DNA of 64,000 bases from Edaphobacter modestus (GTDB lineage Bacteria > Acidobacteriota > Terriglobia > Terriglobales > Acidobacteriaceae): contig NZ_SHKW01000001.1 of assembly GCF_004217555.1 (NCBI RefSeq), positions 2,046,001 through 2,110,000 of the forward strand, in the 5' to 3' direction. Below are positions 1 through 64,000 of this stretch, piece by piece. The first letter of the stretch is position 1, and every line of letters begins with the position of its first letter. The notes below the pieces were generated by a model. It was not told the origin of the DNA and searched no databases. It worked only from the letters and a program-made list of their open reading frames with translations. Made by a program: the position numbers and the translations under genes.

Positions 1-1191
1 GCGGCAGTTCGGTGCTGCGCCCGACCCTCCTTCGTCCTCTCCCGCCACCGCGGATGCGTTGTCAACGCGTGCGGCAGCGACTCCCGCGCAGGCGCTGCCG
101 TGATACCCGTCCCCGAAAACCGCGATGGGGTCGTTGCAGTTCGCGACCATCCCGCCAAAATCGAAGAATCCCGTCACTTTCGGCTGTCCGCTGGTCACGT
201 TTCCTTGAAATTCCGGATGTTCGGCGCTGACCACGCCGCCGAGGGTGACCGACTTGACACCAGTGTCCATCACGGCCAGAAGAATATTTGCCGAGCCGAA
301 GGTAAGGTCGTTGGGATCGCCGGGATTGACGCCGGCTGCGTTGGTGTCGCGCAAGGTCTGCCAAGCATCCGGAGCGTTTACGCGCCCCAGGTGCCACTGA
401 GAGGCATAGAGCTGGTCGGTCGGCGTGATCGCGTCCGGGTCGGCCGTGAATGCGATGTCCGGTTCAGCGGCGGTGATATGCGAATCGGCCTCAAGCATAA
501 GAGCCGCGTCCAGGACGGAGAAGTCCTCACCCTCCTTAAGCGTCAGGATCCAGTGGTCCTTCAAAATTAGCTTGCGCGCGACGGTGCAGCCTGCCTTCTC
601 CGCGACGGCAGCCAACTGCTTCTCGTCGGTGCCAGGGCGTGCCTGCACGTTGATATTGCGCGTGAGTATGCCGGTGCCGCGTGCGCTTGGATTCACCAAT
701 CGACCAACTTCCCTCACTTCGGGCAGCCTTCTAAGATCGGCGGCAATTCGCGCAGATTGCGTGGGATCGCAAGTAACGATGACTAGATCGCGACCGTGCG
801 GGCGTTCCGATTTCAGCTGATGTTCGCGCAGGTAGGCATCGACAGCTGCGGCACCCTCCTCGCCACGGGTAATCACACCCAACTTGTCTCCAGGACTGCG
901 GAACGGCACCGGCACATTTTTCCTCCTGAACGAGGGCATGCCCGCCTCACCCAACACCACATCCACATACTTCTTCTCCCCTGAGACTTCTACCCAGAGG
1001 TCGACCGGCGAAAAACCTTTCGCTTCCACGCGGAGTTGCACGCGACCGGGAGGGAGATTGTCAAAGACAAATCGGCCACCACTCATAGGTTTGGCTTGCA
1101 TGCCCGGGCTAAGCACAGACGCCGATCCGAGGAGACGCCGGTCGACGTCAACGACGTGGATGTACAAAGAAGTTCGATTCTGGGTGCTCAT
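1..1191 (-). CDS. Subtilisin-family (S8) serine protease, 3' end cut by the window edge
   Basis: The reading frame is open from an ATG at 1191 down to the left edge (397 codons) with no stop, so the C-terminus with the catalytic Ser is missing. The catalytic domain starts near residue 265 with the QWHLGRVNAPDAW stretch typical of S8 proteases. The catalytic Asp lies in AVMDTGV (about residue 309) and the catalytic His in YHGSACAGVAAA (about residue 364). The first 250 residues form a long N-terminal region; residues 1-80 look like a beta-rich carboxypeptidase-regulatory-like fold (PPGRVQLRVEAKGF), and the rest may be a propeptide. No signal peptide is visible at the chosen start. The start is well supported by AAGGAG six bases upstream. 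Family membership is clear from sequence; substrate is unknown. Confidence 0.9.
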   Translation of the reverse strand, partial: MSTQNRTSLYIHVVDVDRRLLGSASVLSPGMQAKPMSGGRFVFDNLPPGRVQLRVEAKGFSPVDLWVEVSGEKKYVDVVLGEAGMPSFRRKNVPVPFRSPGDKLGVITRGEEGAAAVDAYLREHQLKSERPHGRDLVIVTCDPTQSARIAADLRRLPEVREVGRLVNPSARGTGILTRNINVQARPGTDEKQLAAVAEKAGCTVARKLILKDHWILTLKEGEDFSVLDAALMLEADSHITAAEPDIAFTADPDAITPTDQLYASQWHLGRVNAPDAWQTLRDTNAAGVNPGDPNDLTFGSANILLAVMDTGVKSVTLGGVVSAEHPEFQGNVTSGQPKVTGFFDFGGMVANCNDPIAVFGDGYHGSACAGVAAARVDNASAVAGEDEGGSGAAPNCR

Positions 1192-1560
1192 AGAGAGCTC
1201 CTTGGCGACGCGGGATTACATACCTGGCCTGCATGGATGTTGAGCGAACGAGGGGAACGTTTCAGCAATTGATTGATTTAAGACAGCGCCTAACCACCAC
1301 ATCAGGGTCGTAACCCGAAGTTCGTAAAGTAAGTGATATGCCGCGTTTTGAAGGGACCGGGAAGGAAGGACCGAAAAAGAAGTCTTGTGGGATCGACGTT
1401 AAGTTACCGGAAGACTATGGCCATGTTCGCCGATTTAGTCAAGCCAATAGTTCAAAAAAAATCTTTGTCCGACGGCGTGCTTTCTGTGTAACTGCCGCGT
1501 CTTTACTTTCTGCTTCGGAGAGGGCAGCTGGATGATGTTGTCCAATTCCTGTTCCTTTCT
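1192..1560. other. Gap between protease and unknown gene; no gene seen
   Basis: About 370 bases separate the divergently read start of the protease (only its own ribosome binding site is clear) from the stop of the next minus-strand gene. Short open frames here have no binding site and no recognisable product. I see no RNA gene or strong hairpin. Confidence 0.5.
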
Positions 1561-2598
1561 CTAAGCAGCGTTGTCCAGGGAGAGCGAGATGTGGGCGGCT
1601 ACGATCTTTGCGGGTATGTATTGAACCCAATAGCGTGTCGTCCGTTCCGCCTCCGATTGCTTCTGTTTCTTGCGCTTGTTCTTCCGACGGCCTGCGCGAC
1701 CGGCGATGGTCCGGTCGATGACTAACTGGAACTGATCGAGGGTAACACCGAAGGCGATAACGGCCTCGAGATCACCAATCGTCTCTAGTACCTCAATTGC
1801 GTAGTCAGCAGACTTTTTGCGGCGGCCGGTGCCGCAGTATTCATTTCGGGTCAGTTCGCCCCAGTAACGGGCTTCAGCAAACCATCCGAAGGGTGCGACG
1901 TCGGTAACATCCCCTTGATACGCGGCGAAGATGGAATCATAGAGAATCTGCTTTACAGCCTCGACTTCAGCAATGATCTCGCGTCGCTGCTCAGGAGAGA
2001 GCTTGGACCATTTAGACTTGGCATCTTTGACGGCTAACTTCTGCCGGCGCTCGACTTCGCGGCAGATTAGCCAGCCTTCACCAAGGGTGAGCTCATGGGC
2101 ACTACATACCGAGATAGGCTTGCGGCCGGCTTTCTGGGCCGCACGTATCTCACGTGCCACAGTGCGAAGGAAGCGGCCCGGCTTAGCCATTAGACGCTTG
2201 CGCTCCGTCCTGAACAAGAAATCCCGCTCACGCTTGGCGAACCGCTGGAAGATCGCCGAGCCGGTATCGCCGATAACAATGGCAGTAAGTAGCGCTTTAC
2301 GATCGTAGCTGGTTAGGTGGTACATCTTATTCTGCTGCCGCTCAAAGAATTCCCGGTCCGATGCCTTTTCTAGACACTCGCAACTCTTAGCCTTTCCGGT
2401 GATCAAGGCAGAGGTTCTGGCGATACCGTGGCGATCACATGACGAGCATGAGAAAACATGCTTGGCATTGCGGTCGCGCTTATTATTCGCCCTGCTTCCT
2501 GGACCTGCTTCCACCCTGGCCATAGCGCCGGCAGGGGCTGGATAGAGTATCCGGCCCGCCCTGACTATCGCACCGTCCACTAGCTGCCTACGTCTCAT
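1561..2598 (-). CDS. Unknown basic protein with a possible zinc site
   Basis: I do not recognise this gene. The product is about 345 residues, basic, and soluble (no signal or membrane helices). Near the N-terminus are two Cys pairs, FSCSSCDRHG and SCECLEK, about 25 residues apart, which could bind zinc. A central Lys/Arg-rich helical part and the C-terminal GRRKNKRKKQKQ tract suggest nucleic-acid contact, but this is inference. The longest frame begins at a GTG at 2628, but a perfect AGGAGG lies directly against that GTG with no spacer, so I place the start at the ATG at 2598; the choice is uncertain. It is alone, convergent with nothing obvious, and next to a long repeat-rich gap. Confidence 0.6.
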   Translation of the reverse strand: MRRRQLVDGAIVRAGRILYPAPAGAMARVEAGPGSRANNKRDRNAKHVFSCSSCDRHGIARTSALITGKAKSCECLEKASDREFFERQQNKMYHLTSYDRKALLTAIVIGDTGSAIFQRFAKRERDFLFRTERKRLMAKPGRFLRTVAREIRAAQKAGRKPISVCSAHELTLGEGWLICREVERRQKLAVKDAKSKWSKLSPEQRREIIAEVEAVKQILYDSIFAAYQGDVTDVAPFGWFAEARYWGELTRNEYCGTGRRKKSADYAIEVLETIGDLEAVIAFGVTLDQFQLVIDRTIAGRAGRRKNKRKKQKQSEAERTTRYWVQYIPAKIVAAHISLSLDNAA

Positions 2599-3698
2599 AC
2601 ATCTCTTTCGTAAGAAATCTAATGTCACCCTCCTATAAGGAACACAATAGAATCATTCCTCGACAACGGGTCGCCCCAAACCGAACCGCTAAAAGCCATT
2701 TTCGCAGAATCCTTCGCCCTACCAAACGGCCCATTCCTGCTCCCCGACCCCCTCTCGGGGTCCGGCGGCACGGGCCTAGACCATTGCCGTCCTGTGCAGA
2801 TAGCTAAAGCATCGCCATCTCTGCCGAACAACGACCTCTCATGGCGGGAGTTTCCGGTCATTCTTATCCGCCTTGGACGAAAACATTTTGCGATCGATGC
2901 CGCATTTTCTTTCCGCCATGCCCATAATTCCCATGCAAAGGCGGCCCGTCAAGCGGCCGCCCTATGTAACATTCGAAGACTAGACGATACCTGCACGATC
3001 TTCACTCCACCGGTTTCCCATTTCCTGCCGACCTGCTAGACCGCCAGCGGAAACGGTACATGTGCCCGCGTCATGTCTCGGGTTCCCTTCGTCGAATCGC
3101 TCCACAGAATGAATTTTGGCGTTAACTGCGGTATGAATTACCCGCCTCAATGACTAGCTTGAGAAGAGTCGGAGCCCTGATCAGGGATGAAGGTTTCTCT
3201 CAACGGAGGCAACCTCTTCGGCTTTCCTTTGCAGACTCCTGGCTGCCCTCGAGGGAGGGGCACCACACCCTCCGCCAGCGCAACGGCGCTGGCGATCGGT
3301 TTCAGTAGGCTGAAAAGCACTCAACCGACCATTCGGTGCAAGGCGGCCCTCAGGTCGGCCGCCTACTAAAACATCCAGGAGCTGGAAGCAAAAACTCACA
3401 CTGTCAGCTGTGCCAATCAAAGTCACCACCGCTTGATCCTGGGGATCAGCGGACATATGTGCTGCGTCTTAGTCCTGTCCGACCCTTGGAAGACTGGCGC
3501 GCTCCGTTACAGATGTAGCGGAGATGGCGGCAGCGAAAGCCGGCCGAAGGTTCGCGCTTTGAGTAGTGCCGCAGAGGTAGTGATGATGGATGGGTTTCTT
3601 TGTAGTGAACGGCAGTGGAATAAATCGACATTTCTTGTCGACATTATCCGTATACGCTAGGTCGGCGGGAGTCGGAGCCGTTTGTCAGATCCAATGCA

Positions 3699-3713
3699 TA
3701 TGTACTTATGCGT
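3699..3713 (+). repeat. Repeat TATGTACTTATGCGT, copy 1
   Basis: First of four exact copies. It continues GGAAAT to base 3719, so the 21-base unit 3699-3719 is identical to the one at 4294-4314. It forms an inverted pair with copy 2 about 80 bases downstream. Confidence 0.9.
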
Positions 3714-3793
3714 GGAAATAGAGCTTGGTTGCGCTTGCGATCGTGACAGAGAGGCGATCCGAACAATCTCGAATGTACCGGCGAGTATGGTCA

Positions 3794-3808
3794 ACGCATA
3801 AGTACATA
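3794..3808 (-). repeat. Repeat TATGTACTTATGCGT, copy 2 (inverted)
   Basis: Inverted copy. The match to copy 4 extends on both sides, so 3791-3813 is the exact reverse complement of 4457-4479 (23 bases). Confidence 0.9.
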
Positions 3809-4293
3809 CGGTCGGTTCTTGGATCCGTGTTCAGCTCATGAATCTAGCTTGCCGGCCCCCTTCGGGCGGCCGTCTACTAAGACACCTGGAAACGAAGGTC
3901 CGTACAGCCAACGAATCCTAGTCTGAGCCACTGCCGCTTGAGCCTGGGAGCAGTGACACATACTCGCAAGCATTCACTTCTCCACCCACGTATGATCGCG
4001 CGCGAAGCCTCCCATGTGGATGTATCGGAGACCACGGCGGCAAAGCCACCCTACCGGGTGGGCGCTTGCGGTCGTGCCGCGGACGCAGCGATGGCAGCCG
4101 ACAGACCCAGATGTTTATTAGTCCCAATCTTTAGACAACACATGTCGATCAACATTGATCCGCCTTTGTATCATCGACTTACTTATTAGCGGCTAGTCTT
4201 GAACGGCTTCGTCGGATTCATATAAGGCGGCCGCTTGAACCGCCGCCAGCGCGGATTTTCTGAGTGATTATGTCGTTGGTCGATTCGACACCG

Positions 4294-4308
4294 TATGTAC
4301 TTATGCGT
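4294..4308 (+). repeat. Repeat TATGTACTTATGCGT, copy 3
   Basis: Same flank (GGAAAT) as copy 1, giving 21 identical bases. It lies 150 bases before copy 4. Confidence 0.9.
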
Positions 4309-4461
4309 GGAAATTGCACGGAAATAGATCTGGTCGGGGTCGGAACGGGCAGGTGAAGGGATGAACTTACAGGGCGGGAGGATACCGTGCTTAGAAGTGC
4401 GGTCAACGTACCGGCGGGTCTCAAATTATGGTGCTGGACTCGGAATCTAAGCGTTTGACCG

Positions 4462-4476
4462 TATGTACTTATGCGT
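4462..4476 (+). repeat. Repeat TATGTACTTATGCGT, copy 4
   Basis: Same flanks as copy 2 (GACCG before, TGA after) but in direct orientation relative to copies 1 and 3. The four copies therefore fall into two sub-types by flank. Confidence 0.9.
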
Positions 4477-4816
4477 TGATTACACCGAGGATCTCTACGC
4501 GGCCGCTTGACGCGCCCGCCCTGAACAACCTTCTGGTAGTGCTTTTCCCTACTACTACTACTTGCCCCAGCCACCGCTGACGAAGTGAGCCACTGCCACA
4601 GTGACCGGCCCGATGACGCTTGAGCGGCAGCGGGAGAAGAGGGCACGGGATGGCTCGAGTCACAATGCTTACGGTCTCAACTTCTAATCAGCACATGGTC
4701 GTTTTTCCATTTCGACGACCAGAGTGAGACCGATGGCAGCGACCCTTTGCCGGGAGTCCAGCATCCTCAGCGGCAATGCTTTGGTTCGCGTAGGGCCGAG
4801 TCGCAATGTAGGGCTA

Positions 4817-5085
4817 TGAACGATCCCTATCCATTTGAAAGAGAAGGCGAGTATGAAAAACGCGCCGGTTGTAGATACATGTCTATTTCATCAGTGTCGC
4901 CGCTCTGGACTCCAGCAGAGGCCGGGGTCTTCTTGGGCCTTCATCCTAAAACAGTCCTTCGCTTTGCAAGAGAGAAGGTAATCCCAGCTCTGCGCCTCGG
5001 AAAGCATTGGAGGTTTCGGGCAGAAGATCTGACATCCTGGGCCGCCAAGCAGGTAGAATCTAGCTGCCAGCCCGTGGGCGAGTAA
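4817..5085 (+). CDS. Excisionase-like helix-turn-helix protein
   Basis: About 89 residues with a MerR/excisionase-type HTH (HTH_17 family): LWTPAEAGVFLGLHPKTVLRFAREKVIPALRLGKHWRFRAEDLTSW. The pattern 'aeaa-lG-h-tV-r-ar-g-ip-lrlG--wRf---dl--W' is the family signature, with the recognition helix around HPKTVLRFAR. Such proteins direct excision or regulate the integrase of integrative elements. The start is uncertain: ATG 4817 is taken, ATG 4879 (MSISSVSPL) would also keep the whole domain, and the frame is open back to 4747. Its stop overlaps the integrase start (TAATG at 5083-5087), so the two are translationally coupled. Confidence 0.8.
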
Positions 5086-6257
5086 TGGAGATCGACATGT
5101 CCTTTACTCGTCAAAGTAGATATCAACAGGGTTCCATCAGCCGCGTCAGTCGCTCCAAAGGCCCAGATGTGTGGGTTTATCGTTGGCGCGAACTTCAACC
5201 GGATGGCTCCCGGCTTCAAAAAAAGAAGATTATCGGAACCGTGAAGGAATTCCCTCGACGCTCAGATGTACAGCGCGAGGTAGAAAACCTACGGTCGGAG
5301 ATAAATGCAGAGCAAGCAGATATCGGAAGAACCACGTTCCGCGAACTCTGGGGCCACTTCCAGACTAACGAGCTGCGCTCTCCAATAGCCGACCGTTCGC
5401 CGACCACAATCCAGTGCTACGAGGAGAATCTGAAAAGGCATATCCTTCCTCACTGGGGAGACTGTTTCATCGACGAGATCAAGGCCGTGAAGGTGGAAGC
5501 TTGGCTGTCCTCACTACCGTACGCTCCTGCAACGAAGGCGAAGCTGAGAAACCAAATGTCCTGCCTGTACTCTCACGCGATCCGACACGAGTTGTGGGAC
5601 CGCCTGAACCCCATCGCTCCTGTGAGGCAAAGCTCTAAACGGCAATCTATCCCGGACATCCTCACTCTTGCGGAAATGACAGCTATCCTTCAGAACTTAT
5701 CGCAGCCGGTTCATCGTATTGCCGTCATGGTCGCGGCCGTGACCGGCCTGCGCAGGTCAGAGATACGTGGCCTGAAGTGGCGAGACGTTGATTTCGGCAA
5801 GCTATGGCTTCGTCTAGAGCGCGGTGTAGTTCGCAACGATCAGACCAAACTCAAGACCGAAGGAAGCCGCAAAGGGGTGCCATTGAACCAGGACCTCGCC
5901 GCTGCATTAGCCGAATGGCGGCAGAACTGTCTGTACCCGACCGACAACGATTGGGTCATCGCGTCACCGACCACTGAGGGCGAATCGCCCCTCTGGCTGG
6001 ACATCGTGATGCGTGATCACATAAAGCCTGCGGCCGTGAAAGCGAGCATCACGAAGCGGATCGGATGGCATACTTTTCGTCGCTCGTTGGCTTCCATACT
6101 CGCTGCGAAAGGCGAGCATGTAAAGGTTGTGCAGGAGCTTCTGCGACACTCCAATTCTTCTATTACGATGGAGCTTTACCAGCAGGCTGAGGCAGACGCG
6201 AAAAGGGCAGCGCAGAACCACGTCAACGGCCTCTTCTTGACAGAGAAGGCAAGCTGA
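5085..6257 (+). CDS. Tyrosine recombinase / integrase
   Basis: Full-length 390-residue phage-type integrase. It has an N-terminal DNA-binding region (about 1-85), a SAM-like core-binding domain (about 86-180, ELWGHFQTNE to NPIAPV) and a C-terminal catalytic domain. Catalytic residues are visible: Arg223 and Glu226 in TGLRRSE, His329 and Arg332 in WHTFRRS, His355 in LRHSN and the nucleophile Tyr365 in MELYQQ. It should integrate or excise the surrounding element at an attachment site, commonly a tRNA 3' end. The ATG at 5085 overlaps the stop of the excisionase-like gene. ATG 5097, with GGAG six bases upstream, is an alternative start. A strong hairpin follows the stop. Confidence 0.95.
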   Translation: MEIDMSFTRQSRYQQGSISRVSRSKGPDVWVYRWRELQPDGSRLQKKKIIGTVKEFPRRSDVQREVENLRSEINAEQADIGRTTFRELWGHFQTNELRSPIADRSPTTIQCYEENLKRHILPHWGDCFIDEIKAVKVEAWLSSLPYAPATKAKLRNQMSCLYSHAIRHELWDRLNPIAPVRQSSKRQSIPDILTLAEMTAILQNLSQPVHRIAVMVAAVTGLRRSEIRGLKWRDVDFGKLWLRLERGVVRNDQTKLKTEGSRKGVPLNQDLAAALAEWRQNCLYPTDNDWVIASPTTEGESPLWLDIVMRDHIKPAAVKASITKRIGWHTFRRSLASILAAKGEHVKVVQELLRHSNSSITMELYQQAEADAKRAAQNHVNGLFLTEKAS

Positions 6258-6269
6258 CGCTCGGACACG

Positions 6270-6299
6270 ATCAGGGGTCGCCGTTAGGGGACCCCTGAT
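6270..6299. terminator. Hairpin between convergent genes
   Basis: ATCAGGGGTC and its exact complement GACCCCTGAT form a 10-bp stem around a 10-base loop, between the convergent integrase and the membrane-protein gene. No T-run follows on either strand, so it may be a weak or factor-assisted bidirectional terminator. Confidence 0.6.
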
Positions 6300-6313
6300 G
6301 TCTCACAGGGCGA

Positions 6314-6871
6314 TCATGACTTGAGAAGTACGATCACGTAGAGAGCTAGGAGCAGTGCGAGGGACGCAATCATTGTGATTTGAGCGTTGAGAACCCATTT
6401 CGCCTTATCAATGACACACGATTCAATACTCGCGAGAGCATTGTTCCAGTGGTCGAGGCGTGAGTTGTAATAATTGAGAACGTGCGCCAGTGAAAACTCT
6501 TCGCAATCAAGCTCTGCTAGGTCTTTAGCTTCACGAATCTGTTCAGCAGCGTCAAAGGGCACGACTACTTCTGTGACTTTTGCTCCCGTCAAGGCGAATA
6601 TCACGGAGAACAAGGCAGTGACAGGTGGGGCAACAATAAGCAAGATCCACCAATGACGAGCGCTGACTAGAACTGGAATCCGCCCGTCCTTCACGAAAGC
6701 GGCGACTGCCGCGAGAACCAACCCACTGATGGTAGCTGTGGACTGGGATTTCGTATCTAGGGCTGCAAACCCCTTGTAGTAGTCCTCGTATTGTTTGGCA
6801 GCACTGTCGCACGCATTGGTGGAGACACCTAATTGATCGCGGAGGCACTTGTTTTCATCAGGAGTAATCAC
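6314..6871 (-). CDS. Membrane protein of unknown function, cargo of the integrative element
   Basis: A 185-residue protein with three hydrophobic segments: about 47-62 (ISGLVLAAVAAFV), 73-95 (WWILLIVAPPVTALFSVIFAL) and 160-183 (MIASLALLLALYVIVLL). A cytoplasmic stretch lies between the second and third. The FAALDTKSQSTATISGLVLAA part, a DTK motif leading straight into the first helix, resembles the start of membrane effector modules found in nucleotide-signalling phage defence (PycTM/SLATT-like), but the resemblance is weak. No cyclase or other sensor gene is next to it. Its ATG overlaps the stop of the upstream small gene (ATGA at 6868-6871), so the two form a coupled pair. Confidence 0.75.
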   Translation of the reverse strand: MITPDENKCLRDQLGVSTNACDSAAKQYEDYYKGFAALDTKSQSTATISGLVLAAVAAFVKDGRIPVLVSARHWWILLIVAPPVTALFSVIFALTGAKVTEVVVPFDAAEQIREAKDLAELDCEEFSLAHVLNYYNSRLDHWNNALASIESCVIDKAKWVLNAQITMIASLALLLALYVIVLLKS

Positions 6872-7059
6872 CGCTTTTTGGCCGCCTTTTTCGAGGCCTT
6901 CTTGACGGCCTTTTTGACGGACTTCTTTACAGTCGTACCTCTCATCAAGTTGATTGTTCCGGCACGCATGGGTCCGTGGACAGAGCAGTAGTTAGCGCCG
7001 ATTCTTGCCTCGTGAATGCAGCGCGTACCGTTAATGAGCCTGCCGATACAACGTCCCAT
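6868..7059 (-). CDS. Small Cys/His and Lys-rich protein
   Basis: A 63-residue protein. The N-terminal half has the pattern RCIGRLINGTRCIHEARIGANYCSVHG, i.e. C-x8-C-x10-C-x2-H, a small zinc-knuckle-like motif (G-RC---A--G--YC--H) known in several tiny phage or island proteins. The C-terminal half is a histone H1-like tail of repeated KKAVKKASKKAAKK. DNA or RNA binding is inferred. The frame is open upstream to 7401, but a GGAGGGG five bases before the ATG at 7059 decides this start. The longer frame would run through a tRNA fragment. It is coupled to the downstream membrane protein by a 4-base overlap. Confidence 0.75.
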   Translation of the reverse strand: MGRCIGRLINGTRCIHEARIGANYCSVHGPMRAGTINLMRGTTVKKSVKKAVKKASKKAAKKR

Positions 7060-7286
7060 CGAAACCCCTCCAAACGGCCCTGGAACACGTTGTATATGAA
7101 TGATTTCTGCCATACAAGGACGTTCTGACCATTGGCTAATGTTTGGTGAGATTCCTCTAGCCAAGGTGGTTGCTGAATAGACCAATTTCAGAGACACTTC
7201 AGTCAGTGCCTTTTTAGTGCCCTTGTTTTGGGAGAATTTCGACTCGCTTATAACTTCTAAATCTATGTTATTGAACGATTTAGATA

Positions 7287-7349
7287 TGGTGGGCGCAGCA
7301 GGATTCGAACCTACGACTTCCACCGTGTGAAGGTGGCACTCTACGCGCA
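7287..7349 (-). other. tRNA-Val 3' fragment, probable attachment-site scar
   Basis: On the minus strand this reads as the 3' part of a tRNA. It has the end of a D-arm (GTAGAG), an anticodon arm CCACC-TTCACAC-GGTGG with anticodon CAC (Val), a T-arm GTAGG-TTCGAAT-CCTGC, the acceptor strand and an encoded CCA. The 5' acceptor strand and D-stem are absent; TTATTGACGG sequence is found instead. A tRNA lacking its 5' half is not functional, but it is what integration at a tRNA 3' end leaves behind. Confidence 0.75.
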
Positions 7350-7435
7350 TTTTATTGACGGTAAAGGGCTTATAAGTTGATTGAGTCGACAAAACCGGCA
7401 CAATCGGCGCTATTTGCTACCAAATTGCTACCAAC

Positions 7436-7982
<547 letters not shown>

Positions 7983-8729
7983 TCAAACATCCTTGACTCT
8001 TATCGCAATCAGCAGGAGAAGAATAACCTCGGGTATAAGAGCGCGGTTTCCCCAATGTGTCACCGCGAGACTGCCGGTTGTGGCCCCGACAAGAAAACTT
8101 CCGCAAATGATGGCGAAGATGCGTGACTTGCTTCGGGCGGTCTCCTTATCGGAGGTAAATAGCCAATCAAACAGCCCTGTACTCAGCGTGCTCAGATTGC
8201 CGGTGGTAAAGGTAGAGGTATAGGTATGCGGCCCAACCATACGAAATGTGATTATCTGCATCGAGGCGGCAAAGGTGATGGGTACGGTAATCCAGAAGTC
8301 GGGAGTGCGATTCGGAAGAAAGGCCAATAAGAAGAGGATGATGATCTCTACAAGCAGGACAGCCGCATAAGGATTACGCACGATTCGCCGAAACAGAGGG
8401 AGGTGCAAGGCTCGCGCAGCCCAAATGCCGAGCATGAACATGAAAAGCGGTGGCAGGTGACGAAAATTTGGGTGTCCAGGGGAGGACAGGACCTCCATCC
8501 CAAGATAGACAATATTTCCGGTCATGGCGTTGGCAAAGATTCTGCCGTGCCCCGCAAACGTAAAACCATCCAGATACCCACCGGCGAGAGCGAGTGCGGC
8601 ACTCACTCCGACAGAATGCCGATAGTCGCGATATTCGTTCGCCCCTGATGCGGCCTGAATGTCCAGTCCCATGGCACTCGAATGATACGTGAGTCCGCCA
8701 CATCTGACCTTTGACGTTGATGGAGTCAC
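7983..8729 (-). CDS. DUF1275 (YoaK-like) membrane protein
   Basis: A 248-residue protein with about six membrane helices. It carries the family signature AGGYLDGFTFAGHGRIFANAMTGNIVYLG near residue 45, where the G-Y-D and MTGN motifs are characteristic of DUF1275. The biochemical role of the family is not established; a small-molecule transporter is often assumed. The GTG start at 8729 lies two bases after the cydB stop, suggesting cotranscription with cydAB. An ATG at 8672 is a possible alternative. Family call is firm, function is not. Confidence 0.85.
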   Translation of the reverse strand: MTPSTSKVRCGGLTYHSSAMGLDIQAASGANEYRDYRHSVGVSAALALAGGYLDGFTFAGHGRIFANAMTGNIVYLGMEVLSSPGHPNFRHLPPLFMFMLGIWAARALHLPLFRRIVRNPYAAVLLVEIIILFLLAFLPNRTPDFWITVPITFAASMQIITFRMVGPHTYTSTFTTGNLSTLSTGLFDWLFTSDKETARSKSRIFAIICGSFLVGATTGSLAVTHWGNRALIPEVILLLLIAIRVKDV

Positions 8730-8731
8730 CT

Positions 8732-9748
8732 CTAGTGCAATGGAATACGTTGATCGCCAGTCTTAAAAAGGCGCATGAGATACCACAGTGAGGGGAACAG
8801 CACGAGAAGACCGATGGCGGTTGCTCCGATCAGCGCCCAGAGAACGGAAGGTGCGGCCGCTCCTTGCGCAATCGTCATTCTTCCTTGAAGAAGATAAGGC
8901 GCCTGCGCGATTCCCCAACCCCACAGAATAGAGCTGACCTGAAGCATGGTTGCAATACGGGCCACTCTGTATCTCCTAAGCAGCAAAGCACCGAAGGCCG
9001 CAATGGAAAAAAGTGCGGTGGCGCCCTGTACCACCCAGGCAATCGATGGCCGTAACAGCTCCGCATAGATGTCGGGAGCTCCCGTTTTGGCTGCGAGAAA
9101 TGTGCCAAGGGCCATCACCGCCACAATAATGCCGGAAGCCAGAGCCCGGCGACGGAAGTCGCGCTGCAAAGCAGGCTCCTTCGCCTCCACGGTCAAATAG
9201 ACAGCAGCGAGAAATACAAAAAGCGAGAGCGCAAAGAAGCCAACCGTTACGGGAAACACTCCGAGCCATGGAGCCAGGAATCCGTTTTCCGAAACGCCAT
9301 CCTTTACGATCACCCTGCCTGAGGAGATCGCTCCGACAATCACCCCGAGACAAAGTGGTGTGATGGTGCTTGCAATCGCAAAGATCACTCCCCAGCGCCT
9401 CTGCGTCCGATAGTCACTCGTATGGTATGCGCGAAAGATAAAGGACGATCCACGCATGACTATACCAATGGTCAAAACAGTTAGAGGGATATTCAATGCC
9501 GTCGAGACTGCCGCGAATGCCGGAGGGAATCCCGCAAAGAGGAGCACCACCACCAGAATGAGCCAGACATGGTTCGCCTCCCATACCGGAGTGATGGCAT
9601 GGGCTATCAACTCTCTCTGCTTCTGAGCGCGGGGTCCTCTGGCCAGCAGGTCCCATACACCGCCTCCGTAATCTGCGCCGCCAAAGAGCACATAGAAGGT
9701 GAGAGAGGCCATCAGGATGACTGCAAGCAACATCTCAGGCGTGGGCAT
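8732..9748 (-). CDS. cydB: Cytochrome bd ubiquinol oxidase subunit II
   Basis: A 338-residue polytopic inner-membrane protein matching CydB/CioB. The N-terminus MLLAVILMASLTFYVLFGGADYGGGVWDLL is followed by TPVWEANHVWLILVVVLLFAGFPPAFA, both characteristic of subunit II. With CydA it forms the terminal oxidase that reduces oxygen with quinol. The frame is open further upstream to 9802, but the ATG at 9748 has GAGG at a good distance and matches the family N-terminus. It overlaps the cydA stop by 14 bases, so the pair is translationally coupled. Confidence 0.95.
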   Translation of the reverse strand: MPTPEMLLAVILMASLTFYVLFGGADYGGGVWDLLARGPRAQKQRELIAHAITPVWEANHVWLILVVVLLFAGFPPAFAAVSTALNIPLTVLTIGIVMRGSSFIFRAYHTSDYRTQRRWGVIFAIASTITPLCLGVIVGAISSGRVIVKDGVSENGFLAPWLGVFPVTVGFFALSLFVFLAAVYLTVEAKEPALQRDFRRRALASGIIVAVMALGTFLAAKTGAPDIYAELLRPSIAWVVQGATALFSIAAFGALLLRRYRVARIATMLQVSSILWGWGIAQAPYLLQGRMTIAQGAAAPSVLWALIGATAIGLLVLFPSLWYLMRLFKTGDQRIPLH

Positions 9749-11078
9749 GGAGCACCTCGTTTCCTGCAACAGATTGAATCTCTTTTTCAGTTGGGCTCGC
9801 AATCACATGACTGGTCATGAGCCATATCACGATGACCGCCAGAACCAGATAGAGGCATGTGAACAGAACCAGAGGCGTGGTTAGCCCCGGCATGGTCGTC
9901 ACCGCCTCGGAGGTTCTCAGGATGTGGTAGATGATCCACGGCTGGCGGCCCACCTCAGTTACCGTCCATCCGGCTTCCAATGCTACGAATCCCAGCGGGC
10001 TGCAGAGCACCAATAATTGCAGAAAGCGGTAATTGTCTGTCAGCCGTCGCTTCCGTGCCAGCCATGCGGCCAGCAGGCTGACGCCCATCAGCAGCGTCCC
10101 AATTCCAACCATAATCTGAAAGGCAATGTGTACTACCAGTACATTCGGCCACTCGTTTCGCGGAGTTTTATCCAGCCCGTCCACTGTGGATTTGGGAGAA
10201 TGGAAGGCAAGTATGCTGAGGCCATATGGAATTTCGATGGCATACTTCGTTTGGCGCGTGCGCACATCGGGCAGCCCGCCAATGCGTAGAGGTGCCCCAC
10301 TGCGCGTGACGAAGTCCCCCTCCATCGCGGCCAGCTTGGTGGGCTGGTTCACCGCTGTAACTCTGGCCAGGGCATCCCCGCTCACGGCCTGTAACACCGC
10401 TGCAGAGCCCCCTACCAGCAGGGCGATTGCAATTGCATGACGATGAAAGCGATTCGAGCGGTCGCGCAACGCCAGCAGCGCATGAATGCCGGCCGTCGCA
10501 AAGCCTGCGGCGCAATAGGCCGCCAGGATCATGTGGATCGCTTCGGGCAATCCCGCCGGATTGTTGAGCGCCTTCCACACATTGATATCGATGAACTGTC
10601 CGTTCACCAGACGAAAGCCTACAGGTGTGTTCATCCAGCCATTCACCAGGCATACGAACATTGCGGAAGCCACGCCGCTCACCGCAACAATAGAGCCTGC
10701 CAGAAGATGAACTGCCGGAGAGACCCTATTCCATCCATAGAGATAAATCCCCAGAAAAATGGCTTCCGTGAAGAAGGCAAAACCCTCCAGCGAAAACGGC
10801 ATGCCAATCGCCGCACCTGCCAATCCCATAAAATGCGGCCACAACAATCCAAGTTCAAGCGACAAAACCGTGCCGGAGACTGCGCCTATCGCAAACAGAA
10901 TCGCCGTTCCTTTGGCCCACCGTTTCGCCAGACACAGATACGCAGCATCTCGCGTTCGCAGCCAACGCGCCTCTGCAATAACCATCATGAGAGGCAGCGC
11001 TACACCGATGACTGCAAAAATGATATGAAAGGCCAGCGATATAGCCATTTGGGAGCGGGCGGCAAAAAGATCACTCAT
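9735..11078 (-). CDS. cydA: Cytochrome bd ubiquinol oxidase subunit I (CioA-like)
   Basis: A 447-residue polytopic protein. Heme ligands are visible: His18 in SLAFHII (heme b595 side), His182 in EAIHMIL and Met323 in FQIMVGIG (heme b558). The quinone-binding motif QPTKLAAME is at about 246-254 and GRQPWIIYH at 378. The short quinol loop and the GRQPW motif place it in the CioA (cyanide-insensitive-like) group. It supports oxygen reduction at low oxygen tension or under stress and could accept electrons from the NDH-2 encoded at 17-18 kb. GAGG lies nine bases before the ATG. A 15-base inverted repeat CCGTAC-TGA-GTACGG sits upstream at 11146-11160. Confidence 0.95.
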   Translation of the reverse strand: MSDLFAARSQMAISLAFHIIFAVIGVALPLMMVIAEARWLRTRDAAYLCLAKRWAKGTAILFAIGAVSGTVLSLELGLLWPHFMGLAGAAIGMPFSLEGFAFFTEAIFLGIYLYGWNRVSPAVHLLAGSIVAVSGVASAMFVCLVNGWMNTPVGFRLVNGQFIDINVWKALNNPAGLPEAIHMILAAYCAAGFATAGIHALLALRDRSNRFHRHAIAIALLVGGSAAVLQAVSGDALARVTAVNQPTKLAAMEGDFVTRSGAPLRIGGLPDVRTRQTKYAIEIPYGLSILAFHSPKSTVDGLDKTPRNEWPNVLVVHIAFQIMVGIGTLLMGVSLLAAWLARKRRLTDNYRFLQLLVLCSPLGFVALEAGWTVTEVGRQPWIIYHILRTSEAVTTMPGLTTPLVLFTCLYLVLAVIVIWLMTSHVIASPTEKEIQSVAGNEVLHAHA

Positions 11079-11145
11079 GAAGTATTACCTCGATTAAGTC
11101 GTAATAGCTTGGAAGGTACTGCGCGGAAGCTCCTAGTCGAACAAC

Positions 11146-11160
11146 CCGTACTGAGTACGG
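11146..11160. promoter_or_regulatory. Inverted repeat CCGTAC-TGA-GTACGG upstream of cydA
   Basis: A perfect 6-bp inverted repeat with a 3-base centre, about 70 bases upstream of the cydA start and just after the fumC fragment. It could be an operator or a weak terminator for the fragment; no factor is assigned. Confidence 0.35.
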
Positions 11161-11170
11161 TGAAACGCCT

Positions 11171-11566
11171 CTACTCCCCGCTCGCAAGTTCAATGGTGCG
11201 GTTGGAGATGACCTCGTTGACATTCATGTTCGTCTGCGTGCCGGAACCTGTCTGCCAGATGCGCAGCGGAAATTCGTCTGTGTGCCGACCGGAGATTACT
11301 TCGTCGGCTGCGCGGACGATCAGTTCCATCTTGTCTTGTGGGAGCTTCCCCAGATCGTGGTTGACCAGCGCCGCCGCCTTCTTCAGGATGGCAAAAGCTC
11401 GGATCAACTCCGCCGGCATGCGGTCTTCGCCAATCGCGAAGTGGTGCAGCGAACGTTCGGTCTGCGCTCCCCAGTAATGGTTCGCCGGGACCGCAATCTG
11501 CCCCATGCTGTCGGACTCGATACGCGAGCTCGGCTCACTCTCCTGGATCCTCTGCATTGCAGTCAT
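11171..11566 (-). pseudogene. fumC: Truncated second copy of fumC (N-terminal third)
   Basis: A 131-codon frame whose residues from [21 protein letters not shown] to ELASGE repeat residues 11-128 of the complete fumarase at 15523-16941. The DNA is almost identical over about 350 bases, with only scattered differences, then the match stops abruptly inside ELASGE and a TAG follows. The catalytic regions ([16 protein letters not shown]) are missing, so it cannot be an active fumarase. It has its own GGAG ahead of the ATG at 11566, so a peptide could still be made. It sits directly upstream of cydA on the same strand, which suggests a partial duplication that may have brought a fumC promoter next to cydAB. 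Confidence 0.9.
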
Positions 11567-11956
11567 ATTCATCTCCATACACTCCATTCGATGAGCTACG
11601 CGAAGCACTCCTGGGGGAGATTCTTGTTGCAACGGGGTGATTCTTGCCATTTTCCTTTCCGATCAGGTTGTACCGGTGACTGTAGATGTATGACCATCCG
11701 GTTGACCTTCAAAAGCTACGCGTGGAAACCTTTCGCTACGAAACTGAAGCAAGCCATCACGGCTGTTTGCGCCGGGTCCGTCCGATGCTCTGTTGACCTT
11801 TCACAGCTTCTCCTGACGGGCGACCCACAGAAACTGGATAAGCACACCATCCACATATGGGGGCCTATCTTGCTGAGTCTGAGGGGGATTCCTGCTAGAT
11901 GGTGACGCTTCACAGTGGGAGGATTATTCTGGAAGGAGGAAGGCCAGGAGTCTCAG
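11567..11956. other. Divergent intergenic region before the AraC regulator
   Basis: About 390 bases between the fumC fragment (minus) and the AraC gene (plus). No gene is supported. It should contain the promoters for both directions, but I cannot point to clear -35/-10 boxes. Confidence 0.4.
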
Positions 11957-12853
11957 ATGACTGTGCTGTCCAAACGACGAGTCAGTATTCGTGAAGGCGG
12001 TCGGCCGATACCCCTCGTGCCTCACGTACCGTTGCTCTCCAGCGCACACCAGCCGTGGGACGGCTTTCTCCTCGAACAGCATGCTTCCAGGGGATTCGAA
12101 GTTCCAAAGCATGATCATTCTTCCATCCTCCTGAGCATGCAGTTGAGTGCGGGCCTCCGCTTGGATTGGCGCTCGGGCAGGGGTGCAGGCAGCGCTCAGG
12201 TGGATGCAGGCAGCCTCACTCTGCATGGGCTCAGTAGTTGCGACCGATCCCTGTGGACGGGCTCTTACGATCGACTGCTGTTTGAGCTTGATCCCGTCCA
12301 GTTGGAGCGCCTTACCGAGGGACGCTTTCCTGGTGGAAGAGTCGATGTCGCAGAACGCTGGATCTTCAAAGATGCGCGAATCGAATGTTTACTCAAAACG
12401 CTGCAGATTGAGCTCGAACAAGGTGTACCGGCAGGCAGGCTCTTCGGTGAGCAGGTGGGCAATACTCTGGCGATATTACTTGCGGAGCAATATGCGGTCA
12501 TTGCTCCTGGCATGTTTGCGAGTCGCGGGCAACTGCCGAAATCGCGCCTGAATACGGTCTGCGAGTATGTAGAGGCTAACCTCAGTCGGGACATTTCCCT
12601 TTCAGCCCTTGCATCGACTGCTGCTATGAGTCCGTATTACTTTGCGCGACTCTTCAAACAGACTACTGGAATCACCCCACATCAGTACGTCGTTAAGCGC
12701 CGCATCGAGCGTGCAAAGGAGCTGTTGCGGGATCCGAATATCAGTGTGTTTGAGGTTGGCATACGAGTGGGCTATGTCGACCCCAAACATTTCAGAGATT
12801 TGTTCCGCCGCGAAGTTCGAGTCACACCAACGGACTATCGTTCCAGACGCTAG
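11957..12853 (+). CDS. AraC-family transcriptional regulator
   Basis: A 298-residue regulator. The N-terminal half (about 1-190) is a sensing/dimerisation domain without a clear cupin signature. The C-terminal 100 residues hold the two HTH motifs of AraC/XylS proteins: ISLSALASTAAMSPYYFARLFKQTTGITPHQYV and SVFEVGIRVGYVDPKHFRDLFRREVRVTPTDYR, matching the family consensus closely. A GTG at 11915 would extend the protein, but AGGAG six bases before the ATG at 11957 decides the start. Its ligand is unknown. It is divergent from the cydAB/fumC-fragment side and upstream of an esterase gene in the same direction, so both are candidate targets. Confidence 0.9.
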   Translation: MTVLSKRRVSIREGGRPIPLVPHVPLLSSAHQPWDGFLLEQHASRGFEVPKHDHSSILLSMQLSAGLRLDWRSGRGAGSAQVDAGSLTLHGLSSCDRSLWTGSYDRLLFELDPVQLERLTEGRFPGGRVDVAERWIFKDARIECLLKTLQIELEQGVPAGRLFGEQVGNTLAILLAEQYAVIAPGMFASRGQLPKSRLNTVCEYVEANLSRDISLSALASTAAMSPYYFARLFKQTTGITPHQYVVKRRIERAKELLRDPNISVFEVGIRVGYVDPKHFRDLFRREVRVTPTDYRSRR

Positions 12854-12938
12854 CATCACGTCCGGGGACCTTGCCGCCATCGTCCTACTCGTTCGTGCGT
12901 GACGTTCACCCTTGTGCGAACAAATATAGGAGGCGGGA

Positions 12939-13994
12939 ATGCACCGCGTTGTGAAGCTTGCTGCACTGCTGTTTGCAGTTGTGCTGTTCATTGCCCTCGC
13001 AGCGTTTGCATACTTTCTTTACTCTCCGCTGCCGCCTCTGCCCAAGCTCACGGGACAAGGGCAGTCGAGGACAATTCGTGTCGGCGAGCGTGAGCGCAGG
13101 GTTCTCGAATACGTCCCTGCGAAGCTCCCCCCGGGATCTCCACTCATGATCGTACTGCACGGTTCTTTCATGACCGGCGGGATGATGCGCAGAATGACTG
13201 GCTTTGAATTCGATGCTCTCGCGGACAAGAACAATTTTGCTGTGTTCTATCCCGATGCCTACAAGACGAACTGGAATGACTGTCGCATCGCAGGCCGATT
13301 CGCAGCGAGGCTTGAGAATATCGACGACCTGGGTTTCATGCGTGCCCTCATTGCCGAGGCTAAGGCGAAGTACAGCATCGATCCCGAAAAGGTCTTTGTC
13401 GTTGGGTTTTCCAACGGTGGCCATATGGCAATGACACTGGCCACACAGTCTCCGAGCCCTGTTGCTGGAATCGCAATCTTTGGATCGAGTATGTCGACAG
13501 CCGACAATTCGCGCTGCCCGCAAGACACTCCCACACCTCCGGTGATGATCGTCGACGGGACGGACGATCCCCTCAGCCCTTTTAACGGCGGTGAAGTGAC
13601 TGTATTTGGATTGGAAAAGAAGGGTCGCGTTATTTCCGCAGCTGCAACAGCGGAAGAGTTCGCACGGAGAAATGACATTCTTACACCTCCGACAGAGGAA
13701 CTATTGCCCCACCGAGATGCAAACGATCCAACGTCGGTTCAGCGTTTCAGATGGCTGCGCGCGGGCAAGCCATACGTGGACTTCTACGCAGTGCATGGGG
13801 GAGGCCACGCCGTTCCACAACCCTATTTTCGTTTTCCGCGTTTGCTGGGCCGCACCACCGCGGACATAGATGGACCGGCCGAGGCAATTTGGTTTTTCAT
13901 ATCATCGGCCGTTCCCCAGCGGCCAGAAATCGTTCAACCGACGGACGCAAGGAGCCATATGCAGCCGAACCGACCTCTGCAGGACGAGCCCTAA
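12939..13994 (+). CDS. Secreted or anchored esterase of the PHB depolymerase/LpqC family
   Basis: A 351-residue alpha/beta hydrolase. An uncleaved-looking signal/anchor helix occupies residues 5-28. The oxyanion region IVLHGSFMTGGMMRR starts at 71, the nucleophile Ser158 is in GFSNGGHM, the acid is likely Asp209 or Asp210 in VDGTDDPL, and the His is His290 in GGGHAVP. These match the polyhydroxybutyrate depolymerase/feruloyl-esterase-like family (LpqC, ester hydrolase C1). Substrate cannot be read from sequence. AGGAGG five bases before the ATG gives a firm start. It follows the AraC gene by 85 bases. Confidence 0.85.
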   Translation: MHRVVKLAALLFAVVLFIALAAFAYFLYSPLPPLPKLTGQGQSRTIRVGERERRVLEYVPAKLPPGSPLMIVLHGSFMTGGMMRRMTGFEFDALADKNNFAVFYPDAYKTNWNDCRIAGRFAARLENIDDLGFMRALIAEAKAKYSIDPEKVFVVGFSNGGHMAMTLATQSPSPVAGIAIFGSSMSTADNSRCPQDTPTPPVMIVDGTDDPLSPFNGGEVTVFGLEKKGRVISAAATAEEFARRNDILTPPTEELLPHRDANDPTSVQRFRWLRAGKPYVDFYAVHGGGHAVPQPYFRFPRLLGRTTADIDGPAEAIWFFISSAVPQRPEIVQPTDARSHMQPNRPLQDEP

Positions 13995-14068
13995 AAGCCC
14001 GACCAGCAGCTTCTCATTACGGTCACGGTAGGGACGACCATTACGGATCGCCCCCGTACGGAGCCTGT

Positions 14069-14377
14069 TTATTTTGCGTGCTTCGTTCGAAAGCTCACGC
14101 TGCCCATAATGCCCATGGCACTAATGCCCGCGAAGAAGAGCGCGAGGGCTAAGTGGTTTCCGCTCGCGACTCTGCACACCCGCAGCAGCAGATAGCCAAC
14201 CAACAAATTGAAGAGCGCCCAGAGCATGTTCACCGTGGGCGAGGACAATCCCTTTCCTGGAGGATTCGCGAAGGGCGTCGGGAAGGAATCTCCAGAGATG
14301 CCATGCACGAAATGAGGCACGACATTCGTGAGAAACATTCCAGCGAAGAAAGAAGCGATGTAGTCGTACCAGGGCAC
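14069..14377 (-). CDS. Small membrane protein, unknown
   Basis: A 102-residue protein with about three hydrophobic segments (DYIASFFAGMFLTNVVPHFVHG, MLWALFNLLVGYLLLRV, LALALFFAGISAMGIMG). I do not recognise a named family. The GTG start at 14377 has AGGAG eight bases upstream, which supports translation. It lies downstream of the AEC transporter on the same strand, separated by 74 bases, and converges with the esterase gene. Confidence 0.7.
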   Translation of the reverse strand: MPWYDYIASFFAGMFLTNVVPHFVHGISGDSFPTPFANPPGKGLSSPTVNMLWALFNLLVGYLLLRVCRVASGNHLALALFFAGISAMGIMGSVSFRTKHAK

Positions 14378-14450
14378 TATGTGTCTCCTTGCGTGAAAAT
14401 TTAAAGCATTGCCGATTCGGCGCCTGGACTTGCATCACGGCCTGTTAACG

Positions 14451-15392
14451 TTATCGGGTAAGAATAATAACAAACGCAACCGTGACGATAGAGAGCACTG
14501 TACCGGCTAGGGTTGAGGCAATCGTCTCATCCTTATATTTCTCAGAACGTAGCGCAATAATAGAGACGGTCGTGGCTACAGGAATCGCTCCGGTGAGAAT
14601 GAGCTCCCGAGAATTCGAGGCCATAATACCAAATGCGGGAATCAGTGTTGCGATCAATAACGGTTGCGCGACGTTCTTAAGCGCAACATTGGAGAAAAGC
14701 TCGGTGCTCATTCGGAATCTTGAGCCATAGAGCATGAGCCCAAGCACGAAACAGCCGACTCCAGCCGATGCGTTCCCCATAAGCTTGATTCCATCTAGGA
14801 GAGCCTCTGGCGGGTGAATACCAAACCAACTCACCACGATGCCCGCTATGGGAAGCCACACAATAGGCTCCTTTGCCGCATGGGCAGTACTCTCGAGAGC
14901 AATACGAATCGTCGCGGAGATCCCTTTGCCGTTCGCACTCGTTCCCATCTGAATGAGAAACAAAGTCAATGGAATCATAACGAAACTGGTTACCATGTTG
15001 CCCACGAGAATAGGGACAAGTCCTCTGGATCCGATTACCAGACCCAGGATCGGAACGCCGCTAAAAGCCATACTCGGAAATGCGCAGAGGAGGGCCTGAA
15101 TGGCACTTGAGGCGAGATCGTTGCGAAATAGAAAGCGACCGAGAAGGAATGCAATTAGATAGATCCCCATGAAGCCGGTTGCCAAACAGAGGATATATGG
15201 CATTCTGGGTAATTCTGAGAAAGGAAGTTTAATGACTCCTGCTAGTAGCGCAAGTGGCAAAGCAAACTTCATGACCAGAGTTCCAAGTACACTTGCTTGC
15301 TCTTTCTTCAGGTAGCCCAGACGTGCAGAAATCCAACCCAACAAAATGACGAAGGACGGCGGAATAAGTGCGAGGCATAATGTGTTATACAT
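14451..15392 (-). CDS. AEC-family carrier (auxin-efflux/malonate-malate type permease)
   Basis: A 313-residue polytopic membrane protein of the auxin efflux carrier family, with the typical ten-helix pattern split by a cytoplasmic loop. Characteristic stretches are SFVILLGWISARLGYLKKEQASVLGTLVMKFALPLALL at the N-terminus and FPSMAFSGVPILGLVIGSRG. Bacterial members include malonate and malate carriers. Given that fumarase, malic enzyme and an acetoin pathway lie directly upstream on the same strand, dicarboxylate (malate) uptake is the most economical guess. The frame is open to 15446, but the ATG at 15392 matches the family N-terminus. It follows fumC by 130 bases. Confidence 0.85.
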   Translation of the reverse strand: MYNTLCLALIPPSFVILLGWISARLGYLKKEQASVLGTLVMKFALPLALLAGVIKLPFSELPRMPYILCLATGFMGIYLIAFLLGRFLFRNDLASSAIQALLCAFPSMAFSGVPILGLVIGSRGLVPILVGNMVTSFVMIPLTLFLIQMGTSANGKGISATIRIALESTAHAAKEPIVWLPIAGIVVSWFGIHPPEALLDGIKLMGNASAGVGCFVLGLMLYGSRFRMSTELFSNVALKNVAQPLLIATLIPAFGIMASNSRELILTGAIPVATTVSIIALRSEKYKDETIASTLAGTVLSIVTVAFVIILTR

Positions 15393-15522
15393 CGAAAAAT
15401 CTAACCTTTCACCAGCAAGAGGTGATCGCGGCTTCGTTATCCCCAAGCCCCCTCGATTGAAGAGGCGTAAAGTTAGGGAATTTTCTATATGGAGAAGCAG
15501 AAACGCGGAAAGTGCAGTGACT

Positions 15523-16941
15523 TTATTGCGCTTCTGGGTGGGTCATCTTCTCGGGACGCAAATACTGGTCGAACTCTTCTTCGGTGAGGAATCCGAGCTC
15601 ACGATTGGCTTCGCGTAACGAGAGTCCCTTGTGATGCGCCGTCTTGGCCAGCTTCGCGGCCTTATCGTAGCCGATGTGTTGATTGAGCGCGGTCACGAGC
15701 ATCAGGCAGTTCTCCACGTACTGGCTGATACGCTGGAGATTGGCTTCCATGCCTTCCACGCAGAACTCCACAAACATATGGCAGGTGTCGGTCAACAGTC
15801 GCGCCGAGTGCATGAAGTTGTAGATCATCACCGGCTTGAAGACGTTGAGTTCGAAGTTGCCCTGGCTGCCGGCGAATGCGATCGCCGTATGATTGCCGTG
15901 TACTTGCACAGCAACCATCGTCATCGCTTCACATTGCGTGGGATTGACCTTGCCCGGCATGATTGAGCTGCCCGGTTCGTTCTCAGGAAGGTTGAGTTCG
16001 CCCAAGCCGCAGCGCGGTCCCGAACCGAGCCAGCGGACGTCATTGGCGATCTTCATGAGGGACGCCGACAGCGTCTCGAGCGCACCGCTCGCAAATACAA
16101 GTTCATCATGGGCCGACAGTGCCGCAAACTTATTGGGATGCGAGCGAAAGGGCAGACCCGTCAGTGCTGCGATCTTCGCCGACGCGCGCTCTGCGAACTC
16201 CGGATGCGTGTTCAGGCCCGTGCCCACAGCGGTCCCCCCGATCGCAAGTTCATAGAGACCCTCGAGTGTCGACTCCATGCGAGCGATATCGCGCTCCAGC
16301 AGGCTCGCCCAGCCGCCCACCTCCTGGCCGAGCGTGAGCGGCGTTGCATCCTGCAGATGCGTGCGTCCGATCTTGACGACCTCTTCGAACTGCTTGGCCT
16401 TGGCCGCGATCGCATCATGCAATCGCTGCACTGCCGGAATCACCTGCTTCTTCACCGCAGATGCTGCAGCAACGTACATAGCCGTCGGAAACGTGTCGTT
16501 CGACGACTGCGACATATTTACGTGATCGTTCGGATGAATGGGATTCTTGCTGCCCATCTCGCCGCTCGCAAGTTCGATGGCGCGGTTGGAGATGACCTCG
16601 TTGACATTCATGTTCGTCTGCGTGCCGGAACCTGTCTGCCAGATGCGCAGCGGAAATTCGTCTGTGTGCTGACCGGCGATTACTTCGTCGGCTGCGCGGA
16701 CGATCAGTTCCATCTTGTCTTGTGGGAGCTTCCCCAGATCGTGGTTGACCAGCGCCGCCGCCTTCTTCAGGATGGCAAAAGCTCGGATCAACTCCGCCGG
16801 CATGCGGTCTTCGCCAATCGCGAAGTGGTGCAGCGAACGCTCGGTCTGCGCTCCCCAGTAATGGTTCGCCGGGACCGCAATCTGTCCCATGCTGTCGGAC
16901 TCGATACGCGAGTGTGGATTAGTTTCCTGTATTGTCTGCAT
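15523..16941 (-). CDS. fumC: Class II fumarate hydratase
   Basis: A complete 472-residue fumarase, converting fumarate and malate reversibly without an iron-sulfur cluster. Signatures: [14 protein letters not shown]-type motif at about 103-116 ([14 protein letters not shown]), THLQDATP with His195, and the superfamily signature [11 protein letters not shown] with catalytic Ser325. Length equals the family norm. It is read in the same direction as ndh (55 bases upstream) and malic enzyme, consistent with a malate-processing operon. Its first third is duplicated at 11171-11566 upstream of cydA. GGAG is nine bases before the ATG. Confidence 0.96.
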
Positions 16942-16996
16942 GTTTTATGGCTCCACATGTTAGTGAGTTAGGGTTTACGTATTTTGCCGAAGACTG

Positions 16997-18340
16997 TTAG
17001 GACCCGCTGGCGATCAAAGGATGAACAACCTGCCGGGAGCATTCCTGGTGCGGCGAGGCATGGTGGTTTACGACGAGGACCGAACCGCGCTGCCCGGTCA
17101 GGTAAGTCCAGAGCCATTGCACCAGAACGGCCAAACGAAGGCTGGAATGGGCTAAGTAGGCAATGTGAATCGCTGCCCAAGGCAGCCATCCCAGCAATCC
17201 GCTCAGCTGCACCTTACGGCACTGCAGAACGGCGAAGTTTCCTCCGGCGACTGCCATGTTGCCCTTATCGAAATAGCGGAAGGGCGCCATATCCTTGCGC
17301 CCAATCACACGGCGGTGAATGAGCTTGCCGGCATACCGTCCCTGCTGCATCGCCACCTGGGCAACACCGGGAAGCGGTTTTCCATCCTGATTGAGGGAAG
17401 CCGTGTCTCCAATGACGAAGACTTCCGGATATCCCGCCATCGTCAAATCCTGCTGAATGTGGACGCGACCTGCTCGGTCCGTCTCCGCGTTCAGCCATTT
17501 GCCAGCGGGGGAAGCGGCAACCCCGGCAGTCCAGATGACTGTCTTGCTGATGATCCGTTCACCGCCAACAACCACTCCATCGCCATCGATACTCTCGATG
17601 CCGTGCCCCAGGCGGACTTCAACGCCTAGCCCTTCTAGATGCTTCTGCGCCTTTTTGGAGAGAGCCTCGGAGAAAGGACCAAGGATCCGGTTTGCTTGAT
17701 CAACAAGGATAATTCTTGCCGATTGTGGATTGATCCTTCGGAAGGAGGACTTTAGCGTCCGGCGTACAAGTGTAGCCATCGCCCCGGCCATTTCAACGCC
17801 GGTCGGTCCGGCCCCCACGAGAACAAACGTCAGCAGTCCCTTCTTGACTGGATCTTCTGTGGTTTCGGCCTGTTCGAAGGCGCGAAGGATCCGATTGCGA
17901 ATCGCCAGCGCATCCGCCACGCTCTTCAGGCCCGGCGCATGCTTTTCATATTCGTCCTTTCCGAAATAGCTATGCCGTGCTCCGGTAGCGAGAATCAAAT
18001 AGTCGTATGTAACGACTTCTCTAGTCCCATCGGAAAGATCAACGGTAACATTGCGCTCAGCCTTGTCGACACTTGTGACTTCGCCGAGAGTCACGCTCAC
18101 GTTGGCCTGCTTGCGTAGAATTCCCCGTATTGGTGAGGCTATGTCCCCAGGGGGCAGCACGGACGTGGCAACCTGATAAAGCAGTGGCTGAAATAAATGA
18201 TGGTTAGTGCGGTCAATCAAAGTGATGCGTACCGGCGCATCTCGGAGGGCTTTCGCGGCCGCAACACCGCCAAAGCCTCCGCCAACGATAACCACATGTG
18301 GATCCTTCGCATACATGAGTCCTTGCCTCGCCTGTGTCAT
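16997..18340 (-). CDS. ndh: Type II NADH:quinone oxidoreductase
   Basis: A 447-residue single-subunit flavoprotein dehydrogenase that passes electrons from NADH to quinone without pumping protons. The FAD-binding motif VIVGGGFGGVAAAKAL is at about 16-31 and the NAD-binding motif FVLVGAGPTGVEMAGAMA at about 165. The C-terminal part carries hydrophobic/aromatic segments expected for membrane attachment. Its ATG overlaps the malic enzyme stop by four bases (ATGA), so the two are coupled: malic enzyme produces the NADH that this enzyme oxidises. Confidence 0.93.
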   Translation of the reverse strand: MTQARQGLMYAKDPHVVIVGGGFGGVAAAKALRDAPVRITLIDRTNHHLFQPLLYQVATSVLPPGDIASPIRGILRKQANVSVTLGEVTSVDKAERNVTVDLSDGTREVVTYDYLILATGARHSYFGKDEYEKHAPGLKSVADALAIRNRILRAFEQAETTEDPVKKGLLTFVLVGAGPTGVEMAGAMATLVRRTLKSSFRRINPQSARIILVDQANRILGPFSEALSKKAQKHLEGLGVEVRLGHGIESIDGDGVVVGGERIISKTVIWTAGVAASPAGKWLNAETDRAGRVHIQQDLTMAGYPEVFVIGDTASLNQDGKPLPGVAQVAMQQGRYAGKLIHRRVIGRKDMAPFRYFDKGNMAVAGGNFAVLQCRKVQLSGLLGWLPWAAIHIAYLAHSSLRLAVLVQWLWTYLTGQRGSVLVVNHHASPHQECSRQVVHPLIASGS

Positions 18341-20073
18341 TGAGTCACCTCCACTTCTTCCAACAAATCAACATCCGACAAATCAACATCCGAATATTCA
18401 GGACTCCATTGGCAGCTAATTACGTTGCTTCGGAGAGCTGCCAGATTTGTCTTGGGAGCAAGCCCCTCATTTTGTGCTGCCACGCCAACCGCGACCGCCA
18501 TCTCAACGGCCACCTTGCGAACATCCGTCAGTACGGGCAACAGTGGAGCAGTTGGGTTCTTGAGTGCAGGAGAGTTCTCCGCCAACGCATGAGCTGCGGC
18601 CAGCAGCATTCCATCTGTGACTCTGGTTGCCCCGGACGCTACAAGCCCCAGTCCAACAGCCGGGAAGATATAGACGTTGTTGCATTGCGCGATGAAGATG
18701 TCGGATTCGCCATGCTTCACCGGCGGGAAGGGAGAACCCGTTGCTACCAGGGCCTTGCCGTCGGTCCATCGGATAAGGTCATCGGGCTTTGCTTCGGCCT
18801 TGCTCGTGGGGTTGGAAAGGGGCAGGATGATCGGACGCGCGACCTTACGGGCCATCTCACGGACGATTGCTTCTGTGAAAGCGCCGCCCACCGTGGAGAA
18901 GCCGAGCAGAACATTCGCGTCGACCTTCCCAATCACGTCGGCGAGACCAATGGTGCCGTTGAACGTCTTTGGCCAATCCGCCACCGACTCCGCATTCTGT
19001 GCATAAACCTGTTGCTCAGCGCTCAGATCGGCACGTTTGCTGTGCAGCAGTCCGTCCTTATCGACGATCCAGAATTGGCTGCGGGCCTGCTCCTCAGAGA
19101 GCCCTTCCACGACCAATGCCTGGCGCAAGTAATCAGCAACGCCGATGCTTGCAGATCCAGCTCCCAGGAACACGAACTTCTGATCCTTCAAACTCCCTCC
19201 CGAAACCCGGAGGGCGCTCAGAACAACGCCAAGCGCAACGGCTGCGGTTCCTTGGATATCGTCGTTGAAGGTCAGCAGCTCGTCACGATAGTGCTGCAGG
19301 ATGGGACGGGCATGCGGCGTCGCGAAATCTTCCCATTGCAGGCAGGTGTTAGGTAGCTCGTCCTTCACCGCTTCTACGAATTGGTCGATGAACTCGTCGT
19401 AGTCCTTACCCGTGATGCGCTCGTGCCGCCAACCGAGATACTCCGGATCGTTCAGCAGTTCCTGATTGTTGGTCCCAACATCCAGTACGATAGGCAGGGT
19501 CCGTGCTGGATCGATACCGCCAATCAGCGTATACAGCGCGAGCTTGCCGATCGGAATACCAAGGCCACCGACACCTTGATCGCCAATTCCCAGAATCCGT
19601 TCGCCATCCGTTACAACAACGACGTCCACTTCCCTGTTGGGGCGGCTGCGCAAGAGCTCTGGAATACGATCCCGCAAGGGATAAGAAATGAAGAGGCCAC
19701 GCGGCCGCCTATAAATCTTACTAAAGAGCTGGCACCCCTGAGCAACAGTAGGCGTATAGACGATCGGCATCATTTCATCGATGTGGTCTAGTACCAGACG
19801 GTAGAAAAGAACCTCATTAGTATCTTGCAGCTGGCGCAGATAGATGTGGCGTTCAAGGTCATCCTGCTTCCTCAGATAGGCCTGATAAGCGCGATTGACC
19901 TGATCGTCCAATGTCTCAACATGCAACGGCAGCAAGCCATGCAAGTCGAATCTGGTGCGTTCGTCATAGGTGAAGGCTGTGCCTTTATTCAGTGTTGGAG
20001 TGGTGACCAGTGACATTCTTTGTTCTCCTGTCGTTGTAGTTCCTTTTTGTGTTGGCTCTGTATAACGCGGCAT
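18337..20073 (-). CDS. maeA: NAD-type malic enzyme
   Basis: A 578-residue malate dehydrogenase (oxaloacetate-decarboxylating), making pyruvate, CO2 and reduced nicotinamide. Motifs: catalytic Tyr106 in PIVYTPTVAQGCQ, GERILGIGDQG, FNDDIQGTAAVALG (metal site) and the nucleotide-binding FLGAGSASIGVA. Length fits the large NAD-linked (MaeA/SfcA) class. AGGAG seven bases before the ATG at 20073 supports the start. It lies 58 bases after alsS and overlaps ndh by four bases. Confidence 0.95.
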   Translation of the reverse strand: MPRYTEPTQKGTTTTGEQRMSLVTTPTLNKGTAFTYDERTRFDLHGLLPLHVETLDDQVNRAYQAYLRKQDDLERHIYLRQLQDTNEVLFYRLVLDHIDEMMPIVYTPTVAQGCQLFSKIYRRPRGLFISYPLRDRIPELLRSRPNREVDVVVVTDGERILGIGDQGVGGLGIPIGKLALYTLIGGIDPARTLPIVLDVGTNNQELLNDPEYLGWRHERITGKDYDEFIDQFVEAVKDELPNTCLQWEDFATPHARPILQHYRDELLTFNDDIQGTAAVALGVVLSALRVSGGSLKDQKFVFLGAGSASIGVADYLRQALVVEGLSEEQARSQFWIVDKDGLLHSKRADLSAEQQVYAQNAESVADWPKTFNGTIGLADVIGKVDANVLLGFSTVGGAFTEAIVREMARKVARPIILPLSNPTSKAEAKPDDLIRWTDGKALVATGSPFPPVKHGESDIFIAQCNNVYIFPAVGLGLVASGATRVTDGMLLAAAHALAENSPALKNPTAPLLPVLTDVRKVAVEMAVAVGVAAQNEGLAPKTNLAALRSNVISCQWSPEYSDVDLSDVDLLEEVEVTQ

Positions 20074-20131
20074 ATGATTTCTCCTTAAAGCTATTTCTGC
20101 GCCTGCATATGTGGGGAACCGTTAGGTTCAA

Positions 20132-21832
20132 TTAGTTGAGAACCCCTGGATGCATCATCTCCATTAGGTTGTGGTTATCGCGATAGTCCACGGGAATGCC
20201 GACCACCACCGGACCTTCCAAAGCCAGCGCTTTTTTGAGCGTGGGAGCAATCTCTTCCGGACGGTGGATCATCATTCCGTGCGCACCACACGCCTTGGCA
20301 ATGCCGACAACGTCTACGGGGCCGAATTCCACGGCCGCATCACGGCCGTACTTGGCGATCTGCTGAAAACGAACCATGTCGTAGTGGCCATCCATCCAGA
20401 CAATGTGGACGAGGTTGCACTTCAGTCGCACCGCCGTCTCCAGTTCCATCGACGAGAACATAAATCCGCCATCGCCCGAGATTGAAATGACCTTCTCGCT
20501 GGGACGAACCAGTGAGGCCGCAATCGCCCAGGGCAGGCCTACGCCCATCGTCTGCTGTCCGTTGGTGATCAGCACCTGCCGCGAACGGAAGCTGTACAGA
20601 TAACGCGCCAGCCAGATATGGAATGAACCCATGTCTAGGCATAACGTTATGTCATCGCTCATGATTCCCTGAAGCTCATGGACAATTCGCATCGGATGAA
20701 TGGGAGTGCCATTGAGCATTTTGGCGCGTTCCGAAAACACGCCTCGCTCCATAGCGATTTCGCTGAGGATTGCGCTATTGCCCTGGCGTTCGGTCACCTC
20801 AACCAGAGACGTAAGTCGTCCCAGGATCGCCTTGATGTTCCCGATCAACTCGACTGCCGGCTTGTAATTCTTGTCTGCATCCGGACGGACAACATCGATA
20901 TGAATGACATTACCCTTCCGTCCGCGGTTCCAGAGCACGGCGTCATACTCGATCGGGTCATAGCCCACGGTGATCACCAAGTCGGAGGCATCAAGGAGTC
21001 GATCCCCTGGCTGGTTGTGAAAGAGACCAACACGACCACCGAATTGATCAAAGAGGTCATGTGATACAGCGCCTGCAGCTTGATAGGTGTTTACAACCGG
21101 CAAGCCAGTCTTTCTCAGGAAGAGGTGGATGGCCTCTGCCGTCTCCGGCTGGCTAGCAAGCATACCCAGCAACACCACCGGGTTCTGCGCCTTGTTGATG
21201 CGGGCCGCAGCCTCGCCCATCTCGTGATCGTCGGCGGCGCCCAAAGCTTCGGGCTTTACCGGGGTGAGCACCTCACCCTTCGCCTCAGCGGCCATGATGT
21301 CCATGGGCAGACTAATGAAGGAGGCCCCGGGCCGTCCCGACTCTGCAGCACGAAAGGCGTCAGCCACTACTTCAGAGATCGCCTCACTGGAGTTGACCTC
21401 GGCGCTGTACTTGGTGACGGGCTTGAAGATCGAAACCGTGTCCATCGCCTGATGCACACGCTTGAGCCGGTTGGCCACAGTCGTTGCTCCGCCCAACGCA
21501 ACCACCGGATCCCCCTCCGACGTCGCGGTGGCTAGACCCGTCACCAGATTCGAGCAGCCAGGCCCGGAGGTGCCGATGCATACGCCAGCCTTGCCGGTCA
21601 TACGCCCGATACCAGCGGCAATAAAGGCTGCATTCTGCTCGTGACGGCACAGGATGGTCTTGATCTTCGAATCGACTAAGGTGTCGAATAGCTTGTCAAT
21701 CTTTGCTCCAGGAATACCGAAGACATACTCCACGCCTTGGGACTCAAGGTTCTTTACGAGGAGCTCGGCTCCGGTTTGGACGGCGGCGGCTGGGTTGGTC
21801 TGGTTTGTCGCTCGCTTCTCGCTCGTGCTCAT
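20132..21832 (-). CDS. alsS: Catabolic acetolactate synthase
   Basis: A 566-residue ThDP-dependent enzyme that condenses two pyruvates into acetolactate with release of CO2. The ThDP-activating Glu65 is in CRHEQNAAF, and the diphosphate-binding motif GDGGFMFSSMELETAVRL lies near residue 455. It is of the AlsS/BudB catabolic type: there is no regulatory subunit gene next to it, and acetolactate decarboxylase lies immediately upstream. The start ATG is one base after the alsD stop. Working with malic enzyme pyruvate, it feeds acetoin formation. Confidence 0.94.
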   Translation of the reverse strand: MSTSEKRATNQTNPAAAVQTGAELLVKNLESQGVEYVFGIPGAKIDKLFDTLVDSKIKTILCRHEQNAAFIAAGIGRMTGKAGVCIGTSGPGCSNLVTGLATATSEGDPVVALGGATTVANRLKRVHQAMDTVSIFKPVTKYSAEVNSSEAISEVVADAFRAAESGRPGASFISLPMDIMAAEAKGEVLTPVKPEALGAADDHEMGEAAARINKAQNPVVLLGMLASQPETAEAIHLFLRKTGLPVVNTYQAAGAVSHDLFDQFGGRVGLFHNQPGDRLLDASDLVITVGYDPIEYDAVLWNRGRKGNVIHIDVVRPDADKNYKPAVELIGNIKAILGRLTSLVEVTERQGNSAILSEIAMERGVFSERAKMLNGTPIHPMRIVHELQGIMSDDITLCLDMGSFHIWLARYLYSFRSRQVLITNGQQTMGVGLPWAIAASLVRPSEKVISISGDGGFMFSSMELETAVRLKCNLVHIVWMDGHYDMVRFQQIAKYGRDAAVEFGPVDVVGIAKACGAHGMMIHRPEEIAPTLKKALALEGPVVVGIPVDYRDNHNLMEMMHPGVLN

Positions 21833-21833
21833 G

Positions 21834-22679
21834 TTATTTCACCCTTTCTGGTTGGAATGTCTCTGCCTTCTCAAGATCTGCGGTGGGATCTCGACGCAAA
21901 TCTGCATCGAGGAATGCCTTGGTCTCAGGCAACACAAGACGAAACTTCGTTGCGCGCTGGAGTTCAAGAGTGAGATTGCTCCCGTCGCACTCCAGTAGAT
22001 GTCCTCCGCCAGTGCGATCCTCCGTTATGAAATGGAGGTGGTATCCCGGAATGCTGAGAGTCTTCACATAGGACGGCGACCAAAAGCCGACGAGGGATCC
22101 TCGCACATCGTGAAACTCAAATTCGGGCTGAACAGCAGCGGCGTTGATCAACTTCGTACCCGGCTTCATGCGGCATAGGGCACGCGTGCGGACATGGTTA
22201 AATCGTCCCTCGATACGAATCGAGAAGAAGTAATTATCCGTGGGCCTCAAACGATCCAATGCAGCCAGCAAGCTATCAAGGCCAGTACATTCCTTTAGCA
22301 GAACTTGGATATCAGGACTAAATCTTGCGACTGTGGCAAAAGGCGTCTGAACCTCATCGGAGACTTCATTGACAGAGCCATCAGAGCGCACCTGGAAGAC
22401 ATGGCCGTCAACGACCACCATTTCGCCATCCAAATGTTCAAAAGTGCCCAGTCCAAGGTTGCCGTACTTTTTGAGCGATCCGCAGTCTGCTGCTCCATCC
22501 GCCACACCTTCGACTAGAGCCGCTGAGGTCGAGATTTGATACAGCGCGTCGCGCGTGTTTTCGATGTAGTCGATGATGGCGTTTTGAATGATCTGTTCAG
22601 GCTCTTGGCAGCTGTGCTGGGCATGAAGCTCAAGGACTTGGAATAGATCAGGTGGAATCGTGAAATTTGGTTGCAGCAC
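21834..22679 (-). CDS. alsD: Acetolactate decarboxylase with an N-terminal RHH-like extension
   Basis: A 281-residue protein. Residues from about 46 to the end are a full acetolactate decarboxylase (acetolactate to acetoin plus CO2), with zinc ligands His214, His216 and His227 in GYHLHFITEDRTGGGHLLE. Residues 1-45 are an extra module: a short strand (FTIPPDL), helix (LFQVLELHAQHSC) and helix (PEQIIQNAIIDYIENTRD), which follows the ribbon-helix-helix DNA-binding pattern. If real, the enzyme could regulate its own operon. The start is a GTG at 22679 with AGGAG 11 bases upstream; no in-frame ATG replaces it near the enzyme domain. It is the first gene of the alsD-alsS-maeA-ndh-fumC series. Confidence 0.92.
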   Translation of the reverse strand: MLQPNFTIPPDLFQVLELHAQHSCQEPEQIIQNAIIDYIENTRDALYQISTSAALVEGVADGAADCGSLKKYGNLGLGTFEHLDGEMVVVDGHVFQVRSDGSVNEVSDEVQTPFATVARFSPDIQVLLKECTGLDSLLAALDRLRPTDNYFFSIRIEGRFNHVRTRALCRMKPGTKLINAAAVQPEFEFHDVRGSLVGFWSPSYVKTLSIPGYHLHFITEDRTGGGHLLECDGSNLTLELQRATKFRLVLPETKAFLDADLRRDPTADLEKAETFQPERVK

Positions 22680-22822
22680 TTGGGATACCGCTCCTTTTCT
22701 TTATTGCGTCACACAGGTAATAAGACGCGATAGCCGAAGCACACTAAGGGGGGTGGCTTGCTGCCAAGGGGGGATTCTTGCCAATTTCTATAGTCTGACC
22801 ACCAGAGCTCCAAGTGAACTAG

Positions 22823-23309
22823 GGTGTGTTCGCACTAGGCGCTAGCTGTCTTTCCCCGATGGAACTGACAGAAGCGCAGTACGAATCGGATAAAGAGCGC
22901 GTTGCCAGTGCAGCGCGGCAAACGTAAGTTTGAGCAACCCGCAAGTGCTGAATGCAGTGCTATATGTGGCCGAACAAGGCTGCAAATGGCGCGGGCTGCC
23001 GAAGCAGTTCGGCCGCCGGCTCGACCTCGATCAAGGTGATCCGGACGGTACGGGCGCTTTAGAAAAACGGCCTCAGCAACTCGTGCTTGATCTCGGCGTG
23101 GCTCCGGTGGTTCCACTCAATCCAACCGCTAGGAACCCTGGGACTACGACCGCGCCCTCTACAAGAAGAAAGATGAGATCGAGAGGCTCTTTCGAGGCTC
23201 AAGGGCTTCCGCAGCATCTTTCTCCAGCTTCGAGAAACTCGTTGTTCTCTTCCTCGGCTTACTCAACTTCGCCCGCATCATCGAAGCACCGCGCTAGTGC
23301 GAACATGCC
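22823..23309 (+). mobile_element. Decayed IS5-family element with intact ends
   Basis: A 487-base element flanked on both sides by CTAG (22819-22822 and 23310-23313), the expected target duplication. Its ends are near-perfect inverted repeats, GGTGTGTTCGCACTAG on the left and the complement of GGGCATGTTCGCACTAG on the right. The interior is a shortened, frameshifted transposase. It would need a transposase supplied elsewhere to move. Confidence 0.85.
22859..23296 (+). pseudogene. IS5-type transposase remnant
   Basis: Begins MELTEAQYESDKE and reaches a stop after 22 codons. The next frame continues VSLSNPQVLNAVLYVAEQGCKWRGLPKQFG, a hallmark of IS5-group transposases (DUF4096). After a further shift it reads PWDYDRALYKKKDEIERLFR, then FEKLVVLFLGLLNFARIIEAPR before TAG. 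The middle of the protein, with most of the DDE catalytic core, is deleted, and at least two frameshifts are present. Confidence 0.85.
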
Positions 23310-23455
23310 CTAGCTTGTGTGCAGGTTAGAAATTCGCAAGCAATCCCCCGCTGGCAGCAATTCTCCACCCCTAGTATGCCTTGGCTATTGAATCTGATCG
23401 TATAAAGCAGCTTTTCGCTGGAAAGCAGCGACAGAAGAGGAAGCTCTCCCGACCT

Positions 23456-26400
23456 ATGTGGATTGTAAAAATAGCACTGAATCGTCCCTATACCTTCATC
23501 ATCCTGGCGTTGCTGATTCTCGCGCTCAGCCCGGTGGTGATCCTCAGGACACCTACAGACATTTTCCCCAACATCAATATTCCCGTAGTTGCGGTTGCTT
23601 GGCAGTACACGGGCTTAAACCCTGAAGAGATGGAAGGCCGTCTCACTACCCCATATGAAAAGCTGGTTAGCACTCTGGTCGACAACATTGAGCACACCGA
23701 ATCGACCAGCTACAACGGCGTTTCCGTAGTGAAGATCTTCCTGCAACCGGGCGCCAGCCTTGACACTGCGAACGCACAGGTCACGGCGGCTTCGCAGACC
23801 ATTCTGCGTCAGCTCCCCCCTGGCGCTCTGCCCCCCGAGATCGTCAACTTCAGCGCAGGGAGCGTGCCCATCCTCCAAATCGGGGTTTCCGGCAAGGGGT
23901 TAGACGAGCAAAAGCTGAACGATCTGAGTACGAACTTTGTTCGGCCCCCGTTGATTACGGTTCCAGGCGCCGTGGTGCCCAGTGTGTACGGCGGTAAGAC
24001 GGCGCAGATCACCATCGCCATGGACATGGCTCGGATGCAGTCGAAGGGCGTTTCGCCGCAAGATCTTCTCAACGCTGTCAGCGCGCAAAATGTCGTCGCG
24101 CCAGTCGGTACGACGAAGATCGGCCGCAAGGAATACGATATCCGCTCGAATGCGGCGCCACACACGCTCGCCGAACTCAACGCACTGCCCATCAAGTGGG
24201 TCAACGGAGCGATGGTCTATGTCCGGGACGTCGCGATCGTCGGCAACGGCGCTGCGTTTCAGACGAATATCGTACGCCAGGATGGCAAACGTGGCGTTCT
24301 GATCAGCATTATCAAGAGCGGCAATGCCTCTACCCTGAATGTAGTAAAGGGAATTCGCGAGCTGCTGCCACGCGTGGCGCAGACGGTACCGCCAGAGCTG
24401 AAGATGACGCTGCTGGGGGATCAGAGCGTGTTTGTTCGCGCTGCCGTCACGGGAGTCGTTCGCGAAGCGCTGATCGCCGCAGGATTGACCGCTCTGATGA
24501 TGCTGCTCTTCCTCGGAAGCTGGCGTCCGACACTGATTATTGCGGTTTCAATCCCGCTGTCGATTCTCTCGTCTGTCTTAGTGCTGAGTTGTCTCGGGGA
24601 AACGATCAACACGATGACGCTGGGCGGACTCGCACTGGCGGTTGGCATCCTGGTTGACGACGCGACGGTGACGCTGGAAAATATCGAACGCTTTATCGAA
24701 GAAGGCTATCCGTTACGCGAGGCCATTCTCGAAGGGGCAGCGCAGATTGCGGTTCCGGCACTGGTCTCCACGCTCTGCATCTGCATCGTGTTCCTGCCGA
24801 TGTTCTTCCTGACCGGCGTCGCGCGCTTCCTGTTTGCACCACTCGCGGAGGCCGTCATGTTCGCAATGATCGCCTCCTACATCCTGTCCCGCACCCTGGT
24901 GCCCACGCTGGCGATGTACCTGCTGCGAGCGAAGTCGCACGGGCCCTCGAGCAATCCCCTGGTCCGTTTTCAGCGCGCTTTCGAGCGTGGCTTCGAGCGT
25001 GTACGCGCGGCCTATCAGATGTTGCTCACGAGCCTGGTGCTGCGGCGCAAAGCCTTCATCCCGATCTTTCTCATCTGCTGCGTTTGCACGTCGCTGCTCC
25101 TCCCGTTCCTTGGGCAGGACTTCTTCCCGAACAGTGACGCCGGAGAATTCATCCTGCACTTTCGCGGTGGTACCGGCGATCGCATTGAGGAGACCGCTCG
25201 GCTTGCGGATCTGGTGGAACAGTCCATTCGCCGGACCATTCCGCACCAGGAGCTCAACAACATTCTCGACAACCTGGGCCTGCCGGTCAGCCAAATGAAC
25301 ACCATGCATCTGACCAACGGCACGATTGGGGCTGCGGACGGCGACATCATGGTAACGCTGAACGAAAAACATCACCCCACCGCAGACTACATTCGCGAGC
25401 TGCGGACCAACCTGCCGCGCGAGTTTCCAGGGATCACGTTTTACTTTCTGCCTGCGGACGAGACGACGCAGATTCTGAACTTCGGACTGCCTGCGCCAAT
25501 CGACGTACAGTTGCAGAGCGACGATGTGCAAGCGAGCACCCAGGTGGCGACCAAGCTGCTGGCTCAATTGAAGCAGGTGCCGGGGTTGACGGATCTCCGC
25601 ATTGGACAGCCGCTTGATTATCCGACGCTGAATGTGGATATAGATCGGACGAAAGCCGAGCAGGGTGGGTACAGGGCGGTCGATGTTTCGCAGAGCATGT
25701 TGAACAGCCTGAGCGGCAGTTTCCAGATAACGCCCATGTTCTTTTACAACTGGAAGAACGGCGTCAACTACAACCTTGTAGCGCAGACACAGCAATACCG
25801 CATGGACTCGCTGCAAGACATTCAGAACATTCCCATCAACGCTGCGGCAGCAGCCGCGCGACCCACGCCGGAGCTCTTGAGCGATATTGCATCGATTCAG
25901 CGCGATCGTGAGATGGCCATCGTCTCGCATTACAACATTCGCCGGGTCGTGGATATTTACGGGGCCGTGCAGGATCGTGACCTTGGCGCGGTCGCCAAAG
26001 ATGTTCAAAAGATCACACAGGCGCAGCAGAGTGACCTTCCGCGCGGCATGTTCCTCTCCATCCTGGGACAGGCGCAGACGATGCGCAGTTCGTATGCCGC
26101 TCTGCTCGGGGGACTGCTCGGAGCAATCGTGCTGGTGTACGCGTTGATCGTGGTCAACTTCCAGTCGTGGCTCGACCCGTTCATCATCATTACCGCGCTT
26201 CCAGCGGCACTCGCCGGAATAATTCTCATGTTGTTCCTCACACACACCACGCTCAGCGTACCCGCGCTGATGGGCGCGATCATGTGTATGGGTGTCGCAA
26301 CCGCAAACAGTATTCTCGTGGTCTCATTCGCGAAAATCCGCTTTGAGGAGCATGGGGATGCGATCCTGGCTGCGATTGAGGCAGGTGCGACACGCTTCCG

Positions 26401-26629
26401 CCCGGTCTGCATGACGGCTCTGGCCATGATCATCGGCATGGTGCCGATGGCGCTTGGCCTGGGTGACGGCGGCGAGCAAAATGCGCCGCTGGGACGAGGA
26501 GTCATCGGCGGTCTGCTCTGCGCAACGATGGCCACGCTCATCTTTGTGCCGACGGTCTTCGCACTGCTGCACAGCGGAGCGAGCAAGCTCGTGAATGCCT
26601 CGCCCAAAGAGGAGGTCACCCATGCCTAA
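23456..26629 (+). CDS. RND efflux pump inner-membrane permease (HAE1 type)
   Basis: A 1057-residue proton-driven transporter of the AcrB/MdtB-like class. The N-terminus MWIVKIALNRPYTFIILALLILALSP is the usual first helix. The proton-relay Asp pair is in GILVDDATVTLENIE, and the second half repeats the fold, ending in GRGVIGGLLCATMATLIFVPTVFALLH. It takes drugs or other small molecules from the periplasm or membrane and passes them to the outer-membrane channel. The frame is open back to a TTG at 23381, but the ATG at 23456 matches family starts; its ribosome site is weak. It is followed by its fusion protein (8-base overlap) and channel (4-base overlap), a complete tripartite operon. Confidence 0.94.
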   Translation: MWIVKIALNRPYTFIILALLILALSPVVILRTPTDIFPNINIPVVAVAWQYTGLNPEEMEGRLTTPYEKLVSTLVDNIEHTESTSYNGVSVVKIFLQPGASLDTANAQVTAASQTILRQLPPGALPPEIVNFSAGSVPILQIGVSGKGLDEQKLNDLSTNFVRPPLITVPGAVVPSVYGGKTAQITIAMDMARMQSKGVSPQDLLNAVSAQNVVAPVGTTKIGRKEYDIRSNAAPHTLAELNALPIKWVNGAMVYVRDVAIVGNGAAFQTNIVRQDGKRGVLISIIKSGNASTLNVVKGIRELLPRVAQTVPPELKMTLLGDQSVFVRAAVTGVVREALIAAGLTALMMLLFLGSWRPTLIIAVSIPLSILSSVLVLSCLGETINTMTLGGLALAVGILVDDATVTLENIERFIEEGYPLREAILEGAAQIAVPALVSTLCICIVFLPMFFLTGVARFLFAPLAEAVMFAMIASYILSRTLVPTLAMYLLRAKSHGPSSNPLVRFQRAFERGFERVRAAYQMLLTSLVLRRKAFIPIFLICCVCTSLLLPFLGQDFFPNSDAGEFILHFRGGTGDRIEETARLADLVEQSIRRTIPHQELNNILDNLGLPVSQMNTMHLTNGTIGAADGDIMVTLNEKHHPTADYIRELRTNLPREFPGITFYFLPADETTQILNFGLPAPIDVQLQSDDVQASTQVATKLLAQLKQVPGLTDLRIGQPLDYPTLNVDIDRTKAEQGGYRAVDVSQSMLNSLSGSFQITPMFFYNWKNGVNYNLVAQTQQYRMDSLQDIQNIPINAAAAAARPTPELLSDIASIQRDREMAIVSHYNIRRVVDIYGAVQDRDLGAVAKDVQKITQAQQSDLPRGMFLSILGQAQTMRSSYAALLGGLLGAIVLVYALIVVNFQSWLDPFIIITALPAALAGIILMLFLTHTTLSVPALMGAIMCMGVATANSILVVSFAKIRFEEHGDAILAAIEAGATRFRPVCMTALAMIIGMVPMALGLGDGGEQNAPLGRGVIGGLLCATMATLIFVPTVFALLHSGASKLVNASPKEEVTHA

Positions 26630-27953
26630 GTCAAAAGATTCTGAGTTCGGTATCCCCCCGCGGGCCGAAACACGTTCCAACAATGTGATGGAGGAGATTA
26701 TGGAAGCGACAGAAGCAAACAAGAAGGTTGGCGAGAGTTCTCCGATAGGCGATCTGGCGGAGGCCGGGGCCAAAGACCATGCGCACGCATCGCCGATCAC
26801 CATTGATACTCAAGCCAAGCTTAGCAGTGGGCCAGTGATCGCGGTAAGCCTGCTGGCCGTCCTGCTCGCAATCTTCATTGCGCTCGGCATTCACGGGCGG
26901 TCTTCGGCCGAAGCTGTGCTCGTCCACAATACAAGAGACGCAGCCATTGAGTCGGTCTCCGTCGTCACGCCCGACACCGGTCGGCAAGCGCAGGATATCA
27001 AGCTGCCTGCGGACACGGAGGGCTATATCGACACGCCGATCTATGCCCGTACGAACGGCTACCTGCTGCACTGGTACACCGATATTGGCGCATCCGTGCA
27101 CAAGGGCGAGTTGCTTGCGGTCGTGCAGACGCCCGAACTGGATCAGCAGGTGGAGCAGGCGCAGGAGGAGGTCAAGACTGCTCAGGCTAACGAACAGATT
27201 GCAGAGATTACGGCAAACCGTTGGAAGAAACTGATGGCAAAGGATGCCGTCTCCCAACAGGAGACGGATCAGGCGATGAGCGACCTCGCCGCGCGGCAAT
27301 CGACACTCAACAGCGCTATGGCCAATGTACGCCGCCTGCAGCAGATGCAGGGCTTCGAGAAGATCTACGCGCCCTTCGATGGCGTGATCACGGCACGCAA
27401 TGTCGACATCGGATCTCTGATTCAGGCCGGCGATATCAACACGCAGCGCGGCGAGCTCTTTCACTTATCTGCCATCGATCGGCTACGCCTCTACGTTCCA
27501 GTGCCTGAAGTGTATGCGGGCCTCGTGCATAATGGAGGGCACCTAACCGTCACCTCCGACGCCTTGCCCAATGAGACCTTCACCGGAACCGTAGTCCGCA
27601 ACGCTGATGCAATTGCCAAGACAAGCCGGACCTTGAATGTCGAAGTGGATGTTGAGAACGCGAAGCACAGTCTTCTGCCCGGGCAGTATGCATTTGTACA
27701 TCTGCCCATTCCTGCCAGCACGGCATCCATGGCGCTGCCGGCAAATACACTGCTCTTCCGTGCAGAAGGTCTGCGAGTCGGCGTCGTACGGGAAGGACAG
27801 GTTCATCTCACTCCGATTCAGATCGGCAACGACTACGGCGCGACCGTCGAAGTGACGTCTGGATTGCAGCCAACGGACAAGGTAATCCTCAATCCAGCAG
27901 ATTCCCTTGCGGAAGGGGCGACCGTTCGTATCGAGGGAGGGCAGGTACAGTGA
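26622..27953 (+). CDS. RND periplasmic adaptor (membrane fusion protein)
   Basis: A 443-residue HlyD/AcrA-type adaptor. A single membrane anchor is at about residues 68-90 (VIAVSLLAVLLAIFIALGIHG), followed by a lipoyl-like half (YIDTPIYARTNGYLLHWYTDIGASVHKGELLAVVQTPELDQQVEQAQEE), an alpha-hairpin and beta-barrel, then a second lipoyl half (KIYAPFDGVITARNVDIGSLI). The 65-residue cytoplasmic N-terminus is longer than usual. GGAGG six bases before the ATG at 26622 fixes the start. It overlaps the permease stop by eight bases. Confidence 0.93.
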   Translation: MPKSKDSEFGIPPRAETRSNNVMEEIMEATEANKKVGESSPIGDLAEAGAKDHAHASPITIDTQAKLSSGPVIAVSLLAVLLAIFIALGIHGRSSAEAVLVHNTRDAAIESVSVVTPDTGRQAQDIKLPADTEGYIDTPIYARTNGYLLHWYTDIGASVHKGELLAVVQTPELDQQVEQAQEEVKTAQANEQIAEITANRWKKLMAKDAVSQQETDQAMSDLAARQSTLNSAMANVRRLQQMQGFEKIYAPFDGVITARNVDIGSLIQAGDINTQRGELFHLSAIDRLRLYVPVPEVYAGLVHNGGHLTVTSDALPNETFTGTVVRNADAIAKTSRTLNVEVDVENAKHSLLPGQYAFVHLPIPASTASMALPANTLLFRAEGLRVGVVREGQVHLTPIQIGNDYGATVEVTSGLQPTDKVILNPADSLAEGATVRIEGGQVQ

Positions 27954-29404
27954 AGAATCGTGTTCTCATTCTTAGCGCATGCAGCCTGCTGCCAATCGCA
28001 GGCTGCAAGGTTGGCCCGAACTACAAGACGCCACCGGCCATTCTTGCACCGTCCTTCAAAGAAACTCCGCCACCTAACTCTGCCGACGGCTGGAAGATCG
28101 GCCAGCCCACCGATGCAAAGCTTAAAGGTGCTTGGTGGACGATGTTTGGCGATACGCAACTGAACCAGCTGGAGCCGCAGGTCGATACTGCAAACCAGAC
28201 GTTGAAGGCTGCAGAGGCGAACTTCCGCGCGGCGCGCGCACAGATCGGTTATGCGCGTTCCTATGAAGCACCAACGATTGGCACGTCGCCCTCAACAAGC
28301 GCGGTTCGCGACTCTGCCCACCAGCCGTACCTCCTGTCTTCCATGGCTAACAACGGAACAGGCAGCATGCTTCTCCCCCTCGATCTGAACTACGAGATCG
28401 ATTTGTGGGGACGCGTTCGCCGCGGTGTCACACAGGCGCGTGCGCAGGCGCAGGAAGCGGACGCGGACTTGGAGAATGCGCGGCTGAGCCTTCATGCAGA
28501 GCTTGCGGTGGATTACTTTGGCCTGCGCAGTATGGACGCGCAGGAGGTGCTGCTCGACAGCACCATCAAGGCATACGGAGAAGCCCTCCAACTCACGCTG
28601 GACCGCCACGAAGGCGGTGCCGCGCCGCTCTCGGATGTAGCGCAGGCACGCACGCAACTGGATCAGGCTCGCGTGCAGCGTACCGATGTCGAAGTGCAGC
28701 GCGCGCAGTATGAACACGCGATCGCGGTGCTCATCGGAAGCGCGCCCGCCGCACTCACTATTCCCCCCGCCCCCCTTAACGTCCAACCATCGGAGCTGCC
28801 GAATATCCCGGGTGTCCTGCCGGCTACGCTGTTGGAACGGCGTCCAGACATCGCATCGCGGGAACGTCGAATGGCGGCAGCCAACGAGCAGATCGGTATT
28901 GCTCAGGCGGCCTACTATCCCACGCTTTCACTGAGCGCAGCATCGGGTTTTCTCGGTACATCCGCGCTCAATTGGTTCACCTGGCCAAGCCGCTTCTGGG
29001 CCGTGGGACCGATGCTTTCCGAGACCATCTTCGATGGTGGTCGCCGGCGGGCAACCAAGGAGATCAGCACGGCTCAGTACGATCAGGCTGTGGCTGACTA
29101 CCGACAGACGGCGCTTACCGCGTTTCAGCAGGTAGAAGACAATCTAGCCGCGTTGCGTGTTCTGGATACTGAGGCGCAGCAACAACGAGCAGCGACCGCC
29201 TCTGCCGAGCAATCTCTCGATCTATTCCAAACGCGTTATGCGGGCGGTGTGGATACGTACTTGCAGGTGGTCACGTGGCAGACAGCTGCGTTGAATAACC
29301 AGCGGAACGAGATAGACATTATGCAGCGCCGGCTCGATGCAAGCGTACTACTGATCAAAGCAGTTGGGGGAGGATGGGACCGTGCAAACTTGCCCAATCT
29401 CTGA
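27950..29404 (+). CDS. Outer-membrane efflux channel, NodT family lipoprotein
   Basis: A 484-residue TolC-like outer-membrane factor. The N-terminus MKNRVLILSACSLLPIAGCKVGPNYKTP ends in a lipobox (PIAGC) followed by the VGPNY motif typical of NodT/OprM channels. Two repeated alpha-helical OEP domains follow. The start is a GTG that shares GTGA with the adaptor stop, so translation is coupled. It completes the tripartite pump. Confidence 0.93.
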   Translation: MKNRVLILSACSLLPIAGCKVGPNYKTPPAILAPSFKETPPPNSADGWKIGQPTDAKLKGAWWTMFGDTQLNQLEPQVDTANQTLKAAEANFRAARAQIGYARSYEAPTIGTSPSTSAVRDSAHQPYLLSSMANNGTGSMLLPLDLNYEIDLWGRVRRGVTQARAQAQEADADLENARLSLHAELAVDYFGLRSMDAQEVLLDSTIKAYGEALQLTLDRHEGGAAPLSDVAQARTQLDQARVQRTDVEVQRAQYEHAIAVLIGSAPAALTIPPAPLNVQPSELPNIPGVLPATLLERRPDIASRERRMAAANEQIGIAQAAYYPTLSLSAASGFLGTSALNWFTWPSRFWAVGPMLSETIFDGGRRRATKEISTAQYDQAVADYRQTALTAFQQVEDNLAALRVLDTEAQQQRAATASAEQSLDLFQTRYAGGVDTYLQVVTWQTAALNNQRNEIDIMQRRLDASVLLIKAVGGGWDRANLPNL

Positions 29405-29644
29405 CCCCTCTTATGAAGAGGCCTCTCAATAGTGAAGTGTCTGGCAGAGAATGCTCATCCCGCGAGGAAATGGAACCCAAGGATTCTCACCTCACAGGCG
29501 AGGCGTATAAACAGGGGCTGATTTCGGAAGAGCGGCCCAGCGGTAGAAGAGAAGACCTGCACGAAATTGGACGACGCTTCCAGCGCAAAAGACGCATCCG
29601 TTGACTTGCGATTCGTCGGATTGAAGAAATTAGGAGAGAAGACA

Positions 29645-30952
29645 ATGATTGATCAACAAAAGAAGATCGAGCTCATGGAGCGTCCATCCGCTGTTTTTGC
29701 CCCAGATGTTGAACACGATGCTCAATCTCTGAATGCGACTAAGCTGCGCGATCTCGATGCATTTGAAGAATTCTTTTGGCTCCTTGAGCAGAGTGCTAAT
29801 GTGTCTCACGCAGTTGTCGTTGAAATGAACGGCGCGACGACTATTGGGCAATGGAAGGACGCGATGGATGCCATACGGGTTCGGTACCCTCTTCTATCTG
29901 CGTCGATACTGAAGGTCCCAGGCAAACGTCCTTTGTTTGAAAAGAGGCGGGGAGTTTCAATGCCCTTGCGGATTGCTCCTTTATGGGATTCCCTGGTCTT
30001 GGAAGACGAGATGGAGAAAGAGCTTCAGAAATCTTTTGGCGATGGAAGCGGTCCACTCACGCGGGCAACTCTCTTTCATGCTCGAGATCGTTCTGTCGTT
30101 ATGTTTGCAACACACCATAGCAGCATGGACGGAAAATCGCATCTGCTTCTAGTACAGGATTTGCTTGCTTCTGTTGCGGGAGAAGATCTGGGGGAACCGC
30201 TTGAGGTGCAGCCCGGTCTGGGGCAACTCCTTGGATTGCCGGCCCCAGCTAAGTATGTAAAGAAGTTGGAAGGAAGATCTGTCGCTACGGAAGATGGATC
30301 TCGCGTTGAGTTGCCCAAAGTTCGTGTACAGCGCCTGCAACTGGGCGTGAAGGAGACGTCGGTCCTGCTGGAGCGTGCCAAGAAAGAAGGAACTACCGTG
30401 CATGCCGCGCTGGTTGCTGCGCTGACCCTGGCAGGAAAGCGCTACTCGGAAAAGTGGAATGCGGGGCCAGTACGCTGCATGTCTCCGATTGATATGCGAA
30501 GGACGCTGGGGATTCCAGACGCAGCAGGCGTGTTGATCTCATCATATCTGGCGCCAGTTCTAACTCCAGATGGGGCGTCGTTCTGGGATATCGCAAGAAC
30601 AGTGCGTGAAGATATGCTGCCTGCTCTGCGCGCTGATGGAGCTCGGAATCTTCTGGGTGCGCTGTCATCTATGGTTGCAGAAGAACACAACGCACGAGAT
30701 CTATATCGGTCTGTTCTGAAGGGGCCCTGGGCGCATGAGTTGATGGTGACTAACTATGCAGGATATAGAGTGCGCACAGAATACGCAGGTCTTAATATTG
30801 AAAATCTCTTTACAGGTAGCCCTGCGTTTATACCGGCTTTACAAAAAGTGTCAGTGCTTACTGTGAATGGGAGACTTGGAATGACTGTAGTGGCCCGGGA
30901 TGCGTTTCCGACCTTGCTGAGAGATGCACGCGAGATTTTAACTCGTCTTTAG
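29645..30952 (+). CDS. Condensation-domain-like acyltransferase (HHxxxDG)
   Basis: A 435-residue protein of the CoA-dependent acyltransferase/condensation superfamily (PapA5, wax-ester synthase and NRPS condensation relatives). The active-site motif is THHSSMDG (HHxxxDG) at about residue 157. The DFG-like structural motif is not obvious. Such stand-alone enzymes esterify lipids or small molecules; the substrate here cannot be told. AGGAGA seven bases before the ATG at 29645 supports the start. It lies 240 bases after the efflux channel, same strand, so it may modify a compound handled by the pump, but this is only inference. Confidence 0.8.
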   Translation: MIDQQKKIELMERPSAVFAPDVEHDAQSLNATKLRDLDAFEEFFWLLEQSANVSHAVVVEMNGATTIGQWKDAMDAIRVRYPLLSASILKVPGKRPLFEKRRGVSMPLRIAPLWDSLVLEDEMEKELQKSFGDGSGPLTRATLFHARDRSVVMFATHHSSMDGKSHLLLVQDLLASVAGEDLGEPLEVQPGLGQLLGLPAPAKYVKKLEGRSVATEDGSRVELPKVRVQRLQLGVKETSVLLERAKKEGTTVHAALVAALTLAGKRYSEKWNAGPVRCMSPIDMRRTLGIPDAAGVLISSYLAPVLTPDGASFWDIARTVREDMLPALRADGARNLLGALSSMVAEEHNARDLYRSVLKGPWAHELMVTNYAGYRVRTEYAGLNIENLFTGSPAFIPALQKVSVLTVNGRLGMTVVARDAFPTLLRDAREILTRL

Positions 30953-31039
30953 AGTTTGGTGGGCCACGATACTTGTGCGATATTTGAAGGTCCTTAAACA
31001 TAGCTAATCCCCAGACAAATAATGGGAGCCCGGATTGAT

Positions 31040-31300
31040 TTGTAGCAGTGAGTAAGAGGGACACTGGAACAAGGAGAGCAAGGATGTCCCGAGGCAGGAG
31101 GTATCAACCGGAACAGGTAGTGAACCTGCTGCGACAGATCGAAGTGGCAGTGCCGAACGAAAAGACCGCAGTCGAGGCGTGCAAGGAAGCGGAGATCGTG
31201 GAGCAGACGGACTTCCGCTGGGCGTCAGGAATTTGGCGGTCTGCAGGTGGATCAAGCGAAGCGGCTGAAGAAGCTGGAGCAGGAGAACGCGAAGCTATAA
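31040..31300 (+). mobile_element. IS3-family orfA remnant
   Basis: Starts with a probable IS left end (TGTAGCAGTGAGTAAGAGGGACACTGG region) and an AAGGAG before the ATG at 31084. The frame MSRGRRYQPEQVVNLLRQIEVAV...KEAEIVEQTDFRW matches IS3-family OrfA. A frameshift after W moves the rest, EFGGLQVDQAKRLKKLEQENAKL, to another frame, and TAA at 31298 ends it. The orfB integrase part is absent, and no right end is visible. Confidence 0.8.
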
Positions 31301-32033
31301 TAAGATGTCCCGTCCGCTGCCTGAGCTGCGCCCCGAAGCGAAGGCTTTAGAGACCAGGGCTCGAGCGGATCCTTTTTGAATCAGCCTCTCGCGTGTCGAC
31401 CGCTTTTGGCGACCAGGCCATGTAGAGATCCGCGCATGTTGTCCCAATAACTTGGTTCGGTCTTGAAAAGACCATTCCAGACCGGGTCGATCGACCGTTG
31501 AGCCATCAGTTATCCGAGCGAATCCGCAACAAAAGCCTCCATCTGCGAATGGATCCTAAGCAGTCTCGAAATATTAGTGGTGGTTCGACCTCAAATAATC
31601 TTGCCCGCCGGTGGCTTACGTACATCGCAAAAAATCGCAAGAAATGCCATGCCAGAGCAATCACCACCCGCTGGCTGCTTCGGCTATCGCGTCTATTCCT
31701 TGTGTGACGGAAGAGTAAAGGCCCGATCCTTGGATGGAAGGGCTTGGTCGTCGAACGCCATAGCGCACCACCATGCGAGCTTCAAACATTGAGGTTGATA
31801 TACATCTCGAAAACAATGCCAAACGGACTTCGCAGAGTGAGTGCGGCTAAATCAAAACTTGAGCTAGTTCACGTCGCGCCGCGACGACCTTCTACCTACA
31901 CCTTCGGACTAAAGATCGATCACGCGGTTCTTCATAGCAAAACACAGTTTCGTCACTGAGGGGCCAGGTTGAGGGTTGTTGCTTGAGCCGAATGTAGAGG
32001 GAACGAACCATTTGAACGGGAGAGAGAGCAACA
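31301..32033. other. Gene-free stretch
   Basis: About 730 bases with no supportable gene. Open frames are short, lack binding sites and overlap on both strands. It probably consists of decayed sequence between two mobile or recombined segments. Confidence 0.45.
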
Positions 32034-32441
32034 ATGAAAGTCGGTTTTGTGAGTATGCCCTTCTCAGGCCACCTGAATCCCATGATTACGCTCGCACGCA
32101 GGCTGCAATCGCGCGGACATGAAGTGGTGTTTATTGGCGTTCCGGATGTCGAACCTTTCGCTAATGTAGCCGGTCTGGATTTCGTACCCTTTTGCAAAAA
32201 AGAGTATCCAGAGGGTTCCGTAGCCAAACGCTGGGGTGGCGTGTCAAAGATACACGGCCTAGACGTCATACGGTATTCGTGCAACGAATTGATGCCTGGC
32301 CTCGTCAAAGCGGCATTGGAGGAACTGCCGGAAAAGCTGGCACAGACAGGCGTTGAAGCGCTGGTACTCGACACCCTATGCTTGTTTCACGCACTTGTGC
32401 CCCGTACTCTACCCCGAGCGTTCATCGGAACCGAGCACTAG
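32034..32441 (+). pseudogene. Truncated glycosyltransferase (UGT/MGT family, N-terminal part)
   Basis: A 135-codon frame beginning MKVGFVSMPFSGHLNPMITLARRLQSRGHEVVFIG, the classic acceptor-binding N-terminus of macrolide-type UDP-glycosyltransferases, where HLNP and RGHEV are hallmarks. Full-length enzymes have about 400 residues and a C-terminal sugar-nucleotide domain; here the frame ends at 32441 after a divergent tail (PRTLPRAFIGTEH). The leader and start are repeated at 32548-32578. It cannot be an active transferase. Confidence 0.85.
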
Positions 32442-32641
32442 TAATTGAACATCACGTGTGCTGCGTAACCTTGACTGCAGTCGACCGTCGTTCGGCTGAA
32501 TTCCTCGCAACTTTCCAGGACAGCCGGATAGTCCGCATACCCATAGGCATTTGAACGGGGGAGAGAGCACCAATGAAACTCGGTTTGCCTGCGACCTGCT
32601 ACGAAGGCTACCGGCACTTAAGTGAACAAGGAGAGCGAGCT

Positions 32642-32770
32642 ATGAGCGATCAGAATGGTAACAATCCAACACTCGACGTCGTGTCTAGAGGGAGCTTCTT
32701 AGGCGTTGGATCTGCTGCGCTGGCGACTGTAGCGATGGCGGGACTGACCGCGCATGCACATGCCTCTTCG
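32642..32770 (+). pseudogene. Fragment of a Tat-exported protein (signal region only)
   Basis: An AAGGAG precedes ATG 32642 and the frame reads MSDQNGNNPTLDVVSRGSFLGVGSAALATVAMAGLTAHAHA. This is a twin-arginine-type signal peptide whose second Arg is replaced by Gly (SRGSFLG), so export by Tat would be impaired. After about residue 43 the frame runs antisense through a recJ remnant, so the mature protein is lost. The original product cannot be identified. Confidence 0.65.
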
Positions 32771-33535
32771 TCGAGTGCTGCCTCGAACACGGCAAGCGCC
32801 TCAGCAGGATGGGCCATTCTGCCGGCGGCGTTGATGCGCGGAGCGACGCCGAAGGCCACGTCGCGCGAATCTGGTTTGCATGGATCGGTGCAGCACTTTT
32901 GAGCAACTCTTGCAGCCCCTTGTGTCTCATCGGGAGAGTTCGGCGAGGCCCAGCCTGGCGAGAGTTCACACAATCGGCGATCGAGGCGATCGCTGCATAT
33001 TGACTGCTGCCGGATAACAGCCGCTCGACCTTCGTATCGTTCCAGCAAGCCTTCAGCGCGAACGCCCACGCAAACATCGCAGCCAGGCCCGCTCCGCAGA
33101 ACCCATCAGACCATACTGCCATGGTTTCTGTCTGTTCCTGGATGCGGTGGTGATCGATCACGACGACGTCGATCCCGAGGCGTTGTGCCAGACACACCGC
33201 CGCCCGCGCGTTGATGCCGTTATCGACCGTGATCAGCAAGTCGGTTCCGCTGCACGAAAAGCGATGACCGTTGACGAACTGAGACCGTAACCCTCATTCC
33301 AGTCAGGCAGAGATGTTCTGGCTGGTACTCCCAGACCACCCAGCGCACTGCGTAAAATGTGGGCTCCAAGGACCCCATCGCAGTCGTAATCGCCAAAGAT
33401 GGTGATACGTTCGAGTCTCCGGATAGCACAAAGTACACGAGCTGCGGCCTTTTCCGTCGCCGGAATCGAAAAAAGGGTCTGGGAGATGATTCCACGAAGG
33501 TTGCTCAAGGAAGGAATCGACGTCTTAGATTCCAC
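32765..33535 (-). pseudogene. recJ: recJ-like exonuclease remnant
   Basis: On the minus strand three frames together give RecJ-type DHH phosphoesterase segments: ERITIFGDYDCDGVLGAHIL (D-x-D-x-D motif), then LITVDNGINARAAVCLAQRLGIDVVVIDHHRIQE (DHH motif), then RDVAFGVAPRINAAGRMAHPAEALAVF. Frameshifts lie near 33237 and 32900, and the C-terminal half (DHHA1 and OB domains) is missing after about 32765. RecJ degrades 5' single-stranded DNA; this copy must be inactive. A functional recJ is presumably elsewhere. Confidence 0.85.
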
Positions 33536-33681
33536 GAGCCATCAACACGAACACGTCGGCAATGGGCTGGCATAAGAACACCGTTCCCTCCTTTTGACGG
33601 GACTCCATCATGTGGTTCTACCCAAGTAGACATACGAGCCGGCGCCATGTTCCTCAGCTCGCTGTGCTAGCGTGGAAAGGA

Positions 33682-34446
33682 ATGAAGCGTCGTAGGTCCG
33701 CGGTTCCCACTCTTGTTACCCTGCTCGTGTTCCTGTTGGTGATCGTTCTCTTGATTCGGCTACAGCAGACTCCTCCGTGGCCGAGGCCGCACTCGATGGC
33801 AGAGCTACCCGTACCAGTAATGTCCCACCGTGATCGCGCGGCGGAACGTCCTCGCCGACGTGAGTATAGTGATCGGTCAGAGAGGGCAGGGCCACGCGAT
33901 CAGTCCTGCGGAGATCTTGAAGTCACATGCAGCTCGGAATATTTTCGTCAATGGCACGAACCTGCGAGTAACAGCTGTACGCCTTCGACGCGAAAAGGCT
34001 ATCCGATTCCTGATCCGCGTTGCACACCCGGCGGGATTGATCCGTCCGTGACAGTAAATGTCCTCCGTGACCCTCAATGGAGAACACGTTGCATCCGCAA
34101 TTGCGAGACCAGCGAGCAGGAGAAGCACTTGGCATACTCCTGGTACGGCATACAAAAGCCGCGGGGCAATTCTGGCGACAATCAAGTATGTGAGTTGGAT
34201 CACTTGGTGCCGTTGGAACTCGGCGGTGCGGACGGGATGGGAAATATCTGGACGGAATGTGGCCCGAATGCGACGGTACTCGAAAACCGCTATTTCAAGG
34301 TCAAGGATCGCGTAGAGAACTACCTGGCCGACGAAGTACGAACCGGGCGCGTGCCCCTAGCCACGGCCCAACGCGGCATCGCGACGGATTGGACACAGTA
34401 CCTTTCAGAGGCGAATCGGTATTGTGAATCAGGTGGGCGATGTTAA
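33682..34446 (+). CDS. Membrane-anchored HNH-like protein
   Basis: About 254 residues. One membrane helix at 9-26 (PTLVTLLVFLLVIVLLIR) should place the rest in the periplasm. The C-terminal half has GYPIPDPRCTPGGIDPSVTVNVLRDPQWRTRCIRNCETSE and then CELDHLVPLELGGADGMGNIWTE, an HNH-type core with His174 and Asn188. Proteins of this pattern are common small secreted HNH-like proteins; nuclease activity is plausible but unproven. Several Cys (77, 83, 99, 114, 137, 141, 170, 193) fit disulfides in the periplasm. The frame is open to 33610; the ATG at 33682 directly follows AAGGA, an unusually tight spacing, so the start is uncertain. Confidence 0.75.
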   Translation: MKRRRSAVPTLVTLLVFLLVIVLLIRLQQTPPWPRPHSMAELPVPVMSHRDRAAERPRRREYSDRSERAGPRDQSCGDLEVTCSSEYFRQWHEPASNSCTPSTRKGYPIPDPRCTPGGIDPSVTVNVLRDPQWRTRCIRNCETSEQEKHLAYSWYGIQKPRGNSGDNQVCELDHLVPLELGGADGMGNIWTECGPNATVLENRYFKVKDRVENYLADEVRTGRVPLATAQRGIATDWTQYLSEANRYCESGGRC

Positions 34447-34699
34447 TCAGTCTGTTGCAGTACCCGGCATTTCTTGTGCCAGTTGATCCATCCAGCCGAA
34501 CAACGTATCACCTTTTTGCAATTGATATAGGACTGAATTGTCGTAGTTTAGATATAGTTCCATTGATTTTCGGTTCTAACCGGTGGAACGTTCACGCGGC
34601 TGTCTCTTTGGCAAAGCGCCGCGAGACACTTGAGATCGACAACCCGAAGGCTGACGGACTTCCTCCGAAATATAGGAGTCGCTCAGGAAAGGTTGTTTC

Positions 34700-37600
34700 A
34701 TGGCTGCGCACATCGTCTCTCGATCAAATTTCCTTCTCCTTTTGTTTGTTCTCATGTTGTTCTTGCAGCCGCCCCTTTCTGCCTTGGGGCAGAGCGCACA
34801 AATTGCCGGCACGGTCACTGATCCATCGAAGGCCGTCATCCCAAATGCTTCCATTGGAATCGTCGAAACTGCAACCCAGGTGAAGTGGGACACGATATCG
34901 AATGGGGATGGGCGCTACGTGGCTCCATCGCTTGCCCCGGGCATCTATCAGATCACCGTTCAGGCTCCAAACTTCGAAACCCAGATGGTTCGCGATCTGC
35001 GACTGAATGTCGCGAGTAAAGTATCCCTGGACTTCGTTCTGCATCCGGGAGCAGTGAGCCAGTCGGTCGTCGTCGATGGCGGCGGCATCCATCTCAACAC
35101 CACCGACGCGAGTGTCAGCACGGTCATCGACCGCCGGTTGGTCGAAAACCTTCCTCTGAATGGACGTAGCTTCCAGTCGTTGATGACACTTGCTCCAGGT
35201 GTATTGCTTGTGCCGTCGCAGGGAGTTGGCCAGAGCGGTGAACTGAGCGTGAACGGCCAACGCACCGAGTCCAACTACTTCACCGTCGACGGCGTAAGTG
35301 CCAACATCGGTGCGAGCGTCTCCTCATCCGGATTTACCGGTGCGGGCTTTGCCGGTGCGACTCCCGGGGAGACCGCTCTCGGAACGACCCAGAGCCTCGT
35401 CTCGATTGATGCACTCCAGGAGTTTCGCGCAACCACATCCACCTACTCGGCAGAGTACGGTCGCGGCCCCGGAGGCCAGTTTTCGTTTCAGACGCGCTCG
35501 GGCACAAACCAGTATCACGGAACTGTGTTCGACTACCTGCGCAACGATGCCCTGGATGCGAACAGCTGGTTCAACGGATACACGAACGCCATACCTGTTC
35601 CCAAACAAGCCCTCCGACAGAACGATTTCGGCGGTACACTCGGCGGCTTTCTCGACATTCCTCATCTCTACAACGGTCGGAACAGGACATTCTTCTTCTT
35701 TTCGTATGAGGGACTGCGCCTCATCAACCCAACACCTTCTCAGTTGTACGAGGTTCCCAGCAACGAGCTGAGACAGAAAGCTCCCGATGCGCTGAAGCCG
35801 TTCTTAGCGTCCTTCCCCGTCTCCACCCAGCCGGATAACGGCAACGGACTGTCCTATTACACTGCGGGCTACAGCGCGCCCAGTTCGATCGACACCACCA
35901 GCATTCGTATCGATCACAGCTTCAGCGACAGATTCAAAATCTTCGGACGCTACAGCGATTCCCCTTCCAACAGCACATCTCGTCAGCCATGGAATCTGGC
36001 GCAGGTGAACGCAACGATCATCAACATGAAGACCATCACCCTCGGCGCAACCAATATGCTCAGCCCCACAATGAACAATGAGCTGCGCTTTAACGTAACG
36101 GGCAATGACTATAAATCCTCACGCACCCTGGATGACTTCGGAGGAGCAACTCCCATCAACGTGGCAGGCATTCCGGGCCTGCAGTCCGATAGCTGGCTCA
36201 CGTTCTTTCTCTTCTACGACCTCTATCCGTACTTCCTGCTGGAGCCGCAATCGAATCGTGCGAGACAGGTTAACGTCGTTGATACATTCATGCATACGAT
36301 CGGACGCCACAACTTGAGATATGGAGTGGACTATCGCCGGCTCGTTGTGTCAGAAGCGCTTCCGTCCCTCTGGGAGGTTGGCTTTTATTACGACGAGGCA
36401 TCGGTCCTTGCAAATCAGACTAGCGGTATCAACATGTATAAGCAGTCGATCAACATGAAGGCGGTGTACCCAAATACGTCACTCTTTGCGCAGGACGAAT
36501 GGAAGGTCAATGATCGGCTGAGTCTCTCCTGTGGCGTGCGCTGGGAGCTGAATCCCGCACCGCATGACGCAAACGGCAACACTCCCTACACCGTCGACCA
36601 GATTACGGACCTTTCGACAGTGAAGCTTGCCCCCAAAGGGACCGCTCTCTGGAAGACGACCTATGGCAACTTCGCGCCTCGCCTCGGTGCGGCCTATCAG
36701 ATCCACCGGACACCCGGCAGCAGCACTGTGTTTCGCGCCGGCGCCGGTCTCTTCTACGATACGGGCACCCAGTTGGCTGCGGATGGCTACTATGGCGTAG
36801 GTACGACCGGTTTCCGGTCGTTCAACGGCGATCCATTTCCGTTGACGACAGCTCAGATCGACAGCGTCCCGCAGCCCAATGCCAATCCGCCGTATAACGT
36901 CGCCGTCTGGGGCTTCGATCCACACCTGAAGCTGCCCTATACCGTGCAATGGAATGTTGCCGTGGAGCAACAGCTGGGAGAACAGCAGACGCTCAATATC
37001 AATTACGTTGCGTCAGCATCCCGGAGACTGCTTACGCAGAACTTTTACAGCCCGGATCTGCTGGGCAATCCCAACTTCGCCTCCGGCAATGGGCTTTATC
37101 TAACCACTAACCGCGCAAGTGCCAACTATCAGTCCCTCCAGGTGCGCTTTCAGCGATCGCTGGCGCATGGATTTCAAGGTCTGCTTGGCTACACATGGTC
37201 GCACTCGCTCGACAATGCCAGCACCAACTTCACCATCTACCAGTTGGAACGAGGACCTTCCGATTTCGACATCCGCAACAACTTCCAGGCGGCCCTCTCG
37301 TATGACATTCCAGGGCATTACAGCAACGCTTGGCTATCGTATCCTCTGAAGCACTGGACGCTCGACACCCGCATCTCCGCGCGCTCTGCTTTACCTGTCG
37401 ACATCTTCTCGAGAACAACCATTGACAGCGCTTCCGGGCAGGGACAGCATTTTCATCCTGACAGGGTCCTCTCCCAGCCGTTGTACACCGACAATCCCCT
37501 CGCCCCGACAGGACGACAGATCAATCCACAGGCATTCCAGGAGCTGGACGACGCGAACGGCAATGTTATCGAGGGCAATGCCGGCCGCAACTCCGCCAGA

Positions 37601-37858
37601 GGTTTCGATGCGGTGCAGGCCGATGTGAGCTTGCGCCGGGACTTTCCATTCACAGACCGAGTTGGCCTTCAGTTCCGCGTCGAAGCCTACAACATCTTCA
37701 ATCATCCAAGCTTCGGCTCCATCTACAACTCGCTGGACAATGGGCCGCTCTTTGGCCAGGCGTATACCTCGCTCGCCAGCCAACTCGGAGGGCTCAGTTC
37801 CATCTATCAGCTGGGTGGAGCGCGTTCCATGCAGGTAGCGTTGAAGCTGCATTTCTAG
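34700..37858 (+). CDS. Oar-like TonB-dependent outer-membrane receptor
   Basis: A 1052-residue protein. A signal peptide spans about 1-30 (LLLLFVLMLFLQPPLSALGQ), then a carboxypeptidase-regulatory-like domain (about 33-115, AQIAGTVTDPSKAVIPNASI), then a plug (RRLVENLPLNGRSFQSLMTLAPGV, FTVDGVSAN) and a long beta barrel ending in an aromatic residue (VALKLHF), as required for outer-membrane insertion. This architecture is greatly expanded in Acidobacteriota and is thought to take up oligosaccharides or other large substrates. AGG-AAAGG lies seven bases before the ATG. No substrate-binding partner gene is next to it, but a large sensor kinase follows. Confidence 0.93.
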   Translation: MAAHIVSRSNFLLLLFVLMLFLQPPLSALGQSAQIAGTVTDPSKAVIPNASIGIVETATQVKWDTISNGDGRYVAPSLAPGIYQITVQAPNFETQMVRDLRLNVASKVSLDFVLHPGAVSQSVVVDGGGIHLNTTDASVSTVIDRRLVENLPLNGRSFQSLMTLAPGVLLVPSQGVGQSGELSVNGQRTESNYFTVDGVSANIGASVSSSGFTGAGFAGATPGETALGTTQSLVSIDALQEFRATTSTYSAEYGRGPGGQFSFQTRSGTNQYHGTVFDYLRNDALDANSWFNGYTNAIPVPKQALRQNDFGGTLGGFLDIPHLYNGRNRTFFFFSYEGLRLINPTPSQLYEVPSNELRQKAPDALKPFLASFPVSTQPDNGNGLSYYTAGYSAPSSIDTTSIRIDHSFSDRFKIFGRYSDSPSNSTSRQPWNLAQVNATIINMKTITLGATNMLSPTMNNELRFNVTGNDYKSSRTLDDFGGATPINVAGIPGLQSDSWLTFFLFYDLYPYFLLEPQSNRARQVNVVDTFMHTIGRHNLRYGVDYRRLVVSEALPSLWEVGFYYDEASVLANQTSGINMYKQSINMKAVYPNTSLFAQDEWKVNDRLSLSCGVRWELNPAPHDANGNTPYTVDQITDLSTVKLAPKGTALWKTTYGNFAPRLGAAYQIHRTPGSSTVFRAGAGLFYDTGTQLAADGYYGVGTTGFRSFNGDPFPLTTAQIDSVPQPNANPPYNVAVWGFDPHLKLPYTVQWNVAVEQQLGEQQTLNINYVASASRRLLTQNFYSPDLLGNPNFASGNGLYLTTNRASANYQSLQVRFQRSLAHGFQGLLGYTWSHSLDNASTNFTIYQLERGPSDFDIRNNFQAALSYDIPGHYSNAWLSYPLKHWTLDTRISARSALPVDIFSRTTIDSASGQGQHFHPDRVLSQPLYTDNPLAPTGRQINPQAFQELDDANGNVIEGNAGRNSARGFDAVQADVSLRRDFPFTDRVGLQFRVEAYNIFNHPSFGSIYNSLDNGPLFGQAYTSLASQLGGLSSIYQLGGARSMQVALKLHF

Positions 37859-38239
37859 AAGCGAACACAGCATTGGATTCCTCGAACGCGGCAGGTTTGG
37901 TGGCGCGCAAACCATCTTTCAGATCCACCCTCTGGATCGCTCTCGTCTTGTGTCTCTGGAACGCCCACGCAGAAATGCTCCGAAGGACAGCGTGAACGTG
38001 TGGAACACCTACGAACCGCAGCATAAATCGCTGAAGGGACTGGGTCTCGGTTTCGGCACAGCGACCAGTCTGGCGATTTGCTGAACACTGTTCTCTATTC
38101 CCGCCATTGGACGCGTCGCGGTTATCGCTGTGTCTTTGCTTGAGCCCGCCACTATTGAGTATCCTTTACCACTCGTAGCTCATCCCGCTGCGAGCGGGCG
38201 GCTGAAGGGTTCGATGTGGTACCGGGTGAAATATCGATC
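37859..38239. other. Gap with a receptor-like remnant and the kinase leader
   Basis: About 380 bases without an intact gene. The only recognisable piece is the receptor remnant at 37935-38084. No clear hairpin terminator follows the Oar-like gene. Confidence 0.4.
37935..38084 (+). pseudogene. Possible remnant of a second TonB-dependent (siderophore-type) receptor
   Basis: The frame reads RRNAPKDSVNVWNTYEPQHKSLKGLGLGFGTATS before TGA. This resembles the late-barrel segment 'aPr-s-slWttYe---g-lkGlglG-G' of siderophore receptors. It has no start and no other part of the barrel, so it would be a relic. The match is short and may be fortuitous. Confidence 0.4.
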
Positions 38240-41200
38240 ATGGGTCTCACTTCCAATATAGCGAAGCTAGACACCCCGAGAATGCTTCTGTTGTGCTTCG
38301 TCTTTTTTCTCTTCACCATAAGTCCAGTCGGCGCACTCGATACGAGTAGGCAGCTGTCTCAGTATGGGCACACCGCATGGCGGATAGAGGATGGAGTTTT
38401 TGCTGGGACGCCAAACGTGATTGCCCAAACCACCGACGGATATCTTTGGATTGGTACGCAAGCCGGATTGACACGGTTTGATGGCGTTCGGTTCGTCTCA
38501 TGGAGACCGCCGGAGGGAAAGGAATTGCCCTCATCCCGCATCAATTCTCTGCTCGGAGCGCGGGATGGAAGCCTGTGGATTGGAACCACTGTGGGGTTAG
38601 CGCATTGGCGGGATGGAGAACTGACCAACTATCGTGACCCGGCTGGAAGTATTATGGCGATCGTGGAAGACCGCGCCGGCACAATCTGGATCGCGCGAGC
38701 GAATATCTCCGATACGAAGGGTCCTCTTTGTAAAGTCACAGATACAGGACTCCGATGCTACGGAAGAGACGATGGAGTTGCAGTTCCTTACGCGGTGACA
38801 CTGGCCAAGGATAGTCTCGGCAATATGTGGCTGGCCGGTGGCCCCATGGTTTCCCGTTGGCAAACAAGTTCCGCCGATACCTACGTCGCAGCCGGGCTGG
38901 ACCCAGCCGAAATATTCAACGGAGTGCTAGCGCTCGCCGGAAGACCAGACGGGTCTCTTTGGGTCGGGCTGGTGCACGCCGGAAAGGGCGGTGGGCTACA
39001 GCAACTCGTGCAGGGGGCGTGGAAACCATTCGTCACTCCGGAGGTCGATGGCAGTACGCTCGAGGTCACCGCGTTGTTATTAGACCGAGACAGCTCTCTC
39101 TGGGTGGGAACCTTAAGTCGAGGTATCTACCGCATTCAAGGAGACAAGGTAGATCACTTTAGCAGCTCGGATGGCTTATCGGGAGATGCTGTGACCGGCC
39201 TGTTCCAGGATCACGAAGGGAATATCTGGATTGCAACATCCAGGGGAATCGATAACTTCCATGACCTTCGAGTGGCTAGCTTTTCCACGCGGCAAGGGCT
39301 GAGCGCGGATCAGGTCAATTCCGTTCTCGCTTCGCGGGACGGTACTGTGTGGATTGGAACTTATAATTTGGATGTTCTCCGGTCGGGTAAGATCACTTCC
39401 ATTCAGCGACGGAACGGTTTACCAGGACGGGCGATGACATCGTTGCTTGAGGACCGAGCCGGTCGGCTTTGGGTCGGCGTCGACGAAGACTTGTCGGTGT
39501 ATGAGCGGGGAAACTTTAGAAAGATTCCTACAGGTGATGGCAGTCCCCTAGGCGCCGTTCGCGCAATGACCGAAGATGTCGATGGCAGCATCTGGGTCGC
39601 AACCAACACTCTCGCCACAAACCGGCATCGGCTGTTTCGCATTCAGAATCTCAGAATCCGTGAAGACATCTCCTCCCCTCAATTGCCAGCCATAAATATG
39701 CTTGCTCCTGATCCGCACGGTGGTGTTTGGTTAGGCCTTGCCAGGGGCGGCTTGGCCCGATTCCGAAATGGCCAAATGGAATTCTTCCCTCTCAGTGGCC
39801 ATCATGATGACCCAGTCTACGGCCTTCTCGTAAATTCCGACGCTTCGATCCTGGCAGCGACGCAGTCTGGACTTGTCGGATGGAAAAATGGGACTGTGCA
39901 GACTCTAACAGTGCGGAATGGCCTTCCTTGCGACGTCATGTATAGCCTCATCTCTGACAGAAAAGCTACCCTTTGGCTTTACGCGGCATGCGGAGTGATT
40001 GCCATCCCAAAGACGGAACTGCAACGATGGTGGGAATCGCCCAACGCGACGGTGAAGTCCAGACTCTTTGACGTGTTCGACGGCGCCCGACCCATGTCTA
40101 CTCCTTTCAAGCCTAACGCATCCCAGTCTCCGGACGGACGGTTGTGGTTCGCTAATCAAAACGACGTCCAGATGATCGACCCGGCTCACTTGGACAGCAA
40201 TCCCATACTACCGCCAGTACACATTGAAGAGATTATTGCCGACCACAAAAACTACGCGCCGCGAGATGGTCTTCGTCTTCCTGCCCTGACGCGTAATCTC
40301 GGAATTGACTATACGGCCCTGAGCTTCGTAGCTCCTCAAAAGGTGCGCTTTCGCTACAAGCTGGAGAGCCACGATCCGGAATGGCAAGATCCCGGAACAC
40401 GGCGTCAGGCTTTCTACGCTGATCTTCGTCCGGGAAACTACCGGTTTCGCGTGACAGCCTGCAACAACGACGGCATCTGGAACGAAGAAGGCGCGACTCT
40501 GGTCTTCAGCGTGGCCGCCGCCTGGTACCAGACCTGGTGGTTCCGCGGAGCCTCTCTGGCCGTTTTTCTGGCATTGCTCTGGGCGCTATATCGATGGCGC
40601 ATTCAGCAAATCCAGCGCCAGGAAAAGCAGCTGCGGAATGTGATTGACACAATTCCGGCGCTGGCGTTTTCCAGCTCGCCAGACGGGAAGAATGAATGGG
40701 TAAATCGCCACTGGGAGGAGTACTCGGGTTTGTCCATCGAGAAGACAGTCGGCTCAGGTTGGGAAGCCGCCGTTCACCCTGAAGACATAAAGCGATTTGT
40801 TGAGAAGTGGCGCGCCGCGGTGGCGAGCGGTAAGCCCTTCGAGAATGAGGTGCGCCTCCGGCGGGCAGCGGATGCGCAGTATCGTTGGTTTTTGACGCGC
40901 GCCGTGCCCCTGCGGGATGCGCGAGGCAAAATCCTCAAGTGGTACGGTATCTCAACCGATTTTGAAGATCACAAGCGCGCCGAACAGCTGCAGGCAGAAC
41001 TTGCTCACATAAATCGCGTCACCACGATGGGCGAACTGACCGCCTCACTGGCACATGAGCTAAAACAACCAATCGCGGCGGCAATTACAAATGCAAACGT
41101 GTGCTTGCGTTGGCTGAAGCGCGACACGCCGGATCTGGAAGAGGCGTGCGCGGCGACAAGAAGAATCCTGGAGGACCAGAAGCGTGCCGCTGAGGTGATC

Positions 41201-41710
41201 GAGCATCTACGGTCGTTGTACAAGAAGTCTCCTCCGCAACGTGAGTTGGTCGAGGTCAACGAGATCGTCCACGAAATGGTCACGCTGCTGCAGGGCGAGG
41301 CCAACCGGTTTGCAGTTTCCATGCGCACCGATCTTGCCGCCGACCTTCCCAGGATCACAGCAGACCCTGTGCAACTCCAGCAGGTGCTCATGAACCTCAT
41401 GCTCAACGCCATCGAGGCCATGAAGGAGACAGGCGGAGTACTTACGGTCAAGTCGCAACGCGACGGGGACGACCAACTGCTGATCTCAGTCAGCGACACG
41501 GGCGTAGGATTGCCCACCGAAAAGGCGGATCAGATCTTCGATGCATTCTTTACGACCAAAACGCAGGGCTCCGGCATGGGGCTGGCGATCAGCTGTTCCA
41601 TCGTCGAGTCGCACGGTGGCCGCTTGTGGGCAACACCGAACGACGGACGGGGCGCAACGTTCCATTTCACTCTGCCGAGCGAGCGCACGCACTCAAGATT
41701 AACTGCATGA
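38240..41710 (+). CDS. Beta-propeller sensor histidine kinase with PAS domain
   Basis: About 1156 residues. A signal peptide (MLLLCFVFFLFTISPVGA) is followed by roughly 14 two-component-regulator propeller repeats (the G-LWIGT pattern recurs about every 40-45 residues), a Y_Y_Y domain (about 680-760, FRYKLESHDPEW...RPGNYRFRVTACNNDGIWNE) and one membrane helix (about 770-792, WWFRGASLAVFLALLWALY). A PAS domain (about 800-920), a HisKA dimerisation domain with His939 in SLAHELKQP, and HATPase motifs DTGVGLP and GSGMGLAIS complete it. It senses an extracellular ligand, likely a saccharide by analogy. No receiver or DNA-binding domain is fused and no response regulator lies next to it. The start could also be GTG 38216. 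Confidence 0.92.
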   Translation: MGLTSNIAKLDTPRMLLLCFVFFLFTISPVGALDTSRQLSQYGHTAWRIEDGVFAGTPNVIAQTTDGYLWIGTQAGLTRFDGVRFVSWRPPEGKELPSSRINSLLGARDGSLWIGTTVGLAHWRDGELTNYRDPAGSIMAIVEDRAGTIWIARANISDTKGPLCKVTDTGLRCYGRDDGVAVPYAVTLAKDSLGNMWLAGGPMVSRWQTSSADTYVAAGLDPAEIFNGVLALAGRPDGSLWVGLVHAGKGGGLQQLVQGAWKPFVTPEVDGSTLEVTALLLDRDSSLWVGTLSRGIYRIQGDKVDHFSSSDGLSGDAVTGLFQDHEGNIWIATSRGIDNFHDLRVASFSTRQGLSADQVNSVLASRDGTVWIGTYNLDVLRSGKITSIQRRNGLPGRAMTSLLEDRAGRLWVGVDEDLSVYERGNFRKIPTGDGSPLGAVRAMTEDVDGSIWVATNTLATNRHRLFRIQNLRIREDISSPQLPAINMLAPDPHGGVWLGLARGGLARFRNGQMEFFPLSGHHDDPVYGLLVNSDASILAATQSGLVGWKNGTVQTLTVRNGLPCDVMYSLISDRKATLWLYAACGVIAIPKTELQRWWESPNATVKSRLFDVFDGARPMSTPFKPNASQSPDGRLWFANQNDVQMIDPAHLDSNPILPPVHIEEIIADHKNYAPRDGLRLPALTRNLGIDYTALSFVAPQKVRFRYKLESHDPEWQDPGTRRQAFYADLRPGNYRFRVTACNNDGIWNEEGATLVFSVAAAWYQTWWFRGASLAVFLALLWALYRWRIQQIQRQEKQLRNVIDTIPALAFSSSPDGKNEWVNRHWEEYSGLSIEKTVGSGWEAAVHPEDIKRFVEKWRAAVASGKPFENEVRLRRAADAQYRWFLTRAVPLRDARGKILKWYGISTDFEDHKRAEQLQAELAHINRVTTMGELTASLAHELKQPIAAAITNANVCLRWLKRDTPDLEEACAATRRILEDQKRAAEVIEHLRSLYKKSPPQRELVEVNEIVHEMVTLLQGEANRFAVSMRTDLAADLPRITADPVQLQQVLMNLMLNAIEAMKETGGVLTVKSQRDGDDQLLISVSDTGVGLPTEKADQIFDAFFTTKTQGSGMGLAISCSIVESHGGRLWATPNDGRGATFHFTLPSERTHSRLTA

Positions 41711-42320
41711 CCGGGAGCAGCACGGGCGGCCGCTCCTCGGACGTCGCGGGGCAAGTCCATTCTCAACCACCGCACCACACAACGGGCTCGAGTATCCCAC
41801 GCTCCTTGTTGAGGCACTCATGGAATCCGGAGCCTACTTCGATTTTGGCCGGGGTCACAAGCGCGAACTCGTCCAAAGCCGAAGGCTTGTCCGAAAGCAT
41901 CGAGGCAACGTCTACAGATACGGCGGCTTGGAGTGCGCGGGATAAACCGGCATGTTTTAGGGGATGCAAGAGCCCTACTGGAAAAGAGAACAGCGACTCC
42001 ATCCTGGCCTCGAGTCTTGCATGAGACATCGTGAGGTGTCTCGTGAAGCGTAGACCAGAGGTACCGTGGGCCGGGCTATTGAGCTTCGAAAAGCCGATGG
42101 ATCATGCTAGGGTCCTGAGTGCGTCGCGAAGTATCGCATCGAGCACCATCTTCCGGACCAGCGCCTGGGCCGGGGAGGGGAAAGTCGCCTTCCCTTCCCT
42201 GCTTTCAGCTGTCGGAGTGCCCAAAACGAGCTCGTTAGTCATGAAGGCACATTACGCCTGACAGAGGACCGTGTCGTAGGTGGTCGTAAAGCTGTGCCTG
42301 TTTGCCTAAAAGCGGTTGGT
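41711..42320. other. Gene-poor stretch after the sensor kinase
   Basis: No gene is well supported. An 88-codon minus frame (41763-42029) is not recognisable and has no binding site. A short minus frame at 42102-42242 is listed separately. This is where a response regulator would be expected, and none is present. Confidence 0.45.
42102..42242 (-). CDS. Very small possible protein, low support
   Basis: A 46-codon frame, MTNELVLGTPTAESREGKATF then AQALVRKMVLDAILRDALRTLA, whose last 22 residues would form an amphipathic helix. The ribosome site is weak. It could be noise; it is recorded because the helical C-terminus is unusual for chance sequence. Confidence 0.25.
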   Translation of the reverse strand: MTNELVLGTPTAESREGKATFPSPAQALVRKMVLDAILRDALRTLA

Positions 42321-42361
42321 TTAGGAATTCGAACCGATGACCTCTTCCATGCCATGGAACC
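42321..42361 (-). other. tRNA-like 3' fragment (Ala-type), probable attachment scar
   Basis: On the minus strand it has an anticodon-arm-like TTCC-ATGGCAT-GGAA with anticodon GGC (Ala), then AGGTC and ATCGGTTCGAAT of a T-arm. The 3' half of the T-stem (TCCTA) no longer pairs, and no acceptor strand or D-arm is present. It is therefore a decayed partial copy. Confidence 0.5.
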
Positions 42362-42369
42362 GTCGAAAA

Positions 42370-42515
42370 CGTAAGTTATTGACGGATAAGTGGTTAAAAT
42401 CGGCTAGGTCGCCAAAACCGGCCCAATCGGCTACCAATGCTACCAATTTGCTACCAAACTTACCGAGCGGATTTGGGCTGAGCCCGTGGGGGGAGCAGCC
42501 CAAAAAATCTTCCAA
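42370..42515. other. Attachment-type module, related to the one at 7.35 kb
   Basis: Contains TTATTGACGG, CCAAAACCGGCCCAATCGGC, repeated GCTACCAA (CTACCAATGCTACCAATTTGCTACCAA) and the hairpin TTGGGCTG...CAGCCCAA, in the same order as at 7350-7490. Together with the adjoining tRNA-like fragment it looks like the end of a former integrative element whose recombinase gene is gone. Confidence 0.6.
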
Positions 42516-42523
42516 TAGCTTAT

Positions 42524-42558
42524 CGGCAGTCGTGCAATAGCCTATTGCACGACTGCCG
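42524..42558. repeat. Perfect 17-bp palindrome with one central base
   Basis: CGGCAGTCGTGCAATAG, then one base, then its exact complement. A hairpin of 17 uninterrupted pairs with a one-base centre would be very stable as cruciform DNA, or would act as a dimeric protein site. No T-run follows on either strand, so it is not a standard terminator. Confidence 0.9.
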
Positions 42559-43055
42559 GCGAGACCTTTACGACGGCCCATGGTGAATGCGGAAAGTGAC
42601 CGGTAGAAGCCATAAGTGTCTGCAGGCGACATGCTGATGCCGAGTTAGGTGCTAATCGTGATCGTTCCCTCAGAGGCGTTCGGAGACCCTTTGCACCTTT
42701 GCAGGGCTGTTTGGATGTCTGCTCGCCTCCATAGGTGTCGTCCCATCCAACTTGACGCCAGTGACCTGCTGATAGAGAGCCGACTATTCACTCAAGTGGA
42801 TAAGTTCCGGTTGGCCGACAAACCATCCCGAACACCACAAGGTTCCTGTTCAGGGCTCAATGAGTGCATTGGCGATTTACCACTCGCCGAGAAGGCGCAT
42901 CCGTTCGCAGAAAGAGATCGCATGCGAGATGGATAGTCAGAGCTATAGCTATGAACTTGATGGACTCGCTATTAAGCCAGCGAACCCCTTGACTGGTCTG
43001 AGTCGAGCAGCATGAGCGACGATTGAAGCGCGACGGCGATCACTCTGGAAAACGG
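42559..43055. other. Gene-free stretch
   Basis: About 500 bases with only short unsupported open frames, lying downstream of the minus-strand reductase-like gene. I see no RNA gene or clear terminator. Confidence 0.4.
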
Positions 43056-44705
43056 TCAGGCCATTAACGAGAGATATTGATGAACGAAAGCAACGGCCAT
43101 GCTGCCTTCTCCTACGCTGCTGGAAACGCGCTTGATCGAGTTGTAGCGAATGTCACCTACACAGAAGAAGCCCGGAAGATTTGTTTCCAGCAGAAATGGA
43201 GCACGGTCTGCCGCCCAACCTGGCTGGTCGCTCACCTCGCGCCCAGTGCGGACATAGCCGTTTTCGCGTTGGATTTGAGGTGGCAACCAATGGGTTACTG
43301 CATCGGCGCCGATCATGACAAACAGTGCATCTGCAGGCCGGCGAATGACGGGCTCCCCCGTTTTCCGGGTTTCTATTGCTTTCAAGCAATCCGTGCCGTC
43401 TGCAGAGACCACCTGAGTTTCCGTCTCCACCCGAATGCCCGGCACGAGAGCAATCTGATCGATCAAGTATTGCGACATGCTGCGCTTCAGATCTTCGCCG
43501 CGGACCAGCATGGTCACGGAACTAGCGTAATCTGCGAAGAACAGGGCAGCCTGGCCGGCAGAGTTGCCGCCGCCGATGATAAAGACGCGCTTTCCTGCCA
43601 CCGTGGGGGCCTCCGTACGTGCGGCCCCATACAAGACTCCACGTCCGATGAAGCGATCGACGCCGTCCGCCTCAAGTCTGCGCCAAGCAACTCCGGTCGC
43701 CAGGATCACCGTCTTTGTGGCAACCCGATCGCTCCCATCGAGTCCAATCGTGTATGCGCCATCGGGATGCGGAATGATCTCTTGGACCTCTCGGGTGAGA
43801 ACCACTTCGGCTCCGAACTTGATCGCCTGCCGGAACGCGCGTTGACTGAGGTCATCTCCTGAGATGCCGTTGGGGAAGCCGAGGTAATTCTCGATGCGAG
43901 AAGATGTGCCAGCTTGACCGCCGGGAGCCTCGCGCTCGACCAACAAGACGCTGAGTCCTTCCGAGGCTCCATAGACGGCAGCCGCCAGTCCCGCTGGGCC
44001 GCCGCCAATAATCACCACGTCATAGCTTTGGCGATGGGGAGCTGTTTGGAATCCGAGCGCTTCAGCTACCTTACGAACCGTAGGAGGATGGCTGACGCAG
44101 AACGAACCATCCACGACGACGGATAGGCCAGCAATCTCGCAAGCCTGGTTAGTCGGAGCCGGATGTGCGCTACGATCGCGGTCGGCCCACTCATAAGGGA
44201 TTCGATTCATGCTCAGGAAGGTGCGAATCTCCCGGCAGTCCGCATCAAATTTCGATCCGACGATCTGTATGCGGCTGGAGGGAAGATTCAGCATGTACTT
44301 CTGAACGACTTGTACCCGCTCGTTGAGGGTCTGTAGGATCAGCGCGCTGAACTCGGGCGAGCGTCGAATCAATTCCTGGAGGTGTTGAGGATCGAGCCGC
44401 GCCAAGTGGCAAGCTGTCTTCGCGCGGACGGAGGCGGGAGCTGACGTTGCCATGAGAATGGCCAATTCGCCAAAGAAATCGCCCGGCTTGTGCTCTGAGA
44501 CTTCAGTTCGACGCCCCATCACATCTTTGAGCACTTCCGTGGTTCCGTCCATCACTACAAAAAAAGGGGTGGGCTCCCCTTCGTGAATGAGATACTCACC
44601 CGGTTCCAGATGAAGATCGGCAGCCTGCTGCGAGAGGCACATAAGGTTCGCGTCATTCAAGCAGGAAAAGATTGGTATTTTCTTCAACTCCGAGGATGTC
44701 AGCAT
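43056..44705 (-). CDS. Cyclic-nucleotide-domain / thioredoxin-reductase-like fusion flavoprotein
   Basis: A 549-residue fusion. Residues 1-130 are a cNMP-binding fold with FFGELAILMATSAPASVRA; the Glu is present, but the Arg that contacts the phosphate in true cAMP sites is not. Residues 145-215 look glutaredoxin/thioredoxin-like (RIQIVGSKFDADCREIRTFL...) without a CxxC. Residues 228-549 are a thioredoxin-reductase-like FAD/NAD(P) module (VIIGGGPAGLAAAVYGASEG, VFIIGGGNSAGQAALFF, FFCVGDI). The usual CxxC redox pair is absent: the region reads GVLYGAARTEA. It overlaps the upstream membrane-protein gene by seven bases and is last in the RND operon. The role may be redox sensing, but this is inference. 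Confidence 0.88.
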   Translation of the reverse strand: MLTSSELKKIPIFSCLNDANLMCLSQQAADLHLEPGEYLIHEGEPTPFFVVMDGTTEVLKDVMGRRTEVSEHKPGDFFGELAILMATSAPASVRAKTACHLARLDPQHLQELIRRSPEFSALILQTLNERVQVVQKYMLNLPSSRIQIVGSKFDADCREIRTFLSMNRIPYEWADRDRSAHPAPTNQACEIAGLSVVVDGSFCVSHPPTVRKVAEALGFQTAPHRQSYDVVIIGGGPAGLAAAVYGASEGLSVLLVEREAPGGQAGTSSRIENYLGFPNGISGDDLSQRAFRQAIKFGAEVVLTREVQEIIPHPDGAYTIGLDGSDRVATKTVILATGVAWRRLEADGVDRFIGRGVLYGAARTEAPTVAGKRVFIIGGGNSAGQAALFFADYASSVTMLVRGEDLKRSMSQYLIDQIALVPGIRVETETQVVSADGTDCLKAIETRKTGEPVIRRPADALFVMIGADAVTHWLPPQIQRENGYVRTGREVSDQPGWAADRAPFLLETNLPGFFCVGDIRYNSIKRVSSSVGEGSMAVAFVHQYLSLMA

Positions 44706-45205
44706 GGCGACTGGTGTCCTTCTTTCTGTGCGGGTAGCACGGGTCCAGGGCCAAGGTTTTCAGTATGGGGCGGCATATGATGCACTGAAGCAACAAGAGC
44801 GACGAACTCCGGAAATGATTCGAATTCAGTCTTCAAATGCTCCCACTCACGCACAAATAAGGGACTGCGGAACCTCCGCTCAGCGGAACGGAGCATCAAC
44901 TCCCACATTCGTTTTGGTATGCGGCGTTCGCAAAATAGAAGATAGGTTAATGAAACCAGGGTGCAGAATCGCAACATCGAGATGCTTAAATCGTCCGTCC
45001 GCTCAGGAAGCTCCGTGCCAACTGGCACACTCAGCCAGAATGCCGCCGAAGAGTTCTTCAACAGTTCGTCATACTGGGCAGACATTGCCAGGAAGATCTG
45101 CGTCTTCACCTGCTCGCGGTGATTTAAGACTGCGACAACCACACCGAGACCTCCCATCAGAAGCGACAATAATGTTGCGTATTGGATGATGTGCCCAAAG
45201 TTCAT
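44699..45205 (-). CDS. Membrane protein of unknown function
   Basis: A 168-residue protein with one clear N-terminal membrane helix (IIQYATLLSLLMGGLGVVVAVL), a helical cytoplasmic part with KTQIFLAMSAQYDELLKN, and a basic/aromatic C-terminal half (RRFRSPLFVREWEHLKTEFE). A second hydrophobic stretch (MLRFCTLVSLTYLLFCERRI) may also cross the membrane. I do not recognise a named family. The frame is open upstream into the RND gene, but ATG 45205 lies five bases after the RND stop, so it is cotranscribed with the pump and overlaps the reductase-like gene. Confidence 0.7.
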   Translation of the reverse strand: MNFGHIIQYATLLSLLMGGLGVVVAVLNHREQVKTQIFLAMSAQYDELLKNSSAAFWLSVPVGTELPERTDDLSISMLRFCTLVSLTYLLFCERRIPKRMWELMLRSAERRFRSPLFVREWEHLKTEFESFPEFVALVASVHHMPPHTENLGPGPVLPAQKEGHQSPC

Positions 45206-45210
45206 ATCGG

Positions 45211-48200
45211 TCACGCATGCACCCCCGATATTGCAGGCATCTCTGCCGGTTTCTCTGAAGCAGCCGAAGCCGTGTGCTCCGTTTGCTCCCAACGGATCAA
45301 CTTCAGATCCAGCACGACGAAGGAGTAGAGGACCGGAACGAGCAGAAGCGTCACGAAAGTAGCGATCGTCAGTCCCCCAATCTGCGCATAGCAAAGAGGC
45401 TCCCAAAGCGGGCCGCCGTGTGCAGCCAACGGAAACAGCGCAATCACTGTGGCCGCAACCGTGATCATCACTGGCCGCAAACGAAGGATGCCGGCATCGA
45501 TCAGCGCCAACTCCAATTCTTCGCCGTCTTCTCGTCGCTCCTCGATAAATTCAAACAGCACAATGATGTGGCTCACAATGACACCAATGAGGCTGATGAT
45601 CCCAAGGAATGCCATAAATCCAAAGGGCTGGCCCATAATGGCGAGTGAGAAGATTGCACCGACAACGCCGTACGGAATGGCGGCAAAGACGATGAGGGGT
45701 TTGAAGGCATTCTTGAACTGTGCGAGGAGTGCCAAGTAAATGGCGCTAACGCAAATGAGCAGCACCGTAGTGAGATCAGCAAAGCCGCTGACCTGCTCTT
45801 TTTGCTCACCTGCGAAGCGGAATATGAACCCGTCGGGAAGCTGCTTCTGGAATGCCTCCAGCTTTGGCATCGCCGCTGCGATTACCTCCGAAGGTAAATG
45901 CCCCTGCGTAGGCCAGCACTGCACGGTAATGGTCCGGTACTGATCGAAGCGTCGGATTTTAGGCGTTACCGGACTCAGGGCAGTGGTCGCCACCTGATCG
46001 AGAGGCACTGGAGGGGTGTCTTGCCGCGAGAAGACGTATAGACTGCGCAGATCAGAGAGTTGGGACCTCTCCTCCATCTGCATGCGTCCAACAATCGGAA
46101 CCTGCTTGTTGCCATCTCTCAAAACTCCAGCCGTAATGCCATGAAGAGCCGTACTGACGGAATCGGAAACATCTGCGTTTGTGACGTGCGCCAGGTTTGC
46201 CCGGTCCGCATCGACGTGCACCACTTCTCTCGCGCTCGGCTCGCCCCAATCGTCTCGAACTCGGGCGGCGATGGGGATGTCGCGAAAGATTTGCTTTAGC
46301 TGCTCGGCTTCCGCTCTGAGACGTGGCAGATCTTCGCCGGAGATTCTGACCTGAATCGGAATTCCAACCGGCTTGCCCGTTTCGAGAGTCCGCGTATCGA
46401 TGATTGCTCCAGGAATTTGCCTGTCCAGTTCTGCCTGCAAAAGGGCAAGCAGTGGGGTCGTATCATGATTGTCTTTCGTTCGCAGAATCACCTGAGCATA
46501 GTTGGTTTGCCTGTCCTCGGGTGTGGCGCTGCTCCAGAAGCGAGGACCGCCGCCGCCCACAAAAGTCGTCATCGATTGCAGAACATCCTTCGGATGTCCG
46601 TGCTCCGGATGGCTTCTACCATACTCTTCCGCTACCCGGCGGGTAATGGATTCCACCTGCTGAGTAACCGCGCTGGTCGCGCTCGCGGGAGTGTCTTCAG
46701 GCAGCCACACGTCGATGTAAGAAAAGTATTGAAGGTCTTTTGGAAAGAACTGCGGCTTGAGCGTGGAGAACACGACGCCGCCCGCTACCAGCAGGCCAAG
46801 CGATGCTGCCAGGCAGACTTTCCTGTGTTCAATGGCCTTCTTTGCCGTTCGAAAATACCAACCCGTGAACCCGCGCTGCCGCCTCTCCTCGATAGGAGTT
46901 TCGCTCCTGCTTTCCAATAGAAACGAACTGATGAGCGGCACAAAGGTCATCGAGACGAGCAGGGCCGCCAGCAAAGAACAACTAATGACGATAGGCAGAC
47001 TGTACAGGAATTTCCCCGTATCTCCGGGCAACAGCAGAAATGGAAGATAGGAGACGATATTCGTGACGGTTGCATATGCCATCGTTTTGAATAGCTTTGT
47101 CGGTCCCAGCCACGCGGCGACGGACCGTGGCTGCCCGGCACCCAGTTCGCGCACAATCGCGTCGCCGGACACCACCGGTACATCGACCAATAGTCCCAGC
47201 GCGATGATCAGCGAAGCGATTGAGACCTGTTGCAGGTCGATCCCGAGCGTGCTGATGACCCCAAACGTGATCGCGAGCGTAATCGGCATGGACACCGCAA
47301 TCAGAATGGCCGTCCGCCAGCTCCAGAAGCCAATCAAAGCCACAACTACCACCAGCACCAGCGCCTCGATCAAGCTGTGGCTGAAGAGCTCGATGCTGTC
47401 GTGTACCTGCAATGGCTGGTCTGACGTCCTGGCCAGGACCAAATCGGCCGGCAATGTTTTTCTGACGCTCGCCAGATTGGCGTCCACCTGTTTTCCAAAA
47501 GAACCGATCTGTTCTCCCTTCTTCATCTGGACCGAGAGCGTAATCGCGCGTGTCGTGATCCATCTACCGTTTTCGTCGCGACGAGTGTACCGGTTCAGGA
47601 ACGAAGGGGGATTCTCATATCCCCTGTCGATGTCCACGAGATCCCGCAGGTAAAGCGGCGTTCCGTTCGGTGACGTGCCTATCACTACATTCCGCAGATC
47701 GTCGATGCTCTTGAACTCGCCTGTGGTGTTGACGCTGACCGTCCGTCCGCGTGCATTGAGCGTTTGGCCGCTCTCCGGTAGATTCCGGGCCGCGAGGATG
47801 CTGGAAAGATCCGCCGGCCTTAGCTTGTATTGCGCCAGGCGCTGCTGCGAGAAATTCAGAAATACGTTCTCGTCCAGTACCCCGGAACGTTCTGCCTTCG
47901 CCACGATCGACAGCGTTTTGAGGCTTCGCTGAAGGGTATCGGTAAAGTCGTCCAGGTCGCGATAAGTGTACTTGTCACCGGCCACGGCCTGAAGCGCCGC
48001 GGTGGTGTTTGCCGGCTCGTCGATGATCGCAGGTTCCCATGCATCGGGATGAAGTTCGTCGGTTTGCAGGCTCTGATTTGCGAACTTACTCAAGGCCGAT
48101 TTCAGATCAGGAGTGCTGAGGTTCGTCGCCAGGTCCACCCCGGTAAACCCTGCTCCCGAAAACGCGCGCACATCGGAACAAAGATGTTGGGTTGCCATGT

Positions 48201-48849
48201 CTCGGGTCACCCAAGACAACTTGCGCTCGACTTCGTCGCTGTCGATAGACTTTGGAAAAACCACAACAATGGAACGTCGCGGCTGAGTATGCGTATCCAA
48301 ACCACTCCGAACCTGCCGGATCTGTGCCTCAACCAGCTTGCTCACCCAGTTGACCTGAGCTGGATCGGCCGGCGGGCTCGCTACTGTAAGCATCAATGCA
48401 GACGTATCCCCGAAGTCCTTGATGTACAAAATCGGACCGGCGCCCTGCGGAAGGTCGTGGATGGCGTCCAGCCTGATCTTGACGTCGTCAAGTTCTTTGT
48501 CCCTGTCGTACTTTCCCTTTTCTGCCAGTTCGAATTGGACCATCGCCGAGCCGGTTCTGGAGGCGCTCTTGATCTCCGTCACCCATTGATTCAAAGCAAT
48601 AGCCTGCTCGATCTTCCTGGTCACCAGTTGCTCTACCTGTTCGGACGATGTTCCCTGCCAAGGCACGATAATCATCGCTTGGCGTACCGGAATGTCCGGG
48701 TCTTTCCGTTGCGGCATCTTCAATAGTCCGTAGATTCCCCAGAGGAGCGCAACCGCGAGCGAGACCCAGGCGATGTGTCGCTGTTCGAGGAAGAAGCGGG
48801 CGAGATTCTGTTTCTTGTTCGTGGACTGCTCATTCTGTGCGTGTGTCAT
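45211..48849 (-). CDS. RND efflux permease, divergent subgroup
   Basis: A 1212-residue RND transporter, about 150 residues longer than AcrB. It starts with a cytoplasmic tail and HIAWVSLAVALLWGIYGLLKMPQRKDPDIPVR. The helix-4 motif reads LGLLVDVPVVSGDAIVREL instead of the usual VDDAIVVVEN: one Asp of the proton-relay pair is replaced by Val, as in a recognised subgroup of HAE1-like pumps. The second half ends with LRPVMITVAATVIALFPLAAHGGPLWEPLCYAQIGGL and LLLVPVLYSF. It follows its adaptor by 11 bases and precedes two accessory genes. Confidence 0.93.
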   Translation of the reverse strand: MTHAQNEQSTNKKQNLARFFLEQRHIAWVSLAVALLWGIYGLLKMPQRKDPDIPVRQAMIIVPWQGTSSEQVEQLVTRKIEQAIALNQWVTEIKSASRTGSAMVQFELAEKGKYDRDKELDDVKIRLDAIHDLPQGAGPILYIKDFGDTSALMLTVASPPADPAQVNWVSKLVEAQIRQVRSGLDTHTQPRRSIVVVFPKSIDSDEVERKLSWVTRDMATQHLCSDVRAFSGAGFTGVDLATNLSTPDLKSALSKFANQSLQTDELHPDAWEPAIIDEPANTTAALQAVAGDKYTYRDLDDFTDTLQRSLKTLSIVAKAERSGVLDENVFLNFSQQRLAQYKLRPADLSSILAARNLPESGQTLNARGRTVSVNTTGEFKSIDDLRNVVIGTSPNGTPLYLRDLVDIDRGYENPPSFLNRYTRRDENGRWITTRAITLSVQMKKGEQIGSFGKQVDANLASVRKTLPADLVLARTSDQPLQVHDSIELFSHSLIEALVLVVVVALIGFWSWRTAILIAVSMPITLAITFGVISTLGIDLQQVSIASLIIALGLLVDVPVVSGDAIVRELGAGQPRSVAAWLGPTKLFKTMAYATVTNIVSYLPFLLLPGDTGKFLYSLPIVISCSLLAALLVSMTFVPLISSFLLESRSETPIEERRQRGFTGWYFRTAKKAIEHRKVCLAASLGLLVAGGVVFSTLKPQFFPKDLQYFSYIDVWLPEDTPASATSAVTQQVESITRRVAEEYGRSHPEHGHPKDVLQSMTTFVGGGGPRFWSSATPEDRQTNYAQVILRTKDNHDTTPLLALLQAELDRQIPGAIIDTRTLETGKPVGIPIQVRISGEDLPRLRAEAEQLKQIFRDIPIAARVRDDWGEPSAREVVHVDADRANLAHVTNADVSDSVSTALHGITAGVLRDGNKQVPIVGRMQMEERSQLSDLRSLYVFSRQDTPPVPLDQVATTALSPVTPKIRRFDQYRTITVQCWPTQGHLPSEVIAAAMPKLEAFQKQLPDGFIFRFAGEQKEQVSGFADLTTVLLICVSAIYLALLAQFKNAFKPLIVFAAIPYGVVGAIFSLAIMGQPFGFMAFLGIISLIGVIVSHIIVLFEFIEERREDGEELELALIDAGILRLRPVMITVAATVIALFPLAAHGGPLWEPLCYAQIGGLTIATFVTLLLVPVLYSFVVLDLKLIRWEQTEHTASAASEKPAEMPAISGVHA

Positions 48850-48860
48850 TGCTGCGTCTC

Positions 48861-50066
48861 CTAGTTGACCATCCGGATCAGGCTTCCGTTGCTTAGCTGG
48901 TTAGTACGGTTGACGACGATTCGTTCACCGGGCGTAAGGCCTTCGTCGATGACAACCGACTTGCCGAAGGTTTCACCAATCCTCACACTCTTCAATTGCG
49001 CAAACTGTTTTCCATCGTGCTCCGTTACAGTGAAGACCGAATAGTTATTCGAACCGGATTCCGCGGTCATCAAAGCAGTCAGTGGTACCACAGGCACAGT
49101 TTGCGTATTCGCTTGCTCTATACGGATGCGTGCGATCATGCCCACCTTGAACAAGCGATCCCGGTTCGGGAGAGTGACCTCGATGTTGAAAACCCGTGAT
49201 TCACGGTTGGCGGAGGCGGAGATTCCCGTAATTTGCCCTGTGAAGGTCCGGCCCTGCAAGGCATCAAGTTGCACAGGCACCGGTGCTCCTAGCTTGAGGT
49301 GTGCCAGCATGCTGTCGGGAGCTCCGAAGTTCACCTTCACCACGCGCGTATCGTCGAGCGTGAACGCTCTTGTCCCCGCAGCAACCAGGCTGCCCGGTTC
49401 CACACTCTTTTCGACGATGACTCCAGGCATGGGAGCGTTCAGGCTCGTATCGCCAAGATTGATCCGCGCGTAGACAGCCTGCGCCGATGCAGCGCTCAAC
49501 TGCCCGTGCCGCGCCTCGATCTGACGCACGGCGGCTTCCACACTGGCGGTCGCCGAGGTGTGCTGATTCACCGCCGCATCGTAATCCGGGCGAGTCATTG
49601 CTTTGGCGGCATAGAGCGCTTGTGCACGTTCAAAATCAAGATCTGCCTTTGCCTGATCGGCCTTTGCTCGGTTGAGTTCCGCTTGCGAAACATCAAGCGT
49701 ACCCTGCGCTGAGCGCTGCTGGCCGACCGCGGAGTTGAGCGAGGCTTCATAATCGGAGCTGCGCAGTCGGGCCAGTGTGGCGCGGGCAGGTATTTCGTCG
49801 CCTACCTGCACATCACGCATCCGACCATCGACGCCCTTCACTCGATACAGAGCGGCGATATAACCGGGTTCCTTGAAGGCCAGTTGAACCTCAGTGTCCG
49901 GACGAATCTCGCCGGCGTAAGTCCAACTGGGCTGGACCTGCTGCGTAGCCACAATCTCCGCCACAACGGGAACCGGCTCTGGCCCCGCCTTCTGCTTTTT
50001 TGTCCCGCAGCCGGTGAGAGCGGAAAGCACAGCTAAACTCAAAATTCCGAAATATACACGCATCAT
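48861..50066 (-). CDS. RND periplasmic adaptor lipoprotein
   Basis: A 401-residue membrane fusion protein. The signal MMRVYFGILSLAVLSALTGCGTKKQ has a lipobox (LTGC), so it is lipid-anchored. The lipoyl, hairpin and barrel order is standard: YAGEIRPDTEVQLAFKEPGYIAALY, a long helical hairpin, then LGDTSLNAPMPGVIVEKSVEPGSLVAAG. AGGAG four bases before the first ATG of ATGATG sets the start; the longer upstream frame is only overlap with tolC. The ATG overlaps the tolC stop (ATGA), giving translational coupling. Confidence 0.93.
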   Translation of the reverse strand: MMRVYFGILSLAVLSALTGCGTKKQKAGPEPVPVVAEIVATQQVQPSWTYAGEIRPDTEVQLAFKEPGYIAALYRVKGVDGRMRDVQVGDEIPARATLARLRSSDYEASLNSAVGQQRSAQGTLDVSQAELNRAKADQAKADLDFERAQALYAAKAMTRPDYDAAVNQHTSATASVEAAVRQIEARHGQLSAASAQAVYARINLGDTSLNAPMPGVIVEKSVEPGSLVAAGTRAFTLDDTRVVKVNFGAPDSMLAHLKLGAPVPVQLDALQGRTFTGQITGISASANRESRVFNIEVTLPNRDRLFKVGMIARIRIEQANTQTVPVVPLTALMTAESGSNNYSVFTVTEHDGKQFAQLKSVRIGETFGKSVVIDEGLTPGERIVVNRTNQLSNGSLIRMVN

Positions 50067-51457
50067 TCTTCTCCTATCGCCTTTTTCAAATCGGCCCTGG
50101 CCTTCCAAAACGCAGTCAGAGCCTGTTGCTGCTGGCTGTCGGCGGAAGCCAGATTCGACTGTGCTTGAAACAAATCTCTGCCTAATGCCGCTTCGCGCTT
50201 TACCTGCTCCTGCAACTCTTTGAGCTTCTGCCGGGCCGCTCGTTCGCTTGCATCGCTGAGGGTCAGTTGTCGGCGGGTGTTCTCCAACTGCCGGCACGCA
50301 TTTCTCACCTCCAGAAGAACGGCTCGTTCCGTAGCGCCGACGCCAACCTTGGCTTGCTCTTCCTTGGTTCGCTTTTCGTCGTATTCATGGTGCTTGCGTC
50401 CCCAGTCCCACGGTTCCCACCGAAGCGACAGGCCCACTGTCCCGACGTTGCTTGGAAAAACATTCTGGAAATTCGCTGTTGTGTAGTAACTGAAGGCCAG
50501 ACTCACGTCGGGGATATATTCCGCCTTCTTCGCCCGCGCGTCGTAATTGGCTTGCTCCACCTCAAGCTTCGCCTTCTTCACATCTGGCCGGTTTTGAAGA
50601 GCGCGGGCTTCCATGGCTCCGAGTGTAGCGAGATCGGTATCTGCATCGCCGATCGCCGCAACCCGAAACTGCGTGTGTACGTCCCGGCCCATCAGATCGT
50701 TCAATCTTTCGCTCGCCGACGCGACCCTTTCGCTCGCATCGCTGATGGCATTCTGTATCTTCAACAGCTGCGCATCGGCGTTCAGCAAATCCGATTCGAG
50801 AATCGTCTCTTTACCGCGGTTCACGAATGCCAGACGATGCGATTCCCGGTAATAAGGGAGTGACGCCTCAAGGCTATCCAAAGCGCTCTGTGCCTCGACA
50901 ACCGCGTAGTAAGCACGTCGAACCTGGTCGACCACCTCCAGACGCGTTTTCACCTGGTCCTGGCGCGTACCTTCCAGGCCCAGCGCAAGAGCCTTCAATT
51001 GCAAACGCAGCTGGTACTGCGTCGAAAGCGGCTGGGCAATCAGGACATTCAGTATGCCTACGGGTTTTCGCGGAATCTCGACCTTCTGATTCGTCGCCGG
51101 AATCGGCCCGGTCGCGCTGTATACCCCAAGCGAGCCCGCCGGGTAAGTAACCGATGGCTTCGTAACCAGTTGGGCGCCGAGCACAGTGACCTGCGTATTC
51201 GCAAATCGTCTCGTTCGATTCGCAGCCAGATCATCGGCGGCCCGGCGTGTCTCGAGGCTGGCGGTCTTCAGACTGCTGTTGTTCGCAACAGCTTGTTCAA
51301 CCGCCTGTTCGAGAGTCAATTCAGGGAGGTTTGACTGTTGTCCCGCCGCCTGTTCGACCGTGGGCGGGAGGGACAGAGGTGCGAGACTCTGACCTCGCGC
51401 CAGCAGAGTCAGCGTCCCCAAGGTGAAGGCCAAGCAAGTTGTTCGAGTGCGTTTCAT
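50063..51457 (-). CDS. TolC-family outer-membrane channel
   Basis: A 464-residue outer-membrane efflux protein. A signal peptide (residues 1-23, CLAFTLGTLTLLARGQS) is followed by two OEP repeats, LTLEQAVEQAVANNSSLKTASLETRRAADDLAANR and ALQNRPDVKKAKLEVEQANYDARAKKAEYIPDVSLAFSY, with long coiled-coil-prone helices. It is the first gene of the operon tolC-adaptor-RND-membrane protein-reductase. Upstream lie four phased GTAA/TTAC repeats (51493-51528), a likely control site. The ribosome site is weak. Confidence 0.92.
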   Translation of the reverse strand: MKRTRTTCLAFTLGTLTLLARGQSLAPLSLPPTVEQAAGQQSNLPELTLEQAVEQAVANNSSLKTASLETRRAADDLAANRTRRFANTQVTVLGAQLVTKPSVTYPAGSLGVYSATGPIPATNQKVEIPRKPVGILNVLIAQPLSTQYQLRLQLKALALGLEGTRQDQVKTRLEVVDQVRRAYYAVVEAQSALDSLEASLPYYRESHRLAFVNRGKETILESDLLNADAQLLKIQNAISDASERVASASERLNDLMGRDVHTQFRVAAIGDADTDLATLGAMEARALQNRPDVKKAKLEVEQANYDARAKKAEYIPDVSLAFSYYTTANFQNVFPSNVGTVGLSLRWEPWDWGRKHHEYDEKRTKEEQAKVGVGATERAVLLEVRNACRQLENTRRQLTLSDASERAARQKLKELQEQVKREAALGRDLFQAQSNLASADSQQQQALTAFWKARADLKKAIGEE

Positions 51458-51492
51458 GAGGCAATGGTGCCTCGAACGAGGAAGCGGGGGGA

Positions 51493-51528
51493 GTAATGCC
51501 TCGTAAGCCCTATGTAAGCCCTACGTAA
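51493..51528 (-). promoter_or_regulatory. Four TTAC repeats phased at 10-11 bp upstream of the tolC operon
   Basis: Reading with the operon, TTAC occurs four times (GTAA on the plus strand at 51493, 51503, 51514 and 51525), spaced 10, 11 and 11 bases, mostly within GGGCTTAC. Helical phasing puts all copies on one DNA face, as for a multimeric regulator. A similar array lies upstream of the neighbouring regulator gene. Confidence 0.65.
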
Positions 51529-51554
51529 GCTAACGGCACTGCTTGCGGCACCTG

Positions 51555-53369
51555 TCAGTGGGACAAGTTTAGCTTTTTCAGGAGTTTGGCAGACCTGCGG
51601 TCAGCATGAAGAGGCTGAAAGAACGGCTCGACAGCTAATAGATTTATAAAGATTGTCTTGTGGTTGATGGCTTCGTCCAGGCACTTGAACGCCAGATCGA
51701 AATCCCCCATCCCGATTGCAGCGAAGCCTTCTGCCAACGGAGTGACGTATTGCCGGGCTGCGAGTTGATGAAGCCTTTCGATACACTCTTCGGTTCGCGA
51801 AAGGCTGCCTTCCTTGGCATGGGCTGCGGCAAGCAGGCCGATATCCAATGGTGAAACAGACGGAGAGAGACACTGTATGACCGCCTCGTAATTTTGCTGC
51901 TGGAAGTGCAGGAGTCCTTCATACAATCGCGCTTCAGGATAGTCGCGATCCAGTTCGAAAGACTGCCGGAGATCCTTTGCGGCTAAATCGTAATCCGCCT
52001 TTACATAATGAACATAAGCCATGCGCGCGCAATCGCTGGCAGAAAGCGGGTCCAGTTCAGCAGAGCGGAGGAGGCCTGCTTCTGCTGCCTCGATGTTTCC
52101 CTGGCACAACAACGCCATGGCACGAAATCTGTGCGCCCGCGCGTGGCTGGGTTGTAGTTTTAGCGCGCGGTCGTAGATCTCGTTCGCTTCGTCCCAACGA
52201 TACTCAAACCAGGCACGAAGGCCGCCGAGCACCGTGCACGTCTCTCCGGATTCCGGAGCGAGCGCATAGCCGCGCTCCGCGTTCGCCTTCACTTCGGGAT
52301 ACACCTCACGGCCCGACACGGCCCCGAAAAGGGCAAGAAGACCGTTCGCTGCAGCCATGTCACTGTAAGCGAGAGCGTAGTCGGGATAAACCTCAACCAG
52401 CTTTCGTAGCTGCCCCATTGCAGCTTGCAGTGCTTCAGGCGACTGCTGATGAATCAGGAAGCGAGCTTGTAAGTACGCCGTATACGCGTCAAGGTTAGGA
52501 GCGGAAGACTGAACTGCCCCCTGCACTCCCGGCATATGAAGCCGGAGTAAGTCCGCAACAGATTGTGCGATCTCTTCCTGAATTGCAAACACATCTTTGA
52601 GTTCACGGCGGAACGTCTCCGACCATAAGTGATGACCCGATTCGGTCTGAATCGCCTGGGCAGTGATCCTCAGCTGTTCGCCGGCTTTCCTAACGCTTCC
52701 TTCGATGACAAGATTCGCGCCGAGACGCTGCCCTACTTCCCGGATATCGATGCTGGCACCCTTGAAGTGAAAGGCCGATGTCCGCGCAATTACGTTCAAA
52801 CTGGATACCCGCGTAAGCGAGTTCGTGATCTCTTCACTGATCCCGTCGCAAAAATAGTCCTGCTCCGGCTCCGGACTCATGTTCACGAACGGCAACACGG
52901 CAACGCATATACGGCCCGGTGGCGGAGCTGCGGCAATCTCTTCGCGATGCTTTGCTGGCTGGGCGTTAAGCCATCGGAAGACCGGGACATAACTGCCCGG
53001 CCGCAATCCAATCAGAACCGGATCAACCGTACCCTGCCCTTCCTCGTAATAGGCCTTCAATTTCGCTCTGAGGCGGCGAGCCTCGACCCGAACAATTGCG
53101 TCGATATTCGGATCGTACTCAGAGGTGCGGTCGAACACCTCCATTGCAATCGAGAACTCCTTGAGGCTATCGATATCTCCATCGATTGTCCGATTCACGA
53201 TGTGGGTCAGAAACCGGCATAACCGGACTGACGAAACGAAACCAGGGCTGTTCACCATCCGCGCCAATTGGTCGCGAACCGCTGTCGCCGGCACAGGGTC
53301 GGCTGCAGAGTTGGCGAGAGATTTTTCGGATGATGAGGGCAGAGTTGGCATTTGGTTACCCCCGCTCAT
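51555..53369 (-). CDS. TolB/TPR-type regulator, probable transcriptional control protein
   Basis: A 604-residue protein. Residues about 28-130 (QLARMVNSPGFVSSVRLCRFLTHIV...EFSIAMEVFDR...DAIVRVEARRLRAKLKAYYEEG...GSYVPVF) form a domain common at the N-terminus of Acidobacteriota regulators and likely to bind DNA. Residues about 150-290 are the TolB-like/FlgO-like region (VAVLPFVNMSPEPEQDYFCDGISEEI...VIEGSVRKAGEQLRITAQ). The C-terminal 300 residues are TPR repeats (YEYALAYSD..., AHRFRAMALLCQGNIEAAE...). It lies beside the tolC operon on the same strand, and phased TTAC repeats occur before both, so it is a candidate regulator of the pump. Signal input is unknown. Confidence 0.8.
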   Translation of the reverse strand: MSGGNQMPTLPSSSEKSLANSAADPVPATAVRDQLARMVNSPGFVSSVRLCRFLTHIVNRTIDGDIDSLKEFSIAMEVFDRTSEYDPNIDAIVRVEARRLRAKLKAYYEEGQGTVDPVLIGLRPGSYVPVFRWLNAQPAKHREEIAAAPPPGRICVAVLPFVNMSPEPEQDYFCDGISEEITNSLTRVSSLNVIARTSAFHFKGASIDIREVGQRLGANLVIEGSVRKAGEQLRITAQAIQTESGHHLWSETFRRELKDVFAIQEEIAQSVADLLRLHMPGVQGAVQSSAPNLDAYTAYLQARFLIHQQSPEALQAAMGQLRKLVEVYPDYALAYSDMAAANGLLALFGAVSGREVYPEVKANAERGYALAPESGETCTVLGGLRAWFEYRWDEANEIYDRALKLQPSHARAHRFRAMALLCQGNIEAAEAGLLRSAELDPLSASDCARMAYVHYVKADYDLAAKDLRQSFELDRDYPEARLYEGLLHFQQQNYEAVIQCLSPSVSPLDIGLLAAAHAKEGSLSRTEECIERLHQLAARQYVTPLAEGFAAIGMGDFDLAFKCLDEAINHKTIFINLLAVEPFFQPLHADRRSAKLLKKLNLSH

Positions 53370-53393
53370 TCTAGGCTCCCGAAGCTTCGCCGT

Positions 53394-53420
53394 GTTACGG
53401 CCGGCTTACGGCAGCTTACG
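53394..53420 (+). promoter_or_regulatory. Three TTAC repeats phased at 10-11 bp, divergent promoter region
   Basis: TTAC at 53395, 53406 and 53416 (spacing 11 and 10), as GTTACGG, CTTACGG and CTTACGG. They lie between the start of the TPR regulator (minus) and the receiver-like gene (plus). They resemble the array at 51493-51528, so one protein may bind both. Confidence 0.6.
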
Positions 53421-53473
53421 GCCGGTCGGAGGCCACCCGGCATAAGGTGGAATCCAGCAGCGTTGGAGAATCG

Positions 53474-53851
53474 ATGCAGACCGACAGACGAGCAGGAACA
53501 GTAATTTACGTGTCCAATAGGAGCCCGGAAACTACCATCGCGCAGGACATCGAAGCGCGCGGATTGGTTGTGCAGTGGGCGCGCAGCATCAGTGCGGCAG
53601 TCGAGTTGCTCAACTCGGCGCGCGAGAAGACTGTGATCGTCACGGAACTTGCCCTGGCTGATGGTAATTGGAGAGATCTCGTCGAACGGATGAGGGGTAT
53701 TGATATCTGTGTGCCGATTGTACTCACGACTTCTTCCAGTACGGCGGAACTCTGGTGGGACGCGCTCGAATGCGGCATCGTCGACATCCTGCCCGGGTAT
53801 CTCATTGCTTCTCGATTGTGTCAGCTTTTGGAAACGCCAGACGCATCATGA
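53474..53851 (+). CDS. Degenerate receiver-domain protein
   Basis: A 125-residue single-domain protein with a response-regulator receiver fold: TVIYVSNRSPETTIAQDIEARGL, then KTVIVTELALADGNWRDLVERMR, then VPIVLTTSSSTAELWWDALECGIVDILPGY. The phosphoacceptor position appears to be Glu (VTEL) instead of Asp, and the acidic pair near residue 15 is missing, so it is probably not phosphorylated in the usual way. The conserved Lys after the last strand is not evident. It is divergent from the TPR regulator and upstream of the transhydrogenase. The frame is open to 53447, and the start at ATG 53474 is tentative. Confidence 0.65.
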   Translation: MQTDRRAGTVIYVSNRSPETTIAQDIEARGLVVQWARSISAAVELLNSAREKTVIVTELALADGNWRDLVERMRGIDICVPIVLTTSSSTAELWWDALECGIVDILPGYLIASRLCQLLETPDAS

Positions 53852-54043
53852 AAAAGATTGGGGGCCGCGACTGTGAGATCGAACTCTGATGCTAACAAGC
53901 AGAGAGCTGGCCTGCATTGCCGACAACAGATACAGGCAAGAATCTCAAGGACGAGGCTTTGAAAGAAGCGGACGCTCGAACAGAAACTGGCACGAATGCA
54001 GGGATAGCAACAGTTAGCAATTTTGTACAGGAGAATAAGTCGG

Positions 54044-55450
54044 ATGAACGAAACTAATCGTTTGGCAAAGCATTACGACATGGTGGTGATCGGCTCGGGC
54101 GCTGCCGGACATCACGGGGCAATTCAGGCCGCCAAACTCGGCAAAAAGGTTGCGGTGGTCGAACGCTCTAAAGCTCTTGGTGGGGCCAGTATCAACACAG
54201 GCACGATTCCGAGCAAGACACTTCGGGAGGCTGTCCTGCGTTCTAGCCGATCAGGGCCCACGGATCGCCGGATCTCGGCCTCAAGCCTGGCACTGAGAAT
54301 CGAGGAAGTCGCGTCCAACGAAGTTCGGGTGTTTGAGAGTCAGTTTCGCCGTAATGATATCGATGTATTGATTGGCACTGCTTCCTTTTCAGGACTCCAC
54401 ACGATTCGGGTTGCGAGTCAGGAAGGAGAGCACCTCTGCCACGCGGACCACGTATTGATCGCTTCTGGCTCGCGGCCGGCTCACAACGCCGCGATTCCCG
54501 TGGACGATGTCTCCATTATCGATACAGACGCGATTCGCCGGCTACAAACGGAGCACCATGTGTTGACCATTGTCGGGGGTGGCGTGATCGGTATTGAGTA
54601 TGCCTGTATTGCCGCCGCTCTGGATATTCCCGTGACTGTGATCGAACGCCGCCCTCGCATACTCGATTTCGTCGACCAGCAGATTGCTGAAGCGCTGAGT
54701 TATCACATGCGCAGCCAGGGCGTCACTTTTCGTCTGGGTGAGGAGGTCGAGGAGGTTACGAAATCTTCTGAGGGCAAAGTCGGCGCGAAGCTGAAGAGCG
54801 GAAAACAGATCTGGTCGGATGCTCTGCTTTATGCTGTAGGGAGGCAGGCCAACACTGATTCGTTGAATCTTGCGGCGTGTGGCCTCGCTGCCGATGCGCG
54901 CGGCCGGATTCAGGTAAATACCAACTTCCAGACTTCGCAACCGCACATCTACGCCGCGGGCGACGTAATCGGTTACCCGAGTCTATCCTCTGTTGCGATG
55001 GAGCAGGGGCGCGTGGCCGTATGCCATGCTTTCGGCATACCGGTTGTGTCGGTCCCCGAATTGTTTCCCTACGGCATCTACTCAATTCCGGAGATTTCCT
55101 TCGTTGGCAAAACAGAAGAACAACTGACCGAAGCGGGTGTCCCATACGAGATTGGCATCGCACATTACCGCGAAATAGCGCGAGGCCAGATCCTAAACGA
55201 CACTACCGGGCTCCTGAAGATATTGTTTCATAGGGAAACGCGCCAGCTGCTGGGTGTTCATATCGTTGGCGAAGGTGCAACCGAACTCATTCACATCGGA
55301 CAGACCGTCATAGCTTTCGAGGGCTCGATCGACTCCTTTGTAAACACGGTTTTTAACTACCCTACCTTGGCCGAGTGCTACAAGGTCGCCGCGCTGAACG
55401 GCCTCAACCGGCTCAATTATTCGGGCGAGCCCCATTTAGTCGCTAGTTGA
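54044..55450 (+). CDS. sthA: Soluble pyridine nucleotide transhydrogenase (Si-specific)
   Basis: A 468-residue FAD-dependent disulfide-reductase-fold protein. It has MVVIGSGAAGHHGAIQAAKLGKKVAVVER for FAD, GGASINTGTIPSKTLREAV, LTIVGGGVIGIEYACIAAAL for NAD(P), and YAAGDVIGYPSLSSVAMEQGR. At the position of the redox CxxxxC the sequence is SINTGTIPSKT, without the Cys pair, as in SthA rather than lipoamide dehydrogenase. It balances NADH and NADPH in the cytoplasm. The frame reaches 54023, but AGGAG ten bases before the ATG at 54044 supports that start. Confidence 0.9.
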   Translation: MNETNRLAKHYDMVVIGSGAAGHHGAIQAAKLGKKVAVVERSKALGGASINTGTIPSKTLREAVLRSSRSGPTDRRISASSLALRIEEVASNEVRVFESQFRRNDIDVLIGTASFSGLHTIRVASQEGEHLCHADHVLIASGSRPAHNAAIPVDDVSIIDTDAIRRLQTEHHVLTIVGGGVIGIEYACIAAALDIPVTVIERRPRILDFVDQQIAEALSYHMRSQGVTFRLGEEVEEVTKSSEGKVGAKLKSGKQIWSDALLYAVGRQANTDSLNLAACGLAADARGRIQVNTNFQTSQPHIYAAGDVIGYPSLSSVAMEQGRVAVCHAFGIPVVSVPELFPYGIYSIPEISFVGKTEEQLTEAGVPYEIGIAHYREIARGQILNDTTGLLKILFHRETRQLLGVHIVGEGATELIHIGQTVIAFEGSIDSFVNTVFNYPTLAECYKVAALNGLNRLNYSGEPHLVAS

Positions 55451-55563
55451 GGGCATTGCACCAGCCTCCACAGCCGTATCCTCGGAAGTGTTGCGGTGAG
55501 AATAGAATTGGTCGGGGTCCGCCGACCAGACTGCGCGTGATTCTCGGTTGACGGTATAAGGGC

Positions 55564-55902
55564 TTAGCACCTTTCCAGACATTTGCGCTCGAACAGACAC
55601 CCGAATCGGTCGTTAACAGGTTCCTCGAGGTTTTGTTTGCAGCCAAGGTAACGCTCGGCGGTCAGAACCGAGGCGTGCCCGAGCAGGAACTGAATCTGCT
55701 CAAGTTCGCCTCCGTTCACGTGGCACAGCTTCGCGCAGATTCGGCGCAGATCATGCGGGGCGGCGTGCTCGAGTTCAACACGACGGGCACAATCCCGAAC
55801 AACGTACCAAACCACATTTTCCGAAATCCCCCGACCCCAAGCTGTTCCGTGCCGACTGACTGCTCTGAAGACCCGTCCGTCTGTCACATTCGCTGCGGCC
55901 AT
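55564..55902 (-). pseudogene. C-terminal fragment of a tyrosine recombinase
   Basis: A 112-codon frame whose end, APHDLRRICAKLCHVNGGELEQIQFLLGHASVLTAERYLG, is the last third of a phage-type integrase: HDLRR (His-x-x-Arg), LLGHAS (His) and ERYLG (nucleophile Tyr). The N-terminal two thirds are absent, so it cannot work. Downstream (plus-strand 55546-55566), TTGACGGTATAAGGGCTTA resembles the attachment modules at 7.35 and 42.37 kb. Confidence 0.8.
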
Positions 55903-55949
55903 ACGAGGGCTAATTCAGCATTTGAATTACCTGGATGATGTGTGCCCAT

Positions 55950-56350
55950 ATGCTGAAACTGAGTCAGCAAATTATAAAGACGATTTTGCTATGTGGCTGT
56001 GTTTGCCGCAGCATTTCTCACGCGCAACAACCGCTTTCGAAGAGGGCAACCGAGGTCAAAGAGAAAGTCGCCAAATTCAAGCTGAATCAAAATATCAGTG
56101 TCATTCCCCTTCAGGGACATGAAGAGTTCGGATCATTTTTGTCCAGTACTGATGACGCATTCACGTTTCACGATATAGACCAGAAAATCGATGTCACATT
56201 CAAATACGAAAAAGTCAAGAAAGTGAAAAATGGATATGGTGGCTATGACCCCATCCATCATCGTCACGTCGATAGGACAGAAACCGAATCGTCGCTGCAA
56301 TTTTTGTTGGCGCTTTAGTTGGCTTAATAGTCGCCGTTATCGTCAGTATG
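55950..56350 (+). pseudogene. Small secreted/membrane protein broken by a frameshift
   Basis: Starts MLKLSQQIIKTILLCGCVCRSISHAQQ, a signal-like N-terminus, then a soluble part (VKEKVAKFKLNQNISVIPLQGHEEFGSFLSSTDDAFTFHDIDQKIDVTFKYEKVKKVKNGYGGYDPIHHRHVDR). The open frame then ends in TETESSLQFLLAL at 56318. The neighbouring frame instead continues NRIVAAIFVGALVGLIVAVIVSM before TAA at about 56350, a perfect C-terminal membrane helix. A one-base shift near 56275 therefore separates body and anchor. It could be decay, a sequencing error or phase variation. The family is not named. Confidence 0.6.
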
Positions 56351-56369
56351 TAACTAAGATATATAGACT

Positions 56370-57740
56370 ACCCCCTAAATTGGCGTCTTAGTTCTCCGGA
56401 AACGGGGTTACTGAGATGGTCCGCCGCTTAAACCTCAATCTGGCGATGAGGATCTTATAGGCAGATTGAAGGAGGATCATCGACATGGAGATTCGTTCCG
56501 TAGGCATTGACCTTGGCAAGACGACCTTTCACCTGGTGGCTCTTGGCGATAACTGCAAGGTGCTGCTGAAGAAGAAGTTTACCCAGAAGCAGTTGATTGC
56601 CTTCACCGCGAACCTGCAGACCTCTTTGATCGGGATGGAGGCCTGTTCCGGGGCGCACTTCCTGGGCCGTACTTTACGAGAACAAGGCCACGATGTGAAG
56701 CTGATCCCGGCCCAGTTCGTGAAGCCATTCGTGAAGTCGAACAAGAACGACTTCCTGGATGCGGAAGCGATTGCTGAGGCTGTGGATCGGGAGAACATGC
56801 GATTTGTTCCGATCAAGACGGACGACCAGCTGGATCTGCAGGCATTGCATCGTGTGCGCGATCGTTTGATCGCGCGAAGAACCTCAGTCATCAACCAGCT
56901 GCGGGCCTTCCTGCTGGAGCGGGGTCTGGTATTTGCAAAGAGCCCGGCCAGGCTGCGCGAGCGCATGCCCGAGATCCTCGAGAACGCCGAGGAAGATCTC
57001 ACTCCGCGTATGCGGAACCTGCTGGCTCAACTTTGGAACGAGTGGAAGGATCTTGAACAGCGGGTGGTCGATCTGAACCAGGAAGTGGAGCTGATTGCCT
57101 CAAGTGATGCGGCATGCACGCGGCTCAGGCAGATCCCCGGCGTTGGCCCGCTGGTCGCAACCGCGATCGTAGCCGCGATCGGTAACGGCGCAGCCTTCCA
57201 TAAGGGGCGTGAGTTTTCTTCCTGGCTTGGGCTTGTGCCACGACAGCACTCGACCGGTGGTAAGGCCCGCCTCTTCGGTATCAGCAAGCGCGGTAACAAC
57301 TACCTGCGCAAGATCTTCATCCATGGAGCCCGCGCAGTCGTATTGCGATCGAAGCGAGACCGCGTCGCCATGGGCGCGTGGATGACCGCTCTTGAAGCCA
57401 GAGCGCCACGCAACGTGCTCATCGTCGCCACGGCAAACAAACTGGCAAGGATCGCTTGGGCCGTGCTGTCAAGCGGCCAGGACTATCGGGCAGTTCAAGA
57501 GCCAGTCGCGGCCTAGCTAAGCGTAGCTATCAAGATCAAGTTCTCCCACCGAGGTCTGCACCGGATAAGTAAAGATGAAAGAACAGTCAAACGGCGTACC
57601 TGAAACCTGATTGCTCAATAGGCTCTTCCACAGCCGAGGGGTTTTGTAGGACAGGTACGCGGCGTATCTCATCATGGCCAGGAGACTGATCTCCACCAAA
57701 AGGCCGGATACATTGACGCAGACATTCCTTCATCCATAAA
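56370..57740 (+). mobile_element. IS110-family insertion sequence (limits approximate)
   Basis: A complete DEDD transposase gene with noncoding flanks of about 115 bases upstream and 220 bases downstream. IS110-type elements lack long terminal inverted repeats, so the ends cannot be fixed by eye. The flanks are where the guide (bridge) RNA of this family is encoded. Confidence 0.6.
56485..57516 (+). CDS. IS110-family DEDD transposase
   Basis: A 343-residue recombinase. The N-terminal RuvC-like DEDD domain has SVGIDLGKTTFHLVAL (first Asp), IGMEACSG (Glu) and SNKNDFLDAEAIAEA (Asp residues). The C-terminal Tnp_20 domain has IPGVGPLVATAIVAAIGNGAAFHKGREFSSWLGLVPRQHSTGGK with the catalytic Ser near STGGK. 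Length and motifs are intact, so it may be active. GGAGG lies eight bases before ATG 56485. Such enzymes insert the element under guidance of an RNA from the element itself. Confidence 0.94.
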   Translation: MEIRSVGIDLGKTTFHLVALGDNCKVLLKKKFTQKQLIAFTANLQTSLIGMEACSGAHFLGRTLREQGHDVKLIPAQFVKPFVKSNKNDFLDAEAIAEAVDRENMRFVPIKTDDQLDLQALHRVRDRLIARRTSVINQLRAFLLERGLVFAKSPARLRERMPEILENAEEDLTPRMRNLLAQLWNEWKDLEQRVVDLNQEVELIASSDAACTRLRQIPGVGPLVATAIVAAIGNGAAFHKGREFSSWLGLVPRQHSTGGKARLFGISKRGNNYLRKIFIHGARAVVLRSKRDRVAMGAWMTALEARAPRNVLIVATANKLARIAWAVLSSGQDYRAVQEPVAA

Positions 57741-57862
57741 CTTTTCCCTTGCATTCAGACGGCGGACGATACATATCGGCAACTTCAATTGAACTTGCCG
57801 AAAAGGAGCCTTCAGGCACATCAAAATGCCTTATTTCGCTCACATATTACAATTTCACTTCT
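57517..57862. other. Region after the IS110 transposase; possible guide RNA, no gene
   Basis: About 345 bases without a supported gene. The first 220 probably belong to the IS110 element. No strong rho-independent terminator was seen. Confidence 0.4.
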
Positions 57863-58177
57863 ATGAACAAGAGACGTTGGTGGCTAGTGGTCATAGCCGC
57901 AGCTTTATTGGTCGTTTGTGTGTTAACGGCTATAGTCCTGCTATGGGTCTCTAAGCCGCGCTTCGTTGCCTTCCTATCGATCCTGCCAGTTGGGCTCCTT
58001 CCAATCGTCGCTCTTGTCTCGCCTGCGGCCAAAAACAACCGCATCACCGTTCCTCTTCTCACCCTAACCCCTGATAGTCTCAGGTCACTTAATGAAAACA
58101 CGACGATACCCGTGCCTGCTTCTCTTCTCGGCCTTGTTGTCGATCCCCTACCTCGGCGCCCAGACAGTCACCATTGA
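57863..58177 (+). CDS. Possible small membrane protein
   Basis: About 104 codons with two hydrophobic segments (WWLVVIAAALLVVCVLTAIVLLWVS and FVAFLSILPVGLLPIVALVSP). It overlaps the next gene by 86 bases in another frame and has a weak ribosome site, so it may be shorter in reality or not a gene. The Leu/Val-rich composition is suggestive only. Confidence 0.4.
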   Translation: MNKRRWWLVVIAAALLVVCVLTAIVLLWVSKPRFVAFLSILPVGLLPIVALVSPAAKNNRITVPLLTLTPDSLRSLNENTTIPVPASLLGLVVDPLPRRPDSHH

Positions 58178-60005
58178 CGCCTATCGCCTCGCAGACGTCA
58201 CTACTCTAGACGCTCCGTTCCGCTTCCACATCGGCGATGATCCGGATTTTGCTAACGCAAACTTCGATGATTCCGCATGGCAGCTACTCAAGCCCGGAGA
58301 ATCTCTCCCCAGCGCCCATCTGCCCGACCTTCAGCCGGATACCACCTGGTCTCGCATCCACCTGCATATTGCCAACCCCATGGGTCCGCTCGGCATCGCG
58401 ATCACCATCTCGGACGGCCTGCCATACGAGGTCTTTGCCAATGGTCGCCAGATTGCCATCTCGCCCTCCATGCACGCAAAAGCGCCCCAGTATATTCGCC
58501 CGTTTGCCATCGAACTTCCGCAGTCGAGCGATATAGTCCTCTCCGTGCGTTGCCTCGTGACCGCACACACAACATCCCAGCTCTTTCCGCTCGCTCGCTT
58601 CCAAATCGGTCAGCTTGGCGCCATCAGGTCTGCGACCGAGCTTGAGCGAATCCGTTCTTTCAATAACAGCACGCTCGTGAGCTTCCTCCTCGGCCTCATC
58701 TACCTTGCGTTCTCTGCGGTCGCGCTCAGCCTTTTCCTATCGCAACGGAACCACTTGGAATACCTTTGGCTCGCCATCTTTTGCCTGTTCAGCGTCGCCT
58801 ACCACGGTGCGTTCACAGCGATCAACGTTGGCGCGATCTCCGCCACACTCCTCCACGTCATGTTCTCTGTATGCGCCGGATGGGCCACTCTCCTTTCCTC
58901 ACTCGAATTCGTCCTATGCTTCTCACGCGCGGAACACGTGCGGCCGGCTCGCTTCGTTCAACTCGTCATGCTTTTCTGCCCGCTGCTCGCACTCGCCCAG
59001 TTCGAGAGAGCGTACGGTATCGCACTTATCTCTACGTTCCTCGTGTTGCTGTTTCTGATGAGCTTCTACCTGGTTCAAGCCATCCGCAGGGGTCGGGCCG
59101 AATCATGGCTGCTTCTCCCTTCTTTTGCGATCTGGGCTTTCAACGGCCTGCTCTCCATGGCGGCGATCTTCTATCCTTCATCCGTACCGTTGCTTTCAGG
59201 TATTCACTTCGGTTATGTCGGAATCAGCTTCGAGGACATAGGCGGATTCGTCGTGGCCTTCGGATTTCTCGTCGTGGTGCTTTTCCGATTCATCCGCGTC
59301 TCCAGCGCAGAGCAAAGATCTGCCGCTGAAATCGCCGCCGCACGCACCGTTCAGCAAATCCTCATCCCCGAAACCATCCCCGCCATCACGGGTCTCACTA
59401 TCGAATCCGCCTATCTACCCGCTGACGAGGTCGGCGGCGACTTCTTCCAGATCCTCCCGCAACCATCCGGCACCACGCTCATCTTCCTCGGCGACGTCTC
59501 CGGACACGGCCTCAAAGCCGCCATGACCGTTTCCCTTCTCGTGGGCTCCATCCGCACCCTCACTGACTTCCTCCAATCTCCCGCGCAACTCCTTACCCGC
59601 CTCAACCAGCGGCTCGTCGGACACAGCTCCGGTTTCGCCACCTGCCTCATCCTCGCCATCTCCCCTGACGGCCTTCTCACCTACGCCAACGCCGGCCACC
59701 TCAATCCATATCTCGACGGCCACGAACTCGAAAGCGAACCCAATCTCCCACTCGGCCTTGCGCCCGACGTCACCTACACCGAATCCACCATGCATCTAAA
59801 CTCTTCGCAGCGTCTCACCCTCCTCACCGACGGCGTCCTCGAAGCCACCAACTCCAAGACCAATGCTCTCTTTGGCTTTGACCGGACCCGAGAGGTCAGC
59901 ACACAATCCGCCCAAAGCATCGCAGCAACCGCCAAAGCCTTTGCCTTCGGTGCTCCCCAGGCCGATGACATCACCGTCCTCACCATCCAACTCGTCGCCA
60001 CCTGA
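58092..60005 (+). CDS. 7TM-type sensor with SpoIIE/PP2C phosphatase domain
   Basis: A 637-residue signalling protein. A signal peptide (1-23) is followed by a periplasmic beta-rich domain (about 24-185) and about seven membrane helices (190-405), together resembling 7TMR-DISM receptors. The cytoplasmic C-terminus is a PP2C-like Ser/Thr phosphatase of the SpoIIE/RsbU type: YLPADEVGGDFFQIL, LGDVSGHGLKAAMTV, LTDGVLEATN and ADDITVLTI carry the metal-binding Asp residues. Such enzymes dephosphorylate anti-sigma-factor antagonists or related partners. No partner-switch genes are adjacent. Confidence 0.88.
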   Translation: MKTRRYPCLLLFSALLSIPYLGAQTVTIDAYRLADVTTLDAPFRFHIGDDPDFANANFDDSAWQLLKPGESLPSAHLPDLQPDTTWSRIHLHIANPMGPLGIAITISDGLPYEVFANGRQIAISPSMHAKAPQYIRPFAIELPQSSDIVLSVRCLVTAHTTSQLFPLARFQIGQLGAIRSATELERIRSFNNSTLVSFLLGLIYLAFSAVALSLFLSQRNHLEYLWLAIFCLFSVAYHGAFTAINVGAISATLLHVMFSVCAGWATLLSSLEFVLCFSRAEHVRPARFVQLVMLFCPLLALAQFERAYGIALISTFLVLLFLMSFYLVQAIRRGRAESWLLLPSFAIWAFNGLLSMAAIFYPSSVPLLSGIHFGYVGISFEDIGGFVVAFGFLVVVLFRFIRVSSAEQRSAAEIAAARTVQQILIPETIPAITGLTIESAYLPADEVGGDFFQILPQPSGTTLIFLGDVSGHGLKAAMTVSLLVGSIRTLTDFLQSPAQLLTRLNQRLVGHSSGFATCLILAISPDGLLTYANAGHLNPYLDGHELESEPNLPLGLAPDVTYTESTMHLNSSQRLTLLTDGVLEATNSKTNALFGFDRTREVSTQSAQSIAATAKAFAFGAPQADDITVLTIQLVAT

Positions 60006-60527
60006 GCAGGTATCTGCCCTGGCCCATCTCAGTTCACGGAAAGGCGAGTTTTCGGCGACTTAGCGAACTCATGCCGCACCGGAGTTGTTGAGAGACGATT
60101 GCGGTCGGATTACCGCCTTCTCTTCGGTTACCAGTTGAGCAACATTCCTCATGCCTTCGGCATGGAATGATACTTCGAATCCCCAAGAAGTTTCCCTTAT
60201 TCCTTAAGCGAGCTTTCTTTTCCGTTATTCGTGGAATTTCACCACCCACACTCGGCCATGACACGAGTGTGACAATCCAACACGAATCCTTACCGTGGGT
60301 GTTTCCGCTATACAAATACGGCTGTTCGAACGTTTTGGCGATTCGAGTCTATGCCCGAAGTAAGAGCGAAAAACTGAAGAGTTAGGTTCCCGGGAACCGG
60401 ACCTTCGTCAAAATGATCCATTCAAGATTTGACCGGCGAAGTTGCCGAAAACCCGACTTTACGGGAGGTGCTGTAGTTGTTGACCATGAGCAGGAGCACG
60501 AATCACTCAAGCTATAGTGCGCGGGGT
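60006..60527. other. Gene-free stretch with TTTTCGGC-type motifs
   Basis: About 520 bases with no supported gene. It holds copies of a TTTTCGGC(A/G)ACTT motif at 60048-60060 (plus) and 60438-60461 (minus), which recur at 61.0 kb and 62.34 kb and may be ends of lost mobile elements. Confidence 0.5.
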
Positions 60528-60962
60528 TCAACCTAACCGCACGGAAGTCTTCTTACGCGCCTGCTTCTCGGATTCGGTCATTCCAAATGGTCCGCTAGGA
60601 TCGATTGACTGACAGAGTCTGACGTAGACGATGCTAAAGACGAAGGACTCGAAGAAGCCGCCTAGCACCACTGGAAGAGATGAGTGGAAGGGAAATGAGT
60701 TTCTGTAGATGTACAAAGCATAACAATGGAGACTGAATAGGATTAGGGCTAGCGTCGCCGCTCTCGCCCTTTGGAGAGTTCTGCGCAGTTGAATTAGAAA
60801 CAGTCCGACGAAAGTGAACGTCCAAAGTCCTTGTTGAAAGTAACCGCGTTCTGTTCCAAGTGAACCATTGTCGCAGTACAGAGCCACAATGCCACACACC
60901 GCAGCGAACACGATCCGTTGAGAACGAGTTCCACTCACAAGACCCACGTCTGTCGTCGTCAT
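60528..60962 (-). CDS. Unknown membrane protein
   Basis: A 144-residue protein with about four hydrophobic segments (RIVFAAVCGIVALYC, LWTFTFVGLFLIQL, ATLALILFSLHCYALYIY, VVLGGFFESFVFSIVYVRL). No family is recognised. The ribosome site is weak. It is bounded on both sides by the TTTTCGGCAACTT-type motif (60438-60461 and 61046-61069), so it may be cargo of a small element or simply lie between relics. Confidence 0.55.
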   Translation of the reverse strand: MTTTDVGLVSGTRSQRIVFAAVCGIVALYCDNGSLGTERGYFQQGLWTFTFVGLFLIQLRRTLQRARAATLALILFSLHCYALYIYRNSFPFHSSLPVVLGGFFESFVFSIVYVRLCQSIDPSGPFGMTESEKQARKKTSVRLG

Positions 60963-61007
60963 CGCTGCTATCTTAGTCTACGGAAGTGCAAGTGCCCAAA
61001 AACGGTA

Positions 61008-61060
61008 ATTTCGGCAAGTTCGACGCTTCCAGGGCTGGATATCCCGAAGTTGCCGAAAAT
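61008..61060. repeat. Imperfect 15-base inverted repeat
   Basis: ATTTCGGCAAGTTCG pairs with CGAAGTTGCCGAAAA downstream, with two mismatches in 15 and a 22-base spacer. It resembles ends of a small transposable element, or a hairpin upstream of the 60528-60962 gene. Confidence 0.6.
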
Positions 61061-61101
61061 GTGACTTTAGAGGCAGTTCGGTTTCACATTTCCGGATAGC
61101 C

Positions 61102-62335
61102 GGGCGGTCTCAACCGGTCGATGCAACACTGGCTTGGAGTTTACTAGCAGGAGTTTCAAAGCCCAAGGTTTTCCGTGGGCGTTGATTGAGGCGCAGGGCT
61201 ACTTTGTCTAGGTCGGCCTGGGAGTAGCCGGACAAGTCGGTTTTCCTGGGGAAGTATTGCCGCAGCAGGCCGTTGGTATTTTCGTTGGTGCCGCGCTGCC
61301 AAGGGCTCTGCGGATCACAGAAGTAGACGTTCACCTTGGTGGCCACGGTGAAGCTTTTGTGTTTGGCCATCTGCAGTCCTCGGTCCCAGGTCAAGGACCG
61401 TCGCAGAGAGGCGGGGAGTTTACGAACCTGCCGGGTCAGCGCATCGACGACGGTTGCCGTGTCTTTGCTTGGTACTTTGACCAGAATGGTAAAACGCGAA
61501 TGTCGTTCCACCAGGGTTGCGATGTGACTGTTGCTGGTGCCGCTGAGCAGATCTCCCTCCCAATGACCGGGGATGGCACGATCTTCAATCTCTGCAGGCC
61601 TTTGGCTGATGGAGATGGCATCAACAATCTGACCGCGGGACTGTCCGCCAGCCCGAGAGTGCACTGAGCGACGGATAGATCGCTTGGACCGCAGGTGTTG
61701 CATCAGCTCTTTTTTCAGCACTCCTCGAGCCTGGATGAATAAGCTGCGGTAGATAGTCTCATGGGACACGCGCATGCTCTCGTTGCTGGGATACCGTCTC
61801 TTCAACCAACCGGAAATCTGTTCCGGCGACCAGTCCAGGATCAGTTTACTGGCCACGATCGTCCGCAGCTTCCTATGGTTGGCAAGCAGGCAGGCCTTGG
61901 GCCGCAGAGCTAACTTCCAAGCCTGCTGATCGGCCTCGTTGGCTCGGTAGCGTGGACGGCCGCCGTGCCGTACCACCTCCCGGCTCACAGTCGACGCAGC
62001 CCGCTGCAATCCTCGGGCAATCTCACGAATCGACGAACCGGAAGCAATGCCTCGTGAGATGTCTTCCCGCTCAGCCAACGTGAGCGTTCTCGGCGAGCGG
62101 CGACGAACGGCAGGAACAATCCCGCCGTGCTGCGACAACAAGAACTGAATGGAGCCATGCTCCTTGCCGAAGGCGCGTCCAATCTCATGCAGCGACTCGC
62201 CCGCCTTCCAACGGCGCCATATGTCGGCCTTCTGCTCCCCAGAAAGACCATACCGTCTTCCTTGTCTCATCAACACCACCTCTAAGAAATGATCTAAATC
62301 AGATGGTGTGTTGCATCGACCGGTTGAGACCGCCC
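61102..62335 (-). mobile_element. Intact IS30-family insertion sequence
   Basis: 1234 bases bounded by perfect 28-base inverted repeats (61102-61129 and 62308-62335, beginning GGGCGGTCTCAACCGGTCGA inward). The single transposase gene fills the element and its stop codon lies inside the left repeat. Perfect ends and an intact gene point to recent insertion. Confidence 0.92.
61110..62270 (-). CDS. IS30-family transposase
   Basis: A 386-residue transposase. The N-terminal part has two helix-turn-helix regions (GLSGEQKADIWRRWKAGESLHEIGRAFGKEHGSIQ and LTLAEREDISRGIASGSSIREIARGLQRAASTVSREV). The DDE catalytic core has GHWEGDLLSG (Asp), LTWDRGLQMAKH (Asp) and SPWQRGTNENTNGLLRQYFP (Glu), the typical IS30 C-terminus. 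GAGGTG six bases before the ATG at 62270 marks the start; the frame runs on to 62417, outside the element. Confidence 0.94.
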   Translation of the reverse strand: MRQGRRYGLSGEQKADIWRRWKAGESLHEIGRAFGKEHGSIQFLLSQHGGIVPAVRRRSPRTLTLAEREDISRGIASGSSIREIARGLQRAASTVSREVVRHGGRPRYRANEADQQAWKLALRPKACLLANHRKLRTIVASKLILDWSPEQISGWLKRRYPSNESMRVSHETIYRSLFIQARGVLKKELMQHLRSKRSIRRSVHSRAGGQSRGQIVDAISISQRPAEIEDRAIPGHWEGDLLSGTSNSHIATLVERHSRFTILVKVPSKDTATVVDALTRQVRKLPASLRRSLTWDRGLQMAKHKSFTVATKVNVYFCDPQSPWQRGTNENTNGLLRQYFPRKTDLSGYSQADLDKVALRLNQRPRKTLGFETPASKLQASVASTG

Positions 62336-62484
62336 CGTTTTTCGGCCACTTGAACCAGAGCACATCGGTAAACAGATGCCGACTTGAACGAAGCCGCTTT
62401 GAGAGCGGCGGACGCATGCGCGTGTGGTTGAGCCAGCCTTGATGGCGCTGCGATAAGTTAAGTGGCAGGGGTATCTCTCAGCGC

Positions 62485-63681
62485 ATGAACCGACCTTCGC
62501 TGGAGATGGCCGACATCGTTCACTGTGCCGGTGACGACTTCATAAAGCGCAGTCGCCGGTGGATCAGCTGGCAACATCAGAAGGTGTTGCTGGCCATCAC
62601 CCGTTGCCGCACCGCTGCGCTGGGCGGGCATCGCGATCAGTGCTCCAGCTGCGGACATTCCGCCATCTCCTACTATTCGTGCCGTAATCGGCATTGCCCC
62701 GGATGCCAGGGCAACGCCCGTGTGCGCTGGCTCGAAGCCCGCCAACGCGAGCTTCTCCCTACCCGCTACGTGCATGTTGTCTTCACCCTCCCGCGCGAAC
62801 TGGCCCCGCTTGCTCTGCAGAACAAGCGGCTGATTTATAACCTGCTGTTCCACTCCAGCGCCGCGACCCTGCTCGAGATCGCTCGCGATCCCCGACACCT
62901 CGGCGCCGAGATCGGCTTCTTCAGCGTGCTCCATACCTGGGACCAGCGCCTGCAACATCATCCCCATGTCCACTGCGTGCTCGCCGCCGGCGGCCTCGCT
63001 CCAGACCACTCCCGCTGGATCTCCTCCCGCCGCTCCTTCTTTCTCCCCATCAAGGTGCTCAGCCGCGTGTTCCGCGGCAAGTTCGTCGCCGGACTCAAGA
63101 GCGCCTTCCATACAGGCACACTCCAGTTCTACGGCAACCTCGCACCACTCGCAGCACAGGGGACCTTTACCTCCTGGCTCAGACTCCTGTTCCGCCACGA
63201 CTGGGTCGTCTACGCCAAGCGCCCCTTCGGCGGGCCGGAACACGCACTGCGCTATCTCAGTGCCTACACCCACCGCATCGCCATCTCCAACCACAGACTC
63301 GTTGCCCTCGCCAACGGCAACGTCACCTTCCGCTGGAGAGATTCCGCTCACGCCAACAAGAAGCGGCTCATGATCCTGCCCGTCGATGAGTTCCTGCGCC
63401 GCTTCCTCCTCCACCTGCTCCCGCGCGGCTTCGTGCGCATCCGCAACTTCGGCTTCCTCACCAACCGGTACCGCGCTACGTTGCTGCCGCTCTGCTTCCA
63501 CCTGTTCCACAGCACTGGACCGCCCCGACAGATAAATGCAGCGCAGACTTCAACCCATAGGAGCTCCGCATCGCTCTGGAACTGCCCTGTCTGCGGCGGA
63601 ACCATGCACGTCGTCGAACACCTCTCCGCAGCTCAACTCCTGCTTCGCTCTCCTCCGCTGTCCCGCGAGTGTGCCGCATGA
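62485..63681 (+). CDS. IS91-family rolling-circle (HUH) transposase
   Basis: A 398-residue protein. It has an N-terminal zinc finger (DQCSSCGHSAISYYSCRNRHCPGCQG), the HUH motif HHPHVHC at about residue 155, and the conserved ALRYLSAYTHRIAISNHRL with the catalytic Tyr (about residue 263). It should nick and transfer single-stranded DNA by a rolling-circle mechanism. The ribosome site is weak. The partner tyrosine recombinase often found upstream in this family is absent; an IS30 element occupies that position. The element's ends cannot be determined. Confidence 0.92.
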   Translation: MNRPSLEMADIVHCAGDDFIKRSRRWISWQHQKVLLAITRCRTAALGGHRDQCSSCGHSAISYYSCRNRHCPGCQGNARVRWLEARQRELLPTRYVHVVFTLPRELAPLALQNKRLIYNLLFHSSAATLLEIARDPRHLGAEIGFFSVLHTWDQRLQHHPHVHCVLAAGGLAPDHSRWISSRRSFFLPIKVLSRVFRGKFVAGLKSAFHTGTLQFYGNLAPLAAQGTFTSWLRLLFRHDWVVYAKRPFGGPEHALRYLSAYTHRIAISNHRLVALANGNVTFRWRDSAHANKKRLMILPVDEFLRRFLLHLLPRGFVRIRNFGFLTNRYRATLLPLCFHLFHSTGPPRQINAAQTSTHRSSASLWNCPVCGGTMHVVEHLSAAQLLLRSPPLSRECAA

Positions 63682-64000
63682 ACCCACAGTTCCAACCTCG
63701 ACCTGCTTACCTGCTCCGGCACGCACAGAGTCCCTGTGTCGCATCTCGCTCCAACCGCACTCGAGACCACCGCTTCACCCGCTGTCTGCTGCCTCATCCA
63801 GAAGCTTTGCCCCCGCGAACTCTTCCCACAATCCGCATCCGCACCACGCACCACCGACCTCCGATGCCCTCGGCCTCCGCGCAGCACCATTCAAATCCCA
63901 TAGCAACCCAACTGCCAGCGGCTTCCTTCAAGTCGCTGTATCCGAAGCGCCGCCCCACAGCGCTTCAATCAACCAACCGGAAAAAATGGGCGCTCCAGAT
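63682..64000. other. Region after the IS91 transposase, to the window edge
   Basis: C-rich sequence without a recognisable gene. It likely includes the end (origin or terminus) of the IS91-type element, but no defining hairpin could be assigned before the window stops. Confidence 0.4.

Follow-up and report, generated by a model that had tools for sequence, protein, structure and literature searches.

A ribbon-helix-helix-fold head on an acetolactate decarboxylase of Edaphobacter modestus, possibly retained for dimerisation rather than for DNA reading

The acetolactate decarboxylase (ALDC) encoded in the 64,000-nucleotide stretch of Edaphobacter modestus DNA analysed herein (the window) carries an N-terminal extension which, judging from profile comparisons of its family, belongs to the ribbon-helix-helix (RHH) fold, and the observation that its N-terminus is RHH-like was thus confirmed. 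As for the function of this head, we favor, with a probability of roughly one half, the reading that it is a kept dimerisation module in which DNA reading has been lost, and that the protein is likely no repressor.

The ALDC gene and its enzyme domain

The gene (21834-22679, minus strand) encodes 281 aa from a GTG start, comprising a complete ALDC and the N-terminal extension, and re-reading of the sequence showed that the open reading frame, the coordinates, and the residues quoted in the original prediction were all correct. The catalytic domain was matched in full length both by Pfam AAL_decarboxy (PF03306; residues 46-262, 21894-22544, minus strand; E 4.5e-76, 255.4 bits against a cut-off of 25) and by NCBIfam TIGR01252 (residues 45-266; 229.5 bits against a cut-off of 180.65). 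Because the enzyme domain begins at residue 46 or 45 according to these models, residues 1-45 are extra to the enzyme, just as had been predicted. Residues E86, R166, H214, H216, and H227, which we take to be the metal/active-site residues of ALDC (GE, R, HxH, and H motifs), all fall in invariant columns of a 12-sequence alignment (A1), and the best solved-structure match of the AlphaFold2 model of the whole protein was 4bt3 (TMt 0.94).

The sequence AAGGAG (22691-22696, minus strand), a likely ribosome-binding site, lies 11 nt upstream of the GTG at 22679, and the next in-frame ATG, GTG, or TTG is found 58 codons downstream, already within the enzyme domain. Given this motif ahead of the GTG and the lack of an alternative ATG, GTG, or TTG before the enzyme domain, the extension is very probably translated. 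A signal peptide, which by eye is present in other ALDCs (L056 and L026), was absent here and was rejected for the extension of the window protein.

Fold of the N-terminal head

The RHH-fold domain was assigned to residues 1-43 (22551-22679, minus strand), with a strand at about residues 3-8, inferred from the alignment alone, and two helices (residues 10-23 and 27-42) taken from the AlphaFold2 model; the assignment draws on hhalign, profile matches in the PDB, and AlphaFold2. When the 23 extensions of an almost gapless alignment (A3) were compared by hhalign with 30 RHH_1 proteins, this one comparison gave a probability of 95.6 and an E value of 1.3e-8, with a score of 35.05 over 40 ungapped columns. 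The extension profile scored 10.14 when reversed, and the highest score among 200 column shuffles was 15.41; since none of these reached 35.05, a chance resemblance of the extensions to RHH_1 was rejected. In a PDB profile search with the same 23 extensions, RHH proteins aligned in register made up 5 of the 13 sequences listed, namely 9kkd (E 0.0049), AvtR (0.0054), CopG (0.12 and 0.13), and VapB26 (0.32), of which AvtR (4hv0) and VapB26 are presumed by us to be RHH proteins. The list also contained a TAL effector (0.0022), a designed repeat protein (0.0075), and a microcystin synthetase (0.022), which are chance rows of similar rank; the E values of the former two are sums over repeats with no single stretch significant, and for the microcystin synthetase one stretch passes.

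Single sequences gave fainter signals. The window N-terminus alone showed no RHH match in Pfam or NCBIfam, the only match being DUF6635 at E 0.069. Scanned singly against Pfam, the 23 extensions yielded weak matches (best E 0.032), mostly to RHH-type families, namely PSK_trans_fac (four; assumed here to be of the RHH type), RHH_5 (two), RHH_3, Antitox_RHH, DUF7054, and IL28A (one each), while NCBIfam returned five families with one member each, including a RelB-like antitoxin at 0.12. A relative from Ancylobacter, described below, narrowly exceeded the Pfam RHH_1 cut-off (20.8 versus 20.5 bits) over residues 3-39, and phmmer found no match in the PDB for its N-terminus. The profile search for RHH_1 proposed along with the original prediction thus gave no match with the window N-terminus by itself, an in-register alignment with the family profile, and a narrow pass with the Ancylobacter relative.

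In the AlphaFold2 monomer of the window ALDC, both helices were predicted with pLDDT of about 80, sitting where the RHH fold requires them, and the strand was not formed; RHH proteins complete the strand only as dimers. Modeled alone, residues 1-58 gave helices only, at a mean pLDDT of 67.6, and searches of solved structures with this model returned no significant match and no RHH titles among the 40 and 50 matches listed. Because a dimer is expected, a model of one chain at such low confidence does not decide which fold the head adopts. Since the family profile matches RHH_1 and the Ancylobacter relative narrowly passes the RHH_1 cut-off, the predicted RHH character of the N-terminus was borne out, in agreement with the positions of the modeled helices.

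Cysteines are frequent in the heads of RHH-fused ALDCs (RHH-ALDCs), occurring at position 6 in 10 of 22 and at position 38 in 8 of 22, and a redox role for them is imaginable.

Relatives and origin of RHH-ALDCs

Among 398 genomes belonging to the same family, 25 contained an ALDC, at 30 loci in total. This family is probably Acidobacteriaceae, since the protein of the MAG locus L001 recurs among its genomes as L042. A similar extension, judged by eye from length and pattern and with the start codons of the relatives also picked by eye, was present in 24 of these loci; five were without it (L030, L032, L036, L050, and L056), and L051 is a C-terminal fragment. The genome of the window itself holds three RHH-ALDCs. 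The 23 rows of A3 include L002 (Chromatiales) and leave out L042, which equals L001 over 150 residues, and the near copies L037 and L039; for the 25-row comparisons given below, L037 and the Ancylobacter sequence were added, with L039 and L042 still set aside.

The Ancylobacter relative is budA (WP_244451197.1) on plasmid pB of Ancylobacter polymorphus, which is 39.6% identical to the window ALDC over residues 1-273 and is followed by alsS; no relatives of this protein were found in viral contigs. A tree was computed from 37 enzyme domains, with L042, L050, L051, L052, and L053 left out; 23 of its 24 RHH-ALDC rows formed one clade (support 99/94) that included the Ancylobacter protein. The window protein has a long branch and was, with weak support, the earliest to diverge (80/27 for the others). 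It thus appears that ALDC acquired a CopG/PutA-type RHH domain at its N-terminus, probably in a single fusion event, in the line leading to the RHH-ALDCs of Acidobacteriaceae. Outside this clade, an ALDC from a Chromatiales MAG (L002, 1585-2418) also carries an RHH-like extension, which may reflect a separate fusion event, a lineage that split off early, or a resemblance arisen by chance.

The DNA-reading face of the head

In RHH regulators, alternate residues of the strand read bases, as exemplified in AmrZ by Lys18, Val20, and Arg22, where the K18A substitution weakens binding 274-fold (PMC3325190), and the ribbon is positively charged, as stated for ParD2 (PMC8251345). According to the alignment, these base-reading positions correspond to positions 3, 5, and 7 in RHH-ALDCs. 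The window protein has Q3, N5, and T7, which are polar and which, taken alone, would not forbid possible base contacts. Its head contains a single Lys/Arg in 43 residues, the lowest count among the 55 domains compared, and bears a net charge of -5.

Because RHH_1 was absent from the window's own genome at E 0.001, the RHH_1 yardstick was drawn from 120 family genomes, 94 of which showed a match at E 0.01; it consists of the top match to the Pfam model from each of 30 genomes and therefore leans to the consensus. Against this consensus-leaning set, the 25 RHH-ALDC heads held on average 3.8 Lys and Arg per domain versus 8.2, with ranges of 1-6 versus 4-13. At positions 3, 5, and 7, Lys or Arg was found in 7 of the 25 versus 21 of the 30, and Asp or Glu in 9 of the 25 (8 of 24 without L002) versus none of the 30. 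As grouping the RHH_1 rows by eye could have favored the result, every pair was taken with no grouping by hand; among pairs with helix identity of at least 50%, which are not independent of one another, RHH-ALDCs (17 pairs) agreed at positions 3, 5, and 7 in 20 of 49 cells and RHH_1 proteins (64 pairs) in 156 of 192. Within the ADC-linked and cyd-linked syntenic groups, the core was identical in 45 of 48 cells each, while the three reading positions were so in 7 and 5 of 18, respectively; the looser L001 clade gave 65 of 120 for the core and 10 of 45 for the reading positions. The family thus does not conserve basic or polar residues on the side facing the bases as RHH regulators do, and the window head, although polar at these three positions, lacks the positive charge of their ribbon.

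Concerning selection, dN/dS of the extension was below 1 in all seven computable pairs of the 11 (0.08 to 0.74; four were saturated), which argues that the extension is maintained, and it was above that of the enzyme in four of the six pairs in which both were computable. With the core conserved while positions 3, 5, and 7 vary, selection preserves the fold to a greater degree than the surface that would read DNA.

These observations point to dimerisation or assembly as the likeliest present job of the head, since the core is conserved and the reading face is not. The head would be retained for its fold: two chains would pair via their N-terminal strands to form an RHH dimer, which would tie ALDC subunits together, as a dimer or a dimer of dimers, beside the AlsS produced from the following gene, and the DNA-reading face of the ribbon would no longer be clearly under selection in this line. 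Precedent is provided by PutA, whose RHH domain mediates both dimerisation and DNA binding, and the fusion of the E. coli PutA head to a monomeric PutA led to a dimer and to gained DNA binding (PMC5293562). Dimerisation as the present job and the loss of DNA binding would be the likeliest reading, as judged from sequence conservation. Several points speak against this reading, namely the polar Q3/N5/T7, the R3/T5/H7 of the Ancylobacter protein, the modest core identity of the L001 clade (just 65/120), and the faster change of the extension than of the enzyme in four of six pairs. Moreover, ALDC domains are dimeric in crystals without such an extension, so that the need for a further dimeriser is not evident.

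The original prediction had further supposed that the enzyme is also the repressor of its operon. An RHH head on an intact ALDC was indeed found, but the repressor role was not supported in view of the charge of the head, the variability of its reading positions, a promoter in which no operator-like repeat rises convincingly above chance, and the contexts in which the gene comes after cydAB (both described below). Because the head carries almost no positive charge, the window protein is most likely no repressor; it may bind DNA. The Ancylobacter member, which keeps R3, T5, and H7 together with six Lys/Arg, would be the most promising true DNA binder among RHH-ALDCs.

Gene neighborhood

Directly after the ALDC gene, the operon continues with an acetolactate synthase (ALS) gene (20132-21832, minus strand) encoding three TPP-enzyme domains and assignable to the AlsS type by name only, a malic enzyme gene (18337-20073, minus strand; Pfam malic and Malic_M), and a gene for a flavoprotein similar to type II NADH dehydrogenase (16997-18340, minus strand; Pfam Pyr_redox_2), for which the name NDH-2 is inferred. 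Together with the flank, the gene order is ALDC, ALS, malic enzyme, NADH dehydrogenase, fumarase, and transporter. A route is known that leads from fumarate and malate via pyruvate to acetoin, and the gene order reads as this route, as far as annotation by sequence goes.

Contexts were compared for 23 RHH-ALDC loci and 4 other loci, a subset of the loci found. ALS lay downstream of the RHH-ALDC gene in 21 of the 23, whereas for headless ALDCs it was downstream in none of the four and upstream in two. In five of the 23 contexts, cydAB preceded the RHH-ALDC gene, which is therefore not the head of the cluster there; one of these is the second copy of this genome (L088, G000:C3:149001-163000, on a 228-kb contig), in which the gene follows those for Mqo, CydA, and CydB and precedes that for ALS. 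An acetoacetate-decarboxylase-like gene, so called from Pfam names, was upstream in three of the 23. Near another RHH-ALDC gene, a cyclic-nucleotide-binding domain was seen fused to a pyridine-nucleotide-disulphide oxidoreductase (L091, 3294-4961), and likewise, by eye, in L094.

Such linkage is what might be expected if the RHH-fold head were a docking surface for another protein, for instance AlsS or some partner of the membrane or of respiration, and the contexts with cydAB, Mqo, fumarase, and malic enzyme likewise point to a metabolic module. No conserved surface patch nevertheless emerged in the head, which is diverse outside its core, and the co-occurrence with ALS may merely reflect the common descent of the clade; docking is hence a conceivable but unlikely alternative to a retained dimerisation module.

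Upstream region and the repressor question

Upstream of the gene, a candidate direct repeat of 15-bp units with a 20 bp period was noticed, consisting of CAAGAATCCCCCCTT (22766-22780, minus strand), which begins 101 nt before the GTG, and CAAGCCACCCCCCTT (22746-22760, minus strand). The halves, which lie 67-101 nt ahead of the start, match in 12 of 15 positions and share CAAGN3CCCCCCTT, a pattern defined after the fact whose only exact matches in the 7.4-Mb genome are these two places. With up to one mismatch, the genome gave 17 matches versus 28 for the reversed control, none of them before the two paralogues. With 500 shuffles each, a 15-base repeat as good turned up in 5 for 150 bp and in 28 for 250 bp, the corresponding numbers being 22 and 39 for 20 bases and 246 and 338 for 12 bases, and an equally good direct repeat was present in 101 of 1277 stretches of the 64-kb window. 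Of 26 extracted upstream regions, 17 were scored for repeats: direct repeats proved rare in L031 (reached in 0 of 60 shuffles) and in the window (4 of 60), with a different sequence in L031, and the inverted repeat in each of the 17 was equalled by at least 5 of 60 shuffles. An inverted-repeat operator upstream of 22679, as the original prediction had envisaged, was therefore not found clearly above chance, and a promoter and terminator scan of 22500-23400 gave nothing above shuffles. The direct repeat at 22746-22780 is a candidate operator that is not clearly above chance and is no evidence in itself. Farther upstream (22897-23313, plus strand), an IS4/5-family transposase remnant (DUF4096, E 5.7e-7, under the cut-off) sits between the ALDC promoter and divergent RND efflux genes, the efflux assignment having been made by eye.

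By analogy with PutA, the protein could act as a trigger enzyme, in which the RHH dimer would bind an operator before alsD-alsS and repress it until acetolactate or its product in the ALDC site causes release. The architecture, an RHH fold N-terminal to an intact enzyme, is that of trifunctional PutA (PMC5293562). The polar strand residues of the window protein, the direct repeat with its sole exact genome matches, and the R3/T5/H7 strand and narrow RHH_1 pass of the Ancylobacter protein would fit as well. They are opposed by the single Lys/Arg and negative charge of the window head, base-facing residues that vary among relatives and are acidic in 9 of 25, a repeat that shuffled sequences and other stretches of the window equal, near-matches that are fewer than in the control and absent before the paralogues, and the different sequence of the repeat in L031. 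We thus consider such a trigger enzyme rather improbable for the window protein and possible chiefly in the case of the Ancylobacter protein. In a broader form, RHH-ALDC would be a second, independent PutA design acting as repressor of the acetoin operon to which it belongs, and the clade would show stages from a canonical-looking reader in Ancylobacter to a window protein without a DNA face; this proposal is tentative, and we would not expect it to hold.

A functionless leftover would accord with the long branch of the window protein, the variable surface of the head, and the extension's faster change than the enzyme in four of six pairs. It is quite unlikely, as dN/dS stayed below 1 in every computable pair, the core was nearly invariant in two groups, and the extension persists in 24 of 30 loci. 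Finally, a start within the enzyme domain, which would mean that no extension exists and which the original prediction had named as speaking against it, was rejected as hardly credible: nothing in the window favors it, and a single relative (L040) lacks ATG, GTG, or TTG before its head and has CTG aligned with the start of the others, whereas in the window no such codon lies in frame between the GTG and the enzyme domain, AAGGAG precedes the GTG, and the relatives have homologous extensions. A retained dimerisation module continues to be our preferred reading of the head.

Comparison with known systems

ALDC is a well-studied industrial enzyme. No report of an RHH-fused ALDC was found in the open-licence PubMed Central literature, searched by title and for co-mention of "acetolactate decarboxylase" and "ribbon-helix-helix". 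The RHH-ALDC clade, in which the fold persists although the residues for reading DNA change, offers a way to test whether enzymes gain or lose a transcription-factor head, and it cautions that an RHH fold on an enzyme does not mean a repressor unless the charge and the base-facing residues are checked.

The RHH domain of PutA comprises about 47 residues. Like trifunctional PutA of E. coli, RHH-ALDC is a metabolic enzyme headed by an RHH domain, and that of PutA mediates dimerisation (PMC5293562). Unlike PutA, which binds its control DNA (PMC5293562), RHH-ALDCs do not conserve basic or base-facing residues, and the enzymes are unrelated. With the solved ALDCs 4bt3, 5xne, and 6inb, the window protein shares the whole catalytic domain (34-38% identity, TMt 0.93-0.94); however, the seven sequence matches to solved ALDCs begin at query residues 37-46, and residues 1-36 are covered by none. 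The head aligns in the same register, over about 40 residues, with CopG/RHH_1 proteins (9kkd, AvtR 4hv0, and CopG 2cpg; PF01402), which are mostly stand-alone small DNA-binding proteins, but it differs from RHH_1 domains in being poorer in Lys/Arg (1-6 in RHH-ALDC heads versus 4-13, n=30). Ancylobacter budA is likewise an RHH-ALDC followed by alsS, and differs from the window ALDC in having R3, T5, and H7 and in narrowly passing the RHH_1 cut-off.
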